In this document: piece by piece, positions 1-64,000 of the stretch
How positions within the stretch are numbered: the first letter of the stretch is position 1
Layout of the letters: the number at the start of each line of letters is the position of its first letter
Source: Cerrena zonata
Taxonomy: Eukaryota > Basidiomycota > Agaricomycetes > Polyporales > Cerrenaceae
Reading direction: 5' to 3'
Assembly (NCBI GenBank): GCA_038087015.1
Contig: JASBNA010000061.1
Coordinates: forward strand, 186,001-250,000
DNA length: 64,000 bases
Notes under the pieces: model-generated
The model's input: the letters and a program-made list of their open reading frames with translations, nothing else
Told to the model about the DNA's origin: nothing
Databases searched by the model: none
Program-made: the position numbers and the translations under genes

Positions 1-73
1 GTATTAATACATCAATGAAATGAAACGTACATGTTCGAGTCAACGAATGAAGAATTGAAAAGAGAGAGAAGAA

Positions 74-1765
74 TTAAACCACAGAAGCCAAGTCGAAACT
101 TCTTCGGGCGGTTGAGTTGATATTCCACTTGACCAACCCACCACCGTCACAACCAATTAATAAGTGATCATTAAACCAATCAACACCACTTAAATTCAAT
201 TCACCATGGATATGGTTAACTGATTGTTGATAGGCATCATAAAAGGACAACATTGAAGAAGAATCAACTGAGGTATAATCGGAGACGGTAGAAGAATTTG
301 GAGGAACAAAATCATTAAAGTCATTATTTGAAACACCAGTGTTAGGATCATAATGTAAAGAAGGTCTAGCAGAAGAGGTTGGAGAAACATTAGAAGGATT
401 AATATTACAATTAGAATTAGAATCATTTTCGCTCCACTGAGGAATATTAAATTGAGGAGGAGGAACATAGGAGGGAACTTTTAATGAGGGAGGAGGAGGA
501 GGTTGATAAGTATAATTTTTAAATAATTTTGAATTATGATTGGTTAAATAATCGTAGTCATAAACCAAAGGAGCCGTGAATTCAATTTCATCTTCCTTAT
601 AGATTGATAAATCATTATAATTTGATTCATTATGATTTTCATTATAAATTTTTTCGAATCGATTAATTCTTTCTAATTTATAATTTGAAAATTGGTCTAA
701 TGCAAATGGTAAAACTATAACTTGATGATTATTAATTTGGTTTAAATTTCTTAAATCAATTAAGTGGATTCTACCGACGTGTTCCAGTATAGCTAATAAA
801 TCATTATTATAACCACCAAATTTAGAGTTACTAAATTTACAGACTCTAAAAGCACCCGATTGATGGCCTGGTCTAGTTGATTTTATTTCAAATAACGATT
901 TTTTCAAATTTCTAATATCATATAATAAACAAGTACCATCTTGGAAAGCAGTTGAAAAAATACGATCATTGGAATGATAAGAGATTCCAAAACCAGAATC
1001 ATGATTTGTTTCAATAGTGTTAATTTTAGAATTATCACGAGAATCAATCAAGAAAATCGACCCGGAATCCCCAGTTATAGTTAACAAATTATTATTTGAT
1101 TGACAAATATTGTTTAAAGCCGTACCTTCTTGACATTTAATTTGATTAGCAACCTTAACCTCGTTATTAATGTCAAGAGTGTAGAGATAAGAATCATTAT
1201 TGCAAACATAAGCATTATATTGATTTGCCAGTTTTGGATAAATGTTGACTGAATTATTAATTAATTCCCCCAAAATATAATCAAACGATTCATTAGTTTC
1301 ATTATTATGAAAGGAAAATAACCCCTTGGATGATCGATTTGAATGGCTTGGGGTTATATTCTTAATATCCGGGGTAACACCTCCTCCACCTCCTCCCGAT
1401 ATCATTGGACTCATCAACCCCCCAGTGATCATAGAACCGTCCTTTGTATAGCTATAGCAACAGGGAGTATAATTCAAGTTCCAGTCTTTCACTGGCGAGG
1501 ACATTTCTTGTAAATTAATCGATTTAATCGATTTATTGTTAGTATAATGAACGTATCCCTTAGAGCTATTAACTTGGATAAGATCCCTTAACTGCCAGTG
1601 TTTAACCGTTGACAAGGCCGGGGTGATATAACTTGGATTGGCCTTTAGAAGTTTATGAGCATGGTAATTATTCTGGAAACACTTATAATAATTACTATTA
1701 CGATGGTGATTAATTTTAGAAACCGGGACCGGATTCACAAAAGAATCCTGTTCAATATCCTTCAT
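74..1765 (-). CDS. DUF2415-type WD-repeat-like protein
   Basis: Complete 563-residue reading frame from ATG to TAA. The middle (about residues 200-350) has short beta-propeller-like segments such as LLYDIRNLKKSLF and IHLIDLRNLNQ. Around residues 370-410 is a segment ending in APLVYDYDYL, which I associate with the fungal DUF2415 family. The C-terminus (VDWFNDHLLIGCDGGGLVKWNI) looks like a last WD blade. The region between about 420 and 510 is low-complexity, Pro/Ser/Asn-rich. The best-known DUF2415 member is S. cerevisiae YDL176W (GID12), linked to the GID ubiquitin ligase; orthology is inferred from memory, so no symbol is assigned. A glycine run (six G) lies near residue 125. No break is seen. 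Confidence 0.6.
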   Translation of the reverse strand: MKDIEQDSFVNPVPVSKINHHRNSNYYKCFQNNYHAHKLLKANPSYITPALSTVKHWQLRDLIQVNSSKGYVHYTNNKSIKSINLQEMSSPVKDWNLNYTPCCYSYTKDGSMITGGLMSPMISGGGGGGVTPDIKNITPSHSNRSSKGLFSFHNNETNESFDYILGELINNSVNIYPKLANQYNAYVCNNDSYLYTLDINNEVKVANQIKCQEGTALNNICQSNNNLLTITGDSGSIFLIDSRDNSKINTIETNHDSGFGISYHSNDRIFSTAFQDGTCLLYDIRNLKKSLFEIKSTRPGHQSGAFRVCKFSNSKFGGYNNDLLAILEHVGRIHLIDLRNLNQINNHQVIVLPFALDQFSNYKLERINRFEKIYNENHNESNYNDLSIYKEDEIEFTAPLVYDYDYLTNHNSKLFKNYTYQPPPPPSLKVPSYVPPPQFNIPQWSENDSNSNCNINPSNVSPTSSARPSLHYDPNTGVSNNDFNDFVPPNSSTVSDYTSVDSSSMLSFYDAYQQSVNHIHGELNLSGVDWFNDHLLIGCDGGGLVKWNINSTARRSFDLASVV

Positions 1766-1794
1766 CTTTGAATCATATGAAGGTGATAACTATA

Positions 1795-1874
1795 GATGAA
1801 GTATAACTAAGATGAAGTATAACTAAGATGAAGAAGAACTAAGATGAAGAAGAACTAAGATGAAGTGTAAAGAA
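1795..1874. repeat. 16-bp tandem repeat, five copies
   Basis: Five head-to-tail copies of gatgaagtataactaa and its variants (third and fourth copies read gatgaagaagaactaa, the fifth is degenerate). They lie 30-110 bases upstream of the ATG of the DUF2415 gene, in its 5' leader or proximal promoter. Confidence 0.85.
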
Positions 1875-2279
1875 TAAGATAAAGAAATCTGAAAAACTGA
1901 AAGGTGGAGACAACTCACATACAAATCAAAACCGTCTGATAATGGCAGAAGGTATGGGTCATTTGTGGTTAGCACTCCTTGTTAGTTCAGTACAGGTGCA
2001 AACTTACTCCATTGAGTAAGTCACTCACACAAAGGAAAAAAGTGCGGTTGGTATCAGCAATTATCGTCTGGGGTAAGAAAAAAAGAAAAGACAGGGTGTT
2101 GGCGGAATCAACCACACAAATTTTCATTAGCAGAAGTAGGAAGTTGGTGATGTGTGGATGTGATGTATCACATTCATCTATATTGATCTACAGTGATGTA
2201 TTGTGATGTATTGTGATTATATTGGTAATTATATTGGTTATATTGGTTATTGGTTATGTTGGTTGTTGGTTATAAATCA
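1875..2279. other. intergenic stretch, no supported gene
   Basis: Shared upstream region of the DUF2415 gene and downstream region of LCL2. It holds a short open frame on the plus strand (1979-2206) with no signal or family resemblance, and simple TATTGGTTAT-type repeats at about 2215-2275. I see no tRNA or conserved element. Confidence 0.5.
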
Positions 2280-2693
2280 TTAAACTAAATCTCTCCAGGC
2301 TCTATTTACCCAACCACAGTCTCTTATATCATCGTTTTTGGCGTCGACTTTCCAGTTGTTTCTGGGGTCGTCGTATTTCCCTTCGAGGTCCTCGCCGCTG
2401 GGCTTGCTGATGCAAATGTACCTTTCGTTGGGCAACATGCACTTCAATTGACTCGACGGATACGGACAGGGACACAACTTGGGTTTGTCAACACACAATA
2501 GCGTGTCGGGACATAGGTACTTATTACAGTTTCTATTCAAGGTATCTTCTTCGAACTTGAGCGGGTTTTGTTCTGTCCTTTGTTCTTCTCCGTTTCCGTG
2601 GAACTGGTGGTTGAGGAAATCAAAGATCGAGGCCTGGCCTAGTCCGACAAGTGTTAGGAGTATGATAAGCAGCCACATTGGAGGATTAATCAT
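2280..2693 (-). CDS. LCL2: LCL2, ER-linked long chronological lifespan protein
   Basis: 137 residues with a hydrophobic N-terminal signal (about residues 5-22, [17 protein letters not shown]). A compact Cys-rich domain follows, with the pattern [24 protein letters not shown] and later [17 protein letters not shown], which is diagnostic of the fungal LCL2 family. Known members are small secretory-pathway proteins with genetic links to ER-associated degradation and chronological lifespan in S. cerevisiae; their biochemical role is unclear. Length matches the family (about 130 residues). The ATG used (MINPPMW) is the first in frame. The gene is read away from the small gene at 2938-3126 on the same strand. 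Confidence 0.88.
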
Positions 2694-2937
2694 TCAACTG
2701 ATTGACTGACTGGTTGTCTGATGAATAGATCAATTACACGTAGCTCTCGATGAAAATTTGATGTTTTTTATGCGGTGTCTGGGTGTTTTTTGTTTTGCTA
2801 ATTGGTTGGTGAACGAATATTGTTTGGTGCACGGGCGTGTGACTAACATCTACGATCTACTTCGTATTGGGTTCCCCCAATTAATTACAATTCTGCAAAG
2901 GATACTAATTCGTAATATATTAATATTATAGAAATAA

Positions 2938-3126
2938 CTAGCTCTTCATAGACATGTAGGTGGCCGTAGACTCTTTCTTCATCAGAGATGTGGTCTCTTT
3001 CCGATGGCTATTTTTCTTGAATAGCTTATTCTTTAATTGACTAGCTTTAGAACTTATGGTACTACTAGTTTGAATAGATTGCAGCGAGGTATTATTTGAG
3101 TCCATTGACTTTTTAGATTGTGACAT
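2938..3126 (-). CDS. small basic Ser/Lys-rich protein, unknown
   Basis: 62 residues from the first ATG (MSQSKKSMDS). The reading frame opens two codons earlier at a GTG, which I do not use. Composition is Ser, Thr and Lys with a basic cluster LKNKLFKKNSHRK near the middle and several potential phosphorylation sites; there is no membrane segment or signal peptide. It sits between LCL2 and an A+T-rich microsatellite. I do not recognise a family. Its length, start context and open frame make it plausible but not certain as a gene. Confidence 0.4.
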   Translation of the reverse strand: MSQSKKSMDSNNTSLQSIQTSSTISSKASQLKNKLFKKNSHRKETTSLMKKESTATYMSMKS

Positions 3127-3136
3127 TTTCACTTAA

Positions 3137-3190
3137 TGAAATTAATTATATTAATTATATAAATTATATTAATTATATAAATTATATTCT
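3137..3190. repeat. A+T microsatellite (attaattatataa units)
   Basis: Repeated ATTAATTATATAAATTAT units immediately upstream of the small gene at 2938-3126. This is probably a simple-sequence tract in its promoter. Confidence 0.6.
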
Positions 3191-3432
3191 TATAAACCCT
3201 GCTTTCGTCTTGTATTTATACAATTGTAACTACATTAACCAATTACATAGTATAGTAATGGTATACTATAGTAATTGTATGCATTATATGACTCACATTG
3301 ATAACCCCCACTAGTTGAAGGTTGGTCTAGGTGAATCACATAAGGCTGAAAATACAATGAAAAATAAAAAAAAATTAAAAAAAAAAGTTGGCCGGTGGAG
3401 TTAACGGTTCGGAACCTGCCTATTTGGTCGAA

Positions 3433-3768
3433 TTAAAGATTCCCGTTAGTTAAATACTGAAGCACTAGAACCTTCTCTTTATTCAGCATCTTGATATAGT
3501 CATTGACCAAACATCTCACAGCATCCTCCCCTGGCTTGCCCCCGACGTGAAATATCTTATCGAGATTGTATATGGTCATTAGTAATAGAATCGTGGATAA
3601 ACCTAGTATTATATTATTGAATACCTCCATAAACTTCAATTCGGAAATTGCTTGCTGGTACTTTTTAATCAGTATGCATTTCGTTTTATCTTCAATCATT
3701 GGCCACATTGGGCTTTCGGGAATCGAAGTTTCATCTGGGTTGTTGTTCATTGGTTCTCTCTCGTGCAT
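3433..3768 (-). CDS. single-pass membrane protein, unknown
   Basis: 111 residues from the first ATG (MHEREPMNNN). The open frame extends 28 codons further upstream but contains no earlier ATG and would approach the tRNA at 3874. One clear transmembrane segment lies near residues 55-75 (IILGLSTILLLMTIYNL). A polar C-terminal tail with VRCLVNDYIKMLNKEK follows. I do not recognise the family. The tRNA-Pro lies just upstream on the same strand, so the promoter may be short. It could also be the last exon of a longer gene, but no donor/branch/acceptor set was seen. Confidence 0.4.
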   Translation of the reverse strand: MHEREPMNNNPDETSIPESPMWPMIEDKTKCILIKKYQQAISELKFMEVFNNIILGLSTILLLMTIYNLDKIFHVGGKPGEDAVRCLVNDYIKMLNKEKVLVLQYLTNGNL

Positions 3769-3873
3769 TTGAATCCTCTTGATCGTGATTGTAGAGATAT
3801 ACTTGTAATTGCAATAAGGTAAGTTTGTGGATGCAAAATCCACCAAGAGCAAAAAAAAAATTGAAAAAGAAAA

Positions 3874-3982
3874 GGGGCGAGCTGGGAATTGAACCCAGGG
3901 CCTCTCGCATGCTTAGTGTTGTTCCGTTCAGTGTACTGAACAGTCGCCCAAAGCGAGAATCATACCACTAGACCACACGCCC
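3874..3982 (-). tRNA. tRNA-Pro(UGG) with intron
   Basis: On the minus strand the gene starts GGGCGTGTGGTCTAGTGG and ends with the T-arm GGGTTCAATTCCCA and acceptor CTCGCCCC. The anticodon loop reads CTTTGGG, anticodon TGG, followed by an intron of about 37 nt that includes a self-complementary TTCAGTAC/GTACTGAA core. The mature halves match the yeast tRNA-Pro(UGG) pattern nearly base for base. A poly-T terminator (T10) lies just downstream on the minus strand. Confidence 0.96.
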
Positions 3983-5614
3983 ATTTCATGACAAAATTTG
4001 CCTGTAGTTTTCTATCTTGGTATTTTTCTTAAAGGGTAAATTTTTCAGTGTGAAAAAAAGTTTTAAAAAGGCTAATTTGGGGGTTTTATTAGACGATTTT
4101 TAAAGGCATAGCTTATTAGTATGGATTTAAGTTTTTTCTGGTGGAAAAGAGCCTTTTTATGGCACTTTTGTGAAAGCAAAAAAATTGTCTATTTTCATAA
4201 GTAGACGAAACTGCTATAACGAATTCGGTTTTCTTGACAATAAAGGCATATTCCTTTACTTGTATTCAAATAAAATATGTACCGTTGCATATGAGGAATA
4301 GATAAAACAGGAGAACCCTAATTAGGGCCCACATAAATTTCCATATTAAAATGTCTACGTATTAAGGCATCTCCGGAGCGAAGAGCAGGAATATTAGAGA
4401 TCGGTGGTGTTACTCAATCTATAAAAGCAGAAGGAGGGAATTGAATGATTTAGCTAGTATTGGTGGTTCTTATGATTCACCTTTCTTTTGTTCAACAAAG
4501 TGTTTTCTGACTTTCCACTTTAGACGTTTATATATTTCGATCTGTTTTCTTTATATCAAGTCGGCATTTTTCAAGCTGAAAGTATAGGTCAATGGCAAAG
4601 GTTTCAAAAGAACATCTACTCAAACATCACAAGCTTAAACATTTAAGTAAACAAAAAAGGATATCAAAACTTGAGCTCAATGCCGTGAAGAATATGAAAC
4701 AACGAGCTGCTTCTATCTAGTCAACGTGATTCTTTCGATATAGATCTTTTCACTATATTGTCAAGCCCATTTTTCATTGATTCTAATTAAGCTTATTGTG
4801 CCAAAATTAACCTACAGTTATATTAATACAATCCTTGTTCGTTTCAAACAATACACCGCTGTATTCCTTACTTATGCAAATCTGTGTAATTTTCAAGATT
4901 TGTTACTTAGATGATTGCAATAGCATTTCTCAGCAGTTATATGATTACTTTTCTGGAAAGTCATTGCAATTTTTTGTAAATTTTGCAACTTTCGACAAAA
5001 AACTTATTTTCAATCAAAGGCTCAAAAGATCTACTTTTCATAAAAGTCAACTTTTAATAAAAATCTCTCCAGCAACTTCATCTTCAAACAGAGTCCTTAA
5101 GCTAACCCCGGATAACTCTGGAAATTCCAATGACACAAGACGAAACTGCGAAATGATGTAATGAGTAGGTGTCACAAGTCATCGACTTTCGTTTCCCGCA
5201 ATTGCAGCACTGGGTCCATACTTCTGCTACCCAAAGTTGACAGTTCGTCAACTAGTTTGACTTCGCAACTTACAGACTAAATCTCGTTATGGTTTTAAGA
5301 TTCCTTAACGGAATGGATTTGTGTTCCGCAAAACAATTAACTAGCGATTGTCTCATCCGGTGAATAACCATCTGAAGTATGATCTAAGCAGGGCAAACCG
5401 TTTATCCATTATTCCCAAGATTCCAAATGTAGACAATCCAAGAAGAAAGTTTTGACGGTTGCAAAAAAAAAAAAAAAAAGGGCAGTATTCTTTACGAACA
5501 AGGAACTGCATTGTTCATTGGAAATCATATAAAAGAGTATTGTTATACCCTGAATTCCTGTTCAAGTCTTTACCTTTTCCAAAGATTTTCCTACAATTTG
5601 TCTTAATAAGTCCT
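3983..5614. other. gene-poor accessory region
   Basis: About 1.6 kb without a recognisable gene. It contains one short open frame at 4592-4720 (listed separately) and another at 4835-5161 with no family signal or good start context. It may hold decayed sequence and the long promoter of the secreted protein gene at 5615. No tRNA, LTR or 5S similarity was found in it. Confidence 0.5.
4592..4720 (+). CDS. 42-residue Lys-rich short ORF
   Basis: ATG-initiated 42-codon frame (begins MAKVSKEHLL, ends KQRAASI, TAG), very basic (Lys, His, Arg). No signal peptide and no known family. It could be a genuine micropeptide, a relic of a longer gene or chance. Listed because it is ATG-initiated and compositionally non-random. 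Confidence 0.15.
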   Translation: MAKVSKEHLLKHHKLKHLSKQKRISKLELNAVKNMKQRAASI

Positions 5615-6073
5615 ATGAATATGAGAATATTCAGTTTTCTCTCTTATGCAATTACTATTTGTTCCCTTACTAGAGCTTTCCAGTTAACTGTAGAATCAGA
5701 CAACCTTTTATTCAAAGGGTTAAACGTGACTTCTCTCCACCAAGAAGCTGGCGTTGACTACTTATATTTAGATTCAACTACTGGGGTTGAATTTAGTTAT
5801 GATTCCAGAGAAAAATTCTTGTATTTATCTAATGCTGAAAGTTATCGCTTCAGTATCGATGGAAATAACCTTGCTAAAATGGGTGTAAAAGGTGCTGACA
5901 GAACAGATATAGAAGTTGGTTATTTTCTTTATGATGGCTTCATTGAAGGATTCTATGCATGTAACAATATCAAAACATCTTATCAATATAATTTACCAAC
6001 TATTTTCTTTGCTTACGATGATAAGGCCCCTGCCGAGAAGGACTGTTCAATTATAAGGCTCAAGGTCGCTTAA
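5615..6073 (+). CDS. small secreted protein, cell-wall family paralog A
   Basis: 152 residues from MNMRIFSFLS. The open frame begins further upstream without an ATG. An N-terminal signal peptide ends near ...LTRA, and mature FQLTVESDN follows. It shares with the genes at 8366 and 9782 the layout F-x-L-x-V at the mature N-terminus, a central G..G/E..Y repeat, a FxAC cysteine (FYACNN) and a C-terminal K-D-C-S-I-I-R-L cysteine. The two-Cys layout recalls the C-terminal domain of yeast Pir/Cwp1-type wall proteins; that assignment is inference. There is no GPI signal. It lies farther from the other two paralogs, and a 5S gene and an LTR relic separate them. Confidence 0.72.
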   Translation: MNMRIFSFLSYAITICSLTRAFQLTVESDNLLFKGLNVTSLHQEAGVDYLYLDSTTGVEFSYDSREKFLYLSNAESYRFSIDGNNLAKMGVKGADRTDIEVGYFLYDGFIEGFYACNNIKTSYQYNLPTIFFAYDDKAPAEKDCSIIRLKVA

Positions 6074-6230
6074 TTAAAAAATTGAGTCTATGTTACGACT
6101 CAGGTCTATTTTATGATTTAGGTTCGCTACGAATGCACGTTTAAACTATTTTGAAGTACATTACGTAGACAATATCAATCCTCGCCACTCCTATGAAACT
6201 AGCTCAAAAAAAGAGTTGCAAAAAAAGAAG

Positions 6231-6351
6231 AGTCTACAGCACGATGGTTTCCATTATGGTCTCCCACTAACGTACTCAGCATCGCTCTCAGCAGCTTAAT
6301 AATTATTGATCGGACGGGTAATCATGCTTTATGCTGGATATGGCCGTAGAC
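6231..6351 (-). rRNA. 5S rRNA gene, divergent dispersed copy 1
   Basis: 121 nt, the canonical 5S length. The minus strand begins GTCTACGGCCATATCC and ends GTGCTGTAGACT. The diagnostic 5S blocks CCCGTCCGATCA, TTAAGCTGCTGAGAGC and AGTGGGAGACCAT are intact. Helix I pairs GTCTACGGC with GCTGTAGAC over 9 bp. Helix II (CAGCA/TGCTG), helix V (GCGATG/CATCGT) and helix IV (CGTTAGTGG/CCATAATG, one bulged G) also close. Many positions differ from the usual yeast 5S as I remember it, but in paired fashion. A T7 Pol III terminator follows immediately. It lies outside any rDNA repeat. Identical in sequence to the copy at 25676-25796. Confidence 0.9.
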
Positions 6352-6545
6352 GTCAATTTCGAATTCGGGGTGTTTATTCAAGCGTTTGTCTCAGGCATTT
6401 TAAAAATCTGTTCTTTTTTTCAAATCTCTAATCAAGATCCATTCCTTCACTAAAGTAAGTAAAACCATAATTAGCGAGGACAAGGAGGGCCATTATTTGA
6501 TTTCACAAAGAAAGACGACTTTATTTCTAAGTCAAATTGGAAAAA

Positions 6546-6986
6546 TGGCCAGACTGTGAGGTCTGGCGATGATGCCCGAGCCTGATTTATGTCAGAACAG
6601 ACCTCATAAATCATCAGGCCGAAGTATAACAGAGAGATGTTACAAACATACTTTGTGAAAAGTCATCGGGCCAGATAGCATAATAGTTGTACATATAAAT
6701 AAGTAAGTAATTCCATGTTAACGGAAATTCTTTCATGACTCTTCGTGGATCTTGGACCTCCGTGACTGTTCCTATTGGTTAATGAAAAGAATTAGGGCGT
6801 TTCCCATGAAGAGTTTTCCATTCGGTGATATACTTTTTGTAAATTTACTTTGTTTTGTTATATTAGTATTAATTGTAATAAGTTAAGCTAAAAAGATATA
6901 TCTATATAATAAATTAATCCACACCGTAGTTTGTTATTGGTATGTATCTGACTAGTTACCTTATTGCGTGTGTTATGGTCGTCCAT
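6546..6986 (-). mobile_element. solo LTR, full-length copy
   Basis: Minus-strand element beginning TGGACGACCATAACACACGC and ending near CACAGTCTGGCCA. It aligns end to end with the plus-strand copy at 24551-25015. Shared landmarks in order: GTCAGATACATAC, GTGGATTAATTTA, TTATTACAATTAATACTAATA, ACCGAATG.AAAACTC, TTACTTATTTATAT, GATGTTTGTAAC-like, ATAAATCAGG, and a terminal CAGACC/GGTCTG-type hairpin. TG...CA ends and length (about 440 bp) fit an LTR retrotransposon. No internal gag/pol remains were recognised beside it. Confidence 0.7.
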
Positions 6987-8107
6987 ACTGAAAAAGGTGT
7001 CTATATGTATAGTAGAAATATATGTGGTCGATAGAGGTCTGATCTACCCACATAACCCGATATCTAATGATCGATTCTGATGCTATCGAGTGAATTTTGG
7101 CATTAAATGAAGCAATATGTGGATAAGTTAATCTCTCAAATAGACTGATTGATCCTACAACCTCGTTGACTTATGAAGCGAATTATATTGGCCAACGACC
7201 AGAGAGTGTTCTTGTATTGATGGTATCTGTAAATCTACTTGGATTTTAGCAGTCAGCGTGATTTCAAAACATCAAGCTGAACTAGTCATTGCTTTTGAAG
7301 GTCTTCGTACATCTCTATATAGTACCATGCTACATGATTGTCCATTTGTAGATTTACTCTATACTACCTGGGAATGTCTGAAATACCCAAATATCAAAAG
7401 AAATCAAAAGACCTCTGACTTAGGTCATTTTCTTTTGTTTGAAGCTATACTATTGGACTATATTATTGCCTAAGAACAAGGGGAGTATTAGTCGTAATCA
7501 CTTAAAGCCACACGGAATCATTCGTAAAGTTATGGCAGTGCTCTTTGAAGTTCTAGAATAGTAACTACAACACCAATGTGATATTAGACAGGAACAAACT
7601 AATATCAATTGGTGGTGAAATATTACAGATATAATTCCATACCATTATTAGCCCTTGGCTATGCAACAGAGTATTCCCTATTGTAACAAAAGCTTTACGG
7701 TTAGTATCAAATGGTATCGAACTACTCCTTTTTTATTTAATGAATGTTTGTCAATGTAACCAAGGGTTTATCAACTAATTTTCGAACTTTATTGTGTGCC
7801 GTTCTCGTAACTTTGCAGCCATAAATTTTACAGATGAATTTTCAAAGATCAACCTTTTCGTTAACCATGAGCTAATAAATAGTCTATCTAGTTGGATTTT
7901 TGTAACTGTTTCATAGGAAATAATCTAGAATAGATAGAATAGAACAGTAACTGCCATTGTTTCCTTCTTCATGTTATTATTCTTCATGTTCTAACTTCGT
8001 TCTCCAATTAGTTTAGATTAGCTTTTATTTACAAACTATTTTTAACGATTGGTTATTTTACCAAATAAACAAAGTGTAAAGAGTATTTTCATAAGTCTTT
8101 TCCAACA
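6987..8107. other. intergenic stretch, probable long promoter and relics
   Basis: About 1.1 kb between the solo LTR and the promoter block of the secreted protein gene at 8366. A 71-codon frame at 7258-7473 has no recognisable family. Weak, drifted similarity to the region at about 9200-9530 (for example TTGCAGCCATAAATTTT versus TTGCAACCATTGATTTT) suggests the duplication that made the paralogs included upstream sequence. Confidence 0.45.
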
Positions 8108-8196
8108 TTAAGCTTTATCAGATTGCTTTCACGGGTAAAGCCATTATGAATCTATACCCACTAAAAATAGAACGAACGGCTGCGAAAAAGAAAAAA
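8108..8196 (+). promoter_or_regulatory. duplicated promoter block, copy 1
   Basis: Contains TTTATCA, GCTTTCACGGGTAAAGCCATTATGAA and AAAATAGAACGAACGGCTGCGAAAAA-type sequence. The same ordered blocks recur at 9548-9622 upstream of the next paralog. The GCTTT...AAAGC arms flank CACGGG here (CACGTG in the other copy). Located about 170-260 bases upstream of the ATG at 8366. Confidence 0.65.
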
Positions 8197-8365
8197 AAAA
8201 CAAATATGAAATACTGAAATATTGGTGGTAAGTTGAAGGGTCCCCACAAAGGTAGTCAAATGGAAGAGGCAATACACCAATGGTATACGAACAGGATTAA
8301 ATTCCCATCCATGTATATTAATTTGTTTATTCATCAATCACCACAATTACAAAATTTCAAGAAAA

Positions 8366-8812
8366 ATGAAATTCGCTACTATTTTAACTGCTGCTGCTGC
8401 TTTATTTTCCTGTTCCGAAGCAATCTTTCTTACTCTTGAAGCTAAAGGAACTGAATTTGACGGGAAGAAAATCTATTATGACCGTGCAGGTCCTGGTTAC
8501 GGCTATGCACTGATAAGTACTGGTGCTGTCGCTTTTGTTCGTGATTCTGAAAACCACAAATTTTACGTGGAGAGAGATCACGATGCTTTCTTGAGTGTTG
8601 CTGGAAATGCAGTTGTAATTGGAAGAACCGATTCCTCAACTTTTGATGTTGAGTATAATTGGTTAACTTACAATGGATCATACAATAATTTTAGTGCTTG
8701 TAAGAACTTCATTCCAGGTCGAGACACAGCATATGTGCTTTATGCGGAGGATGAAAAAGATCTTGAAGGCAAGGAATGTACGAAAGTTAGAATTAGTGTT
8801 TATCAGAGCTAA
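8366..8812 (+). CDS. small secreted protein, cell-wall family paralog B
   Basis: 148 residues. Signal peptide MKFATILTAAAALFSCSEA, then mature IFLTLEAKGTEFDG. Two conserved cysteines lie in FSACKN and GKECTKV, with an N-glycosylation sequon in LTYNGS just before the first. The signal peptide is nearly identical to that of the gene at 9782 (MKFAT-LTAAAAL), showing a recent tandem relationship, whereas the mature domains have diverged strongly. There is no GPI anchor signal. The fold is likely the Pir/Cwp1-like beta domain seen in yeast wall proteins (inference). Confidence 0.78.
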   Translation: MKFATILTAAAALFSCSEAIFLTLEAKGTEFDGKKIYYDRAGPGYGYALISTGAVAFVRDSENHKFYVERDHDAFLSVAGNAVVIGRTDSSTFDVEYNWLTYNGSYNNFSACKNFIPGRDTAYVLYAEDEKDLEGKECTKVRISVYQS

Positions 8813-9547
8813 GTGCCTATCAACAGTCGCTTTTATGCCGTATATAGCTTTTTGTATAGGTTTAATATACGTCTTAAATATGCTTAAATAAAACAATGTA
8901 CAATTGAAAAACTTTATTGAAAATTTCACAGATCGAATTATTAGCGAGTCATTGTGGAGAACTACAATATCTACTATAAGGGCTTGGCTGAATTAGTTCT
9001 GGAAACACCGAAGGCTTTGGATGATTCATTTCTTTAGACCCGGATAACTCGAACTCGTGTTCATGACCATGAACATAGGTTACATCCTAAATCACAAGTT
9101 GTCCAACTAAAATTCTGCCAATTCAATAATACAATGGTGGGAACAGTTCGGTTTCTTGATATTATCGTAGACCTTTCAAAATTTTTTAATAAACTATTAA
9201 TTCTTATGTTCTCTCGCATGAGTTTGCAACCATTGATTTTCCACCAGGCTTTTTACTTTAGCTTAATTCTATACTTCTTCATTATGTTACATAAGAAGAT
9301 CTACTTTAATTAGTCTTTTCGAAAAAGAGTACCAGGATCTAGAACATTAGTGGTCATATCACTTGTAATGAGCCAATTTCATCTTTCATTTAGACATTTT
9401 ATCAATCTATTTGAGAAAAACAGTTTTTGTTTACGAATTATTTTTAGCTTTCGGGTTTAATTTAAGTATCATTGGAATGAAGAGTGACTCATTTATCCTA
9501 TATCCAATTGAAACGAAAAGAGTAACTCCGTGAGGCTTTCTCAAACG
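8813..9547. other. intergenic stretch between paralogs B and C
   Basis: 735 bases with no supported gene. Short frames on both strands here are shadows or chance. The right half shows weak block similarity to 7700-8100, consistent with duplicated but drifted upstream sequence of paralog B. Confidence 0.45.
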
Positions 9548-9622
9548 TGAAGATTTATCAAGGGGCTTTCACGTGTAAAGCCATTGTGAAGCAAAAATAG
9601 AACGAACGGCTGCGAAAAAAAA
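9548..9622 (+). promoter_or_regulatory. duplicated promoter block, copy 2, with CACGTG core
   Basis: Counterpart of 8108-8196. GGCTTT and AAAGCC form inverted arms around a CACGTG E-box at about 9570-9575, followed by CCATTGTGAA and AATAGAACGAACGGCTGCGAAAA. A TATATAAG box follows at about 9709-9717, roughly 65 bases before the ATG. CACGTG is a typical bHLH (Cbf1/Pho4/Tye7 class) site in yeasts; which factor acts here is unknown. Confidence 0.6.
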
Positions 9623-9781
9623 AGTATATCAATAAACATACGAATTATACTTGTGATGAAGTGTTCGGGGAGAGTGGAAGAGACCAACGAAGATAGATAA
9701 AGGCAATGGTATATAAGGAGACCCAATTCCCAACCATGGTGGTCAATTTATCTTTTTATTAATCACTACAATTACAAAAAA

Positions 9782-10219
9782 ATGAAATTCGCTACCTTTT
9801 TAACTGCTGCTGCTGCTTTATTATCCTCTTCCAATGCTTTCACCTTAATCGTCAAAGATGACGGGTCAGAATACGATGGATTACACTTAAGTAGCTACCC
9901 GGATGGTACTAACTACGGTCCTGTGTTCTTGGCCGACAGCAATCCAACTGACTTCACTTATGAAGGAACACTTAACGTGACGGATGATGAATCTGCTGCT
10001 CTTGGAGTCTACCAAAATCAAGTTGAAATTGGAGCCCGTGCAGACACAAAAGTTTCACTTCACAATCATGTTTTCACTTACAATGGCACCTCCGATTGCT
10101 TCAGAGCTTGTACCGAAGTTACTGCCTACCAACCTGGACCATTTATTCTTTTCTCTAAAGACGAAGAATATTTTGCAGGCAAGGGATGTACTCCAATCAG
10201 ACTCGAGGCTGCTTGGTAA
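9782..10219 (+). CDS. small secreted protein, cell-wall family paralog C
   Basis: 145 residues. Signal peptide MKFATFLTAAAALLSSSNA, then mature FTLIVKDDGSEYDGLHL. Cysteines are in the same two places as the paralogs (FRACTEV and GKGCTPI; one extra Cys precedes the first), with sequons at NVT and NGT. Codon choice here is rich in preferred codons (GGT, GCT, ACC, AAC), suggesting strong expression. Short C-terminus IRLEAAW without a GPI signal. Downstream neighbour of paralog B in the same orientation with a duplicated promoter block. Confidence 0.78.
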   Translation: MKFATFLTAAAALLSSSNAFTLIVKDDGSEYDGLHLSSYPDGTNYGPVFLADSNPTDFTYEGTLNVTDDESAALGVYQNQVEIGARADTKVSLHNHVFTYNGTSDCFRACTEVTAYQPGPFILFSKDEEYFAGKGCTPIRLEAAW

Positions 10220-10605
10220 ATTTTTTTTATTTTTCCAATTGGTTTACTCTTAGTTAGCTTTTGTTTTATAAATAAATATATGCCTTTTGAATATTAATCA
10301 TTAAAAAATGTAGAAGAAACACGTTTCACCGGGAGATTCAGTTAGCCATCTTAACGCAACACCCATCTCATCAGCGGCATTAAGAAGGGAAGATACGCCT
10401 CGTTTTTTGAAAGCTTATTGCCCAAACTGAGAGAGAAGTTGGCTCAGAAGATAAGTCTTTGGCTAGGTGCTTTACGTGAACAATAGTCCATCAGGTAAAC
10501 CGGAAGAAGGAAAGACCCCAGATGGAATACATTACTTTTAAAGTATTAAGTATTAAGTATTAATTATTAATAAAGAATGCATTCTATCTACTCTATAAAC
10601 TTTCA
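10220..10605. other. convergent intergenic spacer
   Basis: Lies between the 3' ends of paralog C and ISC1. Contains poly-T after the secreted gene and tandem ATTAAGT/ATTAATTATTAATA units at about 10545-10575. No gene seen. Confidence 0.5.
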
Positions 10606-11901
10606 TTATTCATTCTTTAGTGAAAAAAGCTTATCTTCAACTTCCATTTGAACTTCTTGTAAGGCTCTCAGTTCAGATCTGATACCAAAATACCAAATCA
10701 TACCATTGATGACACCAGTTATACCAACCACCGTACTTAATAAGGATAATAATACCGGTGACCAAGGTTGGCGAATTGCAGCCCATGTAATTCCAACATG
10801 GATTAATATAACAACAATCAAAGATAAAAGAAAATGCCATTTACGCCAATTTGACTGATAAGGAATAGTTTCATTTCGATATTTTTGAATTTCTGATTGT
10901 AATTCATGATAAATTTCGAATTTTTCAGGAATCCTATCATGCTTCCCACCGAAACTTTCATTTTGATTACTTATCAATAAGTCGGCGCTGAATGCAAAAT
11001 GATCGGAATAAGAACAATTCAAAGGAGGAGGTAAAGTTTCGGTGAATTTCACTTTTGCGCCAATTGGCCTAATTAAATTTGAATCAATTAAAGCATAGTC
11101 CAATCTACATGCTTCATCTAATCTTCTTGTAGCTCTCCAAGTATTCAATTGGGAGTCACAAGTAATACCTCCTTTCATTATTTGATCATAAGGGGACATT
11201 TGGCTTAATTCAGCAGAACTAATTGGATTGGATTCATTCAAAACATCCCATGAATCAGTGAGCCCGCCTTCAATGGTGAATAACTTATAAGGTAATGAAC
11301 CTGGTTTTGAATTCAAGTCACCCACCTGAATAACTGCATATCCTGCTTTAGTCAATGTTTTGACTACTTTGGATAAGTCCCACGCCTGACAAGCTCTATG
11401 AGTTGAATAACTAGCATCTCCAGATTGTGCATAAGGAGCATGCATGTGACTATTCAATAATGCTAGTGGAATTGCATTAGAAGTATGTGGCTTGAGTAAC
11501 GTGACCGCTAATGATTTACCAACAAACCAATCACCTCTAAAGAAAGCTGATGGCCTTCCATTAACCGGGAATCTATACAAGAATGTTTCATCAATTGGAA
11601 TCTTGGAGAGTATTGCTAAACCAGGACCGGTAATAATCCCCGATTTAAATATTCTACGATACGGGTAGTTGCTTCGACAAACAGCATCAAAGTATGCCCA
11701 ATCACTTTCACACCAAACCTCTTGTAAGGCAACAACATGATAATTGTCTTCATCAGTCTCTGGATCAGCTAAACGATCAGCAATTGCCCGGAGTCGTTCC
11801 TCACGATGTTTTGATACATACTTGAGCCCCCAGGTATTAAAAGTAAGAAGTCTTATCGACTGAAGCTCTTCTGGATTCGTTGAATGTATCTGTTTTGCCA
11901 T
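10606..11901 (-). CDS. ISC1: ISC1, inositol phosphosphingolipid phospholipase C
   Basis: 431 residues, neutral-sphingomyelinase family. It hydrolyses complex inositol sphingolipids to ceramide in ER/mitochondrial membranes. Endonuclease-exonuclease-phosphatase fold: LLTFNTWGLK near residue 20, metal-binding Glu in ALQEVWCESDW near 61, the P-loop-like segment GPGLAILSKIPI near 93, VGDLNSKPGS near 195 and the catalytic SDHFAFSADL near 298. Two C-terminal transmembrane segments (about 352-375 and 381-403) are typical of the yeast enzyme. The start ATG gives MAKQIHST. Divergently transcribed from SPC25 with a short shared promoter holding a Rap1-like box. Complete, no breaks. Confidence 0.93.
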   Translation of the reverse strand: MAKQIHSTNPEELQSIRLLTFNTWGLKYVSKHREERLRAIADRLADPETDEDNYHVVALQEVWCESDWAYFDAVCRSNYPYRRIFKSGIITGPGLAILSKIPIDETFLYRFPVNGRPSAFFRGDWFVGKSLAVTLLKPHTSNAIPLALLNSHMHAPYAQSGDASYSTHRACQAWDLSKVVKTLTKAGYAVIQVGDLNSKPGSLPYKLFTIEGGLTDSWDVLNESNPISSAELSQMSPYDQIMKGGITCDSQLNTWRATRRLDEACRLDYALIDSNLIRPIGAKVKFTETLPPPLNCSYSDHFAFSADLLISNQNESFGGKHDRIPEKFEIYHELQSEIQKYRNETIPYQSNWRKWHFLLSLIVVILIHVGITWAAIRQPWSPVLLSLLSTVVGITGVINGMIWYFGIRSELRALQEVQMEVEDKLFSLKNE

Positions 11902-11970
11902 ACTTAAAGAAGAATGAAATCAGTTTTGATGGAGTAAAACTGTCAAAATGTATACTTTTCTCTAGACACG

Positions 11971-11982
11971 CACCCGTGCACC
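11971..11982. promoter_or_regulatory. Rap1-like box in ISC1/SPC25 promoter
   Basis: CACCCGTGCACC within GCACCCGTGCACC, one or two changes from the yeast Rap1 consensus ACACCCRYACAY. One of several such boxes in the window. Confidence 0.4.
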
Positions 11983-12039
11983 ACGCAAAAAAAAAATACC
12001 CTACAAAATCATAACAACCAACTTTGAAGTAATTGAAAA

Positions 12040-12810
12040 ATGAAAACAAGGTCTATCGAATACCAAGGACCAGGGTTTAAGACACTAAAGATGAATACTG
12101 GCGGGTACGGTGTTTTGGCACCGCAGAACATATCACACATCGATGAGTTTGAGAATTTGCAGGGCCAAATGGACGAATTTTATGTTCGCTTGGAGAATTC
12201 ATTAGTGGATAAGAGAACCAATATAATGAATGATAAACAAAAGCATTACGTTAGAGTACACGAACTCGAGAACCAAGAGCAGTCCATGAAGCGAAACATT
12301 GAGCAGATGAAGGTGAAGATAGACAAGACCAAGGAGTTGATAAGCAAGACATTAGAAGATTTACAAAATCAACAACTTATTGTGGATGATTTGAATAAGA
12401 AAGAGGAGCATTTACAAGAATTGAAGAAGAGCGTTAACAAAGAGATTGAAGACTTGAATGAATCCATTAGCAAATTGACCAATGAATACGACACCCTGAA
12501 GAGGAATTTAGCCGATCAAGTAGAAAAAGATTATCCCGAGTTACTAAAGTATGAATTGTATCTAGGGCTTAAGATTGAAGTGATCAAAGAGAATGTACTT
12601 AGGTTTGTATTCAATAATATTGACCCCCATGAGATTGACCGAGAAGTATGGTGTGATGTTAACGTTGGAGGAGAATCGTTAAAAGTCGAGCGGTCAAATC
12701 CAGAATTAGGTCAAGAAATTATTGAATTATTAGAAAACGAATACGATGATCATAAAGAGTTGGTTATATTTCTCAAAACATTGAGAGGACTACTAAAAGA
12801 GAAGATTTAA
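12040..12810 (+). CDS. SPC25: SPC25, Ndc80 kinetochore complex subunit
   Basis: 256 residues. A long heptad-rich coiled coil (about residues 65-175, including KEEHLQELKKSVNKEIEDLN) follows an N-terminal IDEFENLQGQMDEF segment. The C-terminal RWD-like globular domain contains the family signature LRFVFNNIDPHEIDREVWCDV and a later NPEL...ELLENE...VIFLKTLR helix. This architecture is that of Spc25, which with Spc24 links the Ndc80-Nuf2 rod to the inner kinetochore. Start could be the first ATG (MKTRSIEY) or MNTGGYG 18 codons on. Convergent with the unknown gene at 12842-13692. Confidence 0.85.
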   Translation: MKTRSIEYQGPGFKTLKMNTGGYGVLAPQNISHIDEFENLQGQMDEFYVRLENSLVDKRTNIMNDKQKHYVRVHELENQEQSMKRNIEQMKVKIDKTKELISKTLEDLQNQQLIVDDLNKKEEHLQELKKSVNKEIEDLNESISKLTNEYDTLKRNLADQVEKDYPELLKYELYLGLKIEVIKENVLRFVFNNIDPHEIDREVWCDVNVGGESLKVERSNPELGQEIIELLENEYDDHKELVIFLKTLRGLLKEKI

Positions 12811-12841
12811 ATCATGACATCGTTTATATTAAAAAGAATAT

Positions 12842-13692
12842 TTAAGTATTTCTAACCCGTTTATGTTTATAGATAAACAGAAAGTTTGTGAGAATGGTTC
12901 TGATATAAAAGGGGTCCTTTGATATTTTCCCCCAATCAATTTGAATCTGATCAATTATTGGTTTATTTAAAAGGTAATTTTTATTCAAAGCATTCATTAT
13001 CCACTGAATCTTTAAATCCGAATCGGCAGATTCTCTGAAAATATGATAATAAAGTTTGGTTAAAGAGTCTAAATTGTGTAAGAAAACCAATACATTATTA
13101 GGATCAAAATCAAATTTGCTTTCTAAATCAAGTAAATAAAAAGCATTCAATCTCGGTATAAAACTTGATTTAATCATTTCAAAATTTTCACTGGCCAAAC
13201 ATTCTGTTTGCATTAACGATTTGGTTTCTTCGTCAAGTGATTCATATATGACCAGATTCAAATATAAATTAGCCATCTCATTCTGTTTACATAACTCATT
13301 TGCTAAATTAATCTTGGTTATGTATTCGGAATATTGTCCATTAATGGGGACTAATTCTCCCACCAAATACTGTTCGAAATTAGTCCCCACTATCCAGTCA
13401 CTATATCATCAAACCAGTGAACATAACTTATTGGATCACTACTCAACTTGCTGGTTATCTCAATAGTATCCTTTTCTTGATTAGACGTACAATGATAAAG
13501 TTCATTTGAACCATCGCGAATCTGTTTCCGTCTAGGCGATGCGGTGTAAGCTGATTGAATATATGTAGTTGTCATTTTGCGGTTAAGCCGTATCGACTCG
13601 TCCATACTTTTTGCAATAATTATCTCAACCTTATATACTGCAAAGTCTCTTGTAAAAGCATACGATTTGCGCTTATACAATTTCATAATCAT
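12842..13692 (-). CDS. unknown gene in two overlapping frames (apparent frameshift)
   Basis: The upstream part runs from ATG at 13692 (MIMKLYKRKSYAFTRDFAVY) to a TAG at 13390-13392. The downstream part is open from 13405 to 12842, in a different frame, without an early ATG (the frame opens at YSDWIVGTNFEQYLVG). Both frames are open only between about 13393 and 13405, so one net -1 shift (or a missing base) there joins them into a protein of about 280 residues. The downstream part is rich in helical Leu/Asn/Phe sequence (YLNLVIYESL, RLNAFYLLDLESKF). I do not recognise it. No intron signals fit the junction. It could be one damaged gene, two genes or a sequencing deletion. Confidence 0.5.
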
Positions 13693-13724
13693 ACCACTCT
13701 CTTTATTTACTTTTCTTGAAAGTG

Positions 13725-13760
13725 ACACCCGTACATCAGGTGTGCACAGCCGTACACCAA
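13725..13760. promoter_or_regulatory. Rap1-like boxes in divergent promoter
   Basis: ACACCCGTACAT at 13725-13736 fits the Rap1 consensus ACACCCRYACAY exactly. A second partial box GCCGTACACC follows at about 13749-13758 in the same direction. They lie between the unknown gene (ATG 13692) and the DUF2470 gene (ATG 13916). Confidence 0.55.
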
Positions 13761-13915
13761 TATAGACTTCCGTTTACGGCAATGAGTGACAAAGTGTCCT
13801 TTCATAGCTTTTTTTTCGGTTGAGTGTCTTTCCCTAAATCTCATGCTAAAAGAATGTCATTAGACAACTAGTCTTCTTTTATTCAAAGGTATTCATATTA
13901 GAAAGCATTAAGACA

Positions 13916-14602
13916 ATGAGTGAACATAAGGAAAGGATCATCTACCACATGAATGGGGATCACCAATTGAGTGTACATGATTATGTTGTAGTTTATGGTA
14001 AGGTGCCAGCATCTCAAATTGCTGAAGGATCAGCCAAAATCTCTGATATTAGTGAAAAGGATGTTACCATTACTTACAAGTCCAAGGCAATCGGCAAGAC
14101 TGAGGTTGTTAGCTTGAACTGGAATGAGGTCCCAGAAGATCAAGATATCAAGGTTGTTGCTTTTGGTGATATTAAGTCCAAATTGATTTCCATGGCTAAA
14201 TATGCTGCTAAGAAGCAAGGTTATTCCCATGTTCAAATTAAGAAAGTCTTAACTCCTGGAGTCGATGGCTGGATCATTTATTTACTTTCGGTTATTGTTC
14301 TTGTTGGGTGTATTGACCCCAAATTGATCAGAAGAACTGTGGAACATGATGCTATTTTCTCGAAGATTTTACCTTATGTTCCTCAATTCTTAGCTAATTT
14401 GTATTCTTGGTCAGAAAGGAACTTCAAGTTGATTGCAGTGATAACTTATGTTGCCCATATCTTTGAGCTTGGGATCGTTGGTTTACCAAGATTGATTAAG
14501 TATAGAGTTCCTCTCAAACAAAAATTGGTTTGGTTAGTCTTCCACTTCCTCGAAGGGTTCCCATCTCACTTGAGATTTGGTTCTTTGATCCCAAAGGAAT
14601 AA
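13916..14602 (+). CDS. DUF2470-domain multi-pass membrane protein
   Basis: 228 residues. The N-terminal domain (about 5-100) begins ERIIYHMNGDHQLSVHDYV; the HMN-x-DH motif is the hallmark of DUF2470, a domain related to haem-utilisation/pyridoxamine-oxidase-like proteins. The C-terminal half has hydrophobic segments at about 120-138 (WIIYLLSVIVLVGCI), 175-195 and 205-218, so the protein is probably anchored in an internal membrane. Fungi have such fused proteins of unknown function. Codon use is strongly biased to preferred codons, suggesting good expression. Complete. Confidence 0.78.
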   Translation: MSEHKERIIYHMNGDHQLSVHDYVVVYGKVPASQIAEGSAKISDISEKDVTITYKSKAIGKTEVVSLNWNEVPEDQDIKVVAFGDIKSKLISMAKYAAKKQGYSHVQIKKVLTPGVDGWIIYLLSVIVLVGCIDPKLIRRTVEHDAIFSKILPYVPQFLANLYSWSERNFKLIAVITYVAHIFELGIVGLPRLIKYRVPLKQKLVWLVFHFLEGFPSHLRFGSLIPKE

Positions 14603-15080
14603 GCTAAGCTCGACTAATTCTTTTTTTCCTTTTTTTTTGTTATTTTCCATAGTTATTTTTTCAACAGTCGTTTTGAAAAGAATGTTTCAACGGTACCATT
14701 TAGCCTTCGTACTCGTCTTATGTATTCCATAAACAATATTGACTTGCGAGATGGAGATCACCAGGATGACGAAAAGATGGTTGAGTTTTTTCGCAGCCGA
14801 TATATGTTTCTCCCGTATGTTTATATATTTCACTAAAGACCAAGTATATAGAGAAACTTTGAGGCTAATAGATAAAAACTATGACTAAAAGAATATAGTA
14901 TTTATATTGATGGGGACTTAGGTAGGAAAATCCAATAATTGAAAAACCCAAAATACTGTGTTTGAGGAAATTCATAGAGTTAGTTTCGAACTACTTAGTT
15001 CACCTGATATACTCTAGGTTATGTGTAGATAAGTGCTCTATCGTCCAAATACATTTAGCTTGGACATAGTTTCCAATATA
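14603..15080. other. intergenic stretch before LTR relic
   Basis: Downstream region of the DUF2470 gene, with T-rich termination sequence at 14620-14665. Nothing else recognised. Confidence 0.45.
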
Positions 15081-15308
15081 CAAACAACCATAACACATGC
15101 ATTAAGGAGTTGGTCAGACACGGACTAATATCGAATTTATCACATAGATCACCACTATTAAAGGGAAGAATAACTTATTACAACCAATCAAAGAATACAA
15201 ATAAAATTAAGGGTACTTACGAAGATTCTGTCCCAAACTAGCTTGTTATATTTCATATTGATGATCTTTATTGGTTGAAAGATCATCGTCAGACTTGATG
15301 GTCTGATA
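15081..15308 (+). mobile_element. truncated LTR relic
   Basis: Starts CAACCATAACACATGC, then GGTCAGACAC, ACTAATAT, TATTAAAGGGAAGAATAACT-TATTACAA, and ends at GTCAGACTTGATGGTCTGATA. These are the same landmarks, in order, as the copy at 24551-25015. The middle (about 230 bp relative to full length) is missing or unrecognisable. The terminal CAGAC...GTCTG hairpin is kept. Confidence 0.6.
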
Positions 15309-15617
15309 AACTACTCACTTCAAGCTATAGTCTCAGAGCCAAAATATGATAAAATCTAAGCTTTTGTTGAATTTTTTTTGCTTAAATCAAGAACTCCATT
15401 CATTTCCACCAGCTTGTATCCTCGTTAATCCTAGAATTAAGCTGCAAATTTTTCATTATTTCATATTCTTACTCTTAATGATGTAGTTCTTCAAGTCCTT
15501 TCGCGCACTAATACTAATGGGCTGCAAATCAAGCCTTCTGGAAACTTATAAAGAGTTATATTATATAGTAAGGTATGTATTACTAGAAAAGAAAGGTCGA
15601 ACTTGAACTAGGATAAT

Positions 15618-15826
15618 CTTAAAAAAATTATATTTAATTTATAATCGCTCAATTTTTTCCACCAAAATACTTTTTTCCAACCAAAGAATCCCCTCAGCTG
15701 ATAATGTGTGTATAGAATTGATGAAAATAACGTTATTTTCAAAAACAACTTTTTATGCTGAATTCAAATATCCTTTTAAAAGAAAGTTCTCTGGACAAAC
15801 CATATTTTCAAAACGTCATACAATTA
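15618..15826. repeat. tRNA-Ser upstream block, copy 1
   Basis: Diverged duplicate of 23514-23720 (inverted orientation). Shared blocks upstream of the tRNA: TATAATCGCTCAATTTTTTCCA, TTTTTTCCAACCAAAGAAT, AGAATTGATGAAAATAAC, TTCAAATATCCT-TTAAAAGAA and CAAACCATATTTTCAAAACG. Similarity rises toward the tRNA. Confidence 0.75.
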
Positions 15827-15908
15827 GGCAACTTGTCCGAGTGGTTAAGGAGAAAGATTAGAAATCTTTTGGGCTTTGCCCGCGCAGGTTCGAATCCTGC
15901 AGTTGTCG
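15827..15908 (+). tRNA. tRNA-Ser(AGA)
   Basis: 82 nt. Acceptor GGCAACT pairs with AGTTGTC. D-arm CCGAGTGGTTAAGG, anticodon stem-loop AAAGATTAGAAATCTTT with AGA, class-II variable arm GGGCTTTGCCC, T-arm GCAGGTTCGAATCCTGC, and a T-rich terminator downstream. The AGA anticodon would be I34 in the mature tRNA and read TCT/TCC. Duplicate on the opposite strand at 23432-23513. Confidence 0.97.
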
Positions 15909-16071
15909 TTATTTTTTTCGATTTTTTTTATACCTTACATGTATGAAGTCTTTATATTATACTTCCTATATATATATTCAACTACAATACGTAAAGATTA
16001 ACTCATTAAAATAAGTTCAATTGATGAATAATACATGAATAATATACAAAAATAACAATCATTAATTAATC

Positions 16072-16797
16072 CTAACGGTAAAAATCAGGTCTCGAAGTAT
16101 TCAATCCATATTCACTCAATGCACTGCTCAAGTCTTCCATTGTCAATACAATCTTTCCTTGCTGATTACCAGCATTACTACTAGAATGTTGCTGCTGGGG
16201 TTGCTGTTCACCCTGTCCATCTATGGTACCAGACCCATTACTAGCACCAGTTATAGATTGTTGATTAGCAAATTGCTGACCTTGTAAAAGTTGTTTTGCT
16301 CTTACTTGAGGATTGGAGCTATTATAAACGGATGAGGCATTACGAATTCTCGAATACTCATAAGCATCTTGAGCAATATCCAGTATAAATTTTTGAGTAG
16401 CTAATGCTAGTAATCTTTTGATCTTAACATCAGAGGCTTCAAATCCATTCTTGGCTAAGTAATAATCAGTGACAGAGTCTGGAATTATAGGAGCAAATTC
16501 TCCATCCATCAAGTCAAGCACCTCTTTCAAGGTTTTATCTTTTCTCGTGAGTTCTGGTAAATCGGGTATATGTGGAACTGATGATACGTGTGGTTTATCT
16601 TGTTTTGGTGCATTGTTAGGCTTTTCGTTCTGTGATTGTGGCAGCTCCTCTTGTTGTTGTTGCTGTTGTGATTGACTATCTGGTATTTGTTCACCTTGAG
16701 GTTGTGATTCTTCATTATCATTAAAGGCATCTTCCATTTCGGCATCCTCCATTTCCCTATCTTCGGCTGTCCTAGAAGCTTCTATCTCCTTACTCAT
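16072..16797 (-). CDS. TAF10: TAF10, TFIID/SAGA histone-fold subunit
   Basis: 241 residues. The histone-fold region (about residues 84-160) reads [40 protein letters not shown] and [26 protein letters not shown], the diagnostic TAF10 sequence shared by TFIID and SAGA. A Gln-rich acidic N-terminus and a Gln/Asn/Ser insertion (about 175-215) are low complexity, as usual in yeasts. The C-terminal helix [16 protein letters not shown] completes the fold. Divergent from MTC5 across about 210 bases. Confidence 0.95.
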
Positions 16798-17010
16798 TTT
16801 TAATTTCTTTCTTTAACTTGCAATCCTTGGTTGATATCAATCAAGTGGATATTCAAATGGTTTCTCCAAAAGAGAGTTCTTTTCCATACTTTTTTTTTTT
16901 ATGTTGATAATTTGAAAATCCATGGTGTACGGATCAATAATAATAAAAAAATGTAGATATCAACTACAAGATTTATAAGATTAATCCTTTTATCATTAGC
17001 CAAAGATTCA

Positions 17011-20000
17011 ATGTCACAGACAGCGAACAGCCCTTACGATTCAATAACATTTGGCAAATCACTCCTGTTGCGAGTGGACGGTGCCATAGGGGCCATGTCT
17101 CTCTCGCCCAATGGAAGAGACGCTGTCTTAGCTGGTAGAAGAGGACTATTTATAATAGACCTTGATGACCCTTTCACTACACCTCGATGGCTCCATCACA
17201 TAACATCATGGGAGGTTGCCGATGTCCAATGGTCGCCACATCACCTGGCAAAACCCTCATGGTGCATATCAACGTCTAATCAAAAAGCATTGCTTTGGGA
17301 TTTAGCTCGGCCTTCAAATAATGCTATACTGAATGTTTTACATCAGCATACCAGAGCAATAACTGATATAAATTTCCATCCTTTTGATCCTGAAATATTG
17401 GCAACTTGTTCCATTGACACGTTTATTTTCCAATGGGATATGAGAACTCCCAGGAAACCAGTGGCTCAATGGGCCGAATGGAGAGCTGGAACAACCCAAG
17501 TTAAGTGGAATCATGCCAATCCTTATGAAATTGCTTCTAGTCATGATAATAATTTCTACATATGGGACTCCAGAAATGGTTCTTTACCAGTTTTGAAAGT
17601 TAATAAAGCACATAATGCCAAAATTAATGGATTGGACTTTAGTAATGGTATTTCTAATATAATCACTTGTTCTAACGACAAACTGATTCGTTTTTGGGAT
17701 TTGAGTACTGATAAAGCAAGAAATCTTGCTAATTCTTTCAATTTTTTCGACGACAAAAGTATTAATAGAAGATCTTTGGACCCAACGGTTATTATAAATA
17801 CAGAGTTTCCCGTGGCTAGAGCCAGGAACCTTCCCTTTGGTAAAGATAGAGCTTGTGGTGTCATGCCTTTAAGAGGAGGTCAAGATGCAGTTCATATTTT
17901 GAATTATGATGGAGCTTTTAATAAGGCAAAAGCTACTGGTAAAACCCAAACAATTCAAGGCGACCCTATTCATTCCTTTAAAGGCCATAGTGGTCCTATC
18001 AAGGATTTCTTGTGGAGACATCAACACGAAAACTATGATGGATTTGAGAATAAACATAATTGGAAAGAATATCAACTTGTTACTTGGTCATCTCAGGACT
18101 ATGATCTTAAGTTATGGCCCGAGGATGACTTGTATGAAAAAATTAATTACAACCCCACTCATCAAAAGATTCTTGATGATTTAATCAATGAGGAGCTGGA
18201 TTCCGAAAGTGTGGTTAAATCAAATGCTCTGATATCTGAAAATATTGATGATGAATCAGTAGAACCATCTACTCCAAATGCTGAAAGATTTAGTTACAAA
18301 TACAATACTTATTGCATAGAGCCACCAGTGACAATCGAAGACCTCAAAAACAACTCAAGTGGAGATATATTATCTTCGATTACCAAATTCAAGTTAGCTA
18401 AAAGTCATAAGCAAAGTAACGTTTCTCAATTAAATCATTTAGATTGGATATCAGGTGTTCGTATCGGCCATATCAATAACCACGACAAAAATGCTAGTAT
18501 CAATGATAGTGAAGACGGACCTACTAACTTGGGTGAAGAAGTCAGTATTGTTGGTCATAAATTTCCTAAGATTCGTTTTGAAAAGATTTCTGTTTCCACT
18601 GGCCATTTGGTAGTTAGTTTAAGAGGGCCGGTTCCCGTAATTGCATCAAATAATACCCATAAAAATTCAGCTTCAGACTCTAATGCAAGCGGTACCGAAG
18701 AAAATACCGTAATTGATAAAGAAGCAAAACGTGATAGTAAATCAGAAACAATTCCAGCTACTTCAACAACTACTAATATGCCTGGTCTGGGATCAGTAAA
18801 TCATAATAATTCAATTCAAAACAGTGAAGATATTACTTCTACCCCAGCAAATACGTCAACGGTTATAAATAATGAGGACACTGTCGCTGAGCAAAAACTT
18901 GTATTTATCAGATTAGAAGTGAGATTCCCTAAAAATTACCCTTATCTCGAAGAACTTGGAAAGGTTTCTTCAAGCAGAAGATTTGCAAAGTTACAAAAAA
19001 GCAATACAATCAAATTTGATATTGAAGAGACTCATGAATTAAACTTATCAATAAAGAAGGACATGTTGAAACACCTTGAAGAAATTGCAAATTTTTTCAC
19101 TAATAAATACAAGAAATTCTGCCTAGAACCATGTTTAAGGTATTTATTGGGTGATAAAATAGATTTGTCGGACTCTTTGATGCTAGAGAACACACGCACT
19201 GAAAGTAATGATGAAAATGGTGAATCAGAATTAATACAAGAAATTGGAACTGAAGGCTGGGCGGATGACTTAATTAATCAACAACCTGATGTCGACTATA
19301 ATGCTATGAAAGATGATTCATCATCTTCTGAAGACGAAGATGAAGATGATTTGATTCCAGTTATAAACGACAATTTGGCTGGAAGTGGAGAACTCAATGG
19401 ATATGATAATGGAACTTCCCTTAATGATAAAGGAGGGATAAATGAAGGTACAAGTGACGCACCACTTATGAATACCTTTGACTCAACACCGATTCCTAAA
19501 GGTTGCGGTGCTGTTTGGTCTAATACTGGCCAACTTGTTTGTTTCCTTACCAAAAGAAATAACGAACCTGATAAAACTGTTCAGAGATTTAAATTTTCTG
19601 AAGGTGGGTTCACGTTGAAAAATAATGATGCTTCATCAGAAAGTAGTGAATCTGATTCGGATTTGGAAAGTGATGGAGTTGGCCAAACCGAGTCTTATTT
19701 ATATAATGGATCAGACAATGAATCCATCACTTCATCTTCCTCGGACGATAGTTTCACCAAGGATTGGGATGAAATTTTTCAAAATGACGTTCCTTCCCGG
19801 TCAAGAATACCTGGCTTGTTCAAAACAACGGTTGGATTGGGCAATAGATTCATTTCACATGGAAATAACAAGTCCTCGTTAAACAGACTAACCAGTCAAG
19901 GTGGAACAGCATCAAACTATAAATCATCAGCTCATGGTGATATTACATTAGATCAAAATAATTTACTGAAGAAGAGAAGCCGTCGTCATAATCGCAAAAG

Positions 20001-21534
20001 TGCTAATGTTGTTGGTATTTTTGATTTTCGGCATTTAATTCCTGATAAGTATGAGTTGGCCTGTGAGTATAGAGTATTAGGTGATTCTCCGGAAAACTTG
20101 TCAAGATACAACAGTGCAGTCGCTTTGAAATATGGGCTTAAGGAAATCAGCGATGTTTGGAGAATTCTTGAAATGATTTTAATAAAAGATGTAAAGCTTA
20201 ATGAAATTCATCCTGTTTTTAGAGCTCCACTTGGGAATCAATATAACGAAAAAAGTACTGAAATGAGCCATTTGCTTCTGACATCGGATTTTGGGAGAAA
20301 AATCTCTAATAACGAACACTATAGATTCTACTGGGGGACACATCCTTTTGGGCATACTTGGTTAATTGAACAAATTTTCAAATATTTTGAAACACAAGGG
20401 AATATTCAAATGCTTGCTATGTTGTCATGTATCTTATTTGAGAATACATCAAATATCAAAAAGACTGATGTTAACATGCCAAACATACCAATTAACACAC
20501 CCTATAAGGCTAACCCTCCAATACCCTCAATCGTTGATTTAAAAGGTTTTAATTCATTCAATCAAGAAAACAATGAAATGTTCAATAATGAAATTTTTCG
20601 TGAATCCTTGAATGATATCAAACTCGAGAGTAAATATGAAAATCACAGAAACTCTACCATTTCAAACAATCGTAAAGGAATTAGTGAAGTTATGGATCAT
20701 GAAAGATCCATTGGCTCTTCTATAGATGTGCCAAGTTTCAAAGACTACTCACCTGACAGACACTCCTCGCTCAAAAGAAATATTCAACATCAATCATTGA
20801 CACCTTTCCTGGATTTATCACCTGCCAATGAATATAGTTTATATCCATTCAGAGGGAATCAAAAACAAACGAGACAAATTCGTAAAAATTCGACCCAATT
20901 GTTTCCTGGATCATCAAAGAAACTGAGAGCAATACAGCTGAAGAGACAACAAATCGCAAATTCATTCATCAAAAACAGGATCAGACCTCCACCATTAGTT
21001 ACAATTGAAATGATGAATGCTGAATCTCTCGATTTATATGATGATATGTACACATCTTTATTATTGAATGCCCAGGACTTTGAGAAAATAAAAGTATACC
21101 GAGAGCATTATGCAGAAATGTTGTTCCTGTGGGGTTTGCCAATCAACAGAATTAAGATTTTGAAGTTTAACTACCCAAATACTGAAGATGTTGATCCGGT
21201 TTCGAATAAATCTTTATTTGAAGTACATAGCTTGAACTTTGGTTTAAGGGCCGAGAGCAGAAAAGTTGGCTTAGACAAAGATCAGATTGTTCCTTCTACC
21301 ACGATTCAAACTGCAAGAAACAACCCATGGAATACAGTCAAACGAAATGAATTGAAAAGTTGTTCATTATGTAATTTAATTGTCAACAAAAGAGTTGTTG
21401 TATGTACCAGCTGTGAACATGTAATGCATTCTGATTGTGCAGTTGAGTGGTGGACATTGAATGAAGGTACTGAAGAGTCTGAGCAGGAATGTCCTAGTGG
21501 ATGTTCATGCAGATGTTTAGATTACCATGTATAA
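17011..21534 (+). CDS. MTC5: MTC5/SEA3, SEACAT (GATOR2-like) subunit
   Basis: 1507 residues, homolog of WDR59. The N-terminal WD40 propeller (about 20-390) has repeats such as RAITDINFHPFDPEILATCSIDTFIFQWD. An RWD domain follows around 525-735 (EQKLVFIRLEVRFPKNYPY). A long low-complexity middle is acidic and Ser-rich. At the C-terminus (about 1450-1507) a zinc-binding RING-like domain is visible: CSLC, CTSCEHVMHSDC, CPSGCSCRC. The SEA complex acts at the vacuole membrane upstream of TORC1. It is longer than the S. cerevisiae protein because of the linker. Near the start, KSLLLRVDG has a CTG codon where relatives, as I recall, have Ser, which hints at CTG=Ser decoding. Confidence 0.92.
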   Translation: MSQTANSPYDSITFGKSLLLRVDGAIGAMSLSPNGRDAVLAGRRGLFIIDLDDPFTTPRWLHHITSWEVADVQWSPHHLAKPSWCISTSNQKALLWDLARPSNNAILNVLHQHTRAITDINFHPFDPEILATCSIDTFIFQWDMRTPRKPVAQWAEWRAGTTQVKWNHANPYEIASSHDNNFYIWDSRNGSLPVLKVNKAHNAKINGLDFSNGISNIITCSNDKLIRFWDLSTDKARNLANSFNFFDDKSINRRSLDPTVIINTEFPVARARNLPFGKDRACGVMPLRGGQDAVHILNYDGAFNKAKATGKTQTIQGDPIHSFKGHSGPIKDFLWRHQHENYDGFENKHNWKEYQLVTWSSQDYDLKLWPEDDLYEKINYNPTHQKILDDLINEELDSESVVKSNALISENIDDESVEPSTPNAERFSYKYNTYCIEPPVTIEDLKNNSSGDILSSITKFKLAKSHKQSNVSQLNHLDWISGVRIGHINNHDKNASINDSEDGPTNLGEEVSIVGHKFPKIRFEKISVSTGHLVVSLRGPVPVIASNNTHKNSASDSNASGTEENTVIDKEAKRDSKSETIPATSTTTNMPGLGSVNHNNSIQNSEDITSTPANTSTVINNEDTVAEQKLVFIRLEVRFPKNYPYLEELGKVSSSRRFAKLQKSNTIKFDIEETHELNLSIKKDMLKHLEEIANFFTNKYKKFCLEPCLRYLLGDKIDLSDSLMLENTRTESNDENGESELIQEIGTEGWADDLINQQPDVDYNAMKDDSSSSEDEDEDDLIPVINDNLAGSGELNGYDNGTSLNDKGGINEGTSDAPLMNTFDSTPIPKGCGAVWSNTGQLVCFLTKRNNEPDKTVQRFKFSEGGFTLKNNDASSESSESDSDLESDGVGQTESYLYNGSDNESITSSSSDDSFTKDWDEIFQNDVPSRSRIPGLFKTTVGLGNRFISHGNNKSSLNRLTSQGGTASNYKSSAHGDITLDQNNLLKKRSRRHNRKSANVVGIFDFRHLIPDKYELACEYRVLGDSPENLSRYNSAVALKYGLKEISDVWRILEMILIKDVKLNEIHPVFRAPLGNQYNEKSTEMSHLLLTSDFGRKISNNEHYRFYWGTHPFGHTWLIEQIFKYFETQGNIQMLAMLSCILFENTSNIKKTDVNMPNIPINTPYKANPPIPSIVDLKGFNSFNQENNEMFNNEIFRESLNDIKLESKYENHRNSTISNNRKGISEVMDHERSIGSSIDVPSFKDYSPDRHSSLKRNIQHQSLTPFLDLSPANEYSLYPFRGNQKQTRQIRKNSTQLFPGSSKKLRAIQLKRQQIANSFIKNRIRPPPLVTIEMMNAESLDLYDDMYTSLLLNAQDFEKIKVYREHYAEMLFLWGLPINRIKILKFNYPNTEDVDPVSNKSLFEVHSLNFGLRAESRKVGLDKDQIVPSTTIQTARNNPWNTVKRNELKSCSLCNLIVNKRVVVCTSCEHVMHSDCAVEWWTLNEGTEESEQECPSGCSCRCLDYHV

Positions 21535-21581
21535 ATATTTGTATAGTAGTATTGTATTAACTATATATGTATATAATCAAA

Positions 21582-22622
21582 TTAAGGTTGACGAGTGTTA
21601 ACAATTTGATCTTTAAACTTTTCATTCCATTCAACTACAAGCTTGTCCAAGTAGGCAACGATATCTTCAGCCCCAGTTGTATCTATCTCATCACGAGCCA
21701 AATACTCTTTCCCACTTCTTCCAGATAAAGAGCCCAATTTTATCGATTGATCTTCATCCCCAAGAGCAGCCACTATGGGAGCGTTTGCTGCGACATAAGC
21801 ATCGATATTATGATAAGGAGAACCAAAGAACCTAGCCAAGTAAAAAAGGCACAACATACCATAAAAAGTAAAGACATTCAAATATTGACTGAATGAAAAA
21901 CTTGTGAAAATCCCTGGATGAACCAAGTATTGAGTAATATCATTATTTCGTTTTAATGTTTTATAGCTAGCAAAATGAGACAAATCGATTAATCTTTTAG
22001 AACCTTCATAGGACTCCGGGGATTTTATCAATTGAAGGTCATTGAACGATAAGTATTTGGACTCAGACATTATGGAAGAAATCCAAATAATCCTACCTCC
22101 TTTAAGTAAATGTCTTATCTTGTGTATCAAATAATATGGACCAAACACGTTAGCCTGGAATACTTGACCCATTCCATCATTAGTCATAACCCCCACGCGT
22201 TGTTTCTTATAAGTTGGGTTTGTAACGGCCTCCAAAGGACTCTCCATAATCTGCTTGACGGCACCCATCCAATCAATCCCAGAAAAGGAACCTTGTGATG
22301 AATTTACAAACAAATAATCGATTTTTTCAAATTTTTTATTCAAATCGTAATAAGCTGATAAGACTGACACCATATCAGTAAAATCAAGTAAAAGGTAGTC
22401 AAATTCCAAGTGACCAGACCTCTGAGGGTATTTCTTAATTGTATGTTCCTTGATTTCAGTAATAACATCTTTTACTCTTGGTAGAGTTCGAGATGTTACA
22501 ATCAAAGTAAGATTGGTCGATTGTGGAAGTTCGTCGATTAAACGATACGCAATGTTAATCCCCAAGTTAGAGGTGGTTCCGGTAATGAGAGCCACCTTAT
22601 TTTCCTTCAAATGACTTGCCAT
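21582..22622 (-). CDS. ERG27: ERG27, 3-keto sterol reductase
   Basis: 346 residues from the ATG giving MASHLKENKVALITG; the frame extends three codons further to a TTG, not used. Short-chain dehydrogenase fold: nucleotide-binding TGTTSNLGINIA near residue 14, YLFVNSSQG near 99, and a catalytic YEGSKRLIDL near 210. These, with the C-terminal membrane-associated stretch (FTFYGMLCLFYLARFF), mark ERG27, which reduces the 3-keto group in C-4 demethylation of ergosterol precursors. Length equals the S. cerevisiae enzyme (about 347). Convergent with MTC5, 47 bases apart. Confidence 0.94.
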   Translation of the reverse strand: MASHLKENKVALITGTTSNLGINIAYRLIDELPQSTNLTLIVTSRTLPRVKDVITEIKEHTIKKYPQRSGHLEFDYLLLDFTDMVSVLSAYYDLNKKFEKIDYLFVNSSQGSFSGIDWMGAVKQIMESPLEAVTNPTYKKQRVGVMTNDGMGQVFQANVFGPYYLIHKIRHLLKGGRIIWISSIMSESKYLSFNDLQLIKSPESYEGSKRLIDLSHFASYKTLKRNNDITQYLVHPGIFTSFSFSQYLNVFTFYGMLCLFYLARFFGSPYHNIDAYVAANAPIVAALGDEDQSIKLGSLSGRSGKEYLARDEIDTTGAEDIVAYLDKLVVEWNEKFKDQIVNTRQP

Positions 22623-22793
22623 TCTGATCAATAAAACGTAACATCTAGAAGTACTTGGTTGTCTCCAACACCCTCTTAATTTTTAAACGACGAAAATGCG
22701 ACAACTGAAAAACTCCAAAAAAAAAAATCGCGAGAATACGACAAACTCTTGAAGCATTGCAGCCATTTTTTTTCACAAGTTGCAAAACTTCGG

Positions 22794-23285
22794 TCAGTGG
22801 TTGCTTTTCAAATCATGCTCAATGGAATGGTATAGAGGAGGTGGCGGTGGAATTGGCAGAAATTTGGGTGCCACTGTAGCACTGGGGAAGTCCTGTGTTT
22901 CCAAATCGTAGTACTCTGGAGGTCTTTCATAAGGTGGTGCTGGTACAATAGGGAGAGAAGGTCTTCTTCGGTTGCTGGAGCCGAAGCTGAAGACCCTTTC
23001 AGCAAGCATTCTTTCTTCCAAGGTTCCGTTAAGCAAGTCATGTAAGTCTTCATCAGGGGTAAAGCTATTTTCGATGGCATTATTTGCTGCTCGTTCTTGG
23101 GCTTTTGACTCTCGAATAGTTTGAACACACTCGTAAAGGATCTGAGCAAACACAAGCGTCCCGAGACCAAAGACGAAGAGCATAGAGAGTACCACAGCAA
23201 CTTTTTCCCCGAAGGACATAGTGCGTTGAGTGGAGGTTGTTGGAAGATCGTGGGTATTGTTTGTAAATTGCAGAAGAACCGCCAT
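22794..23285 (-). CDS. single-pass membrane protein with two PPxY motifs
   Basis: 163 residues. One transmembrane segment (about 28-50, VAVVLSMLFVFGLGTLVFAQILY) is followed by a cytosol-type tail that contains RRRPSLPIVPAPPYE, PPEY (about residue 122) and PPLY (about residue 151). PPxY is the ligand of the WW domains of Rsp5/Nedd4 ubiquitin ligases. The layout (short lumenal N-terminus, one TM, PY-motif tail) resembles Rsp5 adaptors such as Rcr1/2 or Ssh4, but I see no sequence match, so the role is inferred. Tandem with ERG27 on the same strand. Confidence 0.6.
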   Translation of the reverse strand: MAVLLQFTNNTHDLPTTSTQRTMSFGEKVAVVLSMLFVFGLGTLVFAQILYECVQTIRESKAQERAANNAIENSFTPDEDLHDLLNGTLEERMLAERVFSFGSSNRRRPSLPIVPAPPYERPPEYYDLETQDFPSATVAPKFLPIPPPPPLYHSIEHDLKSNH

Positions 23286-23431
23286 TGTGAATGAGTACCT
23301 TTGAGATTAGAGTAAACCACATTCTACTAAAGAGTATAACCCTGCTTTATACTTTATCTCAAGTACATAAGTTTAATTGTATGCCATTGAAAAGTTAAAA
23401 AAAAATGGTATTCTAAACAAAAAAAAAATAA

Positions 23432-23513
23432 CGACAACTGCAGGATTCGAACCTGCGCGGGCAAAGCCCAAAAGATTTCTAATCTTTCTCCTTAACCACT
23501 CGGACAAGTTGCC
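23432..23513 (-). tRNA. tRNA-Ser(AGA), inverted copy
   Basis: Same 82-nt sequence as 15827-15908 on the opposite strand, including the AGA anticodon, variable arm GGGCTTTGCCC and T-arm. The T-rich terminator lies at about 23421-23430 on the minus strand. Confidence 0.97.
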
Positions 23514-23720
23514 TAATTGTATGACGTTTTGAAAATATGGTTTGCCCAGAAGACATTCTTTTAAGAGGATATTTGGAATCAACATGAAAATTTTTTTCAA
23601 AAATATGGTTATTTTCATCAATTCTGTACACTAATTAGCCTTTGTGGGAATTCTTTGGTTGGAAAAAAACTATTTTAGTGGAAAAAAAACTCGAGCGACT
23701 ATAAAATAAATATAGTTTTC
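23514..23720. repeat. tRNA-Ser upstream block, copy 2 (inverted)
   Basis: Reverse complement reads TAGTCGCTCGAGTTTTTTTTCC, TTTTTTCCAACCAAAGAAT, AGAATTGATGAAAATAACC, TTCCAAATATCCTCTTAAAAG and CAAACCATATTTTCAAAACG, matching 15618-15826 block by block with substitutions and small indels. Confidence 0.75.
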
Positions 23721-24550
23721 TTTATTTTTTCAATTTTTTCAATTTTTTTCGAAAAAACTCAGCATGGTCTTGATATCGACAAAACAGTTGGAAATTAAAC
23801 CTTGCTTTCTGTTTATTTTTATACTTTTTGGGCGTGCTTTGCTGCTGGCCGCTCGAGGGATTAAGACGTAACAAAGAAACTAAAGTATTACTTTCTTGTA
23901 TTTGGCTGCTTATTTCTACAGTACATATACCAGGATCAGACTAGCTCAACATATGATATAGGTATTCGGTTAATCTTTAGTTTTACTCAATCTCTTATTC
24001 ATCTTCTTCTACTGTGTCAGCTTCCCAGACAGCAAGCCTCTAGATAATCTTATGCTTGTATAAATAGGTTTTCCACACGAGATGATAACCTGTGTCAATC
24101 ATGGACATTAGGGATTCCTCAAGTTTGGATCTTCTTTGGTTTTAATTAAATTTTAAAATTTACTTAATCATCCCTTTAATAACTACGTAAAGATTAAGGA
24201 ACGAAAATATACCAACTAATCGACTACTGTCCAATATTGTATGGTGTATCCTGCGACTACGTTTTGAAAACCTTGTATACTCTCAACCATTTTGCTCGAT
24301 ACAGTAGAGTCCTAAGATTACTAGGATCAAAGCCAAAGCTGCCATGCCAGTATCAGACCCTATCTAAAGAGTTATTACAGTTGAGTAACATGAATGGAAA
24401 CTGAAAATACTGACGCTAGCTCGAAAAAGATAAAGTTGCAAAATTCCATAATACTATTTTGAAAAGATTCACTCACACTAAGATATTGTTGCCATTGGTT
24501 AATACTTGAAAAGAGGCTCGGCCGACGAGATAAACTAAATGATGGCTACA
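23721..24550. other. intergenic stretch, no gene seen
   Basis: About 830 bases between the duplicated tRNA block and the solo LTR. T-rich at the left end (TTTTTTCAATTTTTTCAATTTTTTTC). No coding or RNA signal recognised. Confidence 0.45.
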
Positions 24551-25015
24551 TGGACCACCATAACACGCAGTTAGCTATTAGTCAGATACATACTAATAAC
24601 GATTAGTGGTGGATTAATTTACTAATTAGATTAATCTTTTAGCTGTTATTGAAGGGAGAATAACTTTATTACAATTAATACTAATATGATAAAAGCCATA
24701 AATAAAATATATATATTATTATTGTCAAAACCGAATGAAAACTCTCTGTAGGGCATCGACCCACTCTTCAATCCATTAATCTATAGGATTAGCCACTTAG
24801 GTCCACCCCCCAAAAAGTCTTCTAGACATTTCCATCAGATGAGGAAATGCCTACTTATTTATATACTTGTTCTCGTAAAAGATGCTCTCTTCCGATGTTG
24901 TTTCGCAAAAGATGTTTGTAACACCTTTTGCTTAAACCTCAGCTTGATGATGTCTGTGATCTGCCTTGACGTAAATCAGGCCCAGACATCACCGCCAGAC
25001 CTTCACGGTCTGACA
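24551..25015 (+). mobile_element. solo LTR, full-length copy (plus strand)
   Basis: Begins TGGACCACCATAACACGCAG and ends CAGACCTTCACGGTCTGACA, so it has TG...CA ends and a terminal hairpin. It aligns along its length with the minus-strand copy 6546-6986 and, internally deleted, with 15081-15308. A 119-codon frame overlapping it (24839-25198) is not supported as a gene. No pol fragment is attached. Confidence 0.7.
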
Positions 25016-25675
25016 CTCAATATCGTTGAAATATGTGATATGGGAATGGCAAATAGGAGATTGTGCAGCATGGTTAAAAATTTGCAGCTTATTTCGCAGA
25101 TTGCAATTCAACAAAGAGGTGGCCATAGGTGCAAGATCAGATTCGATCAATTTGACCTTAATGGACTAAACTGTGGACAGAATATGTTTCTTTCGTAATC
25201 AAGTTTATCATTCCCAAGGAAGAGAAGTGGACTTGAAATAACATTTTTGTCCAAGTATGCACCACTAATTTTCAATAGCAATAGCGGTTTATTCGAAGAG
25301 CTACGAACGATTCCTTCCCAAAATCAAATATAGTTGAACTACTACTGTGGCAAAGACAATGTATTATGAATGACGTCGTAGTATCTGGTGTCGAGATATG
25401 TATGCTAACGAAAACTGGAACAAGATTCTTTAGAAATCAAATAATTTGACTTTTGAGCTTTTCAAATCAAGAAAGGAGTGATTGGCGAGGCAGTCGAGGT
25501 AACTAATTTGTATAGTTGATTATTCTTTTGGAGGGATAAAGGTTAATTAGATCATTCTATGTAGCTACAACACGAGGTAGTACCATAGACTTAAAAAGCC
25601 AGGATGTTTTTGTGAGGAGTGGCATCCCATCGGCTTACCTCCCATGGAGGTCAAAAAAGTTGCAAAAAAAAGAAG
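25016..25675. other. intergenic stretch between LTR and 5S
   Basis: 660 bases with no supported gene and no similarity noted to the corresponding flank of 5S copy 1 except the last about 15 bases (GTTGCAAAAAAA-GAAG), the Pol III terminator side. Confidence 0.45.
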
Positions 25676-25796
25676 AGTCTACAGCACGATGGTTTCCATT
25701 ATGGTCTCCCACTAACGTACTCAGCATCGCTCTCAGCAGCTTAATAATTATTGATCGGACGGGTAATCATGCTTTATGCTGGATATGGCCGTAGAC
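25676..25796 (-). rRNA. 5S rRNA gene, divergent dispersed copy 2
   Basis: 121 nt and base-for-base the same as 6231-6351 in my comparison, including all helix partners. The T8 terminator follows on the minus strand. The 5' flank (ATCAAACTCAAATTCAGGGT) resembles but is not identical to that of copy 1 (GTCAATTTCGAATTCGGGGT). Far from any rDNA unit. Confidence 0.9.
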
Positions 25797-26284
25797 ATCA
25801 AACTCAAATTCAGGGTCTCTATCAGGACGTTTATTTTAGAATTATTAAAAACAAATACAAATTCAAAATTTAGGAATATTGAGCTTTTAAGAAGTAAAAG
25901 AGTAAACGGCAAAGAAGCTTGACTTATTTTTGTAGGAATATTGAAAAAAAACCAACATTTCAGGCAATTTTTGCACTGAATTTCTACTTTGAACTGAAAA
26001 GTTGAACACAAACGCTTGATAACCTTCAAAAAAGACCTTAGTTCAAGGAAAATTTAAGTTAAATCTTCTTTGGATAGGTAACAGTGACTAATTATTAAAT
26101 AATATTGCAATCAAGCAACAGCATATGCTATAAAGACCTAAAAGTTCATCATAGTGAGCTGTACGTGACTAAACTGTCGGCTGCATCCTTCTACCAAGTA
26201 TGGAATGAGACTAACACTCGCCATGCTTTCAAGATTCAATAAAGTTGTTAAATCGCCTAAACTCCCTTGATTAGGGGTAGGACT
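25797..26284. other. intergenic stretch upstream of 5S copy 2
   Basis: No supported gene. Short frames lack a start context or family. Confidence 0.4.
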
Positions 26285-26557
26285 TTACAGACTAAATGGC
26301 AATAAATTATACAATAAACCCGGTTTTTGATTGACTAAATTCTCTTGGGTTATGCGTTGGGCTTGTTCACGGTCCCCATGAATTAAAAAGGCATGGTTAT
26401 AACTCAATGGTTTTCGATAAACCGGGGTGTTTTCTTGTGAAATCCTCTCTTCTTCAGCGTATGAAACAATCTTATATACCAATTCGGGAATGTCAAATAT
26501 AGAAGGCTTCTTATTAACTTCTTGTAACTCATTTAATAAACTCTTGGGTTTATCCAA
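26285..26557 (-). pseudogene. F-box-like N-terminal relic
   Basis: An open 90-codon stretch with no ATG at its start (the frame begins at TTG, DKPKSLLNELQEVN). It has an F-box-like start, SIFDIPELVYKIVSYAEEE, followed by PLSYNHAFLIHGDREQAQ, and ends abruptly at NQKPGLLYNLLPFSL. In the next frame the sequence continues as CHLVCKVL, resembling the CLLVNKLW segment typical of F-box proteins. A missing start, an early stop and a frame jump suggest a decayed gene fragment. The F-box assignment is by pattern only. Confidence 0.45.
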
Positions 26558-27057
26558 GACATCCGATAAGAAAACGTGCTTGGTTCTTAAATGGTTAACC
26601 TTTCAGATATCAACGAAAAGAATCTTATGTAACTACCAAATATATCGAAGGGAGCACTCTTTGCAAATATTGCAAAAATTGGAATTGTTGCAAAAAAAAA
26701 AAACAATTTTTTAACAAAAACCACCAACAGTCCACCACCTCACCACTAGCCAGTCCACCACCTCAATGAAGGTCCAAAAAGTGGTCTCTTCATTCGAAAA
26801 AGCAGGAAATTTGCCAGAACCCGTTCTACAAACTACAAACTTGAAAAACCCCAACATCCCCTATTCCATACCTCCTACGTAGCTGACAATAAAGCAACCG
26901 CTCCTGCAAACAATTAATTTCACAAATTTCACTCCATTGACAAGTGCCATAATGAACGCGTGCCTGTAGCTGACTGACCTAACGAACTATAACTGAATAC
27001 CCATCCAGTAATAGTCCACCATCGAAAAATAGCGCAAACAACAATTGTTAGCATTCT

Positions 27058-27380
27058 TCATTGCATGTAGGGGTTTGGCTGCTGGCTTAATTCGTTAGGA
27101 GGAGGTCCGAGCCAATACCCAAACTGACTGTCCAATGTATTAAATGAAGCAAAAGCCACAAAAGGGACCAAAACGGACCAATAGGAACCAATAGGGACCC
27201 AAGGGCCCCCCAAGGGGCGTCGAAGCGACCAAAATGGGCCGAGATCTGCCCAGGCAAACCGCCCCAAGCTGGGTCGGTAACCAGGTGCTGCGCGAGACAT
27301 GCCACGCAGGGGTTCGTACTAAACCTGGGCCCAAGGTTCAAAATTGCCCGAGCGAGCATTCCCCAGCAATTACTCAAAGG
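27058..27380. other. G+C-rich island with GGGACCAAAA-type repeats
   Basis: Conspicuously G+C-rich against A+T-rich surroundings. Contains AGGGACCAAAACGGACCAATAGGAACCAATAGGGACCC followed by GGGCCCCCCAAGGGG and CTGGGCCCAAGG. Several overlapping frames are open on the minus strand simply because of composition. No family is recognised; origin unknown. Confidence 0.5.
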
Positions 27381-29296
<1,916 letters not shown>

Positions 29297-29687
29297 CTAT
29301 TTTTTCACTTCTACTCATATATCTCTTTGGTTATGGTTTTTATCTTCTAAATACTTATTTATTAATTCATTTTTCTTATATCAAGTTCTATTAACATATA
29401 CTTTTTCGAATTTGTCTTCATAATGTTATACCCCAGAGCAAAAGATAAAATTACAAACAAAAAAAATACAAAAAAAAAACCAAAAGCAAGCTCTTTTATA
29501 TGTGAGACATACCGAAAACTCTCGTTCTCTAGAAGATACCATGACTCTTACATAGTGTTAATAGTAACTGTAGAGTAATATACGAAGAACGGCGATGTTT
29601 ATAGTTTGGTATATAGAATTTAATATACGATTTTGATGGTGCGAATTAAATATGAATGTAAATTTGCAGCAATTAAAATTAACTAAA
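29297..29687. other. intergenic spacer
   Basis: Convergent 3' ends of the MAP kinase and the transporter. A-rich tract near 29455-29480. No gene seen. Confidence 0.45.
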
Positions 29688-29816
29688 TTTAATCAAGTTC
29701 TACAGAATAAACTTTTATAATAGATTCCATTTAAATCAAGTTCTACAGAATAAACTTTTATCATAAATTAAATTTAAATCATGCTTTACAAAAGAATTCG
29801 AATAAACTTTTATTAT
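29688..29816. repeat. degenerate tandem repeat, three copies of about 42 bp
   Basis: Copies share AAATCAAGTTCTACAGAATAAACTTTTAT; the third has AATCATGCTTTACAAAAG and AATAAACTTTTATTATA. It ends just before the stop of the transporter gene, so it lies in the shared 3' region. Confidence 0.75.
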
Positions 29817-29830
29817 ACTCAGTATTCTGC

Positions 29831-31429
29831 TTAAATAAGGAATCTGAAATTAGGAGAAATCTTGCTACCATCGTTACCTTTACCCAATTCTTTTTCCCAA
29901 TTCATTGAACCAGTCAAGATTCTCTTGTTTAACTTAGTTAATCTAGCCCTCAAGATAAAAGCACAGCCAATTGCCAAAAGGATGAAAACACAATTACAAA
30001 CGTATGCGACCAAATATCTTGGAGCAGCGTCATTAAAATAAAGATAACTATTCCAGATAGAAGCTGAATTTGATAAACAATTCATTATACTAAGGGCAAT
30101 AGCTCTTTTCAAAGGAGGTCTTGGAACACAATTCGACATCCAAGATAAAATTGTGGTAAAGGAACAATACAAGGAAGGAATCATAATCACCATACCAAAG
30201 TATCTAGCCCCAACGTTTAAAGTTGAAACATTAATAATGAAAGAAATCAAAGAAACGAATAAAGGAGCCACCACATGCCAAAACCTTTCACCGGTTTTAT
30301 CCGAATGACGAGCCCATAAGAAAGTAGCCACTACTGCCAACAAATAAGGAGGAGCACTTAAAACAAGAGTGATAATTCTATCGAAACCCAAAGTTTCAAT
30401 AATAGAAGGGAAATAATTAGTTACCCCACAAGCAGCCACTAACCAACTTAAACAACCAGTAACTAACCAAACCTTAATATCACAAACTGCCAATTTCAAA
30501 GAACCCATACTACCTTCTTTATTTTCGGTATCGGAATCATTTTGACCAACTTCACGTTTTAACTTCCATATTATAATATCCTTTTCTTGTTGAGATAAAA
30601 ATTTAGTATTATGAGGCATATCTGGTAAAACGAAATAAGCAATGGGGGCAAGACCAACGGTGATGGCCCCTTCAATAAGGAACAACCATCTCCAAGATCT
30701 CAATCCTTTAACATAATCCATTTGATTAATAATACCGGCAGCAATTAACCCACTAAAAGCTCCACTCAATAAACTACCAGAGTATAAAATGGTATTACGA
30801 ACCCCCAATTCCAGTCTGTCGTACCAAGAACTAAGCAAATATAAACATGCTGGGAAATATGCACTTTCCACTAAACCCAAAATGGCTCTAATTGCTAATA
30901 ATCCTCCAAATCCAGATTTCCCTTCCGGTAATCCTTCGCCATTTGGATCATCATATATAGAGACAAATCCAGTACACATTGAAATAAGACCCCAAACACA
31001 CATAATGGCACTGATGAAAATCGAAGGCCTAGCAAACTTATTCAAAAACATATTAGCTGGTACTTGCATCAGAATATACAAGGCAAAAAGAATAGAAACA
31101 CACGTTTGATACTCGTTCCCCTTCAAATTCAAATCTTCTTCTAACCCACCAAGACGTGCAGATGCAATGTTGTTTCTATCAAGATAGTTCAAAATATAAA
31201 GTATAACCAAACATGGTAACAATCTTATATCAGCAATTCTAGTAACTTTCTTCTTTAACTTTTCCAACTCTTCCTCACTTAATCCCTGTAAACTTTCCGG
31301 TAACTCGTCTGCTGGGTCAATCACTTCTAATTTCCCATCCTCAAGCTTATCGAGGTTATCTTCAAAATCATCCTGTCTAATTTCGCTATGACTAACATCC
31401 GCTTTTTTATTCTGTTCAATCTCAGACAT
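29831..31429 (-). CDS. MFS anion:cation symporter (allantoate permease family)
   Basis: 532 residues from the first ATG (MSEIEQNKK); 18 upstream codons from a GTG are ignored. After a charged N-terminus come 12 predicted membrane segments. Family landmarks: ILNYLDRNNIASARLGGLEEDL near 110, YILMQVPANMFLNKF near 150, GLVESAYFPACLYLLSSWY, and RSWRWLFLIEGAITVGLAPIAYFVLPDMP in the middle. This pattern is that of the ACS/DAL5-TNA1-SEO1 family, which takes up organic anions such as allantoate, nicotinate or pantothenate; substrate cannot be told from sequence here. Divergent from UFD4. Complete. Confidence 0.88.
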   Translation of the reverse strand: MSEIEQNKKADVSHSEIRQDDFEDNLDKLEDGKLEVIDPADELPESLQGLSEEELEKLKKKVTRIADIRLLPCLVILYILNYLDRNNIASARLGGLEEDLNLKGNEYQTCVSILFALYILMQVPANMFLNKFARPSIFISAIMCVWGLISMCTGFVSIYDDPNGEGLPEGKSGFGGLLAIRAILGLVESAYFPACLYLLSSWYDRLELGVRNTILYSGSLLSGAFSGLIAAGIINQMDYVKGLRSWRWLFLIEGAITVGLAPIAYFVLPDMPHNTKFLSQQEKDIIIWKLKREVGQNDSDTENKEGSMGSLKLAVCDIKVWLVTGCLSWLVAACGVTNYFPSIIETLGFDRIITLVLSAPPYLLAVVATFLWARHSDKTGERFWHVVAPLFVSLISFIINVSTLNVGARYFGMVIMIPSLYCSFTTILSWMSNCVPRPPLKRAIALSIMNCLSNSASIWNSYLYFNDAAPRYLVAYVCNCVFILLAIGCAFILRARLTKLNKRILTGSMNWEKELGKGNDGSKISPNFRFLI

Positions 31430-32162
31430 TCTGTTTCTTCTCTTACTTAGTCCAATTTTCTCTCCAATTTTTGCTGGATTCACCCCAGACTTAAATACCT
31501 TCCTTCCCTGATCTTTTGTGAATCATTAGCAACTTCTTTGTTAGTCCTTTGTGAGCCTTTCATCTCCAATATTGGGGGAACTGAGTTATTGTCAATACAA
31601 AGAGATGGACAAAAAGGCTGCTAATTTGTGGGGTTTTTCGGGGTGCGCCGTGGGGCATCTTCGCGTACTTCCGACCACCGCGTTAACCCAGTAGTTGTTA
31701 GCAGAATGGCACCCCCGGCCACACCCCCGGAACACCCATCTGAAACTAGGAACAGCACAAACGACAAAAAAAAAATACGATATCCGACCAGTACCATGCA
31801 GGAATTTGTGGGGGATACTCTGACCAAACGGATAAACTGCTATTCAAAACAGAGTGGAACTGACGTGATGCACAAAATGTTGGGAAAATGAGCCAGGGCT
31901 AGGAACTGGAGCATTGTATGCTTGTGGTGAGTCCGGACGGAGTTGTCACATCACCTAACGGAAATGCAGCTTATCACGTGATCCCAAAAAAGTCAAAAAG
32001 TCAAACAAAACACCCATACACCAGATGAGCTCATTGCACCCGTACATATGATGCACGGGTGCATATCTTGTCGGCGCAAAAAGCTAAAACCTGCTTGATT
32101 ACCCAGTGGCAATAAGATAGTTACTCTTTATCAATAGATATCTACGGACGAATTGGGTTAAA
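31430..32162. promoter_or_regulatory. divergent promoter with CACGTG and Rap1-like boxes
   Basis: 730 bases between the transporter and UFD4. ATCACGTGAT palindrome at about 31973-31982. ACACCCATACAC at about 32010-32021 fits the Rap1 consensus, GCACCCGTACAT at about 32036-32047 nearly fits, and ATGCACGGGTGCAT at about 32051-32064 is a near-perfect palindrome. Frames open on both strands at 31621-31891 are not supported as genes. Confidence 0.55.
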
Positions 32163-35100
32163 ATGTCAAGTAGATCTTCTGATGATACCCATGAAAGATT
32201 CAATCAGAGTTCCACCGAAGATGAGAACTCCTCTAATGAGGAAGACGACTCTTTGCAAAGATTGAGTGAATTAGCATCCAGAAGGGCTAGATTTAACCGA
32301 GAAGATGAAGACGAATTGAATGAGTTAGAAAACTTGGGTCCTGCTAGCTTGCTACGCCACTTGATGAGTGGAAGAAGTGCAAGGTTTGATGACGAGGAAG
32401 AAGAGGAACACGGAGATGAAGAAGATCAAGAAGAAGATGATGAGGAAGAAGAAGAAGACGAAGATTTTGAAAATGACGATCCAAGAGCAGAACTTTTGAG
32501 ACATATGGCATTTTTGAGCTCGAGAGGACCATCAGAGTCAACCAATAGACCAGCGGGCCAATCATTTGCCGATGTAATGCAAAGATTGATGGGTTCAGGT
32601 ATGATTTTTGGCGATAGCACTGGGAACTCGGAATTTGAAGGTTTGATAGAGAATTTAAATCAACGTGAAGACCCTTACTTAATTCTTGAGACTTTAAACG
32701 AATTATCTGAAAAATTATTAATGTTAAATGGGGTAACTTCTGAAAGGGTAGTACCGGCAAATAAATTAGCTCGTAGTTTGGTTGAAATAATGAAAGATGC
32801 TTCTCTTGCCGATCATTTAGAGTTACAATTGGTTGCTTGTCGTTGTTTATATAATTTCATTGAAGTTAATATGGACTTCATTCATGACGCTTTGAATAAT
32901 AACGCGATCGAAATCTTATGTGAAAAATTAATGGAAATCTCCTATATCGACTTAAGTGAACAAGCTTTATTAGCTTTGGAAATGATCTCTAGGGATAATT
33001 TATCTCATAATAGAATCATAACTAATAATGGGTTGAAAGCAGTTTTACAATATTTGGATTTTTTAACAATTCATGCTCAAAGAAAATGTTTAACAATTGT
33101 AGCTAATTGTTGTTCAAATATAAGCTCAACTAATTTTGAAAATGTTCAACAAGTATTTGATGATATTGCAAGAGTCGTTGGTACTCATAATGATCCTCAA
33201 GTTATTGAAAATGGTTGGTTGGCTATTTCAAGAATTATTATGAGTTTTAAATTAAAACCAGATTTCTTAGAAGATTTATTCATTAAAAGAGAAGGCTTAC
33301 TTTATGAAATGGTTCATGTCATTTATATTAGTGCTAATAAATCAACTCATCTTTCCACTCCTCAAGATTCAAATATCAATATTAACTCAACTTTAAATTA
33401 TGATTTAAATAAAACTCCTTTGAATTATTCCTCAATGATAAGTTTAATTAAATCCTTGATTGTTTTAACTAGTGTATCAGTTGACATTTCTAAAATTTTG
33501 ATTGAAAATTGTAATATTGGTGAAATCATTGTTAAAAGCTTAAACAAATATAATCAACATCATAAATCGGATAATATTTCAATTGAATCATTAATGATTG
33601 CTCCTAATGAATTAATCATACAATTCTTAAATCTTATTGGTTATCTTTTGCCGATATCTTATAAGTCAGTGGATACTCCTTTTTTACAAAATAATTTCGA
33701 AGAATTTGATATAAGACAAAATCTAAATGATCAACGTTGTAAACTTTATAATGATAATCAATCTTATTGGAAATTTATAAACGATATTTGGTATCTATTA
33801 ATAAATACCTTCCAGGCTACTATGGATTATGAAATTAGAAGGAAAGTTATTATTAGTCTAACAAGAATTATATCTTTCTGTGATTTGAAAGATTTCAATC
33901 TTATTAATAATGTTGAGCTAATTACTAATATCTTGGCTTCAGTGGTTAATAATAGTAAAAAGTTCATATTAAAAGATTTTGAATCAAACGATGTTGATAT
34001 GTTAAGTGAAGACGACGATAATGACGTTCGTCTTGAAGAACAACCAAAGAATATAAGTAAACTACATTCAAATGTTCTATTATTATCCACTTTCTTAATA
34101 AGTTATAATTTAATTAGAAAATCTCCTAATTTATTCATTCAAGATTTTGAACGTGAAGGTCTTACTAATGATTTAATACAGATTTTGAATGCTTTAAAAC
34201 ATCAATATAAAGCTAATGATTTGGAGGTTGACAATATTGAAGATAAAGAAGAATTATCCAACTCCAAGTCAAATTTTGTTTTTAATTATGCCTATGCAAA
34301 TAAATTCATTGATCTGGAATTAATCAATAATTATGAAACCAAATTAACTAGTGATGAAATTTATCAAGATTTAGTTAACATTGGAGAAAAAATTGAAAAA
34401 TTGCATATTGACTCACGAGACTCTTCGAATAATGAATATATGAATATACTTCATTCAATTAATGAGACTTTAAATTCCAAATCAATCAAAAATTTCAATT
34501 CCAGGAACTGGAATGACTTATGGAATACTTTGAAACTTTCGTTGAAAAGTCCTAATCATTCAATTTCAAGTTTTGAGTTAATTTCATGTGGCATAATTGA
34601 ATCTTTAGCAAATTTATTTACTCTGGAAAATTATGAATTTGGCTTCGAATTCAATGATTGCTACAAAAGTTTTATAGACGTTTTTTTTAATGATCAAAGC
34701 ATTTCTTTCTTTATCGAAAAATTACAAGATGCATTAACAAGGTCCGAATCATTTGAGATTATTTCTTCAGGTATTGGACAATCAACTTTAGGGTTATCTG
34801 GTACTCTAAAATATAGCTCAAACCACGATCCTCATACAGCAGTGATGGCAAGGCAGGTTAGAATTAGATTAATCGCAGAAGGTGAATCTGATTCAAATAG
34901 ATTACCTGTAAATATGCAAAATATGGTATTGTCAGTTCATGCTATTGCAACTTTTAAAAGTATTGATAGCTTCTTGAAACAAAGATATAGAATTTTAGAA
35001 GAATTTTCAAGGAATGCAACTCCGGAAAATGAAGATGAAGATCAAGATAATGAAGATGAAGATCAAGAAGCAATCAAGAATTTGAGTGATGAGGAAATAA

Positions 35101-36929
35101 AATCGCCTCCTAAAATATTAAGTACTGAATACTTAATCAACGGAGAAGTTATACCAAATGAAACCACTATTTATGGGGCTATTTGTAAATCTTTACAAAA
35201 TGAAACTGATGAAATGGTTGATCCAACCAAAATATGGTCAAATATCCACACGGTTACTTATAGAAAAGTCAGTTCAACAGTAGAAGAAGAGAATAACAAA
35301 CCAATCACATATAATTCACAGGTATTAAATGATATTGAGTACGACAATTATGATCCAACAACGATAAATATATTAAAACTTTTGAAGATTTTTTTTGAAA
35401 TGAATTCCTATGCCAAAGATTCTAAGATATCAAATGAGCAATTCATGAATTGGAAATTAACAGTCAAATTAAATCGTCAATTGGAAGATCCTTTAGTTGT
35501 TGCCAGTGGAACATTACCTGGATGGAGTATTCATATTACCAAACAATTTTCATTTATTTTTCCGCTAGACACTAGGATTTTTTTCTTACAGTCTACGTCG
35601 TTTGGATTTTCAAGATCCATCCATCATTGGCAGCTAAGAACCAATCAAGAATACGCCGATAGCCAAGGCTCATCCAATTCTAACTCCAATAATAACCACC
35701 GCGCTCAATTAGGAAGACCAACAAGACAAAAAGTAAGATTGTCAAGAAAATCAATTTTACAAAGTGCGGTTAAAGTTTTACAACTTTATGGTTCTACTCC
35801 TGGTGTTTTGGAAATTGAATATTTTGATGAAGTTGGATCTGGTTTAGGCCCAACTTTAGAGTTTTACGCAACGGTTTCAAGAGAATTTTGTAAGAAAAAG
35901 TTAAAGTTATGGAGAGACAATAGTGACGATAACCAAGAGGATTTAGAAAGCTATGTACAATCAAATACTGGTTTATTCCCATATCCATTAGATAAAAATC
36001 AAGTTTTCAGTGAAAATGGCCGGAAAATGATTTATTTTTTTGCAACCTTAGGTAAATTTATCGCTCGTGCATTACTCGATTCAAGAATTATTGATTTTAA
36101 TTTTAATCCAGTGTTTTTGAAATTAGTTCAATTTTTTAATCAAGGAGCCAAACCTACCAATAGAGACTTGAAAAAATTGACCAGTTTGAACAGTTTAAGA
36201 TTGGTTGACTCAACATTGGCCAATTCATTAGAACATTTGATCAAATACATTGAAGCTTACAAAGATGTTCCAATAGACCAGAGATCAGCTGTTGTTATTG
36301 ACGATTGTACATTAGATGATTTATCACTTACATTCACATTACCAGGATACCCTGATTACGAATTAATACCAAATGGTGATGAAATATTTATCAATCATGA
36401 AAATGTTGAAAACTATGTCAATAAAGTTTTGGAAGCAACATTGTATTCAGGTATAGTTCATCAAACCAAAGCATTCATGGAAGGTTTTAGTAAAGTTTTC
36501 CCAATAAATTCCTTGATTATTTTTTCACCTCAAGAATTAGTTGAATTATTAGGCAGTGCCGAAGAAGATTGGTCCTTATCAACGATAGTAAACTCTGTTC
36601 ATGCTAACCATGGTTACACTAAAGAATCGGAAGCCATCAAAAGATTGATTAATATCTTGGTAAATTTCAATGACATTGAAAAACGATCATTTTTACAATT
36701 TTTAACCGGATCTCCCAAATTACCTGTCGGTGGCTTCAAATCACTTAGACCAGAATTCACGGTCGTTCGAAAACTAGCCGAACCTGGATCTAGTGATGAT
36801 GATTATTTACCTAGTGTTATGACTTGTGCTAATTATCTCAAATTACCTAATTATTCCTCTGAAGAAATCATGAAAGCAAAATTAGTACAAGCCGTAAATG
36901 AAGGTGCTGGTGCGTTTTTATTATCATGA
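32163..36929 (+). CDS. UFD4: UFD4, HECT ubiquitin ligase
   Basis: 1588 residues, close to TRIP12/Ufd4 in layout. A Ser/acidic N-terminus with an Asp/Glu run (about 75-100) is followed by armadillo-like repeats from about 150 (LETLNELSEKLLM, LELQLVACRCLYNFIEVN). The C-terminal HECT domain starts near 1200 (EVGSGLGPTLEFYATVSREF); the catalytic cysteine is C1555 in VMTCANYLKLPNYSS and the protein ends GAGAFLLS. Ufd4 acts in the ubiquitin-fusion degradation pathway and with Ubr1 in N-degron turnover. No breaks over 4.7 kb. Confidence 0.94.
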   Translation: MSSRSSDDTHERFNQSSTEDENSSNEEDDSLQRLSELASRRARFNREDEDELNELENLGPASLLRHLMSGRSARFDDEEEEEHGDEEDQEEDDEEEEEDEDFENDDPRAELLRHMAFLSSRGPSESTNRPAGQSFADVMQRLMGSGMIFGDSTGNSEFEGLIENLNQREDPYLILETLNELSEKLLMLNGVTSERVVPANKLARSLVEIMKDASLADHLELQLVACRCLYNFIEVNMDFIHDALNNNAIEILCEKLMEISYIDLSEQALLALEMISRDNLSHNRIITNNGLKAVLQYLDFLTIHAQRKCLTIVANCCSNISSTNFENVQQVFDDIARVVGTHNDPQVIENGWLAISRIIMSFKLKPDFLEDLFIKREGLLYEMVHVIYISANKSTHLSTPQDSNININSTLNYDLNKTPLNYSSMISLIKSLIVLTSVSVDISKILIENCNIGEIIVKSLNKYNQHHKSDNISIESLMIAPNELIIQFLNLIGYLLPISYKSVDTPFLQNNFEEFDIRQNLNDQRCKLYNDNQSYWKFINDIWYLLINTFQATMDYEIRRKVIISLTRIISFCDLKDFNLINNVELITNILASVVNNSKKFILKDFESNDVDMLSEDDDNDVRLEEQPKNISKLHSNVLLLSTFLISYNLIRKSPNLFIQDFEREGLTNDLIQILNALKHQYKANDLEVDNIEDKEELSNSKSNFVFNYAYANKFIDLELINNYETKLTSDEIYQDLVNIGEKIEKLHIDSRDSSNNEYMNILHSINETLNSKSIKNFNSRNWNDLWNTLKLSLKSPNHSISSFELISCGIIESLANLFTLENYEFGFEFNDCYKSFIDVFFNDQSISFFIEKLQDALTRSESFEIISSGIGQSTLGLSGTLKYSSNHDPHTAVMARQVRIRLIAEGESDSNRLPVNMQNMVLSVHAIATFKSIDSFLKQRYRILEEFSRNATPENEDEDQDNEDEDQEAIKNLSDEEIKSPPKILSTEYLINGEVIPNETTIYGAICKSLQNETDEMVDPTKIWSNIHTVTYRKVSSTVEEENNKPITYNSQVLNDIEYDNYDPTTINILKLLKIFFEMNSYAKDSKISNEQFMNWKLTVKLNRQLEDPLVVASGTLPGWSIHITKQFSFIFPLDTRIFFLQSTSFGFSRSIHHWQLRTNQEYADSQGSSNSNSNNNHRAQLGRPTRQKVRLSRKSILQSAVKVLQLYGSTPGVLEIEYFDEVGSGLGPTLEFYATVSREFCKKKLKLWRDNSDDNQEDLESYVQSNTGLFPYPLDKNQVFSENGRKMIYFFATLGKFIARALLDSRIIDFNFNPVFLKLVQFFNQGAKPTNRDLKKLTSLNSLRLVDSTLANSLEHLIKYIEAYKDVPIDQRSAVVIDDCTLDDLSLTFTLPGYPDYELIPNGDEIFINHENVENYVNKVLEATLYSGIVHQTKAFMEGFSKVFPINSLIIFSPQELVELLGSAEEDWSLSTIVNSVHANHGYTKESEAIKRLINILVNFNDIEKRSFLQFLTGSPKLPVGGFKSLRPEFTVVRKLAEPGSSDDDYLPSVMTCANYLKLPNYSSEEIMKAKLVQAVNEGAGAFLLS

Positions 36930-37137
36930 TACCCTATGCATTCATTCTCTCTTTTTATTTATCATCTGTATAGTTGGATACCCATTTTTATGATTTAGTA
37001 TATACTTAACTGAATGTAGTGTACGTATAACCAAAAATCTGGTAAAAAGGCCCAAAACTTTAGGGCGAGCGAAATGAAATAAAAGGACAGAGAGTTTACT
37101 ACTTTGAGTTAAGTATCCATTCAATTGAATAAAGACA

Positions 37138-37941
37138 ATGTCATCGGTAAAGTTAGATAGTATATTAGATAAGTTAGTGAAGAGTTCACCACCAGGAGAG
37201 TTAAAAGGAGTGAGTCAAGACTTGAATACATTATTATCGAATCAAGCTAATAGTTCAGTAATTAATAAAAGTATTGAAAATTATATAAATGAAAATGCCA
37301 GTGTATTTTCATCTAAATTGATTGCTTCAAAGTATAATAAACAAGAGAATTCAACCAAGTACATTGATTACATTGGGAAAAAAGCATTCAATATTGATTT
37401 AAGTAAACAAACTGCCATTGATTTCGAAGATATTGAAACATCTGAAATCGAATATCCAACTTATTTTGATAAATTGAATGAAAAATTGATGGGTTATGGA
37501 GAAGACCATTATCCATCGAGTTACGCATTTACGATTATACCTAAAGAACAAGAAGAAGTTCATGTGATTATAATTGGACAAAGATTAAATAATGATAATT
37601 TCTATACTGGACAATGGAAATCACATTATATTTTGAAAAATGGAGAAATAAGTGGGAACATTAAGTTGGATATTCATTACTACGAAGACGGTAACGTACG
37701 TCTTTCATTTGATGAACCAATTGAATCAACAAAAATTTCAAAAAATGAAAGTGATATTGTTAATTTCATTAATAATTCGGAAAATCAAATTACCATTAAA
37801 ATTGTTGAAAATTTCAACGATTTGAATCAAAAATATTTTAAGAATTTAAGAAGATTATTGCCAGTTACTAAATCCAAAATTAATTGGGGTAATGCTATTG
37901 GAAATTACAGATTAGGTTCCGATGTTGTCAATAAACAATAG
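37138..37941 (+). CDS. CAP1: CAP1, F-actin capping protein alpha subunit
   Basis: 267 residues. The family signature is visible in the second half: NNDNFYTGQWKSHYIL near 152, the strand GNIKLDIHYYEDGNVRLSF, and the C-terminal LRRLLPVTKSKINWGNAIGNYRLG. Alpha subunits bind barbed ends of actin filaments as a heterodimer with Cap2 at cortical patches. Length matches S. cerevisiae Cap1 (268). Convergent with SFT1. Confidence 0.93.
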   Translation: MSSVKLDSILDKLVKSSPPGELKGVSQDLNTLLSNQANSSVINKSIENYINENASVFSSKLIASKYNKQENSTKYIDYIGKKAFNIDLSKQTAIDFEDIETSEIEYPTYFDKLNEKLMGYGEDHYPSSYAFTIIPKEQEEVHVIIIGQRLNNDNFYTGQWKSHYILKNGEISGNIKLDIHYYEDGNVRLSFDEPIESTKISKNESDIVNFINNSENQITIKIVENFNDLNQKYFKNLRRLLPVTKSKINWGNAIGNYRLGSDVVNKQ

Positions 37942-38057
37942 TTTTTTATTACGATCCTGGGGATCTTTATTAATATATAAGCAATTCATTTCATGGAATC
38001 ATATTATAACTCATTAAAGTATTTACATAGATGTATCGTGATCAACACGATCAAGTC

Positions 38058-38351
38058 TTATCTTAATTTAGTTAACATCCATATGATAACAAATATCAAG
38101 AGTATTAAGCCAATAATTCTTGTAAGGCTTGCATTTCGATTCATGACATTACGTAAATCACCACTTGTTCTCTTTACTTTTATCCAAACTTGACCAAAGT
38201 TATCATTTAACATATCTAATGTCAGATTTTCTTGTTGAATTGACCCATGTATATCATCGTTAACCACCGTTCTGAATTGATGTAATGTCTGCGCTAGTTG
38301 GTCAAACCGTTGATTATTCTGTTGTTCTCTATGCGAATATAAATTGGACAT
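38058..38351 (-). CDS. SFT1: SFT1, intra-Golgi SNARE
   Basis: 97 residues, the same as in S. cerevisiae. An N-terminal helix LYSHREQQNNQRFDQLAQTL runs into a SNARE heptad region, with the C-terminal tail anchor LTRIIGLILLIFVIIWMLTKL. The Bet1/Sft1 group is indicated by length and by the pattern FRTVVNDDIH and MLNDNFGQVWIKVKRTSG. Sft1 works in retrograde transport within the Golgi. The S. cerevisiae gene has an intron as I recall; here the frame is continuous. Confidence 0.85.
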   Translation of the reverse strand: MSNLYSHREQQNNQRFDQLAQTLHQFRTVVNDDIHGSIQQENLTLDMLNDNFGQVWIKVKRTSGDLRNVMNRNASLTRIIGLILLIFVIIWMLTKLR

Positions 38352-38498
38352 GCTGTTGGACTTGAAGTATCTTTAGATCTCTTGTGATAATCGATCATTC
38401 TTTTATACTTTGACTACGTATTGATTTTTTTTTGATTATTTTTTTTTTGTTTTGCGCACACCAATTACAGAGATTAATTGAAAAGTCCATGGAATTGA

Positions 38499-38565
38499 CT
38501 AAAGGTTGTTAACTTCAGGGAAACGGTTGATATTCAGAAACTGTTGTTGTTGTTGCTGTTGTTGT

Positions 38566-38597
<32 letters not shown>

Positions 38598-40073
38598 GTG
38601 GTGGTGTTGAGGAGGAGGATAGGCAGGGGCAGAATACTGCTGAGAAGAATTTGTTGATTGATTAAAAGAAGTTGGAGGAGGAGGAGCAGAAGGATTTGAA
38701 AAGTAATTGGGACTTGAATAAAGATTAGCATTACCGAAACCGGTACTAGTGGGTTGCAGTTGTAATTCATTATAAGATTGAATGCTTGGATTTGAGAAAT
38801 GTGAGTTTGGATTTGTAAATTGCTGAGAAGGGTAAGGAGAATTATAATTAGGAATTGAAGGAACTTGAGAAGAGCTATGTCTTCTATTGATCAGGTTATC
38901 TACTAATTCATTATAAGTTTTAATTTCTGAATTCAATTCATTATGCAAAAGACTCAATTCTTCTTTACGAACACTATATTTATCGATTGATTTAGCGATG
39001 TCGGGTCTAATTGGAATGATTTCGTTATATAAGGAGGTGATTTCATCTTCATTAATAGAATTTGGATTTGAACTCAACAAGGCTAATAATTTTTCAACTT
39101 TTCTCAGATCAACTGATAATATTTTATTTTCAATGTTTAATTCATTTTGTAATTCCTGAGGAGATTTAGTAACCACAGGAGTAACATAGTTCAAGGGGAA
39201 AATCCCGGTTTTCCCACTTGGTAAAGAGCCTTTCCACCAATCTCTATAAACCGATTCAATCACGTTTATAACATCACCTTTTCTAAACGAGAGTTCATCG
39301 GGTTCGTAAGATATTAGATCATATAAGGCCCGAACTTTAGAAACGGTGGCAATTGTTTGAGGTTGTTGAGAAGAGTGACTCACGTTAGTATTTGATTTTT
39401 TCAATTGCAATTCAGGCTGCGCTGGCAATACATCATCATCATCATCTTTGGTTTCTGGTAATGGTTTAGTATTCAAATAATTTTTCTTATAAGATTGTTC
39501 CTTTTCGTATTCTTGTAAAGATAATTTGAGAACCCTGTCTAATTCTTGATCTTCTTCTAACTTATCCTGTTTAGTCATTTGGTTTTTAGCCGGTTTATCA
39601 GGCCCGGCACCCGAGATATCGTATTGTTTATACTGTATAATCATGATTTGATATGCGTCAGCCATTGGTTTCAAAGAAGGATCTCCTTTGAAAGATTGGT
39701 ATAATTGTTGGATCACTTGATACACTTTATATTTAACCTGTTTATGAAGTTTACGATCTGCCAATTTTTTAATCAAATAATCATTTAAAAACAGCTTAGT
39801 GGCAATTTCTTGTTTCATTCTGGATCCGCAGTTCTCTGCCACCGATACCAACAATGACAACGTACGTAATACAACGTTGGCGTCTCTTAAACTCAATCTT
39901 TGGGATATTAATTGGATAGCTTCTTTAGTATTAGTTTCTGGATTCAGGCTAATTTTATCACATACATCAAGAATGTACTGCCAATTGTCGGTGGTGAGTG
40001 TTTCATCGGTGGCTCTCTTGACGAGCAGCTCCAACGACCTGCCTGCTGGTTCCGGTTTCGAGGATCCAAACAT
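38499..40073 (-). CDS. HSE1: HSE1, ESCRT-0 subunit
   Basis: 524 residues. VHS domain at about 5-145 ([24 protein letters not shown]-type [19 protein letters not shown]), ubiquitin-interacting motif at about 178-197 ([18 protein letters not shown]), SH3 domain at about 248-300 ([21 protein letters not shown] and [20 protein letters not shown]), then a GAT-like helical region and a C-terminal Pro/Gln-rich tail ending in a long Gln run encoded by CAA/CAG. With Vps27 it forms ESCRT-0, sorting ubiquitinated cargo at endosomes. Length is typical. Confidence 0.95.
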
Positions 40074-40140
40074 CTTAAGGGGTTAATGAAGAGTTGATAA
40101 AGAAACAAGTGGTTTTAATAGTTGCCGCCGTCGAATCAAC

Positions 40141-40190
40141 ACCTCCGTACAATTCCGATTAGGTAATCGAAAAAATTGGTGTACGGGTGG
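40141..40190. promoter_or_regulatory. Rap1-like boxes upstream of HSE1
   Basis: GGTGTACGGGTGG at about 40178-40190 (reverse complement CCACCCGTACACC) and a partial CCTCCGTACAATT at about 40142-40154, 70-120 bases upstream of the HSE1 ATG. Confidence 0.45.
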
Positions 40191-40379
40191 ATGTTTAGTG
40201 GTTAAGCAAGAGTTGGTAGCTATTCCAGAGCTTTAGGGGCCAGCTTTGATCAATGGTTCATTTTGTCTTTGAAAGCTTGTAAATCATGAATTAGCGGAGG
40301 TCTTCCCAATGACTTACAAGTCATATCTTGTTTAGCTGTCACACGGTAAACACAAAGATATAATTGACTATAATACTTT

Positions 40380-40815
40380 CACTGGTAATGAACTAGATGA
40401 ACCACCGTATGAAGTACTGTATAAAGAGTGTACACCACGGTATAAACAGAAGTATAAACTACAGTATAAGCGAGTATACATTATAGCATAAACCCTTGCA
40501 AACCAGCATAAGCTACCGTATAAGCTACAGTATGAACAACCGTATAAACCCCGTATAAACAATAGTATAAAGCAGTATAAACAAAAGTATAAAGCAGTAT
40601 CAACAAAAGTATAAAGCAGTATCAACAAAAGTATAAAGCATAAACCACCATATAAACAATAGTATAAACCAGTATAAACCAGATAATCTACATTATAAAG
40701 CAGTATAAAGTATAAACTACCGTATAAGCTACCGTATAAAGCAGTAAAGCAGTAAAGCAGTCAACCAGTATAAAGTATAAACCACCGTATAACAATACAA
40801 ACCAGTAAACCAATA
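40380..40815. repeat. degenerate tandem array of (c)agtataaac-type units
   Basis: Over about 430 bases the motif GTATAAA(C/G)(C/A)A recurs more than twenty times with 9-20 base spacing, for example ACAGTATAAGC, AGTATAAACAAAAGTATAAA, CAGTATAAACCAGATAA. Frames across it are meaningless by-products. It lies between the HSE1 promoter and the G+C-rich island. Confidence 0.85.
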
Positions 40816-40849
40816 GATAAACAGTTTGTGGTTGCAAAAAGGGAACGTG

Positions 40850-41400
40850 CTGAAATATACCCACGGGTTGCGTCCGGTTTGCAGGTTAGCGCCCACCCGC
40901 AGGTTAGCTCCCGACACCAACGTGTGCTAGGTAATTCTGGGAACGGGGGACCATTCACCACTAAAACAAAGAATTGGAAAAGATTCAGGGAGAATATCAG
41001 CTACTTCAAGCAGCAAAGGGTCAAGCAGAAAAAGACTGAAGCTGGCGAAGGGGACGCAGCACTAGTGGGACTCGCCAGGAAGGCCCCCCGGGCAGATGTA
41101 CGGAGCTTCGATGCTGGAATTGCCGGCCGAAAGAGGCCGGTTTACGAGCCTGCGGTGTGCGGGTGTTTTGCCGGGCTATTTCCGGGCTATGTCCGGAGGG
41201 GGCCAACGGCTTGTCAAACTGCCGAACAAGACATAAAACGGGTTGTGACAGCATCTGTTGATCAAGACCAACGAGCAGACCAGGTCCAGGACACCCTGCC
41301 AGTGGGCATCGTGGAGCCAGGTCCCGGAAAGATGGGTATGGGGTTCCTAATCGGTATAGGGGTACAATTATGAATTGATGCACAAGACACGCTCTGGAGA
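40850..41400. other. G+C-rich island upstream of ceramide synthase
   Basis: Abrupt shift to G+C-rich sequence. Contains repeated CGCCCACCCGCAGGTTAGCTCCC-type motifs at the left edge, the hairpin CCGGCC-GAAAGA-GGCCGG near 41122-41141, and repeated CGGGCTATTTCCGGGCTATGTCCGG. Long frames are open on both strands (40828-41373 plus, 41021-41521 minus), a compositional effect; neither translation looks like a protein family. Might be foreign or transposed DNA, or a mitochondrial-type GC cluster (speculation). Confidence 0.55.
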
Positions 41401-41519
41401 AATTTTCAGAAAAAACAACCGTTGGGACTGGGTTTAGGGTATGCTTGGTGCTCTTTAGCTTGAACTTTGGATTAAGACTTGTTTCTTTGATTGGTAAGGT
41501 AAGGATCAAGTAGGAAAAC

Positions 41520-42733
41520 ATGAGTGATTCGAATCATTTATCGCCTAAACAAACCACCCGTCGCCGGGGGTCATCCGTGGGGAAATTTGAAGTTGGTGAT
41601 ACTTCACCATCTTTGAGTACGATGTATATTAGTAACCATTCTAGAAAAAAGTCGTTTGAAAGAATCAATGAATTGTCGAAGGAAGGGTCGTCGGATATTG
41701 CTATATTGAAGAAGTTTATTATTGCATTTAGAGAATTGAGTTATAGACATACTTGGATTCAACCGTTGATTGTTTTGTTAATTAGTATTGGGACCTTTTT
41801 ATTATCGGCTTCCTGATGGTTTGGTACATGAATTTTTAGCGAAATTGATGATTCCATCTTATAAGATTGAAGGAACCGATCAATACGGTAAAGGTGTTAA
41901 TGATTTCTATTTTGTATTTTACTACGCCATCTTTTTCACTTTCTTGAGAGAATTTTTAATGTGCTGTATCTTAAGACCATTGGCTAAGTTTTTCAAGATT
42001 AAAAGAGAAAGTAAACAGAAGAGGTTCATGGAACAAACTTATGGGATCTTTTATTATGGTATAACCGGTCCATTTGGTCTTTGGATCATGTCAAGAACTC
42101 CCGTTATGGTATTTCAATACCACCGAATTCTATATCAGTTACCCTCATAAAACTCATGATATCTATTTTAAAATTTATTACTTAGGACAAGCTGCCTTTT
42201 GGGTTCAACAATCAATTGTTCTTATTTTACAATTGGAAAAACCCCGTAAAGATTTTAAAGAATTGGTTTTACATCATATTGTCACCATTGCCTTGATTTG
42301 GAACTCGTATCGTTTCCATTTCACTTGGATGGGGTTGGCCGTTTATATCACTATGGACGTATCGGATTTCTTTTTGGCTCTCTCCAAAACTTTAAACTAC
42401 TTGGATTCTCCAGTAACCATTCCTTTCTTTGTTCTTTTCATGTCTACCTGGATCTACTTGAGACATTATTTGAATTTGAAAATCTTGTGGTCCGTTCTCA
42501 CCGAGTTTAAAACCGTCGGTGAATGGGATTTGAATTGGGATACTCAACAGTACAAATGTTGGATCTCTCAACCAATCGTCTTCTTCTTGATTGGGGCTTT
42601 ACAATTGGTCAACACCTATTGGTTGTTCCTCATTCTTCGTATCTTGTACAGACTCTTCAATAGCGGAGAAGCTAAGGATGATAGAAGTGATGATTCTGAA
42701 GAAGAAGAAGAACAACATAAAAAGTATGATTAA
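41520..42733 (+). CDS. LAG1: LAG1/LAC1 ceramide synthase with two +1 frame breaks
   Basis: Three consecutive frames together encode one ceramide synthase of about 403 residues, normal for the family. Part 1 (41520-41813): ...[20 protein letters not shown], ending LLSAS. Part 2 (41815-about 42102): [45 protein letters not shown]. Part 3 (about 42104-42733): LGQAAFW, the TLC-domain LHHIVT...WNSYRFHF and [14 protein letters not shown] with the conserved His and Asp residues, and an acidic tail. Break 1 is at TCC TGA T (41811-41817), break 2 at CCC GTT (42100-42105). Skipping one base at each restores conserved sequence on both sides. LAG1 versus LAC1 is not resolved. ER membrane enzyme making ceramide from acyl-CoA and sphingoid base. 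Confidence 0.88.
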
Positions 42734-42948
42734 CCTCAATACCAGTGGCCCTAATAAAAACTCTTAATTTCTCTAATCAACCCTTTCCTGGTACCTCTTG
42801 TTTATACTATCGGTTTATTCATGTTTTACAATAGATTTGTAATAGATTTTGTAATAAAATTTGTATTAATTTTTTGTAACAAATTTGCAATAATTTTTGT
42901 AGTGGTTTTTTTCTCAAAGCAAAAAATCAACTCGATGATGTTATCGGT

Positions 42949-43326
42949 ATGCCAATATCCATAACTGCAGAGGAACTAGTTGAGTTCCATAATGAATCGT
43001 TCGTCCCGGAGAATGGTGCAATGAAGAAATTTCTCTTGGGCAATCCGGATTTACTACTCGGGAAACTGACTATTCTGAACACTCCAAAAACCGACGCTGG
43101 AAATTTACAACTTGGTGATTTGATATTAGATGAAGAGAATTTGATTCAAAACGATGAAACGGAAGAGGCAAAAGAGTTTATTGAGTTTCAAAAACAACAT
43201 CGGGCTCAGTTCTTACAAGAAATAAAGGATAAAAATCTAAGTTTGAAAGGAACCTCAAACGATGAACCAATGATTGAAGTGATCGAGCCTTGTAAAAAAA
43301 GGAAACATCAACCATTAAACTACTAA
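42949..43326 (+). CDS. small acidic protein, unknown
   Basis: 125 residues, MPISITAEELVEFHNESF at the start, acidic middle (LILDEENLIQNDETEEAKEF), helical EFQKQHRAQFLQEIKDK and a basic KKRKH near the C-terminus that could be a nuclear signal. No membrane segment. I do not recognise a family. A clean ATG and codon use like its neighbours support it as a gene. Convergent with MRP4. Confidence 0.55.
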   Translation: MPISITAEELVEFHNESFVPENGAMKKFLLGNPDLLLGKLTILNTPKTDAGNLQLGDLILDEENLIQNDETEEAKEFIEFQKQHRAQFLQEIKDKNLSLKGTSNDEPMIEVIEPCKKRKHQPLNY

Positions 43327-43371
43327 TATTGATAAATACAATGATTTTAAATTTAACTATTTACAAAATTA

Positions 43372-44757
43372 TTAATCTAACAACTGATTTAATTCATCTT
43401 TCAGTTTTTGCTTATTTTGAGTCTTTTTATATGCTGTCATTTTATCAATTCTCATTTGTAAACCATCTTGAGCAGCTTTTGATAATACACCAACCATTAA
43501 ATTAGTGGATCTAATATTATCATCATTACAAGGAATTGGGTAGGTCAATAAAGAAGGCTCCATATCAGTATCACATAATCCAATTGTAGGAACTCTCAGT
43601 ATAATACATTCATTAACACAATTTCTATTTTCAACTGGATTTAAAATAACAACTAAATCTGGTTTAATTAAATCATCGGCTTCTTTTAATAAATCACGAC
43701 CAGTTGATTGATTCAATAAATCAGTTTCATGTCTTAATTCTCCACTTAATTGTCTAGTAACTTCAACAAAATTAGTAATTGTACCAGGAATCCATCTTTT
43801 AGAAATATAATAACCTTGAGATCTTTTAGCAGCAGCTTCTAATGCAAGATGTTGTTCTTGACTCTTAGAAGTACCAACATAAAGAATAACCCCACCTTTC
43901 TCACTGACTCCTTTAATAACTCTACTTGCCTTTTTCAATGAAGTTAAAGTTTCATTTAAATCGATCAAATGAATTCCATTATATTCTCCGTATATGAAAG
44001 GTTGAGTACTTGGTCTCCATTGAGATTTTGCATGTCCCAAATGACATCCTGCTGCCATTAAAGTACTAATGGAAGTTTCTTCAAGATGTTGAGGTTTTCT
44101 AATATCATCTTTAGGTAAATAAATATCAGTTAAATTTGATCCTAAATTACCCAGATTTCTTGTATGAGATAAATGTCTTAAAAATAATTCTTGTTCAGAA
44201 TATGGTTTATAATTAGGAGTTGGTTTTAATTGGGGGAATTGATTGAAAATAGACGTTGATGCTGTAGATCTAATGGTTTGACTAGTTGATGTATTATCAC
44301 TTGATGTTTTCAATTCATCAATATTAGAATTACTTATTTTAGCCCATGGTCTATTTTGAATTTCAAACTTTGGTAAATTCATATGCTTATTCAAAAATTC
44401 TTCTAATTCTTCATTTAATTGCTTAACTTTTCCTTGATCTGGTAAATTATCTAATTCTTGTTGAATTTTTTTCAATCTAGAACTAATTAATGTGGATGGG
44501 GTTTTATTTAATGTACTAATCATGTTTTTCGTTTCTTCCTTCATCTCACGCAACATTCTTGCTCTTGCGAACCCTTCTTCTTCCTTGGCTAATGCTTCTG
44601 AAATCGCTCTTTCTCTAGCAACACTTCTTCTGACCGTTTCTTCACTTCCTTCGACCGTATCGCTTTCAGTGGTGACCGATGCAGTGGCTTGGTATCTCAC
44701 AAAGCTACGCATGGCCCCGCGCTGGGCACCAAGCAGCTGTCTCAGTAAACGAAGCAT
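43372..44757 (-). CDS. MRP4: MRP4, mitochondrial ribosomal protein uS2m
   Basis: 461 residues. An Arg-rich mitochondrial presequence (MLRLLRQLLGAQRGAMRSF) and a helical N-terminal extension precede the uS2 domain (about 228-440): TLMAAGCHLGHAKSQWRPS, FIYGEYNGIHLIDLNETL, ILYVGTSKSQEQHLALEAA, YYISKRWIPGTITNF and the C-terminal CDTDMEPSLLTYPIPCNDDN, all characteristic of S2. Small mitochondrial ribosomal subunit. Confidence 0.95.
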   Translation of the reverse strand: MLRLLRQLLGAQRGAMRSFVRYQATASVTTESDTVEGSEETVRRSVARERAISEALAKEEEGFARARMLREMKEETKNMISTLNKTPSTLISSRLKKIQQELDNLPDQGKVKQLNEELEEFLNKHMNLPKFEIQNRPWAKISNSNIDELKTSSDNTSTSQTIRSTASTSIFNQFPQLKPTPNYKPYSEQELFLRHLSHTRNLGNLGSNLTDIYLPKDDIRKPQHLEETSISTLMAAGCHLGHAKSQWRPSTQPFIYGEYNGIHLIDLNETLTSLKKASRVIKGVSEKGGVILYVGTSKSQEQHLALEAAAKRSQGYYISKRWIPGTITNFVEVTRQLSGELRHETDLLNQSTGRDLLKEADDLIKPDLVVILNPVENRNCVNECIILRVPTIGLCDTDMEPSLLTYPIPCNDDNIRSTNLMVGVLSKAAQDGLQMRIDKMTAYKKTQNKQKLKDELNQLLD

Positions 44758-44944
44758 CCTGTTTCTTCAAAGACTTGTTTGTTAAAGATTAAAAGACCTT
44801 AATGTCGATTTGGTTGAAATTTTTCAGTGAAGAACGAAAAAAAAAAAAAAAATAAAAAAATAAAAAAATTAGAAAAAGTCGTGTGGACATTCATTTTCCA
44901 CTAGATCTTATTACTCCATCACCGTATTTTGCAATAAAACAGTC

Positions 44945-45493
44945 ATGGAGTTAAACAGGGCCACTAAGGACGGTGAGGAGATTCAGTACTGGGAGTGTGA
45001 CACGCTCACCCAGGTCTCAGCAAGAATTCTCGAAAAATTACGGAGAGAAGCCCAATTGGAACGGGAATCAAAGGTGACCTTGGTGATTGCAGACCCTGCT
45101 CTTTATGATAATGGGAAGCTAGAAGTTGTTCCTCTGATCAGCACAGTCAACCTCTTGCCTCGAATCAATGTCGTGTTGGTCGAGTCATGGGAAGAGTTGA
45201 TAATGCTAACCAGGAGCCATTACACTCCTGGATCTCCAATGGCACCAGGATGCGTGGATGAGAATTGCAAAACGTTAGTATTCTACCGGGTGTTAGAGCA
45301 CTTTTCGGAGCAACTAGATGGGCAGAAAGTTAACTACTGGGGGAATCTCTTATACAAATTGATAAAGGTGACGAGATGCGAGGTAGACTGTGTGGAAGTT
45401 GGGGTGAACGAGACCCAAGTGCCCAATACCGAAGCATCATCGGATATGATTTCGCTAGAGCTAGTTTTATCTAAATGGATGAATATCGAATAA
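44945..45493 (+). CDS. unknown 182-residue protein
   Basis: Complete ATG-to-TAA frame divergent from MRP4. Residues 20-75 (LTQVSARILEKLRREAQLER, KVTLVIADPALYDNGKLEVV, RINVVLVESWEELIML) alternate helix and hydrophobic strand as in a small alpha/beta (possibly RecA-like) fold. There are five cysteines, one pair in CVDENC. No membrane segment. Comparison with Shu-complex or Elongator-type RecA-like proteins is only a guess. Coding potential looks good. Confidence 0.55.
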   Translation: MELNRATKDGEEIQYWECDTLTQVSARILEKLRREAQLERESKVTLVIADPALYDNGKLEVVPLISTVNLLPRINVVLVESWEELIMLTRSHYTPGSPMAPGCVDENCKTLVFYRVLEHFSEQLDGQKVNYWGNLLYKLIKVTRCEVDCVEVGVNETQVPNTEASSDMISLELVLSKWMNIE

Positions 45494-45630
45494 TATTAAT
45501 TTACATGAATATAAACTAGAGAGAAAAATCAGAAAAGAAAAACTAGGAAAGGACAAATAAAGAGAAGTTTTGTCATTACTCATAACTTATATATATTTTT
45601 TTAATGATTAGTATTCAGGGGAACCGGCAG

Positions 45631-46341
45631 TTATTTAGTAACTTCTTCAACGTCTTCTTCATCATCTTCAGCACCGGCTTCCCCGCCGGCACCAGCACCA
45701 GCTTGTCCTAATTGACTAGCCAATTTACTGATATCAAAGTCACCGCCTGGACCACCAGCACCACCGGCACCACCCATACCTTGCATCATGGAAGCAAAAT
45801 CAAGGCCACCAGCACCACCAGCACCACCGGCACCACCCATACTTTGCATCATGGAAGCAAAGTCAAGACCACCAGGGCCACCGGCACCACCTGGACCACC
45901 TGGACCACCTGGACCACCAGGACCACCTAAACCACCCATGCCTTGCATGTCGTCTTCTTCTTCTGGTTGCTCATCTTGCTCGTCCTCATCAACCCATTTG
46001 TCGAAATCAGTTTTAACATAATGTAATTTAACCTTTTCTTTAGTTAAACGAGGCCAGTATTCTTCCTTCAAGTTCTTCTTTCTTAAAATAAAGAAAAGAT
46101 TGTGTCCGGATTGTGATTTCTTACTGTTTTCAGTATCGATTTCTTCAAAGAATTCCAAATCCAATTTATAATGATTATCGTTTTCAGCAGAATCAGCTTC
46201 AAAACTTAAATGAGTTGAAGTCAATTCCAATTTTTCATTTTGAGGATCTTGAATAGCAATGGTCAAATAAATAATGTTTTTGCTTGCTTCATTTTCATTG
46301 GAACGTTGTGCCCATAAAACAGTTGGATGTGTGACAGCCAT
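45631..46341 (-). CDS. SBA1: SBA1, Hsp90 co-chaperone p23
   Basis: 236 residues. CS/p23 domain at about 3-118: HPTVLWAQRSN at the start, FEADSAENDNHYKLDLEFFEEI and the p23-type EEYWPRLTKEKVKLHYVKTDFDKWVDED. It is followed by an acidic stretch and Gly/Ala/Pro-rich repeats typical of Sba1 and an acidic C-terminus. The repeat holds two copies of LDFASMMQ(S/G)MGGAGGAGG plus runs of GGPGG. Sba1 binds ATP-closed Hsp90. Convergent with the unknown gene at 44945. Confidence 0.95.
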   Translation of the reverse strand: MAVTHPTVLWAQRSNENEASKNIIYLTIAIQDPQNEKLELTSTHLSFEADSAENDNHYKLDLEFFEEIDTENSKKSQSGHNLFFILRKKNLKEEYWPRLTKEKVKLHYVKTDFDKWVDEDEQDEQPEEEDDMQGMGGLGGPGGPGGPGGPGGAGGPGGLDFASMMQSMGGAGGAGGAGGLDFASMMQGMGGAGGAGGPGGDFDISKLASQLGQAGAGAGGEAGAEDDEEDVEEVTK

Positions 46342-46555
46342 CGTGTATGTTTCCTATATCAATTGACTTCCTGTGGTGAATGTCTTTCTTTCCTTTTATA
46401 CTTTGGCTTCGTTGATAAATTGCCTTCATTAATTTTCTCGAAGTTTCCAACGACACTGGGAAAAAACGTAGTGCGCGTGCACAACAATATAGTTGCAAAT
46501 ATTATACTTATATTGATATATTGATGTATTTATATATAATTATATACTGATATGA

Positions 46556-48310
46556 TTAGCTACGGTCGTTGTCGACCACTTGGAGGAACTGGTAGTAGAA
46601 GGCAATGATTTGGAGGTGGGAGTCAAACAAAATACGCTCGTCTACGCCGTGAGCATGGGTTTCCACCGTAGGATTCAAGCCTGGTCTGTAACGATAAATG
46701 TGCTTGGTAAGGTCCCAGAAGTATCTGGTATCGGTATTCCCGGTGGCAATGCCTGGAGCCACAATGACGGGTATACCCTTGAAAGGAGACTTGGCATTGT
46801 CCGGGAAGGAGACTTCCTCGTAGACGTGTCTGATGATCCCGGCAAGTAACTTCCACTTAGCATCACCAACTGGGGTCTGGGGTGCTGGTTCGAGAGGATC
46901 GGAGTAGTCAATGGCAAAGAAGCCTTTTTCTGTCACTGGCTTCAACTCTTTGCTGTTGAGTTTAACCCCCAAGTCATTTTCCCGAGCAATCTTAAAGGCA
47001 ATTCTTAAATCGTGTTCCACGGTTTCGTTGACACTTGATTCAATTGCAATACGATGGTTGACCACCGCCTCAACGTATTCTGGCAAGGCGTTGGACTTTG
47101 TTCCTCCGTTGATAATGTCCACTGCAGTCGAAGTAGAAATAAGGAATCTACTCAACAAGGATTCGTTGGTCAAGTAGTCAATGGCCTTTTTATTTGCTTT
47201 TGAATTATACTCAGCATCAAGAATGGCCTGTTTAACGTCGGCGGGTAAGCTTGGAGAATGAACGGCAATGCATTGGTATTCATGGAAGGTTGGATTCAAA
47301 GGCGTAAACACTCCTTTGAATTGGCTTCTCTCCAAATCATGAATATACAGCGCTAATAATCCAATTGAAGTATGGTCGCCTTGAGGTACAGAAGAGTGTC
47401 CCCCCGGGGTTTTAACCGAAACATGGACATCTAAGGCCCCCTTTTCAGAGGTTCCAGGTAACGCCAAATAAACATCGTTTTGTTCTACCAAACTTTGACC
47501 ACCTTCATCAACAACTGCATAAATTGAATTTGGTCCATAGCGCTCCAAGATACGCTTTGAGATCGTACGGGCACCTCGTTCACCGCCTACTTCTTCATCA
47601 AATCCAAAGGCAAAGATAATCGTACGCTGAGGTTTGAATCCAGAATCAACAAGCAATTCGCTGGACTCTAATAACCCAATCAACAAATTCTTGCAATCAG
47701 CAGAGCCTCGGCCCCATAATCTCTCTCCGTCGTAATGGCCCGAGTATGGTGGATAAGTCCAGTCGTCTAAAGTGGCCTTTTGAGTGGGCACAACATCTTG
47801 ATGGGCCATCAAAACTATTGGTTCAAGGCTCGAGTCAGACCCTTCCCACGTAAGCAACAACCCCCATTGGTTGACTTTCTCGACTTTCAACACTTCATTG
47901 AAGAGCCTGGGGAAAGTGGCTTTCAAATAATCGTGAAATGGAGCAAATTTGGCTGCCCAGTACTCGGGATCCTCCTCGACTGAAGGATCAGAATCAAAAA
48001 CCTCGGTATTCACTTGCACAGCTCCCGATAATTTGGCTGCAGACTGATTACGAAAGCTCTCATCGCCGATTATCTTAGCAACGGTAGAGTTATCCTGATA
48101 ATAACCTTCGGGACGTACAATTTCTGCTACCGGACACTGGTTTGAAGTAAATATCTGTCCCAACTTCTCATCAAACTCCAGTTTGATACTCACTGTCAGG
48201 GCCAATGTAAGACATCCAATGACCAAGAAAACTACCACGGCCAGTGACCTCAACAATAACCCAAGGTAATTGGACCTTTCTGCTTCTGATCTCTTTGGTT
48301 CCTTCAACAT
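46556..48310 (-). CDS. CPS1: CPS1, vacuolar carboxypeptidase S
   Basis: 584 residues, M20 zinc peptidase. Type II membrane anchor near 22-46 (SLAVVVFLVIGCLTLALTV) after a basic cytosolic tail with two Lys residues near the N-terminus, the known ubiquitination region for sorting into the vacuole. Active-site landmarks: LMAHQDVVP, WGRGSADCKNLLIG, catalytic Glu in FDEEVGGERGARTI, dimer-domain GGHSSVPQGDHTS, and C-terminal VETHAHGVDERI. Length equals S. cerevisiae Cps1 (about 576). Confidence 0.95.
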   Translation of the reverse strand: MLKEPKRSEAERSNYLGLLLRSLAVVVFLVIGCLTLALTVSIKLEFDEKLGQIFTSNQCPVAEIVRPEGYYQDNSTVAKIIGDESFRNQSAAKLSGAVQVNTEVFDSDPSVEEDPEYWAAKFAPFHDYLKATFPRLFNEVLKVEKVNQWGLLLTWEGSDSSLEPIVLMAHQDVVPTQKATLDDWTYPPYSGHYDGERLWGRGSADCKNLLIGLLESSELLVDSGFKPQRTIIFAFGFDEEVGGERGARTISKRILERYGPNSIYAVVDEGGQSLVEQNDVYLALPGTSEKGALDVHVSVKTPGGHSSVPQGDHTSIGLLALYIHDLERSQFKGVFTPLNPTFHEYQCIAVHSPSLPADVKQAILDAEYNSKANKKAIDYLTNESLLSRFLISTSTAVDIINGGTKSNALPEYVEAVVNHRIAIESSVNETVEHDLRIAFKIARENDLGVKLNSKELKPVTEKGFFAIDYSDPLEPAPQTPVGDAKWKLLAGIIRHVYEEVSFPDNAKSPFKGIPVIVAPGIATGNTDTRYFWDLTKHIYRYRPGLNPTVETHAHGVDERILFDSHLQIIAFYYQFLQVVDNDRS

Positions 48311-48775
48311 GGTCGGAGCTTAGGTTGTGATTTCCGTACACCACAAATTAATAGCAAATAACAAAAGGGGTTAACACCGCAACGATAAGCAACAAATGAC
48401 CTGGTTCTAACAATTAGAGCTAAGTCTGATGATTTAAAACACCTTGCTTAAAGAGGAGGAAGAAGCGTTAAGTAAAAGGGTGAAAAAGAAAAGAAGTCAA
48501 GTTGAAAAATTCAGGTGCTGAAGAAAGGAAAGAAAAAGGAAAAAAAAGGATCTTACACTGTGAAGTTCTTATCAATTGTGCAATAGCCAAAACATACTGC
48601 TGTTCCGGGTATCTATGGTTAAGAAGGTGCCATTCAGTATTGCAATTGTTAGAGGAATTCAAATTCGATATCAAAATAAGGCAATTACTCGAGTTATAGC
48701 GGAGTGAGAGCGGAATTTTTCAATTACTTTTCAAATCATCTTTTACCCCTGCCTATCAGTACAGCTGAATGAATC
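48311..48775. other. divergent intergenic region
   Basis: Between CPS1 and the F-box gene. Carries a partial Rap1-like CCGTACACCA at about 48333-48342 close to the CPS1 ATG, and purine-rich AAAGGAAAGAAAAAGG sequence near 48520. No gene seen. Confidence 0.45.
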
Positions 48776-50257
48776 ATGATAGGGGAGTTACCATTAGAGA
48801 TTCAGATCAAGTTACTAAGGCTAGCGCCTGCTAGTAGCTTGAAACATGTCAATTCCCATTTCTACATGCTATACAACAGTTTGTACTACGATAAGATTAT
48901 CGAAACTTTTGGAGAAGATATCATTTATGTCATAATCAAGGCATTGTCATGGATAAAAATCTATATTAGATCTTTAGATGCATTTAGATTTGTTTGCAGA
49001 AATGTGATCAAGAGTCGTCTTGACTTGAAGAATGTCCCTGTTGCCAGAAAAAGGGCAGAAGATTGTTGTCGGGATATGAATCCTATAGTTGCTAATGAAA
49101 TCTTGAATTGTGAATATATCAAGGATTCCTGGCGTTATATCTATTCAGTATTGAAAAATAAGAGATTGTTTGCTGAATATACCGATTATAAGATAGATGA
49201 ACCCACGAATTATGTATTTAATCATTTTGTTGAAATTAATCGAAGTTATCTTTTGTCTTACACCAAGAGTTTATGGTTGGCTCCAGGAGATTATAACTTG
49301 AATATAGGCTTGGTTATTAAGCACGGAAGCGGATTGGGTACTACGAAATTTGAAATCAAGTATGAAAATCTGCAAGGTAAAACAGTAACTCAGACTTTTT
49401 ATCCGCCAACTAATATTAATGAAATTTTACCAAAGCAGCAATTCTGTTTTTTAAGATTGGGTGAATTCACCATACCCCCTGCCGATCCTAAAGTGGGTAC
49501 TGATGATTGCAACCATCATAATAAGTTATACAAAGTTCAATTGGTGATGGAAGAAATCGGGCTTTATTTGAAATCTGGTTTTAGAATCTTTTTCATCGAC
49601 ATTTGTCAACCGCTGCTTCTTTTCAACGATTTCGACTTATTATACTACTCAGTTAAAGAAACAAATTATAAGTATTTCATTAACTTGCCGATGAAAAATC
49701 TATATAAAGCTTTGAACTATATCCAGAATGGGGGTGAAAATCATGAGTTAAACCAGAATGATGATCAAGCTCATTATGGTGAAGGTGATCCTTTTGATAT
49801 AATGGATCAATACGACCAAGACTACTCTGTTGATGATGTCTTGGTTAAATCTTCCATACCTCCTTCCACTCCAAATAAAGATAAAAGGCTTGTTGAAAAA
49901 GAGCAAAACAGGTATAAAGATAAAAGAATGAAAATGGTTTACGGTAGTAGCAAAAAAGATCATAGCATGGCTAATTATATCTTGAACAAACAGAAAGACC
50001 CTCGAGAAGACAAATTAGCTGCATATGCAGATTTTTACTTCAATAATCACTTCAAGAAAAGATACTTCAAATTCAATACGGTTTATCAACGTCGCCAATT
50101 CATAAATCGTTTTGGTGACTTCGATTTAGACTGGAATAATGTCGAAGAATACAAACCAGGTACTAGATTCGATGATAAAACTTCTAACCGGCAAAGATCT
50201 TGTGCATACGACAAAGAAGGTCTAAAATGGAAAATCCCTTTGGTGGGTGAACTATGA
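48776..50257 (+). CDS. F-box protein (PP2-like fold)
   Basis: 493 residues. The N-terminal F-box is short but clear (LPLEIQIKLLRLAPASSLKH, NSHFYMLYNSLYYDKII). Residues 160-290 contain YTKSLWLAPGDYNLNIGLVI and GLGTTKFEIKY, the pattern of phloem-protein-2-like domains found in yeast F-box proteins. The C-terminal region is basic, then YFKFNTVYQRRQFINRFGDFDLDW and LKWKIPLVGEL. The S. cerevisiae DAS1/YDR131C pair is the closest I can suggest, without certainty. Expected to recruit substrates to SCF via Skp1. Confidence 0.7.
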   Translation: MIGELPLEIQIKLLRLAPASSLKHVNSHFYMLYNSLYYDKIIETFGEDIIYVIIKALSWIKIYIRSLDAFRFVCRNVIKSRLDLKNVPVARKRAEDCCRDMNPIVANEILNCEYIKDSWRYIYSVLKNKRLFAEYTDYKIDEPTNYVFNHFVEINRSYLLSYTKSLWLAPGDYNLNIGLVIKHGSGLGTTKFEIKYENLQGKTVTQTFYPPTNINEILPKQQFCFLRLGEFTIPPADPKVGTDDCNHHNKLYKVQLVMEEIGLYLKSGFRIFFIDICQPLLLFNDFDLLYYSVKETNYKYFINLPMKNLYKALNYIQNGGENHELNQNDDQAHYGEGDPFDIMDQYDQDYSVDDVLVKSSIPPSTPNKDKRLVEKEQNRYKDKRMKMVYGSSKKDHSMANYILNKQKDPREDKLAAYADFYFNNHFKKRYFKFNTVYQRRQFINRFGDFDLDWNNVEEYKPGTRFDDKTSNRQRSCAYDKEGLKWKIPLVGEL

Positions 50258-50458
50258 ACTCAATACACGTAGATTCCCATAATTTTAATGCATTTTTAAT
50301 GATTCTATAGCTTTTAATAACGAATTTTAATGAAAGTTTTCATTTCATAGTTGCAATTTTGTATTTAGTATTGAAATTTTTGTATTGCGAAACAGTCATT
50401 TTTAGTTGATGTTTTGATCTTTTCAAATACAACCTACCTACTATCGGTTAACTAATAG

Positions 50459-53400
50459 ATGAGCGACGAGCCACTGCATAATGCGAGACCCGAAGAGGTC
50501 CGTGAGGAAGCAGCTGTCACAATCTCTCATGAGCAGGGTCAATTACAAGAAGAACCACAGGAAAAAGATCAACAAGATCAAGGAGTGGAAGATTCCATAT
50601 CCTTATCAAATCTGAAACCCCCGTATCCTGATATAGCAGAAGCCGAGACCAATGATGATTTATTCTACAAGAATCAAATAGATGCTTTTACCAAAGAACA
50701 AGCTGCATTGAGTCAAGAGAAGGCCGTAACCCGTGAAGCTCAACATCCACCCGACTTTCAACAAGGTATTCAGGAGTCAAATATTCTGAATGAAGACGAT
50801 GGCCTGCAAACTCTCCGGCAAGAACAGTCACATACCTTTAATTATAATCAAGAGCCACTGGCCCACGAAGAGTGGCACCCACACCCCGAAGCTCCTGAAT
50901 ATAACGAAGAACTTGGGAAACAAATTCGTGAAGAAGGTCAATCAGAGCAAGATTCCGAAGAGGAAGAATCCGAAGATGATGGTGAATCAAGCTCCCCGGA
51001 ACTCAATAACAAAAGAGTGATTCTTCAAAGATTCACCATATATAACTCCAAGACCACTATGTACATAGTGGGAAGTAATGCCAAAGAAAGTCTTTTCAGA
51101 ATTTTAGAAATAGGTAAGGATCCTAAAGATCCAAATAATTTAATGATTATTGAAGATAAGAGTTACTTTTACACTAGAAAAGACATGGTTGAGTTGATTA
51201 ATGGGTTAAATGAATCAAGTGAAGGTGGTATTCATAAAATTTCGCAAGGTTATGGTTTACTTGGGTTAATCAAATTTACTAAAGGCTACTATTTGAGTAT
51301 TATCACTAAATGTAGCCAAGTTGCCATACTAGGTGGACATTTTATTTATCATGTTGACGAAACAAAACTAATTCCATTAGACTTCGATTATAAAAGGCCC
51401 AATAAATATAGTGATGAAGAGAGATTATTGTCAATTTTCAAATATTTAGATTTGGGTAAAACCTTTTACTTTAGTTATGCATATGATATTACGAATACTT
51501 TACAAACCAATTTCATACGACATAAGAAATTTGCAACAGAGTACCAAATGCATAATGATTTAGATTCCGAATTCAATGATGCCAATATTTCAGAAAATTT
51601 TAGGACTTTCGAACACAATGAAAGATTCGTTTGGAATAATTTATTACTTAAGCCAATTCTTGAAAATACTCATATTGCAACTTATGAATGGTTTCAGCCA
51701 ATAATTCATGGATTCATTGACCAAGCTAAGATATCAATTTTTGGCAAGAAGATTTATATCACAATCATTGCTCGTCGGTCCCATCACTTTGCAGGTGCTC
51801 GATTTTTGAAAAGAGGTGTTAACGATAAAGGAAATGTTGCTAATGAAATTGAAACCGAACAAATTGTTTCTGATATGTTGATTCTGTCGTTTCATGATCC
51901 CAAATACGGCTTTTTCAATAACCCAAGATATACTAGTTTCGTACAACATAGAGGTTCAATCCCATTATATTGGACTCAAGATTTGAATAGATTACCCAAA
52001 CCCCCAATTGAAATCAATTTAATGGACCCATTTTATCAAAGTTCAGCAATTCATTTTAATAATTTATTTCAAAGATATGGGTCACCAGTTATCATATTGA
52101 ATTTAATTAAAACAAAGGAGAAACAACCAAGGGAGCTGAAATTAAATCAGCATTTCAGCAATTGTATAACATATCTTAATCAATTTTTACCAGAAAAACA
52201 TAAATTACAGTTTAATTGTTTTGATATGTCAAAACATTCTAAAAAGAACTTGGATGTTATCAGGCCGTTACAAAAAATTGCAGTAAAATCAATCGACCAG
52301 GTTGGTTTTTTCCACAATGGTCAAGATTTAGCATCTACCAGAATCCAAAAGGGAATAATAAGAACAAATTGTATTGACTGTCTTGATCGTACTAACGCCG
52401 CACAATTTATAATTTGCAAAGAGGCCTTGTCTTATCAGTTAGCAAGTTTAGGGTTGATATCTGAATCGACAAACTTGGATTATGATTCTGATTTAATCAA
52501 TATTCTTACCGAAATATTTCATGACCACGGGGATACTATTGCTGTACAATACGGAGGGTCAAATTTAGTTAATACTATGGATTCATATAGAAGAATTAAT
52601 CAATGGTCTTCCCATACTCGAGATATATTGAATAGTATCAAAAGAATATATTCAAATTCATTTATGGATCAAATCAGACAAGAAGCAATTAATTTATTTC
52701 TTGGGAATTATGTTTACGATGCTTCCAAGCCCAAATTATGGGAACTACAAAATGACTTTTTCCTACACAATAATTCATTAATCCATGATATAAGGGTTAA
52801 AATTAGTTATCAACACTGGTTTAATGCAAATTATTTATCAGATGACCGGTTTGATTTGAAGAAAATTGAAAAGAAGAAAAATGATCCATATTCACTACAA
52901 GTCGTAAAACTTGAACAGTTCCCAGAATATAATGATAATTGGTATAATGAATGCTATGTACCTAGAAAGTACCAATCATTAAGTGATTTATTTCAATTCA
53001 ACATGAATTCCAATGCCAGATATTTTCCTTCGAATATTGAGGCTGGACCCAACACAGAATTTGATTATAGTCCATTTGAGTCGAGGAAACCATTTCTCAA
53101 AGCGTCTAAAATGGATCAAGAGTTTGAATTTAAAACTTCCAAGAGTGGAGCTCAAAACTTAAAATACCTAGATAATTGTGCCGAGGAAGACAAAGTTGAG
53201 AATGAAGAAACTGAAAATATGGTTGATGAACCACCAAACGATAAATCAGATTCTACTAAGACAGAGGAGACACAATATCATAATTATCCACAAGATAATA
53301 GCGATAATAATTCAAACTACAACGTCAGCAATTCTAACAAAATCAAAAACTTTTTAGCAACCAAGATAGAAAAACTTGGTTACAATAATAAAAACTCGCC

Positions 53401-53779
53401 TGACAAGGGAACATATCATGATGACGATGAAAGTTATCGTAATTCACCAAACTATACTACCAGTTCTCGATTTGAATCCGGAAGAAGCTGGATGTATACC
53501 CCCATTCTCGATAACATGCATCCATTAGAACAAGATCAGAAACTCTATAAACTTCAATCAGATATTCTGACCCTTGCATCTTCTCTACAAACTCTAGATG
53601 AAAACGAGTATAACTCTTCTCTCTGGATGATGCATTCTTTGGAAGACGTGAGAGATGACAATGGAGTCCCACAATGGCTGACTCTCAACTACAAAGATAT
53701 GGAACTCTACTCGCAGTACTTGGGTATGGAAGACGATAAGCTTTTCAACTTTAATACAGAAGATGATTATTTCAACTAA
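50459..53779 (+). CDS. FIG4: FIG4, PI(3,5)P2 5-phosphatase
   Basis: 1106 residues. After an acidic, Gln/Glu-rich extension (1-180, longer than usual) the Sac domain begins with LQRFTIYNSKTTMYIVGSN. Conserved GHFIYHVDETKLIPL, the WN-L-L region and the catalytic CX5R loop in RTNCIDCLDRTNAAQF (Cys near residue 638) follow. The Sac domain plus long C-terminus is that of Fig4, which works with Vac14 and Fab1 at the vacuole membrane. Low-complexity Asn/Ser near 940-990. Uninterrupted over 3.3 kb. Confidence 0.95.
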   Translation: MSDEPLHNARPEEVREEAAVTISHEQGQLQEEPQEKDQQDQGVEDSISLSNLKPPYPDIAEAETNDDLFYKNQIDAFTKEQAALSQEKAVTREAQHPPDFQQGIQESNILNEDDGLQTLRQEQSHTFNYNQEPLAHEEWHPHPEAPEYNEELGKQIREEGQSEQDSEEEESEDDGESSSPELNNKRVILQRFTIYNSKTTMYIVGSNAKESLFRILEIGKDPKDPNNLMIIEDKSYFYTRKDMVELINGLNESSEGGIHKISQGYGLLGLIKFTKGYYLSIITKCSQVAILGGHFIYHVDETKLIPLDFDYKRPNKYSDEERLLSIFKYLDLGKTFYFSYAYDITNTLQTNFIRHKKFATEYQMHNDLDSEFNDANISENFRTFEHNERFVWNNLLLKPILENTHIATYEWFQPIIHGFIDQAKISIFGKKIYITIIARRSHHFAGARFLKRGVNDKGNVANEIETEQIVSDMLILSFHDPKYGFFNNPRYTSFVQHRGSIPLYWTQDLNRLPKPPIEINLMDPFYQSSAIHFNNLFQRYGSPVIILNLIKTKEKQPRELKLNQHFSNCITYLNQFLPEKHKLQFNCFDMSKHSKKNLDVIRPLQKIAVKSIDQVGFFHNGQDLASTRIQKGIIRTNCIDCLDRTNAAQFIICKEALSYQLASLGLISESTNLDYDSDLINILTEIFHDHGDTIAVQYGGSNLVNTMDSYRRINQWSSHTRDILNSIKRIYSNSFMDQIRQEAINLFLGNYVYDASKPKLWELQNDFFLHNNSLIHDIRVKISYQHWFNANYLSDDRFDLKKIEKKKNDPYSLQVVKLEQFPEYNDNWYNECYVPRKYQSLSDLFQFNMNSNARYFPSNIEAGPNTEFDYSPFESRKPFLKASKMDQEFEFKTSKSGAQNLKYLDNCAEEDKVENEETENMVDEPPNDKSDSTKTEETQYHNYPQDNSDNNSNYNVSNSNKIKNFLATKIEKLGYNNKNSPDKGTYHDDDESYRNSPNYTTSSRFESGRSWMYTPILDNMHPLEQDQKLYKLQSDILTLASSLQTLDENEYNSSLWMMHSLEDVRDDNGVPQWLTLNYKDMELYSQYLGMEDDKLFNFNTEDDYFN

Positions 53780-53819
53780 TAAAACATTTTTTATATTTTT
53801 GCATATACATAATATATTC

Positions 53820-53966
53820 CTAAGCTGAAGCACTACTAGAAGATGGTTTAGGTGGTTCATCAGCACTTCTAATAGGTCCACCAGGATAATCTTGCCAGTT
53901 TTTGTTTTCAATTTCACCATTAACAATAGCAGCCAAAGCAACAAAAATCACAACGTTTAATCTCAT
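53820..53966 (-). CDS. 48-residue putative secreted peptide
   Basis: ATG at 53966-53964, stop TAG at 53822-53820. The translation starts with a compact signal peptide, MRLNVVIFVALAAIVNG, followed by a polar mature part of about 31 residues containing NWQDYPGGPIRSADEPP and ending SSSSASA. No Kex2 (KR) site, no GPI signal and no Cys. It lies immediately 3' of FIG4 on the opposite strand. A palindromic CTTATATAAG at 54107-54116 could serve as TATA for this gene and for the OPT gene on the other side. Too short for most gene finders; function unknown. Confidence 0.5.
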   Translation of the reverse strand: MRLNVVIFVALAAIVNGEIENKNWQDYPGGPIRSADEPPKPSSSSASA

Positions 53967-54106
53967 TTTCAAGCCGATTTTCTGTATTTAAATTCAAATC
54001 AAAGTAGACCAAAGTGTATTCCTAAAGTTTCTAGTAAGACTTCAAAAAAACACCGTAGAAAGAAAAACAAAAGGAAGGAAAAAATCATGAAAGGCAGCAT
54101 TGGTCT

Positions 54107-54116
54107 CTTATATAAG
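54107..54116. promoter_or_regulatory. palindromic TATA element, divergent promoter
   Basis: CTTATATAAG, 136-146 bases from both the OPT ATG (54252) and the small peptide ATG (53966). Confidence 0.4.
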
Positions 54117-54251
54117 CTGGGGTTTCGAAAGAATGCAAAATTTATGATTTTGTTAAGGTGCGCGCATTTTCTTAAAGATTTTGTTGACGTAAAACCCCAA
54201 AAAAGTTAAATTTGAGTTGGAACCTGGTTGTACTATCTAATTTTCGATATT

Positions 54252-56967
54252 ATGAGAGTGCCAGACGGTGAGTACATAGAGCTTTCGACGTATCCGGGAG
54301 CTGGAGAGGGTGAAGAAGGACCGGTAATCGAAAACTCAGGGTTCAATTTCACTGACGAACAGTATAGGTTGATTTTTCGTCGGTTAGGAGTAATTGGAGA
54401 TGAAGAATTAGTATCGGAAATTGGGATCGAACAGGTTGCAATTCTGAGGGAGACGAGGTATATGCTTGATAAAATAGATAAGCTCAGTATAGATGATGCG
54501 ATTGGGATATTGAGAGAGGCGATCTCCGAACATTTAGGGTGACGTTAATTATCCCCATGACGATTATAGGCTATTGGAGAGATTGATTCAGTTGATTCCC
54601 CATGATTTTGATGTTGGTAATGATAAGAAGGAGTCGAATGATACGCTAGAGGAACCGGTACAGTATGATAAGAAAGGAAAGAACCACTTACGTATAACTG
54701 ATTGGAATTTACAAACAAGGCTCGAAGCAAGTTTGATTGCTTATCATTCACCATATCCAGAGATTCGGTCAATCGTTAGTCCATATGACGATCCTGATAC
54801 TCCAGTAGAGACAGTGAGGGTTTACGTGATATCGCTTTTATGGACTTTGATTGGGTCGATTGTGAATAATACGTTTGTTCATAGATTACCTTCGATTTCT
54901 CTAGGTCTGCATACCGTCCAATTACTTTTATTACCCAGTGGGAAATTATGGGAAAAATGTTTCCCTTACAACTCTAAGTTGAAAATTTTTGGTAAAGAAT
55001 ATAATCTTAATCCAGGACCCTGGACTTACAAAGAAATGATGTTAAGTACTATAATTTATTCGTGTTCTGCTGGTACGCCGTACCTGATCTATAACATATT
55101 TGTGATGAAGCTTGATCGCTTTTATGGCTTAAAGTGGGTAACTTGGTTATTTCAAATCTTATTTGCCTTATCGACTCAGTTTTTAGGATTTGCATTTGCA
55201 TTCATCATGCTAAAAGTTTGTATATATCCGAAAAAGGCCATATGGCCCACTATATTACCAACTATTGCTCTCAATAGGGCATTAATGGATGATGAACCCC
55301 AATCATCCGGACCCAGAATTCCCCTTATTGGTAAGCATGTGTCCCGTTACTCATTCTTCTTGTATGCTTTCATTGCAAGTTTCATATATAATTGGTTCCC
55401 TTCATATGTATTCACATTTTTAAGTGACTCCAATTGGCCAACTTTTTTCAGTCCAAACCTGATTCATTTGAATAATATAGCTGGATTCCACCATGGATTA
55501 GGTTTAAATCCCTGGCCCACTTTTGATTGGAATATCATTGATTCCGCAAGTTGCTTAACAATTCCTTTTTATACTTATGTGAATCAGTACTTAGGGACTT
55601 TTCTCGGATTCTTGGTTATATTAATTGTTTATTATACTAATAACTACTGGACTGCTTATTTCCCAATTAATTCAAATCGTTTATTCAATAGTAAAGGTGA
55701 AGTTTATAAAGTGAGAGATGTTCTTAATGATGATAATGTTTTCGACCACAAGAAATATTTGAACGTTGGGCCCCCTTACTTTAGTGCTGCTAATTTAGTT
55801 CTGTATGGAGCATACTTTAGCTTATACCCCTTTGCAATATTGTACCAAATAGTGACCGAATGGGAGTCCATGAAGCAAAGTTTTATTAATATATACGATA
55901 CTATACGGGATTCGTTTGCAAGAGATAAATATAGTCATAACAATAATAATATGGGGAAATTTGCTAAAGATCCACACTGCAAGATGATGATGAATTATAA
56001 GGAAGTTCCAAGTTGGTGGTTTATCATGATATTGATCATCAGTACTACGTTTGCGCTTATATGTGTTAGTATATATCCCACGGAAACTCCGATATGGGGT
56101 GTCTTTTTCATTATTTGTATCAACTTTTTATTCTTAATACCTATCACTGCAATTGCATCGGTGACTGGCTTCACGTTCGGCTTGAATGTATTGGTTGAGT
56201 TAATTGTTGGTTACATGATTCCAAATCTGGGGATTGCGTTAATAACGTTGAAGAGTTATGGTTATAATATTGATAGTCAAGCAAGTAATTATATCACCGA
56301 TCAGAAATTGGCCCATTATACCAAGATCCCTCCAAGAGCTATCTTTAGGGGTCAATTAATTTCTACTTTGATTAGTGTATTGGTTGCACTTTCCATCGCA
56401 AATTGGCAAATCAATAACGTTGAAAATATTTGTGATTTGCAGCAAAAAGATCGTCTTCGGTGTCCAGGTGCAAATACGTTTTACTTTTCAAGTTTGCAAT
56501 TTGGGGAAATTGGAGTCGCTACATGTTTTGGTAAATCGTATCCGATACTCAAATGGTGTTTCTTACTAGGGGTGCTTTTGGTTATCCCCTGTGCCTGGTT
56601 TAAGAAAAACGGTCCTCCAAACCTAACTCGTTATTTCCATCCCCTGATTATTATAGGAGGGTTTCTCTTATACGCTCCATATAATTTACTGTACTATACT
56701 GGAGGCTTATACGTTTCTTATTTATTCAAGAAACGGAAACTTTTATCGGATGAATATAACTACATTCTAACTCTGGCATTATCTGCCGGGGTTGCCTTTA
56801 GTGCTTTAATCATTTTCTTTACCTTGAGTTATAATAATCAACTGCTAGATTGGTGGGGGAACAATATAAGTAGTCAAGGTATTGAAGGTGCTAGTCCTGC
56901 CCCTGCATGGTTGACCATAGCGAATGCTCCTGATGGCTACGTTGGGTTAAGAAAAAACCAGTACTGA
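54252..56967 (+). CDS. OPT-family oligopeptide transporter with one +1 frame break
   Basis: About 904 residues if one base is skipped at GGG TGA C (54537-54543). Frame 1 (54252-54539) gives FNFTDEQYRLIFRRLG and IDKLSIDDAIGILREAISEH, the usual OPT N-terminal helices. After the shift, DVNYPHDDYRLLERL continues naturally. Then come the OPT hallmark SPYPEIRSIVSPYDDPDTP, VRVYVISLLWTLIGSIVNN, and about 14 membrane helices up to the C-terminal PDGYVGLRKNQY. Oligopeptide:proton symporter of the plasma membrane; the exact paralog (Candida OPT1-OPT9) is unclear. The first ATG is MRVPDGEY; the frame opens earlier without ATG. Confidence 0.88.
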
Positions 56968-57615
56968 TCTTTTCCATAGCCTTTCTAGACTTTTTATAGA
57001 AATATATTTACCTTTATATTTGAATCGCGTGTTTTGTAAATAAAACGGTCAATGGCTCCAAAGTTCCACTTACCAACTCGGTCACCTTGCACCAAGGTGA
57101 AATGCCCATTTTGACGAGCCTCCACCTACAATTCGAGTGCCTTGTTCTCGAACATTCATGGTCAAAGCTTAGGTTTAAGGTGAAGGAGCCTTTGCAAGCT
57201 TGATGTTTTTATTTGCCTTTTTTCTTTTTTTTTTTTTTTTTTTTTTTTTTGGGGCAATGCTTTCGCAGGCTCCACTGCTTTTGCAATCTTGCAACCGAAA
57301 AGCTAACAAAGTAACCTAGTCAAACAATGAAGCACTGGAGCATCACCATGAGCAATATTCAGTTAGGAGGGAAAGCTGGCTCGAAAACATTGACAAAGGC
57401 GTTCAAAATTCGAGATGATCTAGTGCACCACCAAAAATACGTTGCATGCTTAATCACCCATTGGTACAAGCCCTGCTGATCTCAGGGTAATATGCATACC
57501 ATATAATCCGTAATAGGGAGGGTTGGTGAATCGAGGAGCGATATATAAAGCAAAGGGTATTTGCAATTACAGGGAGAGGAGGTTTTGTTGAATCAAGATC
57601 AAATCAAAAAAAAAA
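56968..57615. other. intergenic region with poly-T and an inverted repeat
   Basis: Holds a perfect inverted repeat TCACCTTG-CAC-CAAGGTGA at 57082-57100 and an uninterrupted T run at about 57225-57250 (26 T). No supported gene. Confidence 0.6.
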
Positions 57616-57963
57616 ATGAAATTTTCCACTATTATAACTGCATTGCAATTAGTCCTTTTGGCACAAGCACAAACCGATAACAGCGTGAAAGCCGAAGAGG
57701 CAGCTGGAGAATCGATATATGATTTACTTAAAGTAAGATCCGAGCCATTATACGTTCAAAAACTAGAAAGAAGATCAAATTCATCTAGTAATTCAACCAA
57801 ATCAAATGGTAGTAATAGTTCAACAAGCACATCTAGTGAAGACGGAACTAGTTCGTTCCAGCAAAGTACTAAATCCTCGTCATCTCCTGGATCAAGATTA
57901 TGGAGTGAATACAGCTTACACGGGGCTGCTGCTGGTGTTCTTGCTTCATTTTTATTAGCATAA
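57616..57963 (+). CDS. small GPI-type cell-surface protein
   Basis: 115 residues. Signal peptide MKFSTIITALQLVLLAQA, a propeptide-like part with KLERR (possible Kex2-type site near residue 52), a Ser/Thr/Asn-rich spacer, and a C-terminal hydrophobic tail AAAGVLASFLLA preceded by a small-residue omega region, fitting GPI attachment. Very short for a wall mannoprotein. No family recognised. Low-complexity Ser codons dominate. Confidence 0.7.
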   Translation: MKFSTIITALQLVLLAQAQTDNSVKAEEAAGESIYDLLKVRSEPLYVQKLERRSNSSSNSTKSNGSNSSTSTSSEDGTSSFQQSTKSSSSPGSRLWSEYSLHGAAAGVLASFLLA

Positions 57964-58129
57964 AAAAAATAGTTTTTCTGTATAATAGTTTAATAAAAGC
58001 TTTGATCGTTGAGTTTATGAATTCCGAAATGATAAGATAAGACTAACCTGTAAAGATAGTTAACTTAAACCTAAAAGAGTTAAAAAGCACTACAAGTCCC
58101 TATCAAACCAATATGTATATTGAATAAAG

Positions 58130-58645
58130 CTAATCAATGGCTATTTTAATCGACATTGCAAGACATAGTACAACCATTGCAATTATGAAAAGAACAATTA
58201 CCCCGACTCTTAACCTAGTAGCTGGGTAGACCGACTTAGTTAGTAAGAATTGAGTATGATAAAACCGGAAAATACCAATTAATAAAGTACAAATCCCTAA
58301 TACTATACATAGAGTACTCAATGGCTTGCCCAACCCTCTTATTATCTTTGATTTGTCATCGTAAACCAACTCTATTGCGGAACCATTGACCATCACTCTT
58401 GAAGATTTCTCTTCCAATCTAAAGAGCTGGGCCACTCCAATCCCAATCGTCACAAACGTTAAGCTGGTTCTCAACCAAGCGAGAAACGTTCTTTCATTAG
58501 CCATCTACAAACGTTAGTAAATTCCGTAGACCCTTTGGACTAAAGGTGATATACATACATGATCTCTGGCAACTGAACCTTTATTCTCTAGCACTAATGC
58601 TCCGTAAGTCGGTAGTCTAAACCTGGGTTCTTCTTTATCGGACAT
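58130..58645 (-). CDS. DUF202 membrane protein, spliced (two exons)
   Basis: Exon 1 58559-58645 (29 codons, MSDKEEPRFRLPTYGALV...GSVARDH) joins exon 2 58130-58504 (MANERTFLAWLRTSLTFVTI) to give 153 residues. The junction recreates ARDHMANERTFLAWLRTSL, the DUF202 signature (RD-x-x-ANERTFLAW-x-R). Three membrane helices. DUF202 occurs in bacterial YidH-like proteins and in the yeast Vtc1 polyphosphate subunit. This one is nearer the YidH type, function unknown. The intron is listed separately; unspliced annotation would start at MANERT and lose 29 residues. Confidence 0.88.
58505..58558 (-). other. spliceosomal intron, 54 nt
   Basis: On the minus strand: donor GTATGT directly after exon codon CAT, branch TTTACTAACG, acceptor GTTTGTAG just before ATGGCTAATG. 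All three yeast consensus signals are present, and the phase is 0. Confidence 0.92.
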
Positions 58646-58799
58646 TTTGTATTCGGTCTTCGTTCTTTTGCAACTGTGGCGTCAAGCAAATCAACAGGAA
58701 ATCAACCGGTTTAAATCAAAAGGATTATCTGTAGATAACGAAGAGAGAAAAATTGTGGGAAACGTGAACTGAAAAGGCGGTAGTTTCCTAAACAAAAAA

Positions 58800-59228
58800 A
58801 TGTCCGCTCAAGATCAACTACTTCTTCTTACGATGTTGCCGGTGGAAGTATCGAGTTCTGAACCACGAGACGTGGGACAGCTCGAAAGGACGTACTTGCT
58901 GACGGTTAAGCTATGTGGGTATCTTATATTCACGGCCATTGGGCTATTGCTTGATTTCAAGATGGAGACGGGTGATGTTGGTGGGAGTAATCCCAATTCC
59001 ATTCTACTGAGGTATTCAGTTTTATTAACGTTTATTGTATTAGGGGTTTGTTTAATGAGTATAATGGTTAATTCGGTTAATTACTGGTTGACGGTGCATC
59101 GGTATGCGAATCACTCTATTTTAACCAAAAATTATAATATAATGAGTATTAGTTCGATGAGTTTGGTGTTTATTGTATTTGCTGGGGTTAATATTGTATT
59201 TTTATACTACGGATTTGCAGATGGATGA
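58800..59228 (+). CDS. DUF202-like membrane protein, divergent neighbour
   Basis: 142 residues. EPRDVGQLERTYLLTVKLCGYLIF near residues 21-44 is a degenerate DUF202 signature (RD-x-x-x-L-ERT-x-L), followed by three membrane helices (about 35-52, 68-90, 115-137), the same topology as the gene at 58130-58645, which is transcribed divergently 154 bases away. I infer ancient paralogy; the key ANERTFLAW core is altered, so it might work as a partner or have diverged in function. Confidence 0.6.
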   Translation: MSAQDQLLLLTMLPVEVSSSEPRDVGQLERTYLLTVKLCGYLIFTAIGLLLDFKMETGDVGGSNPNSILLRYSVLLTFIVLGVCLMSIMVNSVNYWLTVHRYANHSILTKNYNIMSISSMSLVFIVFAGVNIVFLYYGFADG

Positions 59229-59305
59229 AAAATTATATTAGGGAAACAATTATACATGCACAGCATGAAGAGAAACAAAGTATATAAGGTGTATAGAAAT
59301 GCAAA

Positions 59306-60464
59306 TTAGGTATGAGTTTTTTTCAAAGCATCGGCAATATCACCAATGCTTATATCTTCATTATTGAGGTCCAGTAAGGATTCTACTGGTCTTTCAGCTT
59401 GACAACTAATTCTCATTCCGTGTCTTGCCGAGGTGTCATCGGCATAATCATTACAAGAACTGTGGGTGGTTGATCTGTTATCCCACATAACCACGGTATT
59501 TGGTTCCCAATTAGCTCTGATTTGTAAATCGTGGGATAATTCCAAATGTCTATATAAGAAGTCCAATAACATGGTGCTTTCTTCTTCTTTTAATTCAATA
59601 ATTTGTCTTGAAAAAGGTTTATTGAGATAGATATATTTTTCTTTTGTAACTGGGTGAACTCTGATTAAAGGATGAATATAACTAACTGGTTTTCTTCTTT
59701 CCACACCTCCTTGACCTCTTGAGTTGGAGGCTTGATCTTCAGAAGTATGTAATACGTGTAAACCTTGTAATCTTTGTTGGAAAGCAGGAGATAATCTTTT
59801 ATAGGCTTCAACGTTATTGGCGAAAAGAGTATCACCACCGCTTTCAGGACCTTCTAAGATACTGAAAATAGTATAACCAGGAGGTTGTAATTCAAAAGAA
59901 CAATCCGAGTGCCATAAGATGGAATTGGTATTATTTGCGAAAACTCGTTCATCTTTTTCATCAGCTCTTCTATAAGTGACATGAATAGTTGGAATGTTTT
60001 TAGGAGCACCAGAAGTTGGATGAATATGTAACGGACCAAAATATTCAGCAAACTCAACACACTTCTGAGGACCTTGATGGGTGAAGTCTTGATCTCTAAA
60101 AGCGACAATTCCTCTTTCTGCAATAAAACGAGCCAAATCATTTTTAGCTTCATCATTTAATTGGGAAAGTTGAATCCCACTAATCACACTACCTAATTTG
60201 GGAGATAATTTCTTGACGGTATAATCACCGTCTTGTGGGAATAAGCTTTTAAATGAAGCATCGGCTTTCAAACCAGGATCTTCGTATTTGAAAAATTTCA
60301 ATGGTGGATATTTTTCATTTGGGTTCCAAGTTGGTAAGAAATCGGGAAATTTGGCAGTTGATCTATTGGCCTTTATTAATAACCAAAGTACCATCTTGAT
60401 CGATTTCGTCTTTCCCTTCGACAAAGTGAATATCGTAGTTACCGTAGTGTTGATGATTAGACAT
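59306..60464 (-). CDS. JLP1: JLP1, Fe(II)/2-oxoglutarate sulfonate dioxygenase, one +1 frame break
   Basis: The true N-terminus starts at ATG 60464 (MSNHQHYGNYDIHFVEGKDE) and runs to VINK; frame 0 then hits TAG at 60365-60363. Skipping one base at AAA GGC (60374-60369) continues as ANRSTAKFPDFLPTWNPNEK, the well-conserved body. Total about 385 residues. TauD-type iron site: SILWHSDCSFE (His, Asp) and SARHGMRISCQAER (distal His and 2-OG Arg). S. cerevisiae Jlp1 releases sulfite from sulfonates such as taurine and is induced by sulfur starvation. The longest naive frame (start 60424) has an unnatural leader. Confidence 0.88.
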
Positions 60465-60950
60465 AATAATGATTTGTTAAAGAAAGAAGAAAAAAATATC
60501 TACAACCATGGGAATAAAGTCACTTATTTATAATTTTCCAAAGAAAGGCACTCAGCCAATGAAAATCGTTTGGCAATTTTCGGAAAACCTAAACGGCATG
60601 TAGTCACCACTATCAGCCCAGTATCAAATTTCAAAACAATCTCTTAATTTGAGTGATTTTAACGTAGTTGGCATTATATTAATTTAGTGGACTAAATTAA
60701 ACTGCAAAAATCTGAGATCTTTGTTTGTTCATTACATCTGCTTCAACAACAGGCCCTTTTCACCCTCCTACAACCCACTGATAAGAAGAATTCCCTGGAG
60801 ATATTCACCGACCGCTCTCCCTAACCTCCCAACCTTCAAATGGGTTCAATTACCCATTCCATTCACCGATTCCCAGTTATCTTTAGACTGTAAAAAAGAT
60901 GCGAAATACGAAAAACGCAAAAATCACATGCAAAATGCAACCGTTTTTGG
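60465..60950. other. JLP1 upstream region
   Basis: No supported gene. Frames at 60721-61125 lack family features. Confidence 0.4.
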
Positions 60951-60952
60951 AT

Positions 60953-61026
60953 CCACAGTTTTTTTTGGGTGGCCACTTCCGCGCGGTGCACGGGCCTATT
61001 CTTGGGGAGTCAGCCAAAGTCACGTG
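60953..61026. promoter_or_regulatory. Met31/32-like and Cbf1-like sites
   Basis: CCACAGTTT (reverse complement AAACTGTGG, the Met31/32 core) at 60953-60961 and TCACGTG (Cbf1) at about 61020-61026, some 490-560 bases upstream of the JLP1 ATG. In S. cerevisiae this pair drives sulfur-starvation genes with Met4. Confidence 0.5.
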
Positions 61027-61253
61027 TGCTGTTCTGATTCAACCACAATTCCCCAGTCACCATTGCATTCTATCACGGTACTTACAATCAGGGTAGGCTA
61101 TCATATTACAGGGTGTACAGGGTAGAAGATGCGGACCCCAGGAGATCGTCAGATGCGGTGCATTGTGAGTGCGGGCCAACGTCTTCGATGATGTGCTGTA
61201 TTGGTGCATTGATGTAGTTTCTTGATGTGTTTATGTTGGCTTATCATGGGATT

Positions 61254-61365
61254 ATGTATTTATGTATGTTGATGGATTGTATTTATGTATGTTGATGGAT
61301 GTATTTATGTATGTTGATGGATGTATTTATGTATGTTGATGGATGTATTTATGTATTATGTAAAC
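61254..61365. repeat. 21-22-bp tandem repeat, about five copies
   Basis: Units of GTATTTATGTATGTTGATGGAT repeated with one length variant near 61277. It lies about 215 bases upstream of the GPI-type gene at 61580. Confidence 0.85.
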
Positions 61366-61579
61366 GGTAAGAGATTAGATCTTTTTGGATGTTGCTTTAA
61401 TTGGGAAGGAGGTCCTGTATAAGTCTGACAATTGCTAAATGGGCTACTTATTATACGAACAAGGGGGATGGGCAATGGTCGTGAGACCCATAAACCACAT
61501 GGCAGATGGGGAGATGTCTTATAAATAAGGAGAAATTCCTGATTGCTTCCACTTACTTTACTCTTTCCTATATTGAGAA

Positions 61580-61975
61580 ATGCAATTAGGTACCTTATTA
61601 GCAGCCACTGGTTTAATCAGTGGAGTAATTTCTTCCAATTTGAAACCTCGTCAATACGGTAGCATCCATGCCGATAAGGATGTTGTAATTGGTGAAGAGC
61701 AACAGTTGATGCAAATCCCTTCAATTGCAGATTACCATAACGACGCTGATGATTCTGACTGTGATGATGACTACTTTGTCTTTAATAAAAAGACCACTTT
61801 AACTGAATCCTCAGTTAAAAAGTCCAAATCTTCTAAGTCTTCCAAGTCTTCCAAGTCTTCCAAGTCTTCGACGTCTTCCAAGTCCAAATCAAAAACTAAA
61901 TCCTCTGGTGGTGAAGCCCTCAATCCCGCTGGGTTGTCTGCTGCTGCAGTCGCTGGTTTAATGGCTTTGTTATAA
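61580..61975 (+). CDS. small GPI-type protein with KSS repeats
   Basis: 131 residues. Signal peptide MQLGTLLAATGLISGVISS, then KPRQYG (possible KPR processing), a short acidic stretch with DDSDCDDDYF, and an S/K repeat SSKSSKSSKSSK encoded by 9-bp tandem TCCAAGTCT units. The C-terminus SSGGEALNPAGLSAAAVAGLMALL fits a GPI signal. Unlike classic wall proteins the spacer is Lys-rich. Family unknown. Confidence 0.72.
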   Translation: MQLGTLLAATGLISGVISSNLKPRQYGSIHADKDVVIGEEQQLMQIPSIADYHNDADDSDCDDDYFVFNKKTTLTESSVKKSKSSKSSKSSKSSKSSTSSKSKSKTKSSGGEALNPAGLSAAAVAGLMALL

Positions 61976-62002
61976 ATACATATGGCTTTGTTATAAATAC
62001 AT
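61961..62002. repeat. 21-bp tandem duplication over a stop codon
   Basis: ATGGCTTTGTTATAAATACAT occurs twice head to tail. The first copy encodes the last codons (MALL) and stop of the GPI-type gene; the second falls in the 3' UTR. Confidence 0.85.
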
Positions 62003-62182
62003 ATGGACTGTCTAGGAACTATACTGTAGATACCGTAGCTGAATCGTAAAGAAGCGGGCGCTCGCCGGTTCCGGCACCGCTAGTCCGGGGAAAACAAAAC
62101 TGAGGTACGGAGGTTGTGCCCATGAGTCAGTGAAAAAAAAAAAGTTGATTTAAAAAACGTCGTCGCCTGTTTGAAAAATTAT

Positions 62183-63118
62183 ATGTTTCTTCACCAACTC
62201 TTAACCATGTTCAATCCAAGTACTCGTGCTGCTGCTGGTGCAGTCGGTAAGAGGTTCGTTAGAAACAAAATAACTTCGAGTTCAACCTCAGCACTTGCTT
62301 ATAAGACTTTACATCGTAATCAAAAAAGACCTCCATTACCAACTTTAGAAACCCCAAATTGGTCAGCTGATGCAGCAGTTTCTTCTATTCTTTATGAAAC
62401 TCCAGTTCCATCCAAGGCTCCAAGAAAACAACACGTTTTGAACTGTTTGGTTCAAAATGAACCGGGGGTGTTATCATCAGTATCTGGAACTTTAGCCGCC
62501 CGTGGATTCAATATTGATTCTTTAGTTGTTTGTTCAACTGAAGTTAAAGATTTATCAAGAATGACCATTGTTTTAGGTGGTCAGGATGCAGTTATTGAAC
62601 AAGCAAGAAGACAAATTGAAGACTTGGTCCCGGTTTATGCGGTTTTGGATTATACTAATGCTCAAATCATTAAACGTGAATTATTATTAGCAAGAGTTTC
62701 ATTATTAGGTCCAGAATACTTCCAAGAATTAATCGCCACCCATAAATTACATACCAGTGAAGCAACCTCGATCCCTGATTTAAGTGCTACTGAACTGCAA
62801 TTCCATCCAAATAATTTGGTTCCAAGTGAAGCTTTAAGACAAAAACATCTTCATTTAGAACATATTTCAACAATCACCGAAAAATTCGGCGGTAAAATCG
62901 TAGATATCTCCACTAGAAACGTCATTGTTGAATTAAGTGCTAAACCAAGTCGTGTTTCCAGTTTTATTCAATTATTACATCCTTTTGGTATTTTAGAAAT
63001 CGCCAGATCTGGTATGATGGCTTTACCAAGAACTCCTTTGGATGGTAATAACGTCGAAGACGAAGAACCTATCGACGCTGCCGACATCGTCGACGCTTCT
63101 CAATTACCTCCTGGTTGA
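62183..63118 (+). CDS. ILV6: ILV6, acetolactate synthase regulatory subunit
   Basis: 311 residues from MFLHQLLTMFNPS (an internal ATG, MFNPS at 62207, is an equally good start; the frame opens 12 bases earlier at TTG). Mitochondrial presequence, then STSALAYKTLHRNQKRPPLPTLETPNW, ACT domain HVLNCLVQNEPGVLSSVSGTLAARGFNIDSLVV, DLVPVYAVLDYT, the second ACT-like half and the C-terminal ARSGMMALPRTPL...ASQLPPG, nearly as in S. cerevisiae Ilv6. It confers valine feedback on Ilv2 in branched-chain amino-acid synthesis. Confidence 0.97.
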   Translation: MFLHQLLTMFNPSTRAAAGAVGKRFVRNKITSSSTSALAYKTLHRNQKRPPLPTLETPNWSADAAVSSILYETPVPSKAPRKQHVLNCLVQNEPGVLSSVSGTLAARGFNIDSLVVCSTEVKDLSRMTIVLGGQDAVIEQARRQIEDLVPVYAVLDYTNAQIIKRELLLARVSLLGPEYFQELIATHKLHTSEATSIPDLSATELQFHPNNLVPSEALRQKHLHLEHISTITEKFGGKIVDISTRNVIVELSAKPSRVSSFIQLLHPFGILEIARSGMMALPRTPLDGNNVEDEEPIDAADIVDASQLPPG

Positions 63119-63536
63119 GTACTTATTAGTGTAAATATATATATATTGTTTGATTTTATTGATTCTGTAAGATTTTGTTAGTACGAACAAAAAACAAAAA
63201 AAAAAAAAAAAAAAAAAAAACAATAAGTTTTTGAGAAATTACTTCATTTCACTGACTTCATTTCATACTTGGTTATACTCGACTGGACGCTTGAACGAAG
63301 GTCCTCATACTAGTGTTTCCTGTTTGGTGGATATCGAAGAAGACAAAGACTCGGGTGGTGCTATATTCGAATATTGTACAACACAAGAGCAAAACAAGTC
63401 AAACTCAAGGCGGTTAAATTTCATTTCCAATCGACTAGCAAACTGGAATTATTAAATTACTCAATTATCAACTCCTTGATCTTTTGAAGCTCTTGAGAAG
63501 ATCTACTACTGTGTCAAGTACTCCAGTAAAGCCAAG
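63119..63536. other. intergenic region with poly-A tract
   Basis: A run of about 25 A near 63196-63220. A 74-codon frame at 63231-63455 has no family signal and is not accepted. Confidence 0.45.
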
Positions 63537-64000
63537 ATGGAAGATGGGTCATCTAACGAAATGTATCTGTCGAATAATAGTCAAGACATGTTGCATCAAT
63601 TTAACCAACAGCGACCATCCCAGCAAATGATGTATCAAATGCCAAATCATCTAGTCATTCCAAATCATGGTATACCCACTCAGCAGCAACAGCAACATCA
63701 ACAATCTCTGTCCCAATCCCAGTCCCCATCTCAAAACCAGCAACCGCTAACACAATACGGAATGATGGGTTTACCTCCACATTTACAGAATATACAATTG
63801 CAACAGCAACAGCCTCCTCAGCAGCCCGCAGCAGCAGCAGCAACAGTTCATGGCCTCGCATCCTGGAATCATAAATCTGCATCCAGATGGCTGTTCCCCC
63901 GATTCCACCTCAACAACAACCGTTACCACCTCAGTTCCAGCAGCAGCCTAATCAGCCCATCCCGTCAGCAGTACCACCACAACCGAAAAAGGCGTACTAA
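63537..64000 (+). CDS. Gln/Pro-rich protein, N-terminal part, probable frame breaks
   Basis: ATG at 63537 (MEDGSSNEMYLSNNSQDML) opens a Gln/Pro/Ser-rich protein resembling transcription-factor activation regions. Frame 0 stays open to the window edge, but after 63827 its translation turns into AAAAATVHGLASW, unlike what precedes. Skipping one base at CCC GCA (63825-63830) gives QPQQQQQQFMASHPGIINL, and a second skip at CCC GAT (63898-63903) gives PIPPQQQPLPPQFQQQ, both matching the Gln/Pro composition. Because CAG repeats are open in all frames, this is less certain than the other breaks. The gene is probably cut by the window end. Confidence 0.5.
   Translation, partial: MEDGSSNEMYLSNNSQDMLHQFNQQRPSQQMMYQMPNHLVIPNHGIPTQQQQQHQQSLSQSQSPSQNQQPLTQYGMMGLPPHLQNIQLQQQQPPQQPAAAAATVHGLASWNHKSASRWLFPRFHLNNNRYHLSSSSSLISPSRQQYHHNRKRRT

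What the first reader, a model, noticed from the sequence alone, without database searches (positions are those of the whole stretch)
6231..6351. Divergent 5S rRNA gene with compensatory changes in every helix examined
The copy keeps the 5S invariant blocks and 121-nt length but differs from the ordinary yeast/Candida 5S (as I recall it) at roughly a quarter of positions. In each stem I could check, changes are paired: helix I GTCTAC/GTAGAC replaces GGTTGC/GCAATC; helix II has a T-A to C-G swap; helix III GTT/AAC becomes ATT/AAT; helix IV CGTTA/TAATG replaces GTGTA/TACGC; helix V GCGATG/CATCGT replaces GCAATA/TATTGT. That is the signature of a selected RNA, not a decaying pseudogene. Dispersed 5S genes are known in Yarrowia, S. 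pombe and Neurospora, but CTG-clade yeasts usually carry 5S within rDNA. Either the species has moved 5S out of the rDNA or it has a second 5S type.
Basis: partly seen in the sequence, partly recalled or inferred. Interest (0 to 1): 0.8.

Follow-up and report, generated by a model that had tools for sequence, protein, structure and literature searches.

The report
Scattered 5S rRNA genes of Hyphopichia
This is a normal-looking 5S ribosomal RNA gene of a Hyphopichia yeast, one of 36 scattered copies found in yeast DNA mixed into a wood-rotting fungus's assembly; the scattering was already in print, and how far its sequence has drifted is the only mildly new part.

Summary
Window 6231-6351 (minus strand) is a full-length 5S rRNA gene (Rfam 61.2 bits, gathering score 38), with an identical copy at 25676-25796. 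Of 36 helix pairs I defined, 15 are touched, 14 on both sides, and 13 of the 15 still pair; two are lost.

The own-assembly search found 36 copies, 29 identical, on 22 contigs. All 36 have a T-run terminator. The 29 upstream flanks unlike each other share a TATA-like/AACC motif near -28 to -13. Four copies carry another compensatory pair. I read this as a live Pol III gene family.

A window protein is 99% identical to a Hyphopichia burtonii cluster; a sampled large contig is Cerrena zonata. So the 55.5 Mb assembly is mixed and this window is yeast. A 2017 review says H. burtonii has only dispersed 5S copies (PMC5499181, passages): the main surprise is known. Side result: LTR-like repeats cluster here, 17 of 44 within 1.5 kb of a 5S. 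No Hyphopichia rDNA unit was found, but the SSU and LSU family searches failed.

The parts
6231..6351 (-). 5S rRNA gene, copy 1 (the finding)
   Evidence: Rfam RF00001 61.2 bits, model 1-120 of 120; identical to 28 other copies in the assembly
6220..6230 (-). Pol III T-run terminator of copy 1 (CTTCTTTTTTT on the minus strand)
   Evidence: read from the sequence; T-run of 5 or more within 20 nt in 36 of 36 copies, matched random positions mean 2.0, maximum 8 of 36
6369..6378 (-). upstream TATA-like/ACC element of copy 1 (about -27 to -18, AATAAACACC)
   Evidence: 29 flanks under 65% alike: information at -28..-13 is 5.27 bits against a null mean 1.00 and maximum 2.74 in 1000 draws; promoter role inferred
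6552..7062 (-). LTR-like repeat about 200 bp upstream of copy 1 (divergent solo-LTR type)
   Evidence: 44 matches in the assembly, 17 within 1.5 kb of a 5S; 5-bp direct repeats flank 3 of 6 copies with both ends visible, but not this one (by eye)
25676..25796 (-). 5S rRNA gene, copy 2, identical to copy 1
   Evidence: Rfam RF00001 61.2 bits
25665..25675 (-). T-run terminator of copy 2
   Evidence: L026
24550..25010 (+). LTR-like repeat, partial, downstream of copy 2 and on the opposite strand
   Evidence: G000:C61:210550-211010, 69% identical to the 6552-7064 query

Best explanation
A functional 5S rRNA gene of Hyphopichia burtonii or a very close relative, one member of a dispersed family of at least 36 single genes. 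Shown: position, covariance fit, near-uniform sequence across copies on mostly unrelated flanks, terminators, and a shared upstream motif. Inferred: each copy is transcribed by RNA polymerase III from the internal 5S promoter (TFIIIA/TFIIIC) helped by the TATA-like element near -25, ends at the T-run, and the product is the 5S of the ribosome; copies are kept alike by gene conversion; the RNA drifted while its helices were kept by paired changes. The window belongs to the yeast part of a mixed assembly whose larger part is the polypore Cerrena zonata.
For: Rfam match over the whole model; 36 copies, 29 identical, by DNA search, on 22 contigs totalling 7.57 Mb; 34 of 36 pairs standard despite 35 differences from a recalled C. 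albicans 5S; paired changes beyond shuffles; C19T with G60A together in 4 of 36 copies, a further swap of one pair; T-run in 36 of 36; upstream motif; window ILV6 99% identical over 97% to a Hyphopichia burtonii NRRL Y-1933 cluster; window GC 35.6% and published H. burtonii GC 35.16%, 12.3 Mb (PMC12165387, passages); published statement that H. burtonii has only dispersed copies (PMC5499181, passages); contig C18 protein 100% identical to a Cerrena zonata record whose contig length equals C18's 720,413.
Against: No transcript data. Two of 36 pairs are mismatched in the major sequence, and Rfam's alignment marks 5 pairs non-standard. The yeast's rDNA unit was not found: the SSU and LSU family searches failed, and the 5.8S search gave one degenerate copy only, so absence of 5S from rDNA rests on the review. 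Comparison 5S sequences were recalled. 3 of 15 contig samples do not have the 42-49% GC of the larger part: 2 are near 35% and one is 25%.
Confidence: 0.93

Rival explanations
1. A minor or second 5S type: the rDNA array holds an ordinary Candida-like 5S that makes most ribosomal 5S, and the dispersed family is a variant or regulatory pool.
For: The rDNA unit is missing from the assembly as far as I could see, so its 5S content was not observed.
Against: The review says H. burtonii only has dispersed copies (passage); neither 5S search found an ordinary yeast 5S in the assembly, though only 47 of 2382 candidates were scored.
Confidence: 0.04
2. A decaying pseudogene family spread by retroposition or by the neighbouring LTR elements, no longer expressed.
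For: LTR-like repeats lie near 17 of 36 copies; one degenerate 5S-like match exists on C59 (35.5 bits), though probably of the other fungus.
Against: 29 of 36 identical, 7 with 1-4 changes; paired substitutions; terminators 36 of 36.
Confidence: 0.02
3. The 5S belongs to the 55 Mb host genome itself (a large-genome yeast), not to a second organism in a mixed assembly.
For: All contigs sit in one assembly of 55,512,806 bases.
Against: ILV6 in the window is 99% identical to a Hyphopichia cluster, while contig C18 encodes a Cerrena zonata protein at 100%; GC of the 36 5S loci is 31.9-39.2%, whereas 12 of 15 other contig samples are 41.7-49.3%.
Confidence: 0.02

Closest known systems
5S rRNA (Rfam RF00001)
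   Same: full-length match, 121 nt, conserved blocks, 34 of 36 helix pairs standard
   Different: 29% different from recalled S. cerevisiae and C. albicans 5S
Dispersed 5S genes of H. burtonii, Metschnikowia bicuspidata and Komagataella phaffii (PMC5499181, passage, citing Riley et al. 2016, which I could not open)
   Same: multiple dispersed copies; very probably the same species or a near relative as H. burtonii
   Different: nothing structural; the passages I saw do not discuss sequence divergence, upstream motif or repeats
Dispersed 5S of Yarrowia lipolytica (116), Blastobotrys adeninivorans (30), Nadsonia (about 115), Komagataella (21-23), Trichomonascus vanleenenianus (36) (passages)
   Same: scattered single genes outside rDNA; similar copy number to Blastobotrys and Trichomonascus
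   Different: in Trichomonascus all, and in Yarrowia about half, are in tandem with or fused to tRNA genes; here the nearest tRNA found by ARAGORN is 928 bp away
Ty1-type insertion upstream of Pol III genes (PMC5911963, passages)
   Same: LTR-like repeats mostly upstream, 164-1097 bp from the 5S, like the ~1 kb window of Ty1
   Different: no intact element was found; the one internal stretch I read holds ordinary genes; repeat starts TATCGGG rather than TG

Membership tests
5S rRNA (RF00001) | covariance score above the gathering score over the full model | tested here: met
   61.2 against 38 bits, model 1-120 of 120
5S rRNA (RF00001) | five helices kept under substitution | tested here: met
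   34 of 36 defined pairs standard; two lost
5S rRNA (RF00001) | Pol III terminator directly 3' of the gene | tested here: met
   36 of 36 copies
5S rRNA (RF00001) | transcribed and built into ribosomes | not testable with these tools
   no RNA data
Dispersed 5S arrangement | single copies at many unlinked places with unrelated flanks | tested here: met
   36 copies on 22 contigs; 29 of 36 upstream flanks under 65% alike; L038 and L039 are near-duplicates over both flanks
Dispersed 5S arrangement | no 5S inside the rDNA unit | tested here: inconclusive
   yeast rDNA unit not found; SSU and LSU searches failed; review states it for H. burtonii
tRNA-5S dicistronic genes (Yarrowia type) | tRNA gene fused or within a few bases of 5S | tested here: not met
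   ARAGORN, bacterial mode, found tRNAs in 7 of 36 loci, nearest 928 bp from the 5S; it can miss tRNAs with introns
LTR retrotransposon (repeat at 6552-7062) | target-site duplication | tested here: inconclusive
   5-bp direct repeats by eye at 3 of 6 copies with both ends visible (L001, L018, L035), not at the window's copy
LTR retrotransposon (repeat at 6552-7062) | internal gag-pol between two copies | tested here: inconclusive
   only one pair tested, C13, and the 3 kb read there holds ordinary genes

The most novel reading that the evidence does not exclude
On leaving the rDNA array, Hyphopichia 5S went through a burst of compensatory change and gained an upstream TATA-like promoter element, so that its transcription depends less on the internal TFIIIA-bound promoter; its binding partners (TFIIIA, Rpl5, Rpl11) changed with it, and the scattered genes became the preferred landing sites of an LTR element.
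Probability: 0.2. Interest if true: 0.5.

Novelty: already known. Interest (0 to 1): 0.22.

Why it matters
It corrects the source: the window is Hyphopichia DNA inside an assembly that also holds Cerrena zonata, so 55.5 Mb is not a yeast genome size. It documents, with copies, flanks and controls, a dispersed 5S family in a CTG-clade yeast that I found named in print only in one sentence of a review. The strong drift of an RNA that is near-constant among the two recalled yeasts makes it a usable case for asking whether leaving the rDNA array frees 5S to evolve.

Tried and rejected
Ordinary large-genome yeast: rejected on the Cerrena zonata match and GC. tRNA-5S fusion: not seen. A decayed family: rejected on uniformity and pairing. 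The two LTR-like copies on C13 about 6 kb apart as one element: rejected, the stretch between them holds ordinary reading frames (L058). An exact 23-base 5S pattern in viral contigs: 0 matches. Literature: six searches bearing on print status of the 5S or of this assembly gave only PMC5499181 for Hyphopichia with 5S; two on genome papers and one on contamination found no report of the mixture in the listings. Riley et al. 2016 and Acker et al. 2008 are not held. Caveats on the repeat statistic: the query was chosen because it lies by a 5S and is one of the 44; several matches are fragments; the match list is a lower bound; the uniform expectation of 0.4 uses 12.38 Mb; nearness of the other 27 to tRNA genes was not tested.

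Full report
What is there. The finding lies on the minus strand at 6231-6351 and matches Rfam RF00001 from end to end at 61.2 bits (gathering score 38). A second, identical gene lies at 25676-25796, also minus. Window tRNA genes by Rfam are at 3874-3982 (-), 15827-15908 (+) and 23432-23513 (-); ARAGORN found the latter two only.

Paired changes. I defined 36 pairs in five helices. Against the C. albicans sequence, 29 of 35 differences fall in the 72 paired columns; 15 pairs are touched, 14 on both sides, 13 remain standard. Lost are pairs 21/58 and 29/49. Random placement of 29 changes reached at most 28 standard pairs of 36 in 20,000 trials, against 34 observed. On 10 distinct rows the number of pairs with changes on both sides was 15 (shuffles 5.8 on average, 0 of 500 as high; slid structures 0 or 1); the number of further pair types, 17, was reached in 15 of 500 shuffles. 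The pairs were chosen by me with these sequences in view, which favours them; Rfam's own alignment marks 10 columns, five pairs, as non-standard.

The family. A DNA search of the window's own assembly (G000, 55,512,806 bases, 171 contigs) found 36 copies, all 36 candidates scored: 29 identical, 7 with 1 to 4 changes. They lie on 22 contigs totalling 7.57 Mb. In four copies (L002, L003, L034, L036) C19T and G60A occur together, turning one C-G pair of helix II into T-A. Other changes in variants break pairs: in L035 pair 20/59, and in L036 pair 69/109. The Rfam family search gave the same 36 plus one weak match, 35.5 bits, on C59 (47 of 2382 candidates scored), which looks like a basidiomycete 5S remnant as I recall that sequence.

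Signals around the genes. A run of five or more T begins within 20 nt after the gene in 36 of 36 copies; random positions in the same loci gave a mean of 2.0 and a maximum of 8 of 36 in 2000 draws. Taking only flanks under 65% alike over 60 nt (29 of 36), columns -28 to -13 hold 5.27 bits against a mean of 1.00 and a maximum of 2.74 in 1000 draws; single columns above the 95% limit are -26, -22, -14, -2 and -1. The motif reads roughly TATAnnAAACC. CC within -20 to -17 is present in 17 of 29, so the element is not universal. That it is a promoter element is inference. ARAGORN found tRNA genes in 7 of the 36 loci, none nearer than 928 bp to the 5S, so the tRNA-5S fusions of Yarrowia and Trichomonascus (passages) are not seen.

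Repeats. Flanks of many copies share a repeat of about 510-540 bp. The window's copy is 6552-7062 (-), about 200 bp upstream of the gene. A search with it gave 44 matches (a lower bound). Seventeen lie within 1.5 kb of a 5S, by 17 different 5S genes; 13 are upstream, 12 of these in the orientation of the 5S, at 164 to 1097 bp; 4 are downstream. Uniform placement over 12.38 Mb predicts 0.4. Of six copies with both ends visible in the loci held, three (L001, L018, L035) are flanked by exact 5-bp repeats by eye. I read these as solo LTRs of an element that, like Ty1 (passages of PMC5911963), inserts upstream of Pol III genes. No intact element was found; a pair on C13 is not one.

Whose DNA. The ILV6 protein at 62183-63118 is 99% identical over 97% to a protein cluster named for Hyphopichia burtonii NRRL Y-1933. 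Published H. burtonii assemblies are 12.3 Mb, 35.16% GC (PMC12165387, passages); the window is 35.6% and the 36 5S loci 31.9-39.2%. Of 15 samples from contigs without a 5S, 12 are 41.7-49.3% GC, two about 35%, one 25%. A protein on C18 is 100% identical to Cerrena zonata, in a record whose contig length, 720,413, is that of C18. I conclude that a Hyphopichia genome is mixed into a Cerrena zonata assembly; only one protein of each part was identified.

rDNA. The family searches for SSU and LSU rRNA failed on the server. A recalled 18S piece matched only contig C159, 93% over 54 of 172 bases, where Rfam sees a truncated eukaryotic SSU with no 5.8S in the 6 kb read. The only 5.8S match is degenerate, 105 of 160 alignment columns identical to a recalled S. 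cerevisiae 5.8S, on C76 between tRNA genes. So the yeast rDNA unit was not seen, and the claim that it lacks 5S rests on Dujon and Louis 2017, which says that M. bicuspidata, H. burtonii and K. [quoted passage not shown]

Verdict. A true, very probably working 5S gene; dispersal already in print; the degree of drift, the upstream motif and the LTR association were not found in print in the searches named under Tried and rejected, which cover only openly licensed papers.

Noticed in passing
G000 C18 and other large contigs; window contig C61: The assembly mixes Hyphopichia (about 35% GC) with the polypore Cerrena zonata (about 42-49% GC).
   Followed up: partly
window 6552-7062 (-); 24550-25010 (+); 44 places in G000: LTR-like repeat concentrated near 5S genes: 17 of 44 matches within 1.5 kb, 13 upstream.
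   Followed up: partly
several 5S flanks (L007, L010, L016, L028, L034, L035, L037): A second repeat of about 100-160 bp, mostly 90% or more alike, recurs near these seven 5S genes, in most of them a few hundred bp or less upstream.
   Followed up: no
L033:1-155 (-), contig C76: Lone degenerate full-length 5.8S-like sequence between tRNA genes, no SSU or LSU match in the 20 kb around it, no flanking direct repeat of 6 nt or more in 60 nt; probably a pseudogene.
   Followed up: partly
L040:4965-5071 (-), contig C59: 5S-like match of 35.5 bits, below the gathering score, of basidiomycete look as I recall it; a retroelement-like reading frame lies about 1.4 kb away.
   Followed up: no
C159:1-1179: Truncated eukaryotic SSU rRNA running straight into non-rRNA sequence.
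   Followed up: no
window 15743-15918 and 23422-23597: Inverted repeat of 176 nt, 94% complementary, carrying the two identical tRNA-Ser(AGA) genes 7.5 kb apart.
   Followed up: no
L027:1417-1435: An extra exact copy of the last 19 nt of the 5S, 66 bp downstream of a full gene.
   Followed up: no
window 8345-8421 and 9761-9837: Two similar 77-nt stretches 1.4 kb apart, 83% alike, that contain an ATG and read like two related signal-peptide starts (reading by eye).
   Followed up: no
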